From assembly GCF_009834565.1 (NCBI RefSeq), contig NZ_CP019428.1, forward strand, positions 2,914,001 to 2,978,000: 64,000 bases of DNA, in the 5' to 3' direction. The notes under the pieces were generated by a model. That model was not told the origin of the DNA. It ran no database searches and saw only the letters and a program-made list of their open reading frames with translations. Positions 1 to 64,000 of this stretch are shown here, in pieces (the stretch's first letter is position 1; the number at the start of each line of letters is the position of its first letter). Made by a program: the position numbers and the translations under genes. The DNA comes from Pseudomonas sp. R76 (GTDB lineage: Bacteria; Pseudomonadota; Gammaproteobacteria; Pseudomonadales; Pseudomonadaceae).

Positions 1-870
1 TCCCACGGCCCGTTGGTGGCGCACATCATCGCCACCGGCGAGCGCTATGAAACGGGCCCGACCGACTGCGAACTGCACTTTATGTCGTTCGCGTTCGACG
101 GTTCCCACGAAGGCTGGATGCACCCGCTGATCAACGGCGCCAGTGTGCTGATCCGCGACGACAGCCTATGGCTGCCGGAGTACACCTACGCGCAGATGCA
201 CCGCCACAAAGTGACGATGGCGGTGTTCCCGCCGGTGTACCTGCAACAGCTGGCCGAGCACGCCGAGCGTGACGGCAACCCACCGGCCGTGCGGGTTTAC
301 TGCTTTGGTGGTGACGCCGTGGCTCAAGCCAGCTACGACCTGGCCTGGCGCGCACTGAAGCCGACTTACCTGTTCAACGGTTACGGCCCCACTGAAACCG
401 TGGTGACGCCGCTGCTGTGGAAGGCGCGCAAGGGCGACCCATGCGGCGCCGTCTACGCACCGATTGGTACGTTGCTGGGCAACCGCAGCGGCTACGTATT
501 GGATGCACAGCTCAACCTGCAACCCATCGGCGTCGCCGGCGAGTTGTACCTGGGCGGCGAGGGCGTGGCGCGGGGTTATCTGGAGCGCCCGGCACTGACC
601 GCCGAACGCTTCGTGCCGGACCCATTCGGCAAACCCGGCAGCCGCGTGTACCGCAGCGGCGACTTGACCCGTGGCCGGCCGGACGGTGTGGTGGACTACC
701 TCGGTCGTGTCGACCATCAAGTGAAAATCCGTGGTTTCCGTATCGAGCTGGGTGAAATCGAAGCGCGCCTGCGCGAGCAGGACAGCGTCGGTGAAACCGT
801 GGTGGTGGCCCAGGAAGGCCCGACCGGCAAGCAGCTGGTGGCGTATGTAGTGCCGGCTGATGCGGCCCTG
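1..870 (+). repeat. Copy 1 of a near-identical FoOHOrn adenylation-domain repeat (copy 2 at 6529-7398)
   Basis: Bases 1-870 align without gaps to 6529-7398 at a constant offset of 6528. Only scattered, mostly third-position differences are visible. The copies diverge after the adenylation core, where copy 2 carries a few extra codons. The match crosses gene boundaries, so it records duplication or gene conversion between NRPS modules. Confidence 0.85.
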
Positions 871-1338
871 ATCGATCAGGCCGAGTTCCGCGATGCCTTG
901 CGCCGCGCGCTCAAGACCCGCCTGCCGGACTACATGGTGCCCACGCACTTTATGTGCCTGGCGCAGATGCCGCTGACCCCCAACGGCAAGCTCGACCGCA
1001 AAGGCTTGCCCGCGCCGGATGCGAGCTTGATGCAGCAACGTTATGTGGCCCCCGAAACCGAGCTGGAACAGCAGATTGCGGCGATCTGGGCCGAAGTGCT
1101 GCGCCTGCCGCAAGTGGGCCTGGACGACAACTTCTTCGAAATTGGCGGCCATTCCTTGCTGGCGATCCAGATCACCTCGCGGGTCCAGTCCGAACTCGGC
1201 CTGGAAGTGCCCCTGGTTGAAGTGTTCCAGACCGAAACGCTGCGCGCCTATGTGCAGGCCGCAGCCACTTTCCGCGCCGGCAGCGCGGAAGATTTTGATG
1301 ATCTTCGTGACTTTTTGAGCGAACTAGAGGCGATTTGA
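1..1338 (+). CDS. Pyoverdine non-ribosomal peptide synthetase, 3' end (A-T; partial at window start)
   Basis: The reading frame is open from base 1, so the gene begins upstream of the window. What remains is most of an adenylation domain (core motif YGPTET, then YRSGDL, RGFRIELGEIE and NGKLDRK) and a carrier domain whose phosphopantetheine serine lies in IGGHSLLAIQ. The protein ends about 55 residues later, with no epimerase or thioesterase. Aligning the pocket to GrsA by eye gives the ten-residue code DGEVCGGVTK, identical to module 2 of the next gene. I infer N5-formyl-N5-hydroxyornithine (FoOHOrn), because that gives the known order FoOHOrn-Lys-FoOHOrn-Ser. The absence of an epimerase predicts an L residue. 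It is probably the PvdI- or PvdJ-type enzyme that hands its chain to the synthetase starting 3 nt downstream in the same operon. Confidence 0.95.
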   Translation, partial: SHGPLVAHIIATGERYETGPTDCELHFMSFAFDGSHEGWMHPLINGASVLIRDDSLWLPEYTYAQMHRHKVTMAVFPPVYLQQLAEHAERDGNPPAVRVYCFGGDAVAQASYDLAWRALKPTYLFNGYGPTETVVTPLLWKARKGDPCGAVYAPIGTLLGNRSGYVLDAQLNLQPIGVAGELYLGGEGVARGYLERPALTAERFVPDPFGKPGSRVYRSGDLTRGRPDGVVDYLGRVDHQVKIRGFRIELGEIEARLREQDSVGETVVVAQEGPTGKQLVAYVVPADAALIDQAEFRDALRRALKTRLPDYMVPTHFMCLAQMPLTPNGKLDRKGLPAPDASLMQQRYVAPETELEQQIAAIWAEVLRLPQVGLDDNFFEIGGHSLLAIQITSRVQSELGLEVPLVEVFQTETLRAYVQAAATFRAGSAEDFDDLRDFLSELEAI

Positions 1339-1341
1339 ACC

Positions 1342-13209
<11,868 letters not shown>

Positions 13210-13228
13210 GGGGGGCGACTCACGAATC

Positions 13229-13256
13229 AACCCGGATCATCGATCCGGGTTTTTTT
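13229..13256 (+). terminator. Rho-independent terminator after the NRPS operon
   Basis: A GC-rich hairpin built on CCCGGAT/ATCCGGG is followed directly by a run of seven T. It begins 20 nt after the NRPS stop codon. Confidence 0.85.
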
Positions 13257-13290
13257 GTGCTGGATTTCAGCCCGGGCAGGCATGCTGTTC

Positions 13291-13375
13291 TGTGGGAGCT
13301 GGCTTGCCTGCGATGGCATCGACTGGGTGCCTGACATTTCGAGGTGCCTGCATCGCAGGCAAGCCAGCTCCCACA
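13291..13375. repeat. REPIN (two inverted REP sequences)
   Basis: TGTGGGAGCTGGCTTGCCTG is followed about 45 nt later by its inverted copy ending CAGCTCCCACA. This is the standard Pseudomonas REP doublet. It sits between the convergent NRPS and fpvA transcription units, and no RAYT transposase is nearby. Confidence 0.9.
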
Positions 13376-13407
13376 GTTGACCGAGCATGGCCTTAATAGA
13401 CAGGCAT

Positions 13408-13443
13408 AAAAAAGCCCGATGAAAGCGGCGCTTTCATCGGGCG
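13408..13443 (-). terminator. Rho-independent terminator after fpvA
   Basis: GCCCGATGAAAGC pairs with GCTTTCATCGGGC. Read on the minus strand, the stem is followed by a T run, placing it about 36 nt beyond the fpvA stop. Confidence 0.85.
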
Positions 13444-13478
13444 TTGGGTTGATCGCCTGGGGCGATCAGTGCATCCGA

Positions 13479-15920
13479 TCAGAAGTCCCAGCGGGTGCTG
13501 AACATTACGTTGCGCGGCTCACCGTAGGCGGCCGAGTCGTAGAAGCCCACGTTGGTGTAGTAAGTCGTGTCGAAGATGTTGTTGAAGTTCACGGTCGCCG
13601 AGAGGTTTTTGGTTACCTGATAGCGTGTCATCAGGTCCACCACCGTATAGGACGACTGGGTGATGTCCTGGTTCTTATCGAGCGGCCTGTTGTAGATTTC
13701 ATTCCAGGCTTTGGTCTGCCAGCGCACGCCGCCACCAACGGTGAACTTGTCCAGGGCACCCTTGAGTTTGTAGGTGGTGTTCAGGTTGACCTGGTGTTCG
13801 GGTTCGAAAGTGGAGAGCTTCTTGCCGTCTTCGTCCCGTACGATCTTGTGAGTGTAGCCACCCTGAAGTTGCCAGCCTGGGCTCAACTCACCGGAGATCT
13901 CCGCTTCATAGCCTTTGGTGACGGCCTTGGAGCTCTTGAACGCCCAGTTTCTCGGAGCCGGTGTCTGGTTGTTGTAGGCATCGTCTGAGATCGGACGATT
14001 GGTCTCATGCACCTCGAAGTACGCAATGCTGGTGTTGAGGCGACCGTCAAAGAACTCGCCCTTCAGGCCCAACTCGTAGTTTTGCCCTTCGTCCGGTTCC
14101 AGCAGTTTTTCGTCGCGGTCCTTATAGGTGCTTTCCTGAGGTTGGAAAATATCGGTGTAGCTGGTGTACAGCGAAAAGTTGTCGTTCAGGTCGTAGATCA
14201 CACCAGCATAAGGAATGAACCTGCCGGTTTCTTTATACGACGGGTTATTGCCGGTGACGTGGTAGTTGGCAACACGCCCACCGATGATCACGTTGAGGTC
14301 ATCCATCACGTTCAAGCGGGTGGTCACGTAATAACCAGTCTGGCGGATGGTGTCGTCGGTGTACTGCTGGACCGGGCCATAGATAGGCTTGGCGATCTTG
14401 CCATTCCAGTTGTAGAAATCGACTTTGTTGCCGCCTGGCCATTCCGGTGACCAATAGCCTTTGCCCTGCCAGCGCGAGGTGCCGATCGAGCCGCCTACGA
14501 CCAATTCATGGTCGCGGCCGAACAAGCTGAAAGGCCCGGTGGCATACAGGTCGGCCGAGGTGCTTTTGGTTTCGCCGGTGTACTTCTGCCCGTTGATCGA
14601 CGCGCTGCCATCGGACTGGGGCTCAACGAACTGGATCGAGCCAAGGTCGGCGTGGTAGCTGTTGATCTTGTGGTCGAGCTGGAACTTGGTGACCCAGCCA
14701 TCGCCCAGGTCATGCTCGAGCATGGCAAAGGCGGTGCGGGTGTTTTGCTCCCAGGAGCTCCAGGTGGTGCCGTTGTTGTAGGAGCGCGGCATCTTGTTGA
14801 TGCTGCCGTCGTATTTCACCAGCGGGAAGGAACCGGACCAGCTGGAGCCTTGTGGAACGCTGTCCTGGTAGTCGAAGCCCACGGTCAGCATGGTGTCGGG
14901 GGACAGGTCGAATTCGGTAATGCCGTAGTAGGTTTCGGTCTTGCGCGAGTAGTGGTCCATGAAGGAATTTTTGTCTTGGTACGCCGCCACTGCGCGACCA
15001 CGGACGTTGCCGCTGTCGGTCAGCGGGCCGCTGACGTCGACTTCGCTGCGGTAGTTGTCCCAGGAACCCGCGCCCAGTTGCACATGGCCCTTGAATTCCG
15101 AGGTGGGCTTCTTGCGAATCAGGTTGATGGTCGCGCCCAGGGAGCCGGCACCGTTGAGCAGGCCGGTGGCGCCCTTGAGGATTTCGACGCGGTCATAGAT
15201 CGCCATGTCGCTCAGGGTGTTGCCCGCCGAATAACCGACGTTGCGCACGGTGGACGGAATGCCGTCGTACTGGAAGCTGTTGACCGAGAAACCACGGGAA
15301 TAGTAGTTGGTGCGGTCGGTGTCATAGGCCGACACGGTGATGCCAGGCGTGTGGCGCATGACGTCGTCGACGTTATTGAGGCCGAAGTCTTCGATGTGCT
15401 GGCGGGTGATCACCGTGATCGACTGCGGGGTTTGCCGTGGCGTCAGGGTCAAACGGGTTGCCGTGGCAATGGTGCCCGGCGTGTAGGAGCCGGAGTCTTC
15501 GGTGATGTTGCCCAAGGCGTTGCCGGTCACTTGAGTCGGGCTCAATTCCATCCCGGCGGAGGTGCCGACGGCGGTCACGGTCAGCGAGTTGCCATTGAGG
15601 GTGTGGGTTGTCTCGGTCCCACCCAGCAAGGTGTCGATTGCCCGCTGCGGGTCCAGTTTGCCTTTGACTGCGCGGCTGCTCTTGCCCTGCACATCGCTCG
15701 GGCTGTACAGCACCTGCACATTGGTCTGGCGCCCAAACTCCTGCAGCGCGCTCCCCAGCGACTGTGCAGGAATATCCAGCTCGATCTCCTGTGCCTGCGC
15801 ATAGCCTGCAACCGGCAGTGATATCGCCAGGGCCAGTGCGCTCGGAAGAAGATTGATGTTCAGGGCCCGGCGCATGGATAGCGCTTTGCTCAGGGGGCTG
15901 AGACCGAGTCTTGCTGGCAT
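13479..15920 (-). CDS. fpvA: Ferripyoverdine TonB-dependent receptor with signalling domain
   Basis: This 813-residue outer-membrane receptor takes up ferripyoverdine and reports its binding to the FpvR/FpvI/PvdS sigma cascade. A signal peptide precedes an STN signalling domain (about 45-115), a TonB-box/plug region with TPRQTPQSITVI and GATGLLNGAGS, and a 22-strand-type barrel ending in the terminal Phe typical of Bam substrates (TRWDF). The first ATG is preferred because AGAAGAGAA precedes it at about 8 nt; the ATG 15 codons later has a weaker site. The gene lies convergent to the NRPS operon and downstream of pvdE, the usual arrangement. No TAAAT-N16-CGT box is found upstream, which fits control by FpvI rather than by PvdS alone; a Fur-like site is present instead. 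Confidence 0.95.
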   Translation of the reverse strand: MPARLGLSPLSKALSMRRALNINLLPSALALAISLPVAGYAQAQEIELDIPAQSLGSALQEFGRQTNVQVLYSPSDVQGKSSRAVKGKLDPQRAIDTLLGGTETTHTLNGNSLTVTAVGTSAGMELSPTQVTGNALGNITEDSGSYTPGTIATATRLTLTPRQTPQSITVITRQHIEDFGLNNVDDVMRHTPGITVSAYDTDRTNYYSRGFSVNSFQYDGIPSTVRNVGYSAGNTLSDMAIYDRVEILKGATGLLNGAGSLGATINLIRKKPTSEFKGHVQLGAGSWDNYRSEVDVSGPLTDSGNVRGRAVAAYQDKNSFMDHYSRKTETYYGITEFDLSPDTMLTVGFDYQDSVPQGSSWSGSFPLVKYDGSINKMPRSYNNGTTWSSWEQNTRTAFAMLEHDLGDGWVTKFQLDHKINSYHADLGSIQFVEPQSDGSASINGQKYTGETKSTSADLYATGPFSLFGRDHELVVGGSIGTSRWQGKGYWSPEWPGGNKVDFYNWNGKIAKPIYGPVQQYTDDTIRQTGYYVTTRLNVMDDLNVIIGGRVANYHVTGNNPSYKETGRFIPYAGVIYDLNDNFSLYTSYTDIFQPQESTYKDRDEKLLEPDEGQNYELGLKGEFFDGRLNTSIAYFEVHETNRPISDDAYNNQTPAPRNWAFKSSKAVTKGYEAEISGELSPGWQLQGGYTHKIVRDEDGKKLSTFEPEHQVNLNTTYKLKGALDKFTVGGGVRWQTKAWNEIYNRPLDKNQDITQSSYTVVDLMTRYQVTKNLSATVNFNNIFDTTYYTNVGFYDSAAYGEPRNVMFSTRWDF

Positions 15921-15968
15921 GGATGCGTTCTCTTCTATGTTTAAGTGGGCAAGTTATAGGTGACTATT

Positions 15969-15987
15969 GAGTATTATTCTCATTACC
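15969..15987 (-). promoter_or_regulatory. Fur-box-like sequence upstream of fpvA
   Basis: On the minus strand GGTAATGAGAATAATACTC matches 14 of 19 positions of the Fur consensus GATAATGATAATCATTATC, about 50 nt before the fpvA start. Direct Fur repression of fpvA is an inference from this match. Confidence 0.5.
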
Positions 15988-16029
15988 ACTAGTGAGACGT
16001 TCCTACTTGGAAAAACCGGAAAATAAATT

Positions 16030-17682
16030 TCAGGTCGGTTCCATTTCGTGCACCACCTGGCCGGCGCGCAGGCGCACCAACTGGTCGGCGATATCGAAAT
16101 AGCGGTCGTCGTGGCTGATCACGATGATGGTTTTGCCCAGGCGCTTGAGGTCCGGCAGCAGCTCGGTGTAGAAAATCCGGCGGAACGCCGGGTCCTGGTC
16201 GGCGGCCCATTCGTCGAACACCAGCACCGGGCGTTCTTCGAGCCAGGCGTTGACCAATGCCAGGCGTTTGCGTTGGCCGGTGGACAGGTCGGTGGTGCTG
16301 AACACGCCGTCTTTTACGCTGACCTTGTGCGCAATTTCCAGGCGCTCCAGGTATTTGGCCGCGCTGTCCAGTGACTGGGTGGCGCTGCCTTGCACCAGGT
16401 CGTCGAACAGGTAGTAGTCGGAAAAAATCGTGGTGAACAATTGGCGGTAGTCATCGCGCTCGGGGTCGGTGACGGCCTCGCCGTTGAGGCGAATCTCGCC
16501 GGCCTGTGGCGGATACAAGCCCAGCAGCAGTTTGATCAGGGTGGTCTTGCCGCTGCCGTTCTCGCCGACGATGAACACGATGTCGCCTTGCTTGATGCTC
16601 AGGTTGATCGGCCCCAGGTGGAACGGTTCGCTGCCTTCAATCGCCGGTGGGCTGTAGCTCACGCCGCGCAATTCCAGGCTGTTGACCACCGGTTTGGGTG
16701 CTTCGCTGTCATCCATCAGCAGGTGCGGTTCGGGGGAAGAGAAGCGTTCCGACAGCTCGCTGATCCGGCCAAACGCAATCTTGGCCTTGCCCACCACCGG
16801 CAGATAACCGAGCAGGTGTTCCAGCGGGCCTTTCATGTACAGCAGCACCAGCACGAAGCCGGTGATCACCGTAGGGTCCGGGTTCGGGTTGTAGGCCTGC
16901 ATCGCCAGGGCCAGGCCGATCACCACGAAGAACAGCATCGAGCCGAAGGTCTTGGCGAGGATGTAGATGTTCACCGAGCGCACCTGAATGTCGCTGATGC
17001 GGTCGGCGGTTTCCTGGATTCTATGAGTGTTCATGCGAAAACGCCGTGGCCGGTGCATGCGCAGTTCCTTGGCACCGGAAGCGATCGCGTTGTAGTAGCG
17101 CTGCAATTCATCCTCATGGCTGCGCGCCAGGTCGAACCCCTGAATGCCTTTGCCGCCGGCAATGAACTGCACGGCGCTGCCGATAATGATCGCCACCACC
17201 ATCATCAGGAACATCGGCACCGACAGGTAGGCCAGGTAGCCCAGGCAACCGAGGGTGACCGTGGCGGCGATGGCCAACGGTGTGAAGGCGAAGGAAAAAT
17301 CGCTGATGGTGTCGACGTCATGGGTCAGCACCGGAATCAGGCGGTGCGAGCGGTAGCGCTCGATCTGGCCGATGGGCGCCGACAGTACTTTTTCACCCAG
17401 GTCTTTGCGCAAGGCGGCGATGATGCGTTGGCCGACGTAGTTGGTGCCGATGTCCGAAATGATCGAGCTGACCAGCGCCAGCACGCACAACGCCGCAAAC
17501 GTCAGGACCACGCCTTGGGTCATGCCGTTGGCCGAATGCAGCGCATTGTTGATGGTGGCCAGCAGCAAGGTGATGGCCAGGCCGCCCGCCATGCCGAGGG
17601 CGACGGAGACCGTCACGATGGTACGGAAGGGCCTGAGCAAGGCGAGCAGGCCCTTGAAGGCGCTGCGTTTGGGGTCGGTCAT
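16030..17682 (-). CDS. pvdE: Pyoverdine precursor exporter, ABC transporter with fused permease and ATPase
   Basis: This 550-residue inner-membrane protein moves the acylated ferribactin precursor from cytoplasm to periplasm, where PvdN, PvdO, PvdP and others mature it. The N-terminal half (about 20-310) has six hydrophobic segments. The C-terminal half is an ABC domain with Walker A GENGSGKTT, signature LSTGQRKRLAL, Walker B VLVFDEWAADQD and switch His in VISHDDRYF. It belongs to the SyrD-like cyclic-peptide exporter family. I chose the ATG at 17682 over an upstream GTG because it is the only ATG there and begins the conserved MTDPKRSAF. An exact PvdS box reads toward it, 59 nt or more upstream, paired with one for pvdF. 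Confidence 0.95.
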   Translation of the reverse strand: MTDPKRSAFKGLLALLRPFRTIVTVSVALGMAGGLAITLLLATINNALHSANGMTQGVVLTFAALCVLALVSSIISDIGTNYVGQRIIAALRKDLGEKVLSAPIGQIERYRSHRLIPVLTHDVDTISDFSFAFTPLAIAATVTLGCLGYLAYLSVPMFLMMVVAIIIGSAVQFIAGGKGIQGFDLARSHEDELQRYYNAIASGAKELRMHRPRRFRMNTHRIQETADRISDIQVRSVNIYILAKTFGSMLFFVVIGLALAMQAYNPNPDPTVITGFVLVLLYMKGPLEHLLGYLPVVGKAKIAFGRISELSERFSSPEPHLLMDDSEAPKPVVNSLELRGVSYSPPAIEGSEPFHLGPINLSIKQGDIVFIVGENGSGKTTLIKLLLGLYPPQAGEIRLNGEAVTDPERDDYRQLFTTIFSDYYLFDDLVQGSATQSLDSAAKYLERLEIAHKVSVKDGVFSTTDLSTGQRKRLALVNAWLEERPVLVFDEWAADQDPAFRRIFYTELLPDLKRLGKTIIVISHDDRYFDIADQLVRLRAGQVVHEMEPT

Positions 17683-17740
17683 AAATACATCCCGGAGAGT
17701 GAAAAGAGGGGCTGGGCACACAGACCCTTACCCATGACAA

Positions 17741-17764
17741 ACGAAGCGTCGGCGCGACTATTTA
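17741..17764 (-). promoter_or_regulatory. PvdS (iron-starvation) promoter of pvdE
   Basis: On the minus strand the sequence is exactly TAAAT-N16-CGT, the established PvdS recognition pattern. It points to pvdE and lies back to back with the plus-strand box at 17787. Confidence 0.85.
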
Positions 17765-17786
17765 GCTCGGCGCCAGCGCAGCGGGA

Positions 17787-17810
17787 TAAATTGCGCCGGG
17801 GCTGGTTCGT
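17787..17810 (+). promoter_or_regulatory. PvdS (iron-starvation) promoter of pvdF
   Basis: TAAAT, 16 nt, CGT on the plus strand, 62 nt before the pvdF start codon: an exact match to the PvdS recognition pattern. Confidence 0.85.
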
Positions 17811-17871
17811 TCTTGTGCTGTAGGCGCACGTGTATCGACGCGGTGCGCAGCCCACTCAGCGAGAGCGAAAG

Positions 17872-18699
17872 ATGACGAAAAAGAACCTGGTGTATGTGTG
17901 GTCCCTGAGAAATGCCGCCGCCGACAAGGCCGGGCAGCCGGTGGCCTACAAGGACCACGAGCGCTACATGAAGTCGGTGCTGGAGTTTCTGGTGGGGTCG
18001 CTGAACGACACGCCGTTGGGCCAGGCTTACAACCTGGTCGGCGTGGTCTACGACGATGATGAGCAGAACCCGCGGGACCAGCAGTTGGTCAGCGATTACG
18101 GCTTTGCCTATAAGCCGGGCCGCCAATGGCTATACCCGGCGGACCTGAAGGTACAAGGGCGTCTGGTCAACGACCTGCTGTTGAGCGTGCCGTCCACCTA
18201 TCGCCGCCTGCCGCGCGGCAGTGCGGAACACATCGCCGGCAAGCAGGATTTCGAGCGTCGCCTGCACGACACGCTGGTGGAGTTGAAGGCCGATATCGTG
18301 GTGCTGGATGGCTTGCTGGTGATTCTGGATGAGCTGGTGCGGCCGGGCGCGCCGTTTGCGCGGCGGATCATGAACATTCACCCGGGCATTACCCGCATTG
18401 AATCGCCTTACGAGCGCCGTGGGGCCTATGCCACCTGGAATGCGCTCTACGGCGCGCGTGGGCAAACCGTGGTGGATTGGGCGACCAAGGCCACCACGCC
18501 GTCGGAACCGCTGTACCTCACCGGCGCGTCGTTCCACTACGTGGACAACGGCATCGACTCTGGCGAAGTGTTCCACGACGTACTGAAAACCGAGATTTCG
18601 CCCGAGGACACCATCCTCGAACTGCGCTGGAACAACTTCAACAACAGCCTGTTCCCGGCGTTGCATGAAGGGTTGGAGCTGTTGGCCAAGCAGGCCTGA
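17872..18699 (+). CDS. pvdF: N5-hydroxyornithine formyltransferase
   Basis: PvdF transfers a formyl group from N10-formyltetrahydrofolate to N5-hydroxyornithine, making the FoOHOrn residues that two NRPS modules in this window are predicted to load. The 275-residue protein has the formyltransferase-fold region with the active-site cluster MNIHPGITRIESPYERRG and the later HYVDNGIDSGEV, which carries the His and Asp typical of GART-like enzymes. The ATG at 17872 is chosen because GAGAGCGAAAG precedes it and it begins MTKKNLVYVWS; an in-frame GTG 14 codons upstream lacks support. It is divergent from pvdE with its own PvdS box. A REPIN cluster starts about 30 nt after the stop. Confidence 0.95.
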   Translation: MTKKNLVYVWSLRNAAADKAGQPVAYKDHERYMKSVLEFLVGSLNDTPLGQAYNLVGVVYDDDEQNPRDQQLVSDYGFAYKPGRQWLYPADLKVQGRLVNDLLLSVPSTYRRLPRGSAEHIAGKQDFERRLHDTLVELKADIVVLDGLLVILDELVRPGAPFARRIMNIHPGITRIESPYERRGAYATWNALYGARGQTVVDWATKATTPSEPLYLTGASFHYVDNGIDSGEVFHDVLKTEISPEDTILELRWNNFNNSLFPALHEGLELLAKQA

Positions 18700-18731
18700 A
18701 CATGGGCTGATTGGCACATTCAGGTCGAAAA

Positions 18732-18819
18732 TGTGGGAGCGGGCTTGCCTGCGATGACGGCAGGTCGGTTGACAGTATTTGCCTGACCGACCGCTATCGC
18801 AGGCAAGCCAGCTCCCACA
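18732..18819. repeat. REPIN 1 of the pvdF-pvdO cluster
   Basis: An inverted pair of REPs (TGTGGGAGCGGGCTTGCCTG and its complement with CTGGCTTG) encloses TGACGGCAGGTCGGTTGACA and a conserved spacer. The core and the trailing sequence recur almost unchanged in REPINs 3 and 4. Confidence 0.9.
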
Positions 18820-18865
18820 CTGGAGCGTGTCCGCTTCAGTTATTGTTCGGTGCACGCAGGCAAAA

Positions 18866-18955
18866 TGTGGGAGCGGGCTTGCTCGCGAAGGCGGCGGATC
18901 AGTCGATTCTGCTGGTGACTGGCACACCGCTTTCGCGAGCAAGCCCGCTCCCACA
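18866..18955. repeat. REPIN 2 of the cluster (different subtype)
   Basis: GTGGGAGCGGGCTTGCTCGC pairs with an inverted copy 90 nt away. The GCTCGCGA core and the internal spacer differ from the other three REPINs here, marking a separate REP subfamily. Confidence 0.9.
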
Positions 18956-19049
18956 TTTGGAAGGCGCTGGCCTTAGGGTTCGCACACGACCTTGAGCTCG
19001 ATTCCCGCAGTCATTGCTGCAAATTTTTACCTGATATAGGCAAGCCAAA

Positions 19050-19137
19050 TGTGGGAGCTGGCTTGCCTGCGATGACGGCAGGCCGGTTGACAGTATTTGC
19101 CTGACCGACCGCTATCGCAGGCAAGCCAGCTCCCACA
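19050..19137. repeat. REPIN 3 of the cluster
   Basis: Nearly identical to REPIN 1 and followed by the same trailer containing CTTCAGTTATTGTTCGGTGC. It forms a 134-bp tandem unit with REPIN 4. Confidence 0.9.
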
Positions 19138-19183
19138 CTGGAGCGTGTCCGCTTCAGTTATTGTTCGGTGCACGCAAGTCAAA

Positions 19184-19271
19184 TGTGGGAGCTGGCTTGC
19201 CTGCGATGACGGCGGGCCGGTTGACAGTATTTGCCTGACCGACCGCTATCGCAGGCAAGCCAGCTCCCACA
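19184..19271. repeat. REPIN 4 of the cluster
   Basis: Nearly identical to REPIN 3, exactly 134 nt downstream, again followed by the TTCAGTTATTGTTCGGTGC trailer. A decayed REP start (TGCGGGAGCTT) at about 19318 runs into the 3' end of pvdO. Confidence 0.9.
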
Positions 19272-19326
19272 CTGGAAAGTGTCTGCTTCAGTTATTGTTC
19301 GGTGCGCGTAGGCAAAATGCGGGAGC

Positions 19327-20199
19327 TTAGAGCTCGCGCACTACCCGAAAGCCAATCCAGTCGCCACGTGTCTGCGGGTAGATGTTGTTGCGGTTACCCG
19401 AGCGTGAAAATACCGGCGCTTCGCCCCAGTCGTTGCCGCGAATCTGGTAGCTCTCGCAATTGGGCTCCACCCAGGCGCTGCCGTCGGTGGGCGCGCCGAT
19501 GTAGTTGGGGTGTTCGCAGTCGGCAACCCGCTCGTAAACATTGCCATGCATGTCGTACATGCCAAACGCATTCGGCGGGTAGCTGCCGACCGGCGATGAG
19601 TAGCTGTAGCCATCGGCCGGGCCGTAGGTGTTGGCATGTTCGGCGATGCTGTAACCCTTGCCTTCATCGAAAGGGAAAGGGAAGGGCCCGGTCGAGCCGG
19701 CGCGGGCGGCATATTCACGCTGCGCTTCGCTGACCATCTGGTATTTCTGCCCGGTCTTTTTCGACAGCCAGGCCACGTAGTTCTTGATGTCGTCCATGTC
19801 CATGCACACCGCCGGCTGGCGTGGGTCTTGCGGGTAGCGCGGCTTGCTGGCGATGCATTCGCGGCCTGGGCGGTCGTCGCCATTGGCGATCTTGACCCCG
19901 GTCTGGCGCACATAGCTGTCCCATTCGCCGGCCGTAATGTGAAAGCGGCTCATGGCAAAGGGCTTGGCGAAGGTCACCTCATGCATCGGGCCTTCATCGG
20001 GCTCGCGGCCCACTTCGTCTTCCGGGGTGCCCATGGTGAAAGTGCCGGCAGGCAGCACGACCATTTCGGGGCAGTCCTTGCAGTCCTTGAATACTTTGCC
20101 CGGCTGCACAGTGGCGGCCTGGGCCAGGCCGGGCAACAGCGCGCCGCACAGCGCGGTCAGCGCCAGGGCGGTGAGGGGCTTGAGTCGGGATGGAGTCAT
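19327..20199 (-). CDS. pvdO: Pyoverdine chromophore maturation protein PvdO (FGE-sulfatase fold)
   Basis: PvdO acts in the periplasm on the final oxidation of the dihydropyoverdine chromophore. A signal peptide (first 28 residues, ending LAQA) leads to a formylglycine-generating-enzyme domain with VLPAGTFTMG near the start, MYDMHGNVYERV in the middle and WIGFRVVREL at the end. The start is the ATG at 20199, which gives a proper signal sequence; the GTG upstream adds 12 residues in front of it. The gene starts 33 nt after the pvdN stop, so it is the third cistron of the pvdMNO operon. Its last codons run into a degenerate REP sequence. Confidence 0.93.
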   Translation of the reverse strand: MTPSRLKPLTALALTALCGALLPGLAQAATVQPGKVFKDCKDCPEMVVLPAGTFTMGTPEDEVGREPDEGPMHEVTFAKPFAMSRFHITAGEWDSYVRQTGVKIANGDDRPGRECIASKPRYPQDPRQPAVCMDMDDIKNYVAWLSKKTGQKYQMVSEAQREYAARAGSTGPFPFPFDEGKGYSIAEHANTYGPADGYSYSSPVGSYPPNAFGMYDMHGNVYERVADCEHPNYIGAPTDGSAWVEPNCESYQIRGNDWGEAPVFSRSGNRNNIYPQTRGDWIGFRVVREL

Positions 20200-20231
20200 T
20201 GGGGCATCTCGTTCAAAGGAAAAAATAGCCG

Positions 20232-21512
20232 TCACAACCGTTGGCTCAGCAAGGTCATGAAGCGCTGGATCTCATCTGAGCTGTTAAGCAGGCCGGGTGA
20301 GGTGCGAATCACTGGGCCGACGTCGCGGTCCACGGCATCGATCACCACGCGGTTTTTCAGCATGTGGGCCACCACGGCTTCACTGTCCTGGCCCTTGACG
20401 CGGAAGAAGGTAAAACCTGCCGACAGCTCGGGGCTGCGCGGTGTGACCAGTTCGATCTGCGGGTGGGCCAGCAGTTGGTCTTTGAGCTCAGTGTTAAGTG
20501 CATGAATACGCGCCTGCACCGGCGCCTTGCCCAGCTGCAGGTGCAGCTTGAAGGCCTCGTCGGCGGCCCAGCGATGCTCGAAGGCGTGGTAGCCGCCGGG
20601 CGTCATGGTGGTGGCGAAATTGGTGTCCTCGGAGAACGTCGGCACCATCGGCGTGACGTATTTGTTCTCACTGTCGCGGGCGCAGACAAGGCCAGTGCCG
20701 CGCGGGCCGAACATCCATTTGTGGGTGCCGGCGATGAAGAAGTCGCAGTGCATGGCCGGGAAGTCGAGGTTTTCCACGCCAAAGCCGTGCACGCCGTCGA
20801 CCACGTAGAGAATGCGGTCCTGCTCGTCACGGTTGCGGTTGAGTTCATCGACCAGCTTGCCGATTTCACCGATGGGCAGCTTCACGCCACTGCCGGACTG
20901 CACCCAGGTCATGCCCAGCACGCGAGTGTTGGGGCGGATGTTGCGCTTGATATTGCCCAGCACTTCGTCGCTGGAGACCTGGCTGGCCTGCTCGAACAAG
21001 CGGATGCGACGCACCTGCGTGCCTTGCCGTGCGACGCGAAAATCCAGCACGTTCTGCGTGGCGTAGTGTTCGTGCTCGGTGGTGAGAATTTCCTGGTCGG
21101 GCCGCAGCTTGATGCCGCCGTAGATCATCGCCAGGCCTTCCGAGGTGCTGCCGGTCAGCGCGATCTGTGGCGGCGTGGCATTCAGGTAGCGGCCAGCCCA
21201 TTCGCGCACCTGGCCTTCACGTTTCCAGGTTTCTTCCAGGCCCCAGTCCATCGCCAGGCCGGGGTTATGGTCGATCTGCTGGCGGTAGCGGTCAATCGCG
21301 TCGCGCACCGGTTTGGGGTGTGAGGTCACCAGGAAATTGGAAAAATGCAGGTAGTTCGGGTCCTGGGTAAACAGCTGTTTGAACCCCGTCCATGGGTCGT
21401 TCGCAGCAGGTGCCGGATTGGCCGCCAAGGCCTGCGGGAGGAGGGCGGCGCCCAGCGGCAGGCTGGCGGCGAATACGCCGGCCTGCTTGAGAAATGTACG
21501 GCGGTCGGTCAT
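20232..21512 (-). CDS. pvdN: Pyoverdine side-chain modifying PLP enzyme PvdN
   Basis: PvdN is a periplasmic pyridoxal-phosphate enzyme that converts the N-terminal glutamate side chain of pyoverdine to succinamide. The protein starts with a Tat signal (DRRTFLKQAG then a hydrophobic stretch ending ALAA), fitting export of a folded cofactor-loaded enzyme. The aminotransferase class V fold shows ALTGSTSEGL, the aspartate of VVDGVHGFG and the Schiff-base lysine in GTHKWMFGPRGTG. The length (426) matches the family. It lies between pvdM and pvdO on the same strand with an 18-nt gap to pvdM. Confidence 0.94.
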   Translation of the reverse strand: MTDRRTFLKQAGVFAASLPLGAALLPQALAANPAPAANDPWTGFKQLFTQDPNYLHFSNFLVTSHPKPVRDAIDRYRQQIDHNPGLAMDWGLEETWKREGQVREWAGRYLNATPPQIALTGSTSEGLAMIYGGIKLRPDQEILTTEHEHYATQNVLDFRVARQGTQVRRIRLFEQASQVSSDEVLGNIKRNIRPNTRVLGMTWVQSGSGVKLPIGEIGKLVDELNRNRDEQDRILYVVDGVHGFGVENLDFPAMHCDFFIAGTHKWMFGPRGTGLVCARDSENKYVTPMVPTFSEDTNFATTMTPGGYHAFEHRWAADEAFKLHLQLGKAPVQARIHALNTELKDQLLAHPQIELVTPRSPELSAGFTFFRVKGQDSEAVVAHMLKNRVVIDAVDRDVGPVIRTSPGLLNSSDEIQRFMTLLSQRL

Positions 21513-21530
21513 GGACTTGCTTCTACTTGA

Positions 21531-22886
21531 TTAGCGGTCGGCCAATGGCTTGGCGGCTTTTTGTACCTGGTCCCACACGCGCAGGAAGTTGCCTCCCCAC
21601 AGCTTGGCGATATCGGCTTCGGAATAACCACGCTGGATCAGCTCGGCAGTGACGTTGCGCACCTCGCCGACGTTCTCCCAGCCCTGGATGCCGCCGCCGT
21701 CGTTGAAGTCCGACGAGATACCGACGTGATCAATGCCGATCTTGCGCACGGTGTAGTCGATGGCATCGCCCCAATCCTTGAGGGTGGCCTTGGGTTCCTC
21801 TTCGAGAATGGCGTACAGCGCGCTGGCGTACTGGCCAAACTTCTGCTCGGACCAGGCGGCGATAATCGCGTCGCCGGGCATCAAGGCCATGGCCAGGTTG
21901 GGCAGCGGCGGCAAATCGAAACGCGCGCGCAGGGCGTTGAGCTTGTCCTGGGTCGGCTGGCTCAACGGGCGCAAATACGCAGGAAAGCCCACCACCTGCA
22001 CCACGCCGCCGCTGTTCTTGATCAGTTGCAGTTCTTTGTCGCTGAGGTTGCGTGGGATATCCACCGAGGCACGCGGCGCCGAGTGCGAGGCCACCATCGG
22101 CGTGCGGCTCAACTGCGCCACTTGCTCCAGCGCCTTGGTCGACATTTGCGACACATCGATGATCACGCCCAGGTCATTGAGGCGATGCACCGCTTGCTGG
22201 CCGATGGGCGACAGCCCTTCGAGGGCGTCGGTGCTGTCATTGAAAAATGGCAGCGGGCGCGACGAGTCGGACCAGGCGTTGTTGCCGATATAGCTGAAGC
22301 CGAACATGCGCATGCCGCGCGCCGCCCACAGGTCCAACTGGTTCAGGTCATTGCCCAGCGGGTAGGCGTTGAGCATGCTGATAAACACCGCGAACTTGCC
22401 CTCGCCATGCAGGCGGCGCATATCGTCCGGGGTGTAGGCAATGCCGACCTGGTTGGGAAAGTCGCGGACCATGCCGGAGATGATCTTGTAGCGCACCTCC
22501 TGCTCGTGGCGAGCCTCCTCGACGAACCCATCGGTGGGTTTGTGCGGCGCATTGGGGCCGTTCCAGATTTCCGGCCAGCCGAAAATCGTCAGGGCCGCGC
22601 CCGACAAGCGCCCGCGTGCAGCCTTGGCGAGGTCGAATTGGCCGCTGCCATCTTTGTCGGCCTCATTGCCGGCGGTGCCAAAATCCATTGGCACAGTGAT
22701 ATGGCTGTCGAACGACAGCAGGCGGTCCTGCATTTCATTGGCCTGCTTGATCACCTCCAGCGGGTAACCCGCGTTGCCCCGGAACCAATGGTCCCAGGCC
22801 AGGAAGCCCGCCCCGGCGCCGATCGCCAATGCCAGTGGCAGGCCGATATACAGCGCCTTTTTCGAACGTGGTTTTGTCATTGCCAT
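21531..22886 (-). CDS. pvdM: Pyoverdine maturation protein PvdM (renal-dipeptidase family)
   Basis: This 451-residue periplasmic protein of the membrane dipeptidase (M19) family is needed for pyoverdine chromophore maturation together with PvdP. An N-terminal uncleaved-type signal or anchor (about 12-32) is followed by the metallohydrolase barrel: FDSHITVPMDFG replaces the usual DxHxD-like entry motif, and VIIDVSQMS and MVASHSAPR supply metal-site residues. The reaction catalysed by PvdM is not settled, so I do not claim peptidase activity. ATG codons at 22886 and 22880 are both possible starts. It is the first gene of pvdMNO, driven by the exact PvdS box at 22921. Confidence 0.93.
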   Translation of the reverse strand: MAMTKPRSKKALYIGLPLALAIGAGAGFLAWDHWFRGNAGYPLEVIKQANEMQDRLLSFDSHITVPMDFGTAGNEADKDGSGQFDLAKAARGRLSGAALTIFGWPEIWNGPNAPHKPTDGFVEEARHEQEVRYKIISGMVRDFPNQVGIAYTPDDMRRLHGEGKFAVFISMLNAYPLGNDLNQLDLWAARGMRMFGFSYIGNNAWSDSSRPLPFFNDSTDALEGLSPIGQQAVHRLNDLGVIIDVSQMSTKALEQVAQLSRTPMVASHSAPRASVDIPRNLSDKELQLIKNSGGVVQVVGFPAYLRPLSQPTQDKLNALRARFDLPPLPNLAMALMPGDAIIAAWSEQKFGQYASALYAILEEEPKATLKDWGDAIDYTVRKIGIDHVGISSDFNDGGGIQGWENVGEVRNVTAELIQRGYSEADIAKLWGGNFLRVWDQVQKAAKPLADR

Positions 22887-22920
22887 CTCAGTCAGTTGAG
22901 GCCTTTGCTATCAGGGAAGA

Positions 22921-22944
22921 ACGAGCCATGGCGGGGGAAATTTA
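22921..22944 (-). promoter_or_regulatory. PvdS promoter of pvdMNO
   Basis: Exact TAAAT-N16-CGT on the minus strand, 35 nt before the pvdM start. Confidence 0.85.
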
Positions 22945-22963
22945 GGCCTGGGCGGCGCGCCGG

Positions 22964-22987
22964 TAAATTTCTTCGAGCCGCCAACGT
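22964..22987 (+). promoter_or_regulatory. PvdS promoter of pvdP
   Basis: Exact TAAAT-N16-CGT on the plus strand, 35 nt before the pvdP start. It forms a divergent pair with the pvdM box, mirroring the pvdE/pvdF pair. Confidence 0.85.
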
Positions 22988-23022
22988 TCTAGCTCTGATT
23001 AAGCCGTTTCCTAAGGTAGACA

Positions 23023-24642
23023 ATGACGATCTCTCGACGTGGGTTCATCGCAGGCCTGGCGCTGACAGGCGCCGCCGTGCCCGCGGCCTTTTATGCCCAT
23101 CGCGAGCTGACGCGTGAAGAAGAATTGCCCATCACCCCGGGCGAGGCCACGGTGGATCTGGCTGACACGGCCGGCCAGCATTTGGCGAATATCCTGCGCG
23201 GTGTGTGGAGCCTGCGCCTGGAAGGCCGCGATGCCGGCCTGAAAGGCTTGCCGCTGCACGGCCTGGAAGTGCTGCTGGACATCGCCCCGCGCGGGCGCGG
23301 CTTGCGCGGCTACCTGGACACCGCCGAAAACCTGCGAGGCGAAGGTGAGCCGCGTTACCGCGTGCTCGGTGACCTGCTGACCGGCGACGGCGCATTGCTC
23401 TACTGGCGCCTGATCGACCGCGACGCGGCCAACGGCGCACCGGCCTATGAATTCAAGATGACCCTCGACGAAGTCTGGGCCGACTTCGCCAACGCCGGCA
23501 GCAGCACGCTCAGCGGGCAGATCCTCAACCTTGATCGCCCCTTGGCGTTGACCGAACGGGACAACCGCTTTGTCGCCCACAAACAGCTGTTTCCCGAAGC
23601 ACGGCAACGCATCGGCCTCAATCCGACGCTGCTGGCCTGGCTGATTTCGCCCGAACACCGCCTGTTTCACCAGCTCTGGCACGCCACGCGCGATCAGTGG
23701 CACAAGCTCTCGGAAGAAAAACGCGACGCCCTGCGCGGCATCGGCTGGCAGCCCGGGCCGCGCGGCCAGGAGCGCGACGCCCGTGGCAAGCGCAAGGACC
23801 GCAACGGTTCGGGGATCGATTTTTTCTTCATGCACCGCCATATGCTCGGCACTGCGCGCTCGATGCAAGATTTGCCGTCGTGGCCGCAATTCCCTGAGCC
23901 GCAGCCGGCCCTGGAGCGTGACCGCCTGGGCTTTGTGCGTTATTTCGACAACCACGACGGCTTTGCCCTGCCGCCCAGCTGGTCGGCGCCGGATGACGCC
24001 GATTACACCCAATGGGTCGGCGATATCAAGGCTGCCGAGACCTATCACAGCAACTTCCAGGTCTGGGAATCCCAGTACCGCGACCCGCGTTACCTGGCCA
24101 AACTGACCCTCGGGCAACTCGGCTCCGAGATGGAACTGGGCCTGCACGACTGGCTGCACATGCGCTGGGCCTCGGTGCCCCGCGACCCGTCCAACGGCGC
24201 GCCGGTGCCGTTCGCCCGCGACCCGTCGGACTTTGCCGCGCGCTGGTACGCGGCCGAGAACGACTTTCTTGGCGACCCGTTTTCATCCCATGTAAACCCG
24301 GTGTTCTGGTACTTCCACGGCTGGATCGATGACCGTATAGAGGACTGGTTTCGTGCCCATGAGCGCTTTAATCCAGGCGAGGTCAGCCGGCTTGAGGTCA
24401 ATGGCGTGAACTGGTTCGCACAAGGGCGTTGGGTGGAAGTCGGCGATCCGTGGTTGGGGCCGGACACCCATGGCTGCAGCACCACGCCGGGCTTGCAGAT
24501 GGGCCGCTCGATGGAAATGGACCCGGAGACCATGAAGCTGGCGCTACGGATTACGTTTGCTGCTGAAGATGAGGGGTTGCAGGCGTTGTTCAAACGCGTG
24601 CCGAGGCGGCCCTGGTATGCGCGGCACTTGAAGGTCAAGTAA
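23023..24642 (+). CDS. pvdP: Periplasmic tyrosinase PvdP, pyoverdine chromophore synthesis
   Basis: PvdP is the copper tyrosinase that oxidises the D-Tyr of ferribactin and drives formation of the dihydroxyquinoline chromophore. The 539-residue protein begins with a twin-arginine signal (SRRGFIAG). The N-terminal part (about 40-190) is the beta-barrel-like PvdP-specific domain; the C-terminal part carries the tyrosinase histidines, for example [21 protein letters not shown] and [12 protein letters not shown]. It is transcribed alone from its own PvdS box, divergent to pvdMNO. Its stop codon overlaps the 3' end of the convergent DUF1853 gene by 8 nt. Confidence 0.95.
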
Positions 24643-25582
24643 CGCCGGGGACGTTTGGCCATAGGTCCGCCACCAGGAACAGGCGTTCGGCTTCTTCCCA
24701 ATCCTCACCGTTGCGAACCAGCCGCACCAGTAGCTGTGCGGGTGCCATCGGGTCCAATTCCGCCAGCCAGCCGTGCATTTGTTCCTCACTCCACACCTCG
24801 GCCGGCGCGTAATGCGCCGGCGCCAGCCAGGCGTGGCGGGGCAGGGGTTGCCAGCGCCCTGACGGGCTGCCACGGACAAACGCCGGCCAATCGCGCTGAT
24901 GCAGCCAGCGCCCGCGCAAATGCTGGGGATGGGCGCCGTGGGGTGGTTCAGCCTCGCCGGGCCAGGGGTAGAGCAAATACCCGCCAAGCCACAAATGCGC
25001 ATCAAACTGCTGGATATCCAGCGTTGCCAGTGCTTCGCGGCTTTCGGCGCGTGCCGAGATCGGCAATTGGTGCTGGGCCAGGTGCGCCAGCTTGCGGTCC
25101 AGCCGATCATGACAGCCGGGGCCCAGCCATTGCGCCGCGTCCTGACCGTTACCGTCCTGCGGCCCCAGATAGAGTTTGATCGCCAGTTCCAAGTGGTGCA
25201 CGCCATCGCGGTCGCGCAGCAGCATGTCCAGCTCGCCCAAAGTGTGCCCGGCGCGGCGGATCGGCAGGTTGGCGGCCAGCAATTCCACCCCCGGTGCGTG
25301 CTGCACGGCAAATTGCCACAGGCGCTCGTAATACAAGCCCAGGCGCCGGGTGCGGGCAAGGCTCAGCCAATGCTGCAAGGCGCTGCTGTCTTGATCGAGC
25401 GCGCGCAACCATTGTTCCAACCGATGCGGTGCCTGCACCCAGTCACTGCCCGCCAGCGGGTGGCGCTGCGGCCAGGGTGTTTGCGCGAGCATCGGCGGGG
25501 CGAGCATCACCCAGGCCAAGTCGCGCACTTCGGGGTGGCGCAGTTGGCGGGGCAGGTTGTGCAAATCCGGGAACACAGTCAT
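24635..25582 (-). CDS. DUF1853 family protein with a PD-(D/E)xK-like motif
   Basis: This 315-residue cytoplasmic protein of unknown function resembles the DUF1853 family. No signal peptide or membrane segment is seen. The most informative stretch is GELDMLLRD (Asp119) followed 13 residues on by [10 protein letters not shown] (Glu132, Lys136), with a preceding helix containing YYERLW. This order resembles the PD-(D/E)xK nuclease fold, with an E-x3-K spacing that departs from the classic ExK. Nuclease activity is inference from that pattern only. It is convergent with pvdP (8-nt overlap) and divergent from nadK. Confidence 0.85.
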
Positions 25583-25726
25583 GGTCCGAGCATAGCCTTT
25601 TAACCGCCGTGCAGGTGGCTGAGAACCATTGTCATCAAGGGTTCACGGCGACAAAGGATTTTGCCTGACGCGGCCTTTCGCCCATAATCGTTGTTTTTCG
25701 CCACACCCCAACCCCGCAGGAGCCCC

Positions 25727-26617
25727 ATGGAGCAATTTCGCAATATCGGCATTATCGGTCGCCTGGGCAGTACCCAGGTGCTGGACACCGTCCGCCGACT
25801 GAAAAAGTTTCTGCTCGAGCGCCACCTGCACGTGATCCTCGAAGACACCATCGCCGAAATCCTGCCGGGCCACGGCCTGCAAACCTCGTCGCGCAAGATG
25901 CTCGGCGAAGTCTGCGACATGGTCATCGTGGTCGGCGGTGACGGCAGCCTGCTAGGTGCGGCCAGGGCCCTGGCGCGGCACAACGTGCCGGTGCTGGGGA
26001 TCAACCGGGGCAGCCTGGGGTTCCTCACCGATATCCGCCCCGATGACCTGGAAGTCGAAGTGGCCAAGGTGCTCGACGGCCATTACCTGGTGGAAAACCG
26101 CTTCCTGCTGCAGGCCGAAGTGCGCCGCCACGGTGAAGCCATCGGCCAGGGCGATGCACTCAACGATGTCGTGCTGCACCCCGGCAAGTCCACGCGGATG
26201 ATCGAGTTCGAGCTGTATATCGACGGCCAGTTCGTGTGCAGCCAGAAGGCCGACGGCCTGATCGTCGCCACGCCGACCGGTTCCACGGCCTACGCGCTGT
26301 CGGCGGGCGGCCCGATCATGCACCCCAAGCTGGATGCCATTGTGATCGTGCCGATGTACCCCCATATGTTGTCCAGCCGGCCAATTGTGGTCGACGGCAA
26401 CAGTGAGCTGAAAATCGTGGTGTCCAAAGACATGCAGATTTACCCGCAAGTCTCCTGTGACGGGCAGAACCATTTCACCTGCGCCCCCGGTGACACCATC
26501 ACCGTGAGCAAAAAGGCGCAGAAGTTGCGGTTGATCCACCCGCTGGATCACAACTACTACGAAGTGTGCCGCACCAAGTTGGGCTGGGGCAGCCGCTTGG
26601 GGGGTGGAGGCGACTGA
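25727..26617 (+). CDS. nadK: NAD kinase
   Basis: Phosphorylates NAD+ to NADP+ with ATP. The 296-residue protein shows the diagnostic GGDGS motif (70-74), then GINRGSLGFL, the substrate-binding NDVVLHPG and DGLIVATPTGSTAYALS, all in the family order. The ATG at 25727 is preferred to one 12 codons upstream because CAGGAG lies 8 nt before it and the family starts at this position. Its TGA overlaps the ATG of the phosphoesterase gene by one base, indicating translational coupling. Confidence 0.96.
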   Translation: MEQFRNIGIIGRLGSTQVLDTVRRLKKFLLERHLHVILEDTIAEILPGHGLQTSSRKMLGEVCDMVIVVGGDGSLLGAARALARHNVPVLGINRGSLGFLTDIRPDDLEVEVAKVLDGHYLVENRFLLQAEVRRHGEAIGQGDALNDVVLHPGKSTRMIEFELYIDGQFVCSQKADGLIVATPTGSTAYALSAGGPIMHPKLDAIVIVPMYPHMLSSRPIVVDGNSELKIVVSKDMQIYPQVSCDGQNHFTCAPGDTITVSKKAQKLRLIHPLDHNYYEVCRTKLGWGSRLGGGGD

Positions 26618-27588
26618 TGCTCGATCCCGCGCGTAGCTACGACCTGATTGGTGACGTGCACGGTTGCGCTCATACCCTTGAGCACTTGCTCGACCGGCTG
26701 GGCTACCAGAAACAGGGCGGCACCTGGCGCCATCCGACGCGAATGGCGGTGTTCCTCGGCGATATCATCGACCGCGGCCCGCGCATTCGCGAAGCGCTGC
26801 ACATCGTCCACGACATGGCCGAGGCCGGCCAGGCGCTGTGCATCATGGGTAACCACGAGTTCAACGCGCTGGGCTGGACCACGCCGGCGCCGCCGGGCAG
26901 TGGCAAGCAGTTCGTGCGCGAACACAACCCACGCCACGCGCGGCTGATCCACGAAACCCTGACCCAGTTCGAACACCACCCGGCTGACTGGCATGACTTT
27001 CTCGGCTGGTTCTATGACATGCCGCTGTTTGTCGACGCCGGGCGTTTCCGCGTGGTGCATGCGTGCTGGGATGACGGGTTTATCGCGCCGCTGCGCGCCA
27101 CCTTCCCGGATGGCTGCATCGACCAGCACTTCCTGCAGGCCGCCGCCGTGCCGGGCAGTTTTGCCTGCAACGCCTTCGACCGCTTGCTGCGCGGCACCGA
27201 CATGCGCCTGCCGGACGGCCTGACGCTGACCGGTGGCGATGGCCTGACGCGCTCATTCTTCCGCACCAAATTCTGGGAAGACGACCCGAAAACCTACGGC
27301 GACATTGTGTTCCAGCCCGATGCACTGCCGGAGCCGGTGGCGCGTACGCCGCTGTCGTCGACTGAAAAAAATTCCCTGCTGCGTTATGGCGTCGACGAAC
27401 CGTTGTTGTTCGTCGGCCACTACTGGCGCAGCGGCAAACCCGCGCCGATCCGCCCGAACCTGGCCTGCCTGGACTACAGCGCCGTGCTGTACGGCAAGCT
27501 GGTGGCGTACCGCCTGGATCAGGAAACCCAACTGGACCCGCGTAAATTTGTATGGGTCGATGTTGAACGGCCGGAGGTCATCACATGA
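26617..27588 (+). CDS. Calcineurin-type metallophosphoesterase
   Basis: A 323-residue cytoplasmic phosphoesterase with the full metal-binding series GDVHGC (12-17), GDIIDRG, GNHE and a later GHYW. It resembles the Ser/Thr phosphatase and diadenosine-polyphosphatase group; the substrate is unknown. The start is the ATG overlapping the nadK stop (TGATG), preceded by GGTGGAGG. The coupling to nadK suggests a nucleotide-related role, which is inference. Confidence 0.9.
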   Translation: MLDPARSYDLIGDVHGCAHTLEHLLDRLGYQKQGGTWRHPTRMAVFLGDIIDRGPRIREALHIVHDMAEAGQALCIMGNHEFNALGWTTPAPPGSGKQFVREHNPRHARLIHETLTQFEHHPADWHDFLGWFYDMPLFVDAGRFRVVHACWDDGFIAPLRATFPDGCIDQHFLQAAAVPGSFACNAFDRLLRGTDMRLPDGLTLTGGDGLTRSFFRTKFWEDDPKTYGDIVFQPDALPEPVARTPLSSTEKNSLLRYGVDEPLLFVGHYWRSGKPAPIRPNLACLDYSAVLYGKLVAYRLDQETQLDPRKFVWVDVERPEVIT

Positions 27589-27617
27589 GCCTGCGCGTAC
27601 CGTCACTGAACTTTTAA
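27585..27617 (+). CDS. Possible 10-codon leader ORF
   Basis: ATGA overlaps the phosphoesterase stop and opens MSLRVPSLNF followed by TAA; the AAGGAAG ribosome-binding site of the AAA+ gene begins at the TAA. It could be a translational relay or chance. Nothing beyond the overlap supports it. Confidence 0.2.
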   Translation: MSLRVPSLNF

Positions 27618-27626
27618 GGAAGCACC

Positions 27627-28976
27627 ATGGATGATTCGACGTTCGACCAGCTGGAGGCCGCGCTGTCTGCGGCGCCCGGCAATGTCGCGCTGCTGACCCT
27701 GCTGCTCGGCGCCAGCCTTGAGCGCGGCGAGCCTGAGCGTGGGCTTAAACTGCTGCCGGCCGACCTTGAGCAGTGGCCCGATGCCGCCGCCCTGAAGCTG
27801 GCCGCAGCGCAGCTGTGCCTGGCTGCCGGCCAGGCGCCGCGCGCCTTGCAACTGATTGAAGGTGATGACCCCGCCGCGCGCCTGCTCAAGGCGCGTGTGC
27901 TGGCGGCGTTGGAGCGTCTCAAGGAAGCCCAGGTGGAATACCGCGCAGCGGTCGATGCCAACCCGGCGCTGGAAGACATGGCGCTGTGGCGCCGCCTGAA
28001 TGTGTCGGTGCTGGATTTTCCGGCGGCGGAAGGGCGCCCGCGTTTGCGCGTGATTTCCAATGACGACACCGACCAGAGCGAAGTGGTGCGCCTGCTGGTG
28101 CCGGAAAAGGAAACCCTGACCTTTGACGATATCGGTGGCCTGGATGAGCTGAAAAAGACCATCCACAAAAAGATCATCCTGCCGTATCAAAAACCCGGCT
28201 TGTTCCAACGCTTTCGCAAGAAGGTCGGCGGCGGCGTGCTGCTGTACGGCCCGCCGGGCTGCGGCAAAACCTTATTGGCCCGCGCCACGGCGGGGGAGTG
28301 CAAGGCGACGTTTTTCAACGTGGCCATCTCCGATGTGCTGGACATGTACATCGGCGAGTCCGAGCGCAAGTTGCACGCGCTGTTCGAACAGGCGCGGGCA
28401 CAGGCGCCTGCGGTGATGTTCTTCGATGAAGTCGAGGCGCTGGGCGGCAAACGCTCCAACACCCGCGAGTCGACGTCGTCAAAGCTGGTCAGCCAGTTCC
28501 TGTCCGAAATGGACGGCTTTACCAATGACAACCACGGGGTGTTGATCCTCGCCGCGACCAACGTGCCGTGGTCGGTAGATTCGGCATTCCGCCGCCCTGG
28601 CCGCTTTGACCGGGTGCTGTTCGTGCCGCCACCGGATCGCGCAGCGCGTGAAAGCATGCTCAAGGTGATGATGAAAGGGCGGCCGATGGCCGATGACATC
28701 GACTTCGCGTTCCTGGCCAAGAACACCTCGGGTTTCTCCGGTGCCGACCTCAGCGAGCTGGTGGAAACCGCCGCCGATGAGGCGATTGACGCCTCTATCG
28801 AGAGTGGCGCGGAACAGTCGATTTGCGATCGGCATTTCAAGGCGGCGTTGAAAGAAGTGCGCGCGACCACCCTGGAGTGGCTGACCACGGCGCGCAATTA
28901 CGCGCGCTACGCCAATGAAGGCAATCAATATGACGAGGTTTTGGCCTTCCTCGACAAACACGGGAAGGGTCGCTGA
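27627..28976 (+). CDS. AAA+ ATPase with N-terminal TPR-like region
   Basis: A 449-residue soluble protein. The N-terminal 120 residues are Ala/Leu-rich helical repeats (TPR-like). The AAA+ module follows: Walker A GPPGCGKT (208-215), the pore-loop-like region with MYIGES, Walker B VMFFDEVEAL (Asp267, Glu268), sensor 1 LAATNVPW, arginine-finger region RRPGRFDR and a C-terminal lid with SGADLSELVE. The motifs are those of the Cdc48/FtsH/katanin classical clade, so it probably remodels or unfolds a protein partner. There is no protease domain. The TGA overlaps the next ATG (TGATG), so a stoichiometric relation with the two membrane proteins downstream is likely. RBS AAGGAAG. Function unknown. 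Confidence 0.9.
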   Translation: MDDSTFDQLEAALSAAPGNVALLTLLLGASLERGEPERGLKLLPADLEQWPDAAALKLAAAQLCLAAGQAPRALQLIEGDDPAARLLKARVLAALERLKEAQVEYRAAVDANPALEDMALWRRLNVSVLDFPAAEGRPRLRVISNDDTDQSEVVRLLVPEKETLTFDDIGGLDELKKTIHKKIILPYQKPGLFQRFRKKVGGGVLLYGPPGCGKTLLARATAGECKATFFNVAISDVLDMYIGESERKLHALFEQARAQAPAVMFFDEVEALGGKRSNTRESTSSKLVSQFLSEMDGFTNDNHGVLILAATNVPWSVDSAFRRPGRFDRVLFVPPPDRAARESMLKVMMKGRPMADDIDFAFLAKNTSGFSGADLSELVETAADEAIDASIESGAEQSICDRHFKAALKEVRATTLEWLTTARNYARYANEGNQYDEVLAFLDKHGKGR

Positions 28977-29461
28977 TGGCGCAGTACGGTGGTTACCGCA
29001 TCGAAGATGAACCGCGCCCGGGCGCCTTGGCCAAATGGGCGGTTTCACCGATCTGGCCATTGCTGGGCCTGATGCTCGGCGGTGCCTGGCTTGGCTTGCC
29101 ATGGTTTGTGTTCAACTCGATAGCCGTGGGCAGCCCGACGCGCGTGCGCGAGTGGGTGCTGGCCGGTGTGGCGCTGGTGGGCAGCGTGGTGATCGGCTTC
29201 GGCCTGCTGCAACTGGTGGGCTTTGGCTACATCAAGAGCCAGGCCCAGATCCAATATGCCTTGCTGGTGCTGGTGGTGTGGAAGTTGAGCCTGGGTTACC
29301 TGTTGTATATCCAGCAGAACGAAACCATTGAGATCTACCAGTACTACGGCGGCGTCCTCAACCGTTTTGGTCTTCCCTTGGCGTTGATTGGCGGCTTTGT
29401 GCTCAAGAGCATGGTGGTCAATTGGGTGCCCAGCACCCTTTGGTATCTGGTGGTGAGCTGA
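28976..29461 (+). CDS. Integral membrane protein of the AAA+/TPR module
   Basis: 161 residues with about four hydrophobic segments (near 27-50, 60-82, 90-110 and 130-158) and short polar loops. No recognised domain. It is translationally coupled to the AAA+ gene before it and to the TPR gene after it by TGATG overlaps. Inferred to be a membrane partner of the AAA+ ATPase; transport or anchoring are equally possible. Confidence 0.85.
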   Translation: MAQYGGYRIEDEPRPGALAKWAVSPIWPLLGLMLGGAWLGLPWFVFNSIAVGSPTRVREWVLAGVALVGSVVIGFGLLQLVGFGYIKSQAQIQYALLVLVVWKLSLGYLLYIQQNETIEIYQYYGGVLNRFGLPLALIGGFVLKSMVVNWVPSTLWYLVVS

Positions 29462-30384
29462 TGAATACCGATTACCTGCTGCAATTGGCTTATCAGCGCC
29501 TGCAGGCTGACCATAATGACGGCGCTATCGACGCGTTGCGCCAGTTGCTGGCCAGCGACCCGCATTCGGCCGAAGCCCACGCGTTGCTGGCGATCTGCCT
29601 GATGAATATGCGCCGCGTGCACGCGGCCAAGCGTGAAGTGCAGTTGGCCCTGGCGGCCGATGCGCAGATGCCGTTGGCCCACTACGCGGCCGCCCAGGTG
29701 GCGATTGCCCTGCGCAAATTCAGCCTGGCCCAGGAGCATCTGACCCAACTGTTGGATATGGAACCGCTCAACCCGATCAATTACCGCTGCCTGGCCGAGC
29801 TGTATCAATTGACCGGCCGCCTGGCGCAGAGCCGCGAGCCGTTGGAAAAAGCCCTGGAACTGGCCCCCGACGACGCTTCCAACCTGGTTGCAATGGCGCA
29901 ATTCCACCGTGCCAGCGGCCATTGGGACCAGGCGCATCAGTTCGCGCGCCAGGCATTGCAGGCCGATCCGAGCAATGCCGGCGCGGTGGTGGTGCTGGGG
30001 CATTTGCTGCTGCGTGAGGGCGATATCAATGGCGCTCGTGAGCATGCGATCTGGGCCTTGCAGGAAAACGCCACGAATGTCGCGGCGCTGCACCTGCTGA
30101 CGGCGGTAAAGGCCCGCAGCAATGTGTTTCTCGGTGCCTGGTGGCGCTTCAACAGCTGGATGAACGAACGCAGCGCCACCCGCGCGATTGTCCTGCTGCT
30201 GTTTATGTTCGTGGTCTATCGTGTGGTGGTTATCACCCTGGCGACCCAGGGTTACCCGCAAGTGGCCCAGATGATTGATTGGGCGTGGCTGGCGTTCGCC
30301 GCCTATACCTTTGCGGCGCCGCAGATCTTCAAGCGCTTGCTGGACAAGGAGCTGGTGCAGGTCAAGTTGTCCAAGGAATTCTGA
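29461..30384 (+). CDS. TPR protein with C-terminal membrane anchor
   Basis: 307 residues. Residues 1-220 form tandem TPR-like helical pairs (for example AEAHALLAICLMN, NYRCLAELYQLTGRLAQ, ASNLVAMAQFHRASG). The C-terminus has two hydrophobic segments (near 241-260 and 270-292). The ATG overlaps the upstream stop; a longer in-frame start would lie inside the preceding gene. The TPR part presumably faces the cytoplasm and scaffolds a complex with the ATPase, which is inference from architecture. Confidence 0.88.
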   Translation: MNTDYLLQLAYQRLQADHNDGAIDALRQLLASDPHSAEAHALLAICLMNMRRVHAAKREVQLALAADAQMPLAHYAAAQVAIALRKFSLAQEHLTQLLDMEPLNPINYRCLAELYQLTGRLAQSREPLEKALELAPDDASNLVAMAQFHRASGHWDQAHQFARQALQADPSNAGAVVVLGHLLLREGDINGAREHAIWALQENATNVAALHLLTAVKARSNVFLGAWWRFNSWMNERSATRAIVLLLFMFVVYRVVVITLATQGYPQVAQMIDWAWLAFAAYTFAAPQIFKRLLDKELVQVKLSKEF

Positions 30385-30463
30385 CGCGCCGGTATCGAGC
30401 CCGGTCGTCAATTGTCATAAGTGTATTCGCTGAACCAGCGACCGTTATCAAGAGGTTGTGTAC

Positions 30464-30724
30464 ATGTCGTCTTTTGCTGAAATGATCGAAAACATCACCC
30501 CGGACATCTACGAGAGCCTCAAGCTGGCCGTGGAAATCGGCAAGTGGTCCGATGGCCGCAAGCTCACCGCCGAGCAGCGCGAGCTGTCGCTGCAAGCGGT
30601 GATTGCCTGGGAAATCCAGAACCTGCCGGAAGAGCAGCGCACCGGCTACATGGGCCCGCAGGAATGCGCGTCCAAATCGGCGCCGGTGCCGAATATCCTG
30701 TTCAAGTCGGATGCGATCCATTGA
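30464..30724 (+). CDS. YeaC-like DUF1315 protein
   Basis: A conserved small protein (86 residues) beginning MSSFAEMIENITPDIYESLK, which matches the DUF1315/YeaC family. Function unknown. I start at the ATG at 30464; a GTG two codons earlier is possible. Its TGA overlaps the proposed TTG start of the next gene, suggesting coupling. Confidence 0.85.
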   Translation: MSSFAEMIENITPDIYESLKLAVEIGKWSDGRKLTAEQRELSLQAVIAWEIQNLPEEQRTGYMGPQECASKSAPVPNILFKSDAIH

Positions 30725-31551
30725 TTGAAATTGGTCGCGGTGCAGTCAGCAAAATGTCGGCGCAACTCGGTGAGCCGACTGTTCAATACGCGTTTCGTCT
30801 AGGCGATACCGAGGTGCCGGTCAACCCGTTGATCGGTACTCACGTGCGCCTGGAGTTCCTCGGTGCCATCCATTGCAGCCATTGCGGCCGCAAGACCAAG
30901 ACCAGTTTCAGCCAGGGTTACTGCTACCCGTGCATGACCAAACTGGCCCAGTGTGACCTGTGCATCATGAGCCCCGAGCGTTGCCATTACGACGCCGGCA
31001 CTTGCCGTGATCCGGGTTGGGGCGAGCAGTTCTGCATGACCGACCACGTGGTGTACCTGGCCAATTCGTCAGGCATCAAGGTCGGCATCACCCGTGCTAC
31101 CCAACTGCCGACCCGCTGGCTTGACCAGGGCGCCAGCCAGGCGTTGCCGATCATGCGCGTCGCCACCCGCCAGCAATCCGGCTTCGTCGAAGACCTGTTC
31201 CGCAGCCAGGTGGCCGACAAGACCAACTGGCGCGCGTTGCTCAAGGGTGACGCGCAATCGGTGGACCTCAAGCAGGTGCGCGATGCGCTGTTCGCCTCCT
31301 GCGCCGATGGCTTATTGAGTTTGCAGGAACGCTTTGGCCTGCAGGCCATCCAACCGGTAACCGACCTCGAACCGCTCGAAATCCGCTACCCGGTGGAGCA
31401 GTATCCCGCCAAGATCGTCAGCTTCAACCTGGACAAGAACCCGATTGCCGAAGGCACGCTGCTGGGGATCAAGGGCCAATACCTGATCTTCGACACCGGC
31501 GTTATCAACATTCGTAAGTACACGGCCTATCAGCTCGCCGTGCATCAGTAG
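30721..31551 (+). CDS. DUF2797 protein with Cys-rich region and GIY-YIG-like core
   Basis: About 276 residues if translation starts at the TTG that overlaps the preceding stop, 265 if it starts at the ATG at 30754. I prefer the TTG because IEIGRGAVSKMSAQLG looks like conserved coding sequence continuous with the domain. The N-terminal half has paired cysteines (CSHCGRK, CYPCMTK, CDLC, then further Cys), probably zinc-binding. HVVYLANSSGIKVGITR followed by TRWLDQGA and a Glu in FVEDLF resembles the GIY-YIG/T5orf172 nuclease core. Enzymatic function is unproven. Confidence 0.85.
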   Translation: MIEIGRGAVSKMSAQLGEPTVQYAFRLGDTEVPVNPLIGTHVRLEFLGAIHCSHCGRKTKTSFSQGYCYPCMTKLAQCDLCIMSPERCHYDAGTCRDPGWGEQFCMTDHVVYLANSSGIKVGITRATQLPTRWLDQGASQALPIMRVATRQQSGFVEDLFRSQVADKTNWRALLKGDAQSVDLKQVRDALFASCADGLLSLQERFGLQAIQPVTDLEPLEIRYPVEQYPAKIVSFNLDKNPIAEGTLLGIKGQYLIFDTGVINIRKYTAYQLAVHQ

Positions 31552-31564
31552 AAGGATGCCACCC

Positions 31565-34222
31565 ATGCGCACCGAACAACCGAAGATGATTTACCTGAAG
31601 GACTATCAGGCACCGGACTACCTGATCGAAGAGACGCACCTGACCTTCGAGTTGTTCGAGGACCACAGCCTGGTCCACGCGCAACTGGTGATGCGCCGCA
31701 ACCCTGAGCGTGGCCCCGGCCTGCCGCCGCTGGTGCTTGATGGCCAGCAGCTTGAGCTGCTGACCGTCAACCTGGGCGACCGCGAACTGAGCGAAGCCGA
31801 CTACCAGCTGACCGACAGCCACCTGACTCTGCACCCGACCAGTGAGACCTTCACGGTCGACACCAGCGTGCGCATTCACCCGGAAACCAACACCGCGCTG
31901 GAAGGGTTGTACAAATCCAGCGGCATGTTCTGCACCCAGTGCGAGGCCGAGGGTTTCCGCAAGATCACCTATTACCTCGACCGCCCGGACGTGATGAGCA
32001 CCTTCACCACCACGGTGATCGCCGAGCAACACAGCTACCCGGTGCTGCTGTCCAACGGCAACCCGATTGCCAGCGGCCCCGGCGAAGACGGCCGCCACTG
32101 GGCGACCTGGGAAGACCCGTTCAAGAAACCCGCTTACCTGTTCGCGCTGGTGGCCGGTGATTTGTGGTGCGTTGAAGACACCTTCACCACCATGACCGAG
32201 CGCACCGTGGCGCTGCGCATCTACGTCGAGCCGGAAAACATCGACAAGTGCCAGCACGCCATGAACAGCCTGAAAAAATCCATGCGCTGGGACGAAGAGA
32301 CCTACGGCCGCGAGTATGACCTCGACATCTTCATGATCGTCGCGGTGAATGACTTCAACATGGGCGCCATGGAGAACAAGGGCCTCAATATCTTCAACTC
32401 CAGCGCCGTGCTGGCCCGCGCCGAAACCGCCACCGACGCCGCGCACCAGCGCGTCGAGGCGATCGTCGCCCACGAATACTTCCACAACTGGTCGGGCAAC
32501 CGCGTGACCTGCCGCGACTGGTTCCAGCTGTCGCTGAAGGAAGGCTTCACGGTGTTCCGTGATTCGGGCTTCTCCGCCGACATGAACTCGGCCACCGTCA
32601 AGCGCATCCAGGACGTGGCCTACCTGCGCACGCACCAGTTCGCCGAAGACGCCGGTCCCATGGCCCACGCGGTGCGCCCGGACAGCTTTATCGAAATCTC
32701 CAACTTCTACACCCTTACCGTGTACGAAAAGGGCTCGGAAGTGGTCGGCATGATCCACACCTTGCTCGGCGCCGAAGGCTTCCGTAAAGGCAGCGACCTG
32801 TATTTCGAGCGCCACGACGGCCAGGCCGTGACCTGCGACGATTTCATCAAGGCCATGGAAGACGCCAACGGCGCCGACCTGACCCAGTTCAAGCGCTGGT
32901 ACAGCCAGGCCGGCACGCCACGCCTGGCGGTGAGCGAGTCCTACGACGCCGCCGCCAAGACCTACAGCCTGACCTTCCGCCAGAGCTGCCCGCAAACCCC
33001 GGACAAGGTTGAGAAGCTGCCATTCGTGATTCCGGTGGAATTGGGCCTGCTGGACGCGAAGGGCGCCGGCATTGCCTTGCGCCTGGCCGGTGAGGCAGCA
33101 GCGGGCGGCACCTCGCGGGTGATCTCGGTGACCGAAGCCGAGCAGACGTTCACCTTCGTCGATATCGCTGAAAAGCCGTTGCCTTCGCTGCTGCGCGGCT
33201 TCTCGGCGCCCGTGAAGTTGAGCTTCCCGTACAACCGCGACCAACTGATGTTCCTGATGCAGCACGACAGCGACGGGTTCAACCGTTGGGATGCCGGCCA
33301 GCAGTTGTCGGTGCAGGTGTTGCAGGAGTTGATTGCTCAGCATCAAGCCGGTCAGCCGTTGAAGCTCGATCAGCGCCTGATCGACGCGCTGCGCACGGTG
33401 CTCAGTGATGAAAGCCTGGACCAGGCGATGGTCGCCGAAATGCTCTCGTTGCCAAGCGAAGCCTACCTGACGGAAATCAGTGAAGTGGCGGATGTGGATG
33501 CCATCCACGCTGCCCGAGAATTCGCCCGCAAGCAGCTGGCCGGCAACCTGTACGAATCGCTGTGGCTGCGTTACCAGGCCAACCGCGAGCTGTCCAAGCA
33601 AACCCCTTACGTGGCGGCGGCCGAGCACTTTGCGCGTCGCGCCTTGCAGAACATCGCGCTGTCTTATCTGATGCTCAGCGGCAAGCCTGAAGTGCTGGCG
33701 GCAACGCTGGACCAGTTCGACACCAGCGACAACATGACCGAACGCCTGACCGCGCTGGCGGTGCTGGTGAATTCGCCGTTCGAGGCGGAGAAGGCCCAGG
33801 CGCTGGCCGTGTTTGCCGAGAACTTCAAAGACAACCCGCTGGTCATGGACCAATGGTTCAGTGTTCAGGCTGGCTGCACTTTGCCGGGCGGGCTGGCACG
33901 GGTTAAAGCGTTGATGGAACACCCGGCGTTCAACATCAAGAACCCGAACAAGGTGCGGGCGCTGATCGGCGCGTTTGCCGGTCAGAACCTGATCAACTTC
34001 CACGCCGCCGATGGCTCGGGCTACCGTTTCCTCGCCGACCTGGTGATCCAGTTGAACGGCTTCAACCCGCAGATCGCCTCGCGCCAATTGGCGCCACTGA
34101 CCCGCTGGCGTAAATACGACAGCGCGCGCCAGGCGCTGATGAAGGCGGAGCTGGAGCGCATTCGTGCATCCGGCGAGCTGTCGAGTGATGTGTTCGAGGT
34201 GGTCAGCAAGAGCCTTGCGTAA
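31565..34222 (+). CDS. pepN: Aminopeptidase N
   Basis: Cytosolic zinc M1 aminopeptidase that trims N-terminal residues from peptides. 885 residues, full length for the proteobacterial family. Exopeptidase motif GAMEN at 267-271; zinc site HEYFH at 303-307 with the third ligand Glu326 in LKEGFTVFRD. The C-terminal helical domain runs to the end. The start at 31565 (MRTEQPKMIYLKDY) is chosen over one three codons upstream because AAGGATG precedes it and it matches the family N-terminus. It follows the DUF2797 gene by 13 nt and ends at a clear terminator. Confidence 0.96.
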   Translation: MRTEQPKMIYLKDYQAPDYLIEETHLTFELFEDHSLVHAQLVMRRNPERGPGLPPLVLDGQQLELLTVNLGDRELSEADYQLTDSHLTLHPTSETFTVDTSVRIHPETNTALEGLYKSSGMFCTQCEAEGFRKITYYLDRPDVMSTFTTTVIAEQHSYPVLLSNGNPIASGPGEDGRHWATWEDPFKKPAYLFALVAGDLWCVEDTFTTMTERTVALRIYVEPENIDKCQHAMNSLKKSMRWDEETYGREYDLDIFMIVAVNDFNMGAMENKGLNIFNSSAVLARAETATDAAHQRVEAIVAHEYFHNWSGNRVTCRDWFQLSLKEGFTVFRDSGFSADMNSATVKRIQDVAYLRTHQFAEDAGPMAHAVRPDSFIEISNFYTLTVYEKGSEVVGMIHTLLGAEGFRKGSDLYFERHDGQAVTCDDFIKAMEDANGADLTQFKRWYSQAGTPRLAVSESYDAAAKTYSLTFRQSCPQTPDKVEKLPFVIPVELGLLDAKGAGIALRLAGEAAAGGTSRVISVTEAEQTFTFVDIAEKPLPSLLRGFSAPVKLSFPYNRDQLMFLMQHDSDGFNRWDAGQQLSVQVLQELIAQHQAGQPLKLDQRLIDALRTVLSDESLDQAMVAEMLSLPSEAYLTEISEVADVDAIHAAREFARKQLAGNLYESLWLRYQANRELSKQTPYVAAAEHFARRALQNIALSYLMLSGKPEVLAATLDQFDTSDNMTERLTALAVLVNSPFEAEKAQALAVFAENFKDNPLVMDQWFSVQAGCTLPGGLARVKALMEHPAFNIKNPNKVRALIGAFAGQNLINFHAADGSGYRFLADLVIQLNGFNPQIASRQLAPLTRWRKYDSARQALMKAELERIRASGELSSDVFEVVSKSLA

Positions 34223-34233
34223 GTTCGGCGTTT

Positions 34234-34265
34234 AAAAAAACGGCCTGTTCAGGCCGTTTTTTTTC
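34234..34265. terminator. Bidirectional terminator between pepN and the aldo/keto reductase
   Basis: A run of seven A, the stem ACGGCCTG/CAGGCCGT and a run of eight T form a symmetrical terminator for both convergent genes. Confidence 0.9.
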
Positions 34266-34268
34266 GTC

Positions 34269-35315
34269 TCAAATAACCGGAGGGCGAGGGCTGTCCAAGC
34301 CGTTATCGATGGGGAAACGCTCTGCGATGATCCCGTGCGGCACGCCCAGCGGTATGGCGCTGGCGGTGTCTAGGCGCGCGACGTGCTCGGCCGACAACTC
34401 CACGTCCAACGCGCCCAATGTGGCGTCAAACTGCGCGCGGGTGCGTGAGCCGAGGATCGGGATCAGTGCGGTGGTCGAACGGCGGGCCTTTGCCCTTATC
34501 CACGCGATGGCGACGTGGGTTGGGCTGGCGTCGAGTTCAGTGGCGACTGCCAGCAGGGTGTCGAGCACGGCGGTTTCGCGCGCGCTGGTTTCCGCGTGGA
34601 TCAGCATGCCCAGCTTGTTGGCGCGGTTGTCGTCGAGGCTTTCGCGGTACTTGCCGGTGAGGAAGCCACCGCCCAGGGGCGACCACAACGTAGCGCCCAG
34701 GCCGAGTGCTTCGGCCATTGGCAGTAGTTCGCGTTCGGCGCTGCGTTCGACCAGGCTGTATTCGACCTGCACGCCAATAATCGGCGCGAAGCTGCGTACT
34801 TCGGCCAGCAGGTCAGCGCGGGCAATCCGCCAGGCCGGGAAGTTGGAGAGGCCAGCATAGTGGATTTTACCGGCGCGGACCAGGTCATCGAAGCCGCGCA
34901 GAATCTCTTCCATGGGCGTGACGTTGTCGCTCATGTGCGCCCAGAGCAGGTCGATGCGGTCGGTGTTCAAGCGCTTGAGGCTTTCTTCGACGGCGCGCAC
35001 CAGGTTCTTGCGATTGTTGCCGAGCTTGATCGTACCGGCATCGGACGGCTGAGTGCGCAGGCTGTATTTGCTGGCGACGACCAGGTTGTCGCGCTCGGTG
35101 GCGATAAATTCGCCCAGCAGTTTTTCCGCCTGGCCAAACTGGTAGCCGTTGGCGGTATCGAGGAAGTTGCCACCGGCTTCCAGGTAGCCATCAAAGATCT
35201 GCTTGGCTTCCTCGCGCTCGGCGCCATGGCCCCAACCCGTACCGAAATTTCCGGTGCCCAAGGCCAGTTCAGAAACCTGCAGACCGCTGCTGCGGCCAAA
35301 GACTTTATTGCGCAT
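34269..35315 (-). CDS. Aldo/keto reductase
   Basis: 348-residue NADPH-dependent oxidoreductase of the AKR superfamily, TIM-barrel type. The catalytic tetrad can be read as Asp53, Tyr58, Lys83 and His127 (LLWAHMSDN). SPLGGGFLTGKY and a C-terminal IPILGSRTRAQ form the cofactor site. The substrate cannot be told from sequence. It is divergent from a WYL-type regulator, a common pairing in which the regulator controls the reductase. Confidence 0.92.
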   Translation of the reverse strand: MRNKVFGRSSGLQVSELALGTGNFGTGWGHGAEREEAKQIFDGYLEAGGNFLDTANGYQFGQAEKLLGEFIATERDNLVVASKYSLRTQPSDAGTIKLGNNRKNLVRAVEESLKRLNTDRIDLLWAHMSDNVTPMEEILRGFDDLVRAGKIHYAGLSNFPAWRIARADLLAEVRSFAPIIGVQVEYSLVERSAERELLPMAEALGLGATLWSPLGGGFLTGKYRESLDDNRANKLGMLIHAETSARETAVLDTLLAVATELDASPTHVAIAWIRAKARRSTTALIPILGSRTRAQFDATLGALDVELSAEHVARLDTASAIPLGVPHGIIAERFPIDNGLDSPRPPVI

Positions 35316-35474
35316 GGGAGAACTCCTGACCGTTCGGTTTTATTAAATGTTCAGCAACATGTAAATAATATTATGCTTGTAATGTTTTCGGTCAAACGGG
35401 TTTTTTACTGCTGACGTTTTCTGACAGGGGGCTCTGCTAAGCTGCGGCACTTTTTCCTTTTCGGCGGGATCAAC

Positions 35475-36191
35475 GTGTCGCGTACCACTCGTCTACTCAC
35501 TTTGCTCCAGGCCCTGCGGGGCAAAAAACGCCCGGTGACTGCCGCCGTGCTGGCCGCGCAGTTGGAGGTGTCGGAGCGTACGCTGTACCGCGATATCGCT
35601 GAATTGACTGCGTTGGGCGCGCCGATTTTCGGCGAGGCGGGGGTTGGGTATGTGTTGCGCAGTGGCTTGTTTCTGCCGCCGTTGATGCTTGACGCCGAGG
35701 AAACCGAGGCCATCGTGCTCGGCTTGCGCTACGTGGATCAGCGTGGCGATGACGTGCTCAGCCGCGCCGCAGCCAATGCCTTGGCGAAGATTGCCGACGT
35801 GCTCGATCCCACCGCGCAGGAAGCCCTGCGTAACCCAACGCTGCTGCCGGGCCCACCGGGGTTTGGCTACCCGGAAAACCGCGTGCCGCTCAACGTGTTT
35901 CGCGAGGCCATTCGCAACCAGGCCAAGCTGCATATCGACTACGCAGACGCCAGCCAGACCCAAAGCCAGCGGCTGATCTGGCCCTTGGCGCTGGGCTTTC
36001 TGAATGAAGTGCGGGTGATTGTGGCGTGGTGCGAATTGCGCGGTGCCTATCGCACCTTTCGCACCGACCGTGTGGCCGCCGCGAATGCCCAGGGCGACCG
36101 TTATCCGGGACGGCGCAGCGACTGGCTGCGGGCTTGGCGCAAGCTGATGGAGCAGAATGAATCCGGGCCCTTTACTCCTGACAAAAACTGA
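35475..36191 (+). CDS. YafY-like transcriptional regulator (HTH + WYL)
   Basis: 238 residues starting at GTG. An N-terminal winged helix-turn-helix of the HTH_11 type (LAAQLEVSERTLYRDIAELT) precedes a WYL-like ligand-binding domain (about 130-215, with LIWPLALGFLNEVRVIVAW and FRTDRV). It is divergent from the aldo/keto reductase with about 160 nt between them and probably acts there. The effector is unknown. Confidence 0.9.
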   Translation: MSRTTRLLTLLQALRGKKRPVTAAVLAAQLEVSERTLYRDIAELTALGAPIFGEAGVGYVLRSGLFLPPLMLDAEETEAIVLGLRYVDQRGDDVLSRAAANALAKIADVLDPTAQEALRNPTLLPGPPGFGYPENRVPLNVFREAIRNQAKLHIDYADASQTQSQRLIWPLALGFLNEVRVIVAWCELRGAYRTFRTDRVAAANAQGDRYPGRRSDWLRAWRKLMEQNESGPFTPDKN

Positions 36192-36242
36192 CACGTCCCT
36201 GGCTTAGCATGGCGCTACACATTACTAAAAAGGAGCTGTTCC

Positions 36243-36581
36243 ATGTCGAGCCTGCCTGAGTTGGCCCCGGCCATCGTCGCCTATATCGCTGCGACCAATA
36301 CCCGCGATACCTCGGCCATCGCCCATTGTTTTGCTGACGATGCCAACGTGTTCGATGAAGGCGAGCATCAAGTCGGTATAGCCGCCATTGCCCGTTGGAT
36401 GGAAGACACCGGGCGCCGTTATCAGCCTCGGGTCGAGGTGCTGAATGTGCAGCATCGCACCGGCAAGGTGTTGGTCAGCAATGGGATGTCCGGCAATTTC
36501 CCCGGCAGCCCGCTTGAGCTGCGCTACACCTTTCGCCTGAACGAGCAGGGCAAGATTTCGCGGCTGGATATCTCCCTGTAA
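36243..36581 (+). CDS. NTF2-like (SnoaL-type) protein
   Basis: 112 residues with the alpha+beta cone pattern of SnoaL/NTF2-like proteins: IVAYIAATNTRDTSAIAHCF, FADDANVFDEG and a closing YTFRLNEQGKISRLDISL. A strong AAGGAG lies 9 nt before the ATG. Enzymatic role unknown. The next gene starts 15 nt downstream. Confidence 0.85.
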   Translation: MSSLPELAPAIVAYIAATNTRDTSAIAHCFADDANVFDEGEHQVGIAAIARWMEDTGRRYQPRVEVLNVQHRTGKVLVSNGMSGNFPGSPLELRYTFRLNEQGKISRLDISL

Positions 36582-36596
36582 GTCATACTGGCACGC

Positions 36597-37703
36597 ATGA
36601 CTTTCGACTCGCCTCTCGCCGCTTACCAACACGCCATCGCCCAGCCAGGTTTCGTCGTCGACGACGCCCAGCGCCGGGCGGTTGACGCCTTGCAGCACTG
36701 CCACGAAGCCTTGCACCAAGGCCGTTCACCGATCACCGGGGTTTACCTCTGGGGGGCGGTGGGCCGCGGTAAAACCTGGTTGATGGACCAGTTCTACCAG
36801 ACCCTGCGGGTGCCCGCGCGGCGTCAGCATTTTCATCACTTCATGGGCTGGGTGCACCAGCGTTTGTTCCAGCTCAGCGGCATCCACGACCCGTTGCAGG
36901 CCTTGGCTCGGGAGCTCAGCCAGGAAGTGCGGGTGCTGTGTTTCGACGAGCTGTTCGTGAGTGACATTGGTGATGCGATCATTCTCGGCCGCCTGTTCCA
37001 GGTGATGTTCGAAGAAGGCGTGGTGATGGTGTGCACCTCGAACCAGCCTCCTGACCAGCTGTATGCCGATGGCTTCAACCGCGAACGCTTCCTGCCGGGC
37101 ATCGCGGCGATCAAGCAGCATATGCAGGTGGTGGCGGTAGACGGTGAGGAAGATCACCGTTTGCATCCCGGCGCGAGCTTGCAGCGTTATTGGGTGAATC
37201 AGCCGGAGGCACTCGCCACGGTGTTCAAGCAGCTGAGCGAAGGGCAGGCGGTGAGCAGCGGGCCGGTCAGTGTCGGCCATCGCTCGATTGCGGCGGTGCT
37301 GTCCAGCGATACGGTGCTTTGGTGTCGCTACTGCGATCTGTGCGAGCAGCCGTTGGCCGCCATGGACTTTATGCTGTTGTGTGATCGCTTCAGCGCGATC
37401 CTGCTGGGTGAGGTTCCCAACCTGAGTGCGCAGAAACGCCCGGCGCGCATCGCTCGGGGCACTGAAGATGCTGCCCAGCGCGTGGTGGCCGGTGATCGCG
37501 AACTGCCGCAATTGTCGGTGCACGATGACAGTGTGCGGCGCTTCATCGCGCTGGTGGACGAGTGCTACGACCGCAAAGTGCCGTTGTTTATCGAGGCCCG
37601 TGTGGCGCTGGAACATCTCTACACCGAAGGTTATCTGGAGTTTGCATTCCGCCGCACCCTGAGCCGATTACAGGAGATGCAACTTCAGCGTTTCGGCGCA
37701 TAG
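36597..37703 (+). CDS. zapE: ZapE/AFG1-like ATPase
   Basis: 368-residue P-loop ATPase of the AFG1 family, cytoplasmic. Walker A GAVGRGKT (53-60), Walker B VLCFDELFVSDI, sensor region VCTSNQPPDQLY and the family signatures RFLPGI and YWVNQP. In E. coli ZapE is associated with the division ring under stress. Pseudomonads often have more than one AFG1-like gene, and this may be the secondary copy, so the symbol is by family. RBS is unremarkable. Confidence 0.88.
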   Translation: MTFDSPLAAYQHAIAQPGFVVDDAQRRAVDALQHCHEALHQGRSPITGVYLWGAVGRGKTWLMDQFYQTLRVPARRQHFHHFMGWVHQRLFQLSGIHDPLQALARELSQEVRVLCFDELFVSDIGDAIILGRLFQVMFEEGVVMVCTSNQPPDQLYADGFNRERFLPGIAAIKQHMQVVAVDGEEDHRLHPGASLQRYWVNQPEALATVFKQLSEGQAVSSGPVSVGHRSIAAVLSSDTVLWCRYCDLCEQPLAAMDFMLLCDRFSAILLGEVPNLSAQKRPARIARGTEDAAQRVVAGDRELPQLSVHDDSVRRFIALVDECYDRKVPLFIEARVALEHLYTEGYLEFAFRRTLSRLQEMQLQRFGA

Positions 37704-37860
37704 GACAAATCCCAGGCTGAAGGCGCTTGTTGATGCGCCCAACCTTCGTGCTTTCAGGCAGGCATTTGTAGTTAATCTCCTTCATCCAGGGCCGACTCCG
37801 CGCTTACAATCGTCCTCTCAAAGGGAGCCTGTTCCCTTGTTGTCGTGATTGAGGAAGGAA

Positions 37861-38352
37861 ATGGACACCCCTGACATCCTGGTGCTGCAAGCCAGCTACA
37901 CCAACCCCGTGCATGCCGAGGCGATTGGCCTGGTGCTTAACCATTACGCCGAAGACCCGATGGGCGGCGGTCATACCTTGCCTGCCGACCTGTTGCAGCA
38001 ATTGCCGGCCGAGTTGGCCAAGCGCCCCCACGCGTTCAGCGTACTGGCGTTTGTCGGTGGCGAGCCGGCAGGTTTGGTTAACTGCTTTGAAGGGTTCTCG
38101 ACGTTTGCCTGCCGCCCGCTGGTCAACGTTCACGACGTGGTGGTGATGAACCCGTTTCGTGGCCTTGGGTTGAGTCAGAAAATGTTGCAAAAGGTCGAGG
38201 AAATCGCGCGCCAGCGAGGTTGCTGCAAGATCACCCTGGAGGTGCTTGAAGGCAATGACGTGGCTCAAGCGGCGTATCGCAAGTTTGGGTTTGATGATTC
38301 GATCTTTGACCCGGCTCACGGGCGCATGTTGTTCTGGAATAAACCGCTTTAA
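37861..38352 (+). CDS. GNAT-family N-acetyltransferase
   Basis: 163 residues with the GNAT core: VHDVVVMNPFRGLGLSQKML supplies the acetyl-CoA pyrophosphate loop (RGLGLS), and LEVLEGNDVAQAAYRKFGF the C-terminal motif. The ATG at 37861 is chosen because GAGGAAGG lies 5 nt before it. Substrate unknown. Confidence 0.9.
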   Translation: MDTPDILVLQASYTNPVHAEAIGLVLNHYAEDPMGGGHTLPADLLQQLPAELAKRPHAFSVLAFVGGEPAGLVNCFEGFSTFACRPLVNVHDVVVMNPFRGLGLSQKMLQKVEEIARQRGCCKITLEVLEGNDVAQAAYRKFGFDDSIFDPAHGRMLFWNKPL

Positions 38353-38377
38353 TAGTTGCTCTGATTAAACGCAGGGC

Positions 38378-38404
38378 AAAAAAAAGGCGCCATTAAATGG
38401 CGCC
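38378..38404 (-). terminator. Rho-independent terminator of the small exported-protein gene
   Basis: Perfect stem GGCGCCATT/AATGGCGCC; read on the minus strand it is followed by eight T. Confidence 0.85.
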
Positions 38405-38466
38405 AAGTTAACCTTTACCAACGGAGCGGGATGGCACAGGGTAATGCGGATTAACTAAGTATTAAA

Positions 38467-38688
38467 TCAGCTGTTCGGTTTTTGCTCGGTATCCGGTTGT
38501 TCGGTAGTGCGAGGCTTTACAGTCTTGCCATCGGCAATCGCTGTTTTGTCATTCGTGCCGTGTGTCTTTTGCTGCATGAAGGTGAAGTCGTTGTAGAACT
38601 GCTTGGAGCGCTCTGAACCGCCTTCTGCAAAGGCGGCAACGGAGGTCACGGTCATCAGGCTGGCGAGCATCAAGGTGGAGAGTTTCAT
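38467..38688 (-). CDS. Small exported protein of unknown function
   Basis: 73 residues: a clear Sec signal peptide (MKLSTLMLASLMTVTSVAAFA) and a polar mature part of about 52 residues rich in Lys, Thr, Gln and Glu, without Cys. I do not recognise a family. CAAGGAG is found upstream, though far from the ATG. It has its own terminator, so it is probably monocistronic. The promoter region contains spaced TTAA repeats (see 38763-38804). Confidence 0.75.
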   Translation of the reverse strand: MKLSTLMLASLMTVTSVAAFAEGGSERSKQFYNDFTFMQQKTHGTNDKTAIADGKTVKPRTTEQPDTEQKPNS

Positions 38689-38762
38689 GGCAGTATTCCG
38701 ATTAAAAGTGAAAGGTGTCCGATCACTCCTTGATCCGGTTCATGGGGCGACTATGGCGGCGT

Positions 38763-38780
38763 CTTATTAAGTGGGAATTA
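38763..38780 (-). promoter_or_regulatory. PmrA-box-like direct repeat upstream of the small exported protein
   Basis: On the minus strand GTTAAT-TCCCA-CTTAAT fits the TTAAK-N5-nTTAAK spacing of PmrA/QseB-type response-regulator sites. It lies about 75 nt before the start codon. The match is short, so chance is possible. Confidence 0.3.
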
Positions 38781-38792
38781 ACGTGGAACCGC

Positions 38793-38822
38793 CCGGAAGT
38801 TAACGTTTTTGTTAACTTCCGG
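38793..38822. other. Perfect inverted repeat downstream of the TonB receptor
   Basis: CCGGAAGTTAAC, a 6-nt loop, then GTTAACTTCCGG: twelve perfectly paired bases, 9 nt from the receptor stop. No T tract follows on the minus strand, so it could be a weak terminator, an RNA-stabilising hairpin or an operator for the next gene. Confidence 0.7.
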
Positions 38823-38830
38823 GGCAGGGC

Positions 38831-41071
38831 TTACAGCTGCCAGTCCAGGGCAAGCGTGATGGAGCGCGGGTCTCCCCAATACACGCCGTTATAAAAGCCG
38901 ACACGTTCGTAATATTTTTTATCAAATAGATTGTTCACGTTGATCGACGCCGAAACATGTTCGTCGAACTGGTAGCGCGACATCAGGTTGACCACGGTGT
39001 AAGCCTGTTGGGTGATCTTCGCCCTGGTGGTGATCAGGTTGCCCTTGTCATCCCGCGCGCCCGTCGGCCGGTTGCTGAAGTCATACATGTCGCTCTGCCA
39101 ATTCACCGCGCCACCCACCGTGAGGTTGCGCCATTGGCCCGGCAGCCGGTAGGCGCTGGAGAGCTTCAGCAGGTTGAGTGGTTGCTGGGTATTGTTACGT
39201 TTGCCCGAGCCATTCAACGAGTGGGTGTAGGTATAGCCTGCGGTCACATTCCAGTCGGGCAGGACTTCACCGGCAACCTCGAGTTCGAAGCCATTGACCT
39301 TGTTACCCTTGCCGCCGGATTTGTAGTATTCCTCGCCCGTGGTCGGGTTCGGCGGCACCGAGTCGTCCAGTTCTGCGACGTTGTCCTGGGTGCTCCAGAA
39401 GTAAGCCGCGGCCAAATTCAAGCGCTCCTGCAGCAGGCTGCCTTTGAGCCCAACTTCATAGTTGCTGCCCACAACGGGCTCCAGATACTTCTTCCCCACG
39501 TCGACGGAATCCTGTGGCCTGAAAATATCGGTGTAACTGGCGTAGACCGTGTACTCCGGCGTCAGGTCGTAGAGCAGCCCCGCATAAGGCGTCCACATGT
39601 CATTGTGGGTCTGACGCGTCTTGCCGCTCTTCTTCAACTGGTCATTGGCGTCGTAGTCAGGTTCGGCTTTTTCGTACTCCCAACTGCCATAGCGGCTGCC
39701 CAGCACCGCGTGCAGGCGATCCGTCAGGTTCAGTTGAGTGGCCAGGTAACCCGCCTTCTGTTTTTTAGAGCTGTGCTCGCCCTTGAGCGACGTGACCGTG
39801 TCAGGAAACTTGGCGATCCCGCCCATGTATTTCCAGTCGTCGATGTTGTTGTACCCAGCGGGCGTTTTGCCCGGGCGCATAAACGGTGAGGTGTCGCGTT
39901 GTGCGGCTTCGCCATATCCCACCATCAGCTTATGTTCGCGGCCCAGAAGCGTGTACGTCCCGGCGAGGTTGAGGTCGATCGTCTCCATTCTGGACGTGCC
40001 GAGCATATGGCTGTTCCAGGCTTTCATGCCGCTGCGATCATCATTGGGAAAGCCCGCGCCGCCGTAGTAGACCTTGCCATCCGTATCGCTTTGGCGATGG
40101 GTATACGCCGCCTTCAGATGCCAGTCACCCGCCAGCCGATGGTCCAGCGTCGCGAAGGTGGTTTTGTCCGTCAGCGGCCAGGAGCTCCAGGCTGCCGCCA
40201 TGTTGGTGGAGCGCGACAGCCCGGCCTTGCCGCCCTGGCTGTTCCAATAGGGCACGGTGCCCCAGGAGGTGCCTTGCACGTGTTTGTCCTGGTAATCAAA
40301 GCCTACGGCCAGCACCGTGTCGTCTGAAAGATCGCCTTCCAGAATGCCGTAGCCGACGGTGCGCTGCAGCCCGTAGTTGTCACGGAACGACTTGCTGTCG
40401 CGGTAGGCCAGCACGCTGCGCCCGCGCAAGCGGCCGTCAAAGGCCAGCGGGCCGCCCACGTCCACGTAGCTGTAGTAGTTGTCGTGGCTGCCACCGCTCA
40501 CGCCGGTTTTTGCCTGCCATTGCGCGGTAGGGCGCTTGCGTACCATGTTGACGGTGGCCGAAGGGTCACCTGCGCCGGTGGTCAAGCCCGTGGCGCCACG
40601 TACGACCTCAATGTGGTCGTAGATGATGGTGTCAGCGTCCGACTTCATATACCCGAAGGTATTGAGCATCCCGTCAATCTGGTGATTGGTGATGGCGTAG
40701 CCACGGGAGGAGTAGTAGACGCGGTCGGAATCATAGTGCTGGACGTTGACGCCGGTGGTCTGGCGCAGCACCTCGGTCAGGGTGTTGAGGTTGAAATCAT
40801 CCATCTGCTGACGGGTAATCACCGAGACCGACTGAGGGGTTTCCTTGATGGACAAGTTGAGCTTGGTCGCCGTGCTCATCGCGCCGGTGGTGTAGGCGCC
40901 GGTGTGCTCGGTGGTGGCGCCCAGGCCTTCGGCAGTGATGCTGGTGGCGCCCAGCTCCAGCGTGTTGGTCGGCGGGTGTTCGGGGTCGGTTTCGGCCAGT
41001 AGGTCCGGGCTCAGAACGGCACCGAACAGGCCAAGGGTGAGGGTCATGGAACGGGTAAACGGCGCGAGCAT
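38831..41071 (-). CDS. TonB-dependent siderophore receptor (FhuE-like)
   Basis: About 746 residues; outer-membrane siderophore receptor. After a signal peptide (MLAPFTRSM... ending LLA) comes the plug with IKETPQSVSVITRQQM and EVVRGATGLTTGAGDPSA, then a barrel ending LALDWQL. There is no STN domain, so it lacks the trans-envelope signalling seen in FpvA. The sequence resembles the FhuE/FpvB-type receptors for hydroxamate siderophores; the ligand is not determined. I prefer the ATG at 41071, because AAGGAA lies 9 nt before it and it begins the signal peptide, to one 17 codons upstream. A Fur box precedes it. Confidence 0.92.
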   Translation of the reverse strand: MLAPFTRSMTLTLGLFGAVLSPDLLAETDPEHPPTNTLELGATSITAEGLGATTEHTGAYTTGAMSTATKLNLSIKETPQSVSVITRQQMDDFNLNTLTEVLRQTTGVNVQHYDSDRVYYSSRGYAITNHQIDGMLNTFGYMKSDADTIIYDHIEVVRGATGLTTGAGDPSATVNMVRKRPTAQWQAKTGVSGGSHDNYYSYVDVGGPLAFDGRLRGRSVLAYRDSKSFRDNYGLQRTVGYGILEGDLSDDTVLAVGFDYQDKHVQGTSWGTVPYWNSQGGKAGLSRSTNMAAAWSSWPLTDKTTFATLDHRLAGDWHLKAAYTHRQSDTDGKVYYGGAGFPNDDRSGMKAWNSHMLGTSRMETIDLNLAGTYTLLGREHKLMVGYGEAAQRDTSPFMRPGKTPAGYNNIDDWKYMGGIAKFPDTVTSLKGEHSSKKQKAGYLATQLNLTDRLHAVLGSRYGSWEYEKAEPDYDANDQLKKSGKTRQTHNDMWTPYAGLLYDLTPEYTVYASYTDIFRPQDSVDVGKKYLEPVVGSNYEVGLKGSLLQERLNLAAAYFWSTQDNVAELDDSVPPNPTTGEEYYKSGGKGNKVNGFELEVAGEVLPDWNVTAGYTYTHSLNGSGKRNNTQQPLNLLKLSSAYRLPGQWRNLTVGGAVNWQSDMYDFSNRPTGARDDKGNLITTRAKITQQAYTVVNLMSRYQFDEHVSASINVNNLFDKKYYERVGFYNGVYWGDPRSITLALDWQL

Positions 41072-41163
41072 CGCGGCAGATTCCTTGTCGTCTTTGAAGC
41101 CACCCCGGAAAGGGAAGGCCATGGCTCAAAGACGAAAGGAGACGTGGAACTTTAGGTTTAAAC

Positions 41164-41182
41164 GAGAATGATTGTTATCTTT
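41164..41182 (-). promoter_or_regulatory. Fur-box-like sequence upstream of the TonB receptor
   Basis: Minus-strand AAAGATAACAATCATTCTC matches 13 of 19 consensus positions, with a perfect AATCATT core. It fits iron-repressed expression of the receptor. Confidence 0.6.
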
Positions 41183-41199
41183 CTGTTACAAGGCCTTGG

Positions 41200-42942
41200 C
41201 TACTTGATGACCACTTCAGCGGCATCCGGCTTCTTCGGCTTGAGCATGCTGAAATCGATCAGGCCCTTTTTCTGGCCGATATAAGGGTCGCCAATCATCA
41301 GCGGGCGCGGCTTGAAGCTGGCATTGACCAGGCTCTTGCTGCGGTCCCATTCATCGAAGCTCAACCCGGCGAGGTCGGCCCAGGTGTGGATCAATTGCGA
41401 GCTGCTGGAAGGGCGCTGCAGGCTGCTGGCGAAGCTCCAGTCGTGGGTTTCCCGCCACTTCGGCGAGGCGTACGCCATGAACGGAATGGTGTACATCGGC
41501 GCAGTGGGCTTGCCTTCGTTACGCCCCAGGGTGCTGTGGCCGGCCGAGTCGTACACGTCCTCGCCGTGGTCCGAGAGGTACAGCAGGAAGCCGTTCGGGT
41601 CGGTCTTGGCGTAGTCCTTGATCAGGCTCGACACCACGAAGTCGTTGTACAGCACCGCATTGTCGTAGCTGTTGTAGACCGGCAGCTGTTCATCGCTGAT
41701 GCCGGGTGGCACGCCCTGGCGATCGGTGAATTTGTCGAAGGTCGGCGGGTAGCGATACTGGTAGCTCATGTGCGTGCCCAGCAGGTGCACCACGATGAAT
41801 TTGCGTTCAGCAGGGTCAGCCATGGCCTTGGCGAAAGGCTCCAGTACGTCGCCGTCATATTGGCGGGCATTCTGGTTGCGGTTGTTATTGAGGTACACCT
41901 GCTCGTCAGCCTGCTCGGAAAAGGTCGTGAGCATGGTGTTGCGCTTGGTCATGGTCTGCTGGTTGGTGATCCAGTAGGTCTTGTAGCCGGCCTGTTTCAT
42001 CACGCTCACAATCGACGGCGTCTTGAGGTACAGGTCCGGGTTCTCTTCGTCGGCGAAGGTCAGCACCTGTTGCAGCGCTTCAATGGTGTAGGGGCGCGGG
42101 GTGATGACATTGTCGAACACCGCCAGTTGGTCGCGCAGCTTGTCCAGTTCCGGCGTGGTGTTACGCGGGTAGCCGTAGAGGCTCATGCGCTGGCGGTTGG
42201 TGGACTCGCCGATCACCAGCACCAACGTGGAGGGCTGGCCAGCCATGGTGTCCTTGAGGTTCTTCAAGGGCGGGATCTGGCTGGCACTGGTCAGCATGCC
42301 TTGCATGCTGTTGAGTTGTTCGGTGTAACGGCGGTAGGCAACGATCATCTGCCATGGCACTGCGGGCTCGACACGCGATTCGAAGCCGTCGATGGCCAGT
42401 TCCATGGTCGGGTTGGTCGCAATCTGCTTGACCAGCGGGTAGCCGACCACCGCCAGTACAATCGCAGTCGCCGCCAGGATCGCCTGGCCGCGCGGCAGGT
42501 AGACCGGGCGCAGGCGGGTCCACAGGAACACTGCAAAGGCGGTATGGGCGATGAACGCCAGCACGATCCACCAGGCGAAGTATTGGGTCGCGTATTCGCC
42601 GGCTTCAGAGATGTTCGACTCGAACATGATGAAGATGACGCTTTGCGAAAACTCCTGCTGATAGATGAAGAAGTAACCAAGGCTGGCCATGGAGCAGGCC
42701 CACAGCACCACGCCGATCAATGCGGCGAGCATGCGGGTCTGGCGCGGGAACAGCAGCATCGGCGCCAACCAGAAGGCGCTAAGGAAGAAGGCTTGGCGAA
42801 AACCACTGAACCCGGAGGTGCCGGTCAGTTGGATCAGGAGTTGGGTGATACCCGAGAAATACCAGAAAAACAGGAACAGCCAGCCAAGGCCGGCCCAATC
42901 AAAGCCTTTCGCAGACTTCGTGCTGCGTTTGAACATCGCCAT
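41200..42942 (-). CDS. cptA: Lipid A phosphoethanolamine transferase CptA
   Basis: 580-residue inner-membrane enzyme that transfers phosphoethanolamine to lipopolysaccharide. Five hydrophobic segments occupy about residues 18-175; the periplasmic sulfatase-fold domain follows with LVLVIGESTNRQRMSLYGYP, the nucleophile Thr in RPYTIEALQQ, and metal ligands in HLLGTH and LYLSDHGEDVYD. The stretch QEFSQSVIFIMFE is as in E. coli CptA, and length and order agree with that branch rather than with EptA. The ATG at 42942 has GGAG 6 nt before it. A ColR-like site lies about 105 nt upstream. Confidence 0.92.
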   Translation of the reverse strand: MAMFKRSTKSAKGFDWAGLGWLFLFFWYFSGITQLLIQLTGTSGFSGFRQAFFLSAFWLAPMLLFPRQTRMLAALIGVVLWACSMASLGYFFIYQQEFSQSVIFIMFESNISEAGEYATQYFAWWIVLAFIAHTAFAVFLWTRLRPVYLPRGQAILAATAIVLAVVGYPLVKQIATNPTMELAIDGFESRVEPAVPWQMIVAYRRYTEQLNSMQGMLTSASQIPPLKNLKDTMAGQPSTLVLVIGESTNRQRMSLYGYPRNTTPELDKLRDQLAVFDNVITPRPYTIEALQQVLTFADEENPDLYLKTPSIVSVMKQAGYKTYWITNQQTMTKRNTMLTTFSEQADEQVYLNNNRNQNARQYDGDVLEPFAKAMADPAERKFIVVHLLGTHMSYQYRYPPTFDKFTDRQGVPPGISDEQLPVYNSYDNAVLYNDFVVSSLIKDYAKTDPNGFLLYLSDHGEDVYDSAGHSTLGRNEGKPTAPMYTIPFMAYASPKWRETHDWSFASSLQRPSSSSQLIHTWADLAGLSFDEWDRSKSLVNASFKPRPLMIGDPYIGQKKGLIDFSMLKPKKPDAAEVVIK

Positions 42943-43048
42943 CCAGCGCTCCAACCCGATAATTGCCAGTCACCGCGCAGAAGTGCGCGCAACACGAGGG
43001 CTACCCCAGGTGGGCGGCCCTATTCGGCGGGAGTATCGGGAGGAGGGT

Positions 43049-43063
43049 GTGAAAACTTCGTGA
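43049..43063 (-). promoter_or_regulatory. ColR-like binding site upstream of cptA
   Basis: Minus-strand TCACGAAGTTTTCAC agrees at 10 of 12 defined positions with the ColR consensus YYNASNNYTTTTCAC as I recall it from P. putida, where ColR regulates a cptA homologue. Confidence 0.35.
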
Positions 43064-43094
43064 GTTATTCCTGAACGGTTCGTTCAGCTCACGT

Positions 43095-43271
43095 TCAGCA
43101 AAGCGCGGGCTGGGTGCCGGACGCCTGGTTGATCTGGGCCTGAAGGTAGGAACGCAAGCGCAGGACTTCTTGCTGCAGCTGGTCGCGTTCGTCTTTCAAC
43201 TGGCGCAATTCATCGCGACGGACGCTGACGTAGAGGGTCTGTGGCGGGCGGGTCATCTGTGCTGTGCTCAT
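43095..43271 (-). CDS. Small coiled-coil protein (DUF6026-like)
   Basis: 58 residues: MSTAQMTRPPQTLYVSVRRD, then a Leu/Gln/Arg-rich heptad region (about 20-45) predicted to form a coiled coil, ending in Cys. It resembles small Pseudomonas proteins annotated DUF6026. The ATG is preceded by GAGG at 7 nt. It is divergent from gnd and tandem with cptA, about 150 nt before it. Function unknown; a small regulator or oligomerisation peptide is possible. Confidence 0.75.
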   Translation of the reverse strand: MSTAQMTRPPQTLYVSVRRDELRQLKDERDQLQQEVLRLRSYLQAQINQASGTQPALC

Positions 43272-43541
43272 TGCTTGCCTCGCAAATAGCCGGTAGATCG
43301 CGATGTCGGAACGCGTTAGGGGAGGCGCTCGACACCAGTCGGAAGCAATTCTGAATTCTTTTTTGAATCAAGGGAACTTTTTTATTTTTGATGGTCGTGT
43401 GACTTTTTGGGCGGTGATGCTGAAACGCGGGCCAACTTTTTGTCATGAAACTACACGGATCCGCTCTGGACTAACCCTCATTAGCCTCATTGCGCTATAA
43501 ACTATGTCACACATTTATTTAGCAGTTAGGAGCATCAGCAC

Positions 43542-44521
<980 letters not shown>

Positions 44522-44525
<4 letters not shown>

Positions 44526-46045
44526 CCGTCAACGGCAAGAAACCCAAGGCCGAACCCGCTCCACCGACCACGCTGTTTCTGTTTGGCGCCCATGGCGACC
44601 TGGTCAAGCGCCTGCTCATGCCGGCGCTGTACAACCTGAGCCGTGATGGGCTGCTGGGCGACGGCCTGCGCATTGTCGGCGTTGATCACAACGCCATCAG
44701 TGACGCCGACTTTGCCAAGAAGCTCGAGGATTTCATTCGCACCGAGGCCGCCAGCAAGGTCAAGGGCAATGCCGATAACGCCCTGGACCCCGAGTTGTGG
44801 GCGCAGTTGGCCAAAGGCATCAGCTACGTCGAGGGCGACTTCCTCGACGACAGCACCTACGCGGACATCGGCAAGAAAATCGCCGACAGCGGCACCGCCA
44901 ACGCGGTGTTCTACCTGGCCACTGCACCGCGCTTCTTCAGTGAAGTGGTGCAGCGCCTGGGCAGCGCCGGTTTGCTCAATGAAACCGACGAAGGCTTTCG
45001 CCGTGTGGTGATCGAGAAACCTTTCGGTTCCGACTTGGCGACCGCCGAAGCCCTGAACGCGAGCCTGCTCAAGGTGATGAGCGAGAAGCAGATCTATCGC
45101 ATCGACCATTACCTGGGCAAGGAAACGGTGCAGAACATCCTCATCAGCCGTTTCTCCAACGTGCTGTTCGAAGCGTTCTGGAACAACCATTACATCGACC
45201 ACGTGCAAATCACCGCGGCTGAAACCGTCGGTGTGGAAACCCGGGGTAATTTCTTCGAAAAAACCGGCACACTGCGCGACATGGTGCCCAACCACCTGTT
45301 CCAGTTGCTGGCGATGGTGGCCATGGAGCCGCCGGCGGCGTTTGGCGCCGATGCGGTGCGGGGCGAGAAAGCCAAGGTTGTCGGTGCCATCCGGCCCTGG
45401 TCATTGGAAGATGCGCGGGCCAACTCGGTGCGCGGCCAGTACACCGCCGGTGAAATCGCCGGCAAGCAGCTGCCCGGTTACCGCGAAGAAGCCAATGTCG
45501 CGCCCGACAGCAGCACCGAGACGTTCGTTGCCCTGAAGGTAATGATCGACAACTGGCGCTGGGTTGGCGTGCCGTTCTACCTGCGTACTGGCAAGCGCAT
45601 GAGCATTCGCGACACTGAAATCGTGATTTGCTTCAAGCACGCGCCCTACGCGCAGTTCCGCGATACCGACGTGGATGAGCTCAAGCCCACTTACCTCAAG
45701 ATCCAGATCCAGCCGAACGAAGGCATGTGGTTCGATCTGTTGGCCAAAAAGCCTGGGCCGACCCTGGAAATGGCCAATATCGAACTGGGCTTTGACTACA
45801 AGGACTTCTTCGAAATGCAGCCGTCGACGGGTTACGAAACCCTGATCTACGACTGCATGACCGGTGACCAGACCCTGTTCCAGCGCGCCGACAACATCGA
45901 AAACGGCTGGCGTGCGGTACAGCCGTTCCTGGATGCCTGGAAAGAGGACGACGGCATCCAGGCCTACAAGGCTGGCGAAGATGGCCCGGCAGCGGCCGAT
46001 GCCTTGCTGGCCCGTGACGGCCGCACCTGGCACAGCCTCGGATGA
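44522..46045 (+). CDS. zwf: Glucose-6-phosphate 1-dehydrogenase
   Basis: Oxidises glucose 6-phosphate to 6-phosphogluconolactone. 507 residues, full length. Nucleotide-binding [18 protein letters not shown] near the N-terminus and the active-site signature RIDHYLGKE at 193-201 are intact. Start ATGA overlaps the gnd stop and its stop overlaps the next ATG, so the three genes form a coupled operon. No lactonase (pgl) or edd is adjacent, so this is likely a second zwf copy outside the hex cluster. Confidence 0.96.
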
Positions 46046-46866
46046 GTGACGCCACGATCCATCCCATCCGGTTTGTATTGAGTGATATGGACGGCACGCT
46101 GCTGCGCCCCGACCACACCCCCAGTCAACGCACTATCGACACGGTGCGCGCGTTGCGCGATGCCGGGGTGTTCTTCAGCCTGGCCAGCGGGCGGCCGCCC
46201 AAGGCCATGATGCAGATGGTCGAGGCGTTCGGCATCGATGTGCCGGTGGCGGGCTTTAATGGCGGTACGTTGGTCAACCCCGATGGCAGCATCCTGCTGG
46301 CGCATCATTTGCCGGCAGAAGCCGCCTTGGTGGCGCTGGCGCTGTTCAGCGCAGAGCCGGACGTCGAAGTCTGGCTGTTCGCCGACGGCGATTGGCTGCG
46401 CCGTGACCCACCTGGCCCGATGGTCGCGCGGGAGGCGGCCGGCTTGGGTTACGGGCCGATAGTGGTGGAGAGTTTCGAGCCCTACCTGGATCGCGTCGAC
46501 AAGATCGTCGCCGCCAGTAACAACGCGCCGTTGCTCAAAGCGCTGGAAGCGCAGCTGCAGCCCAAAGTCGAAGGGTTGGCGCACGTGTCGCGCTCACAGC
46601 CGGTGTACCTCGACGTGACGGCCATGCTCGCCAACAAGGGTGACGCCTTGAAGGCTCTGGCCGCGCACCTTGGCGTGCCGCTTGAGCAAACGCTGGCCAT
46701 CGGCGATGGCGGCAACGACCCGGCGATGTTTCACGTGGCAGGTTTTTCGATTGCCATGGGCCAGGCGGAAGAAGTGGTCAAGCGCCAAGCCAGTGTCGTC
46801 ACCGGCAGCAATGTCGAGGATGGCGCTGCGCAAGCCATTGAGCGGTTTATTCTCGCGGCGAAATAA
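46042..46866 (+). CDS. Cof-type HAD hydrolase
   Basis: 274-residue sugar-phosphate-type phosphatase of the Cof/IIB group. Motif I DMDGTLL (Asp15, Asp17), motif II LASGRP, the lysine in ANKGDALKALA and motif IV GDGGNDPAMF, with a cap domain between about 85 and 190. Coupled to zwf by an ATGA overlap, so a phosphosugar substrate of the pentose phosphate pathway is a reasonable inference. Confidence 0.93.
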   Translation: MSDATIHPIRFVLSDMDGTLLRPDHTPSQRTIDTVRALRDAGVFFSLASGRPPKAMMQMVEAFGIDVPVAGFNGGTLVNPDGSILLAHHLPAEAALVALALFSAEPDVEVWLFADGDWLRRDPPGPMVAREAAGLGYGPIVVESFEPYLDRVDKIVAASNNAPLLKALEAQLQPKVEGLAHVSRSQPVYLDVTAMLANKGDALKALAAHLGVPLEQTLAIGDGGNDPAMFHVAGFSIAMGQAEEVVKRQASVVTGSNVEDGAAQAIERFILAAK

Positions 46867-46900
46867 TAACGCCAACTTGAAGTGCCCACGCTCTAACACC

Positions 46901-46946
46901 AAACTTCCGATCATTATTCCTGCTGGCAGGCAATGATCGGAAGTTT
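46901..46946. other. Long perfect inverted repeat with inner stem
   Basis: AAACTTCCGATCATT and AATGATCGGAAGTTT (15-bp arms) enclose a smaller stem CCTGC/GCAGG. It lies between the convergent HAD and small-protein genes. It is too AT-rich at its base for a classic terminator but may serve both genes. It is followed by two tandem copies of TTGGGCGACTTAC (46948-46973). Confidence 0.75.
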
Positions 46947-46969
46947 CTTGGGCGACTTACTTGGGCGAC

Positions 46970-47230
46970 TTACTTCGGCATTGCCCACGACTGCAACTGA
47001 TGGCCATCCTTGTCGAGTTCGGCGCGCGCCTGCAACAGCAAGTCTTCCAGTTGCGCAGGGTCGGTATAGGCGCTCGAAGACAGCTGTTTACTGCCGATAC
47101 GGGTATTGGTACGGTCGATGACGCTCAGGCTGAGGGCGCCATTGCCATCGTGCCAGGCCACGCATTGAAAGGGTTGGAAAGCACGGTCTGCGATCAAAAG
47201 AGCTTCGTTGATGCGGAGCGGGGCGTTCAT
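46970..47230 (-). CDS. Conserved small cytoplasmic protein (DUF1652-like)
   Basis: 86 residues with no signal peptide. The pattern of an N-terminal helix, then FQPFQCVAWHDGNGALSLSV and a helical C-terminus, resembles small Pseudomonas DUF1652 proteins; I am not certain of the family. The ATG at 47230 has AGAGAAG upstream and is favoured over upstream candidates that would extend into non-coding-looking sequence. The last codon lies in the second TTGGGCGACTTAC copy. Confidence 0.7.
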   Translation of the reverse strand: MNAPLRINEALLIADRAFQPFQCVAWHDGNGALSLSVIDRTNTRIGSKQLSSSAYTDPAQLEDLLLQARAELDKDGHQLQSWAMPK

Positions 47231-47575
47231 GTGGGTCTTCTCTCTAAAATGCCCATCAAGTGTGTGCCGTTGGTTGGGCGGGCCAAACGGTGAGTTACCT
47301 GTACTGATGCACGATGGCGGGGTACGGGTCACATGTTAGAGCAAGAAATTTCAACTTTTCCTGATTAACGTCATGTAAGCGGCTGTTTTGGTCGCTGAAT
47401 GAGGGGGTTAACGCGTCTTCAGTTTTTAACCCCAGACACTGCAGAAGTGGCTTTTTGCCAACACTTATAGCGAAACGGTACAAGGCGCGCGTCAATACCT
47501 TGCTAGTGTTAGCGCCAGGTCTCACAAACCATTGTTTCTAAATAACTTTAATAATTCTGGCGCCAAGGAATAGTC
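47231..47575. other. 345-nt intergenic region between divergent genes
   Basis: AT-richer than its neighbours and presumably holds the promoters of the small protein and the sigma-54 activator. A GGGGTTAA/TTAACCCC inverted repeat with a 14-nt loop lies at 47404-47433. I see no convincing sigma-54 site or small gene. Confidence 0.6.
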
Positions 47576-48901
47576 ATGGTTGTTACACCTGTCCAACGTC
47601 GCCTGCTCGTGGTCGATCCCTGTGAGGATTGCCACGCGCTATTACCCGGCTTGCGCACGGCCGGGTGGGAAGTGGACAGCTGTGCGCTGGGCGCCGTAGG
47701 TGATCGTTCCTGTGATGTGGGCTTGCTGCGCTTGCAGCCCGAGCACCTTGAACGCCCCGAAGCGGTCAAGGAGTTGATCAGCCGCAGCGGCACTGAATGG
47801 ATCGCCGTGCTCAGCCAGGATGTGCTGCGCCTGCAAAATGTCGGGGATTTTGTGTGTGAGTGGTTTTTCGACTTCCACACGCTGCCCTTTGACGTGGCGC
47901 GCGTGCAAGTCACCCTCGGGCGTGCGTTCGGCATGGCACGCCTGCGGGGCAAAGGCTACGCGCTGGTCGATGAGCCCGAACATGAGTTGCTTGGCGATAG
48001 CCGGCCGATCCGTGAACTGCGCAAATTGCTGGCCAAGCTCGCGCCCACGGAATCACCGGTACTGATTCGCGGCGACAGCGGCACCGGTAAAGAACTGGTG
48101 GCCAAGACCCTGCATCGCCAATCCCAGCGCCATGCCAAGCCGTTTGTGGCGATCAACTGCGGCGCCATTCCGGAACACTTGATCCAGTCCGAACTGTTTG
48201 GCCATGAGAAAGGTGCATTTACCGGCGCGCACCAGCGCAAAGTCGGGCGTATCGAGGCGGCCCACGGCGGCACGCTGTTTCTCGATGAAATCGGCGACTT
48301 GCCCATGGAGCTGCAAGCCAACCTGCTGCGCTTTCTGCAGGAAAAACAGATCGAGCGCGTCGGCGGTAGCCAGCCCATCCCGGTGGATGTGCGCGTGCTG
48401 GCGGCGACTCACGTCGACCTGGAGGCCGCAGTGGCCAAGGGCACCTTTCGCGAAGACCTGTATTACCGACTCAACGTTTTGCAGGTGATTACCGCGCCGC
48501 TGCGCGAGCGCCATGGCGATGTGGCAATGCTGGCCAATCATTTTTCGCGTTTCTACAGCCAGGAAACCGGCCGGCGCCCGCGCAGTTTCAGCGAAGATGC
48601 GCTGGTGGCCATGGGGCAACACCCGTGGCCGGGCAATGTGCGTGAGTTGGCCAACCGCGTGCGGCGTGGCCTGGTGCTGGCTGAAGGGCGGCAGATTGAA
48701 GCCGTTGATCTGGGACTGCAAGGCGAGCAGGCAATCGCGCCGCCGATGGCTACACTGGAAGATTACAAGCACCGCGCCGAACGACAGGCGCTGTGCGATG
48801 TGCTCAACCGGCACAGCGACAACCTGAGTGTCGCCGCCCGCGTGTTGGGGGTTTCCCGGCCGACGTTCTACCGGTTGCTGCACAAACACCAGATCCGCTA
48901 G
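47576..48901 (+). CDS. Sigma-54-dependent activator, VpsR/FleQ-like
   Basis: 441 residues. The N-terminal domain (1-125) looks like a degenerate receiver of the VpsR/FleQ type. The AAA+ domain has Walker A GDSGTGKE (166-173), the sigma-54-contacting GAFTGA loop (213-218) and Walker B LFLDEIGD (Asp237). The C-terminal Fis-type helix-turn-helix is NLSVAARVLGVSRPTFYRLL. It can therefore open sigma-54 promoters. It is convergent to the fap operon, whose promoter here is of the sigma-54 type, making it the prime candidate regulator; c-di-GMP input would fit the VpsR/FleQ relatives. AAGGAATAGTC precedes the ATG. Confidence 0.93.
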   Translation: MVVTPVQRRLLVVDPCEDCHALLPGLRTAGWEVDSCALGAVGDRSCDVGLLRLQPEHLERPEAVKELISRSGTEWIAVLSQDVLRLQNVGDFVCEWFFDFHTLPFDVARVQVTLGRAFGMARLRGKGYALVDEPEHELLGDSRPIRELRKLLAKLAPTESPVLIRGDSGTGKELVAKTLHRQSQRHAKPFVAINCGAIPEHLIQSELFGHEKGAFTGAHQRKVGRIEAAHGGTLFLDEIGDLPMELQANLLRFLQEKQIERVGGSQPIPVDVRVLAATHVDLEAAVAKGTFREDLYYRLNVLQVITAPLRERHGDVAMLANHFSRFYSQETGRRPRSFSEDALVAMGQHPWPGNVRELANRVRRGLVLAEGRQIEAVDLGLQGEQAIAPPMATLEDYKHRAERQALCDVLNRHSDNLSVAARVLGVSRPTFYRLLHKHQIR

Positions 48902-48912
48902 GGCGGGTAAAC

Positions 48913-48949
48913 CGAAAAGCCCCGCAACGACCCTTATCGTTGCGGGGCT
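48913..48949 (-). terminator. Terminator at the end of the fap operon
   Basis: AGCCCCGCAACGA pairs with TCGTTGCGGGGCT; on the minus strand a short T run follows (GGGGCTTTTCGG). It may also stop the convergent activator gene. Confidence 0.75.
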
Positions 48950-49026
48950 GATCGTTCCTACACTCTGCGTGGGATGATCGTTCCCACGCGCAGCAAAGGA
49001 ATGTAGCCAGGGACGCTCCGCGTCCC
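48950..49026. repeat. Intergenic Pseudomonas repeat with small palindromes
   Basis: GATCGTTCC occurs twice, TCTGCGTGGGATGATCGTTC resembles the common CACGCTCTGCGTGGGAA intergenic repeat, and GGGACGCTCCGCGTCCC (49010-49026) is a perfect small hairpin. This is the dispersed repeat type seen between Pseudomonas genes. Confidence 0.6.
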
Positions 49027-49033
49027 GCCGTCC

Positions 49034-64000: not shown

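Follow-up and report, generated by a model that had tools for sequence, protein, structure and literature searches.

A TPR–AAA+ ATPase and membrane-protein gene triad that alternates with the gene of a GlpG-like rhomboid protease in Pseudomonas

What do three overlapping genes accomplish that join an AAA+ ATPase to two proteins with predicted membrane segments and stand between a metallophosphatase gene and DUF1315 in Pseudomonas sp. R76? The genes, referred to here as A, B, and C and together as the module, lie in a 64,000-nucleotide stretch, positions 2914001–2978000 of the chromosome, that was analyzed as a whole and is called the window below. We show that, at one fixed site in Pseudomonas, the module takes the place of the gene for a GlpG-like rhomboid protease as an alternative allele. 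This locus swap is the surprising part of A-B-C, and it hints that, besides cutting, there may be another route for the clean-up of membrane proteins. A survey of the published literature, covering few subscription journals, yielded no description of the triad or of the swap among the matches listed.

Gene content of the module

In the window, the genes run in the order NAD kinase, metallophosphatase, A, B, C, DUF1315, DUF2797, and pepN (Table 1). An earlier note on this DNA had proposed three genes at 27627..30384 joined by TGATG. The reading frames and the overlaps were confirmed, with TGATG found at each A/B/C junction and all three genes on the forward strand. The closest named homologs of A and B come from Pseudomonas. 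A promoter and terminator scan gave no signal exceeding that of shuffled sequences. A mobile island was rejected, the GC content of the module stretch (0.60–0.64) being inside the range of the window (0.56–0.66).

Table 1. Features of the module, its two swap junctions, and the flanking genes, in window coordinates.
Feature	Position	Strand	Basis
NAD kinase (flank)	25691..26617	+	NF002306, 520 bits vs cut-off of 316
Calcineurin-like metallophosphatase, upstream neighbor of both alleles	26611..27588	+	PF00149
5' swap junction: gap from the metallophosphatase stop to A	27589..27626	+	
Gene A: TPR–AAA+ ATPase, 449 aa	27627..28976	+	ORF call; Pfam AAA and AAA_lid_3
Gene B: protein with four predicted membrane segments, 161 aa, no named family	28976..29461	+	ORF, hydropathy, AlphaFold2 model
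Gene C: TPR protein with conserved membrane C-terminus, 307 aa	29461..30384	+	ORF; TPR_19
3' swap junction: gap from C to DUF1315	30385..30463	+	
DUF1315, downstream neighbor of both alleles	30464..30724	+	PF07023
DUF2797 protein	30544..31551	+	PF10977; domain starts ~98 residues in; listed ORF start overlaps DUF1315
Aminopeptidase N (pepN)	31556..34222	+	TIGR02414, 1331 bits

Protein A has a single classical AAA domain (Pfam AAA, E 1e-42, with AAA_lid_3 also matched) and carries neither a transmembrane segment nor a protease domain. The TPR-like N-terminus suggested for it stood in part: several homologs have TPR_19 among their precomputed Pfam matches, whereas the window protein scored 22.3 bits, below the Pfam cut-off of 25. 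Alignment of A with 20 homologs revealed largely invariant Walker A (GPPGCGKT), Walker B (FFDE), sensor-1 (ATN), and arginine-finger (RRPGRFDR) motifs. The residue at pore-loop position 241 was aromatic in 21/21 sequences, that is, in the window protein and the 20 homologs. We assume the usual meanings of the Walker, sensor-1, arginine-finger, and pore-loop motifs. Because the AAA motifs and the aromatic pore-loop position are kept across the homologs, we expect A to be active and to thread its clients.

The earlier placement of A in the Cdc48 clade turned out to be too specific. Its NCBIfam scores for FtsH (229 bits), PAN (227 bits), and CDC48 (220 bits) are near-equal and all far under the cut-offs, too close for the score to settle the clade. 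Cdc48/p97 itself was rejected (TIGR01243, 219.6 vs 802.65 bits), A having one AAA domain and not two in tandem. The FtsH model (TIGR01241) requires 600 bits and was aligned only over profile positions 151–383 of 598; no peptidase family was present among the Pfam matches of A. PAN and the proteasomal ATPases carry a C-terminal HbYX motif; A ends in HGKGR and remained far from the 500 bits required for this family. The anti-phage ATPase IetA has the IetS protease encoded adjacent to it. Against the IetA model (NF042959), A reached 107.5 of 510 bits, and its neighbors, B and C, gave no match to a protease family. The results for Cdc48, FtsH, PAN, and IetA agree with the earlier note, which knew of no named system of this make-up.

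For protein B, no match was obtained in Pfam, NCBIfam, or PADLOC. Its hydropathy profile has four peaks, and the AlphaFold2 model, based on 72 sequences, displayed four membrane-length helices, the first of them broken, at a mean pLDDT of 91. Both results bear out the four membrane segments that had been predicted. The conserved stretches are an N-terminal YRIxDEPRPG and GGxWLGLPWFVFN. One B homolog is named Yip1 by one source. 

As candidate identities of B, rhomboid and Derlin gained no support from the sequence, neither being among the 19 Pfam families matched by any of the 72 B members (E up to 5); Pfam Yip1 was absent from the same 19 families and was likewise unsupported. A structural look-up was uninformative, the 50 matches listed including neither a rhomboid nor a Yip1 protein.

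Protein C contains three TPR_19 stretches (Pfam) and ends in a conserved membrane C-terminus (WWRxNxW ... KELxQVKLSxxF). Two membrane segments had been proposed there. The segment near residue 251 corresponds to the one strong hydropathy peak of the protein; the second, near residue 280, is weaker and was judged by eye. Overall, the idea of a membrane-tethered AAA+ remodeling unit without its own protease was supported.

Conservation of the gene order

One-per-species genomes were searched for B with one peptide pattern, and the 30 loci obtained are a sample. They come from Pseudomonas, a Beggiatoa-like genome, Acidobacteriota, Myxococcota, other Pseudomonadota, and Arenimonas. C adjoins B in 30/30 of these loci, and A lies on the other side of B in 28/30, being clipped by the contig start in L034. 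Two loci are without A: in L038 the contig comes to an end, and the genome of L035 gave no A at E 1e-60.

Anchoring on A alone avoids the bias toward B and gave 32 distinct genomes, the window's genome being counted once. A was found in 4/148 Pseudomonadaceae, 4/398 Pseudomonadota, 10/146 genomes from the phylum of a Myxococcus, 6/149 from the phylum of a Holophagae MAG, and 10/249 Pseudomonas genomes. The A-B-C order was present in 23/32 genomes belonging to three phyla (Pseudomonadota, Acidobacteriota, and Myxococcota), and this conservation is more than chance. In G270, where A is 50% identical, C is present and a short hydrophobic ORF (a divergent B) replaces B. The other eight genomes gave no B by tblastn or with the B profile. 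Their A proteins are 42–49% identical, apart from that of G563, where the value of 55% applies to the AAA part only. A C-like TPR protein adjoins A in seven of these eight genomes, with the membrane part of C profile-matched in G563 alone; in G709, on a 4.9-kb contig, no C-like protein was seen beside A. A wider family therefore exists, and A-B-C forms one branch within it. The earlier note had named strict co-occurrence as support; the three genes show it in genomes with a close A (23/23) but not in those of the more distant A relatives, which have no B.

Conserved neighbors of the module outside Pseudomonas, looked for with BLAST in 13 loci, amounted to scattered pairs, mostly between the kin loci L033 and L036. 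The neighbor ORFs of distant loci were taken from a simple ORF caller. Among 101 neighbor proteins from 20 distant loci, the commonest of the Pfam families listed occurred in three, and none of the NCBIfam families listed occurred in more than one.

Exchange of the module and the rhomboid gene

The metallophosphatase gene upstream of A was present in 59/59 Pseudomonas genomes searched. Sixteen of 30 fetched loci were readable downstream of it: A followed in two, and DUF1315 was reached after 888–912 bases in 14. In all seven module-free relatives read, this gap is filled by an ORF of 289–291 aa whose start lies at the stop of the metallophosphatase gene. The ORF encodes a rhomboid protease with NRho and Rhomboid domains, and in rhomboid-bearing relatives the two genes overlap here or have almost no gap between them. 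Among solved structures, the protein has matches to GlpG (E 8e-27) and, through its N-terminal domain, to 2gqc, a 70-residue rhomboid piece. We call it GlpG-like because its score of 150 bits is below the threshold of the GlpG equivalog (250 bits). PA3086 is presumably this type of Pseudomonas site rhomboid.

A survey of the site covered 60 rhomboid sites, hand-picked for breadth, and 25 module loci; some loci are one strain reached twice, such as L014/L101 and L016/L096. The metallophosphatase was followed by the rhomboid gene in 60/60 of the rhomboid sites, with DUF1315 next in 58; the extracts of L162 and L175 showed no DUF1315. It was followed by A-B-C in 25/25 of the module loci, with DUF1315 next in 24 (not found for L024).

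Across 249 Pseudomonas genomes, the rhomboid query was matched in 238. The 11 genomes missed are nine of the ten that carry the module, G910 (86% complete), and G1000; the last two have neither gene, G1000 having a short rhomboid elsewhere. None of the ten module-bearing genomes has a rhomboid ortholog. Nine gave no match at E 1e-10, and the tenth, G854, gave a weak one (5e-16); its sole PF01694 match is a 219-aa frame far from the module. In the module-free genomes, the ortholog (E 2e-91 or better) was found in 236/239, with a weak match (7e-11) in G909 and none in two. Fisher P values for this exclusion, which ignore kinship, were 1.4e-15 for the strict table and 6e-14 when any match was counted. 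A set of 148 Pseudomonadaceae showed the ortholog in 0/4 module-bearing genomes, one of them shared with the Pseudomonas set, and in 139/144 module-free genomes (P 7e-6). The nine genomes missing it are the four with the module, three of which belong to genus g12, and five others, namely G002 and four of genus g13. Because seven Pseudomonadaceae genomes have neither gene, the rhomboid may be dispensable.

Other rhomboids were counted with PF01694. At E 1e-3, no match was found in 6/10 module-bearing Pseudomonas genomes, and the controls were matched in 14/14 cases. The window's genome, G848, and G1005 each have one short rhomboid elsewhere that was missed by the GlpG-like query, and the three module-bearing g12 genomes have two other rhomboids each. 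Outside Pseudomonadaceae, PF01694 was matched in 18/19 module genomes counted. The module is therefore not a general rhomboid substitute: the ortholog is absent where the module is present in Pseudomonadaceae, and this does not extend to the other phyla.

Since the exclusion P values ignore kinship, a quick maximum-likelihood tree was built from the NAD kinase, metallophosphatase, and pepN proteins of 82/85 loci. On this flank tree, the state of the site changes at least 14 times, and at least 12 changes are forced by starred (well-supported) branches. Shuffled labels required 21 changes on average, and none of 500 shuffles gave as few as the real ones. The allele label is therefore partly inherited, yet often changed. 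The divergence of both alleles tracks that of the flanks (r 0.86 for the module in 24 loci and 0.92 for the rhomboid in 58 loci), which suggests that both are old at the site.

Pseudomonas sp. TH15 and TH43 have A, B, and C proteins without a difference and flank proteins that are 6.5% different. At the DNA level, they are 96–99.7% identical over a block of ~3 kb matching the module and 77–94% identical outside it. In eight close module/rhomboid pairs, the flanks are 82–99% identical right to both junctions. The TH15/TH43 block and the flanks conserved to the junctions show that the module moves as one cassette replacing the rhomboid gene.

Proposed role and relation to known systems

GlpG and Rhom7 of Shigella are reported to remove orphan membrane proteins (PMC7232013). 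YqgP is described as working with FtsH as a client adaptor, for which the authors use the analogy of a primordial ERAD (PMC7231995), and in eukaryotes, Derlin pseudo-rhomboids are reported to recruit Cdc48/p97 (PMC12615303). Together with the swap, these published roles make quality control by pulling instead of cutting the simplest joint reading. Quality control is preferred over assembly in general because the module alternates with a rhomboid protease at a fixed site. PA3086 is entered without substrate or role in the table of a 2025 review, so the rhomboid function supposedly replaced is a putative one in Pseudomonas.

We give about an even chance to the module being an inner-membrane quality control machine that works by ATP-driven extraction and substitutes for the rhomboid in Pseudomonas, where the two alleles exclude each other. 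A, B, and C would form one machine that recognizes unfit or orphan membrane proteins and dislodges them from the bilayer using ATP. The clients would then be passed to a general protease such as FtsH, refolded, or dispersed. B, with its four membrane helices, may be the client-binding or exit part within the bilayer. C would be the membrane tether of the machine and, through its own TPRs together with those of A, would dock the AAA ring and the clients; A would thread the client by means of the aromatic residue in the pore loop. At the NAD kinase–pepN locus of Pseudomonas, the putative quality control work of the GlpG-like rhomboid would pass to the module. Domain content suggests that B is the receptor, C the anchor, and A the motor, and we infer complex formation, topology, client extraction, and functional equivalence with the rhomboid. 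A broader version is held more tentatively, as possible rather than probable. The module would be a bacterial ERAD counterpart, a single-ring TPR–AAA+ dislocase with two membrane subunits that has repeatedly and interchangeably replaced a rhomboid at one locus, and Pseudomonas species would be switching between cutting and pulling for orphan membrane proteins.

A rhomboid gene also divergently adjoins A in 2/31 distant loci, a set that includes B-less loci and one locus fetched twice. The distance is ~120 bases in the acidobacterial L087 and ~70 bases in L093 of Arenimonas. The chance expectation for a rhomboid within 2 kb of A is 0.04 in 19 genomes (P 8e-4, for a limit chosen afterwards). A rhomboid beside A in two distant lineages is an additional hint. 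The catalytic serine motif of rhomboids is GxSG; because GANA replaces it in the Arenimonas protein, this rhomboid may be a pseudoprotease.

Allelic exchange could have taken place without functional equivalence, at a site where exchange is easy, the module having some other function and the loss of the rhomboid being a tolerated side effect. Recombination alone yields mutual exclusion whatever the functions, and the TH15/TH43 block with the clean drop-in between 82–99% identical flanks (eight pairs) explains the exclusion mechanically. Distant genomes carrying the module and rhomboids together, and the seven Pseudomonadaceae genomes with neither gene, are consistent with this account. We nevertheless consider it rather unlikely. 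The rhomboid is kept in 236/239 module-free Pseudomonas genomes, so its loss alone is uncommon, and it is absent from the site in 25/25 module loci after many state changes. The two distant lineages with a rhomboid beside the module also speak against it.

The combination of TPR, AAA+, and membrane subunits without a protease would suit an assembly or insertion chaperone of one particular membrane complex, and no protease family was among the listed families found in more than one neighbor protein. However, no conserved client gene lies nearby (the commonest Pfam family reached 3/101 neighbors in the 20 distant loci), and the replacement of a protease gene indicates disposal, which makes a dedicated chaperone improbable. 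A phage-defense or escape allele is very unlikely, even though the spread is patchy, the cassette is exchanged, the AAA+ protein has membrane partners, and A scores against IetA defense ATPase models. That score is 107.5 where 510 is required, and B and C both lack a subtilase match. PADLOC, applied to A, B, C, and the 101 neighbors, gave scattered matches, with no family in more than two neighbor proteins at E 1e-10, and a search of 72,556 plasmid and 50,697 phage records gave no B; a defense system was left unsupported by both searches. In addition, the module replaces a gene at a core site and is not located in an island.

The results give B and C, two conserved families without name or function, a context. 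They also provide the very widespread rhomboid protease family with a natural knockout and a candidate stand-in. At the Pseudomonas locus, the purpose of bacterial rhomboids becomes directly testable by allele swapping.

Among known systems, the anti-phage IetAS resembles A through the AAA part of the IetA models, which was matched far below the cut-off. IetAS has a subtilase-type partner; the module has membrane partners instead. Cpa, a Cdc48-like protein of actinobacteria that reportedly interacts with the proteasome (PMC6017811), is, like A, a bacterial relative of Cdc48-type AAA proteins, and the module differs from it by its membrane triad. The Pseudomonas GlpG-like rhomboid (NRho and Rhomboid domains) shares with the module the site, the neighbors, and the presence of a membrane protein. 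Its sequence is unrelated, and it is an intramembrane serine protease as opposed to an ATPase module. FtsH carries its own protease and transmembrane segments. The module's ATPase has neither, and the module sits where the GlpG-like rhomboid is absent (Pseudomonas); in these respects it differs from YqgP–FtsH of Bacillus subtilis, which is reported to pair an AAA+ motor with a membrane client receptor in bacterial membrane quality control, as the module would (PMC7231995).

Cdc48/p97 with Derlin or Dsc (ERAD, EGAD) has in common with the module a classical AAA ring, an aromatic pore loop, and membrane partners. Both are without a protease of their own, and both are linked to rhomboid-superfamily proteins. 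The module differs in having one AAA domain rather than two and in B, which is unrelated to rhomboids by Pfam profile. Cdc48/p97 has an N-domain where A has TPR, and it works with a ubiquitin system, which is not known for the module. Should its role prove to be the extraction of membrane proteins, the module would represent a bacterial parallel of Cdc48–Derlin ERAD that has no protease.

Rhomboid genes and the module site

The module-bearing genome G1005 retains a short leftover rhomboid gene, separated by about 7.5 kb from gene A, the TPR-AAA+ ATPase gene. Both the module and the GlpG-like rhomboid were absent from seven of the Pseudomonadaceae genomes searched (G910, G1000, G002, G012, G029, G041, and G053), four of which belong to a single genus code, g13. 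The gene for the DUF1853 protein was in the conserved neighbourhood of most of the loci compared.

Coordinates of rhomboid and neighbouring genes
Feature	Location	Strand
DUF1853 protein	window 24635-25582	minus
Short leftover rhomboid	G1005:C17 202265-202660	
Gene A	G1005:C17 210149-211492	
Rhomboid, adjacent to and divergent from A, acidobacterial genome	L087 about 6468-7310	+
Rhomboid, adjacent to and divergent from A, Arenimonas malthae	L093 about 4816-5475	-

The Arenimonas malthae rhomboid carries a GxSG motif that lacks its serine.

A B–C pair in Myxococcota

At locus L035, from a Myxococcota MAG, the four-segment membrane protein B adjoins the membrane-anchored TPR protein C, and no A was found in this genome at E 1e-60. 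A long ORF, which probably corresponds to a DinG/YoaA-like helicase detected in the neighbourhood, terminates just upstream of B.

Distant ATPases without B

Eight loci (L080, L081, L082, L084, L085, L086, L089, and L092) encode TPR-AAA+ ATPases more remote from the window A, with B absent. Their identity to A was 42–49%, the value for L080 being 55% over the AAA part only. A C-like TPR protein adjoins the ATPase at these B-less loci, and in L080, L085, and L086 a small membrane protein different from B lies upstream. These loci look like sister systems.
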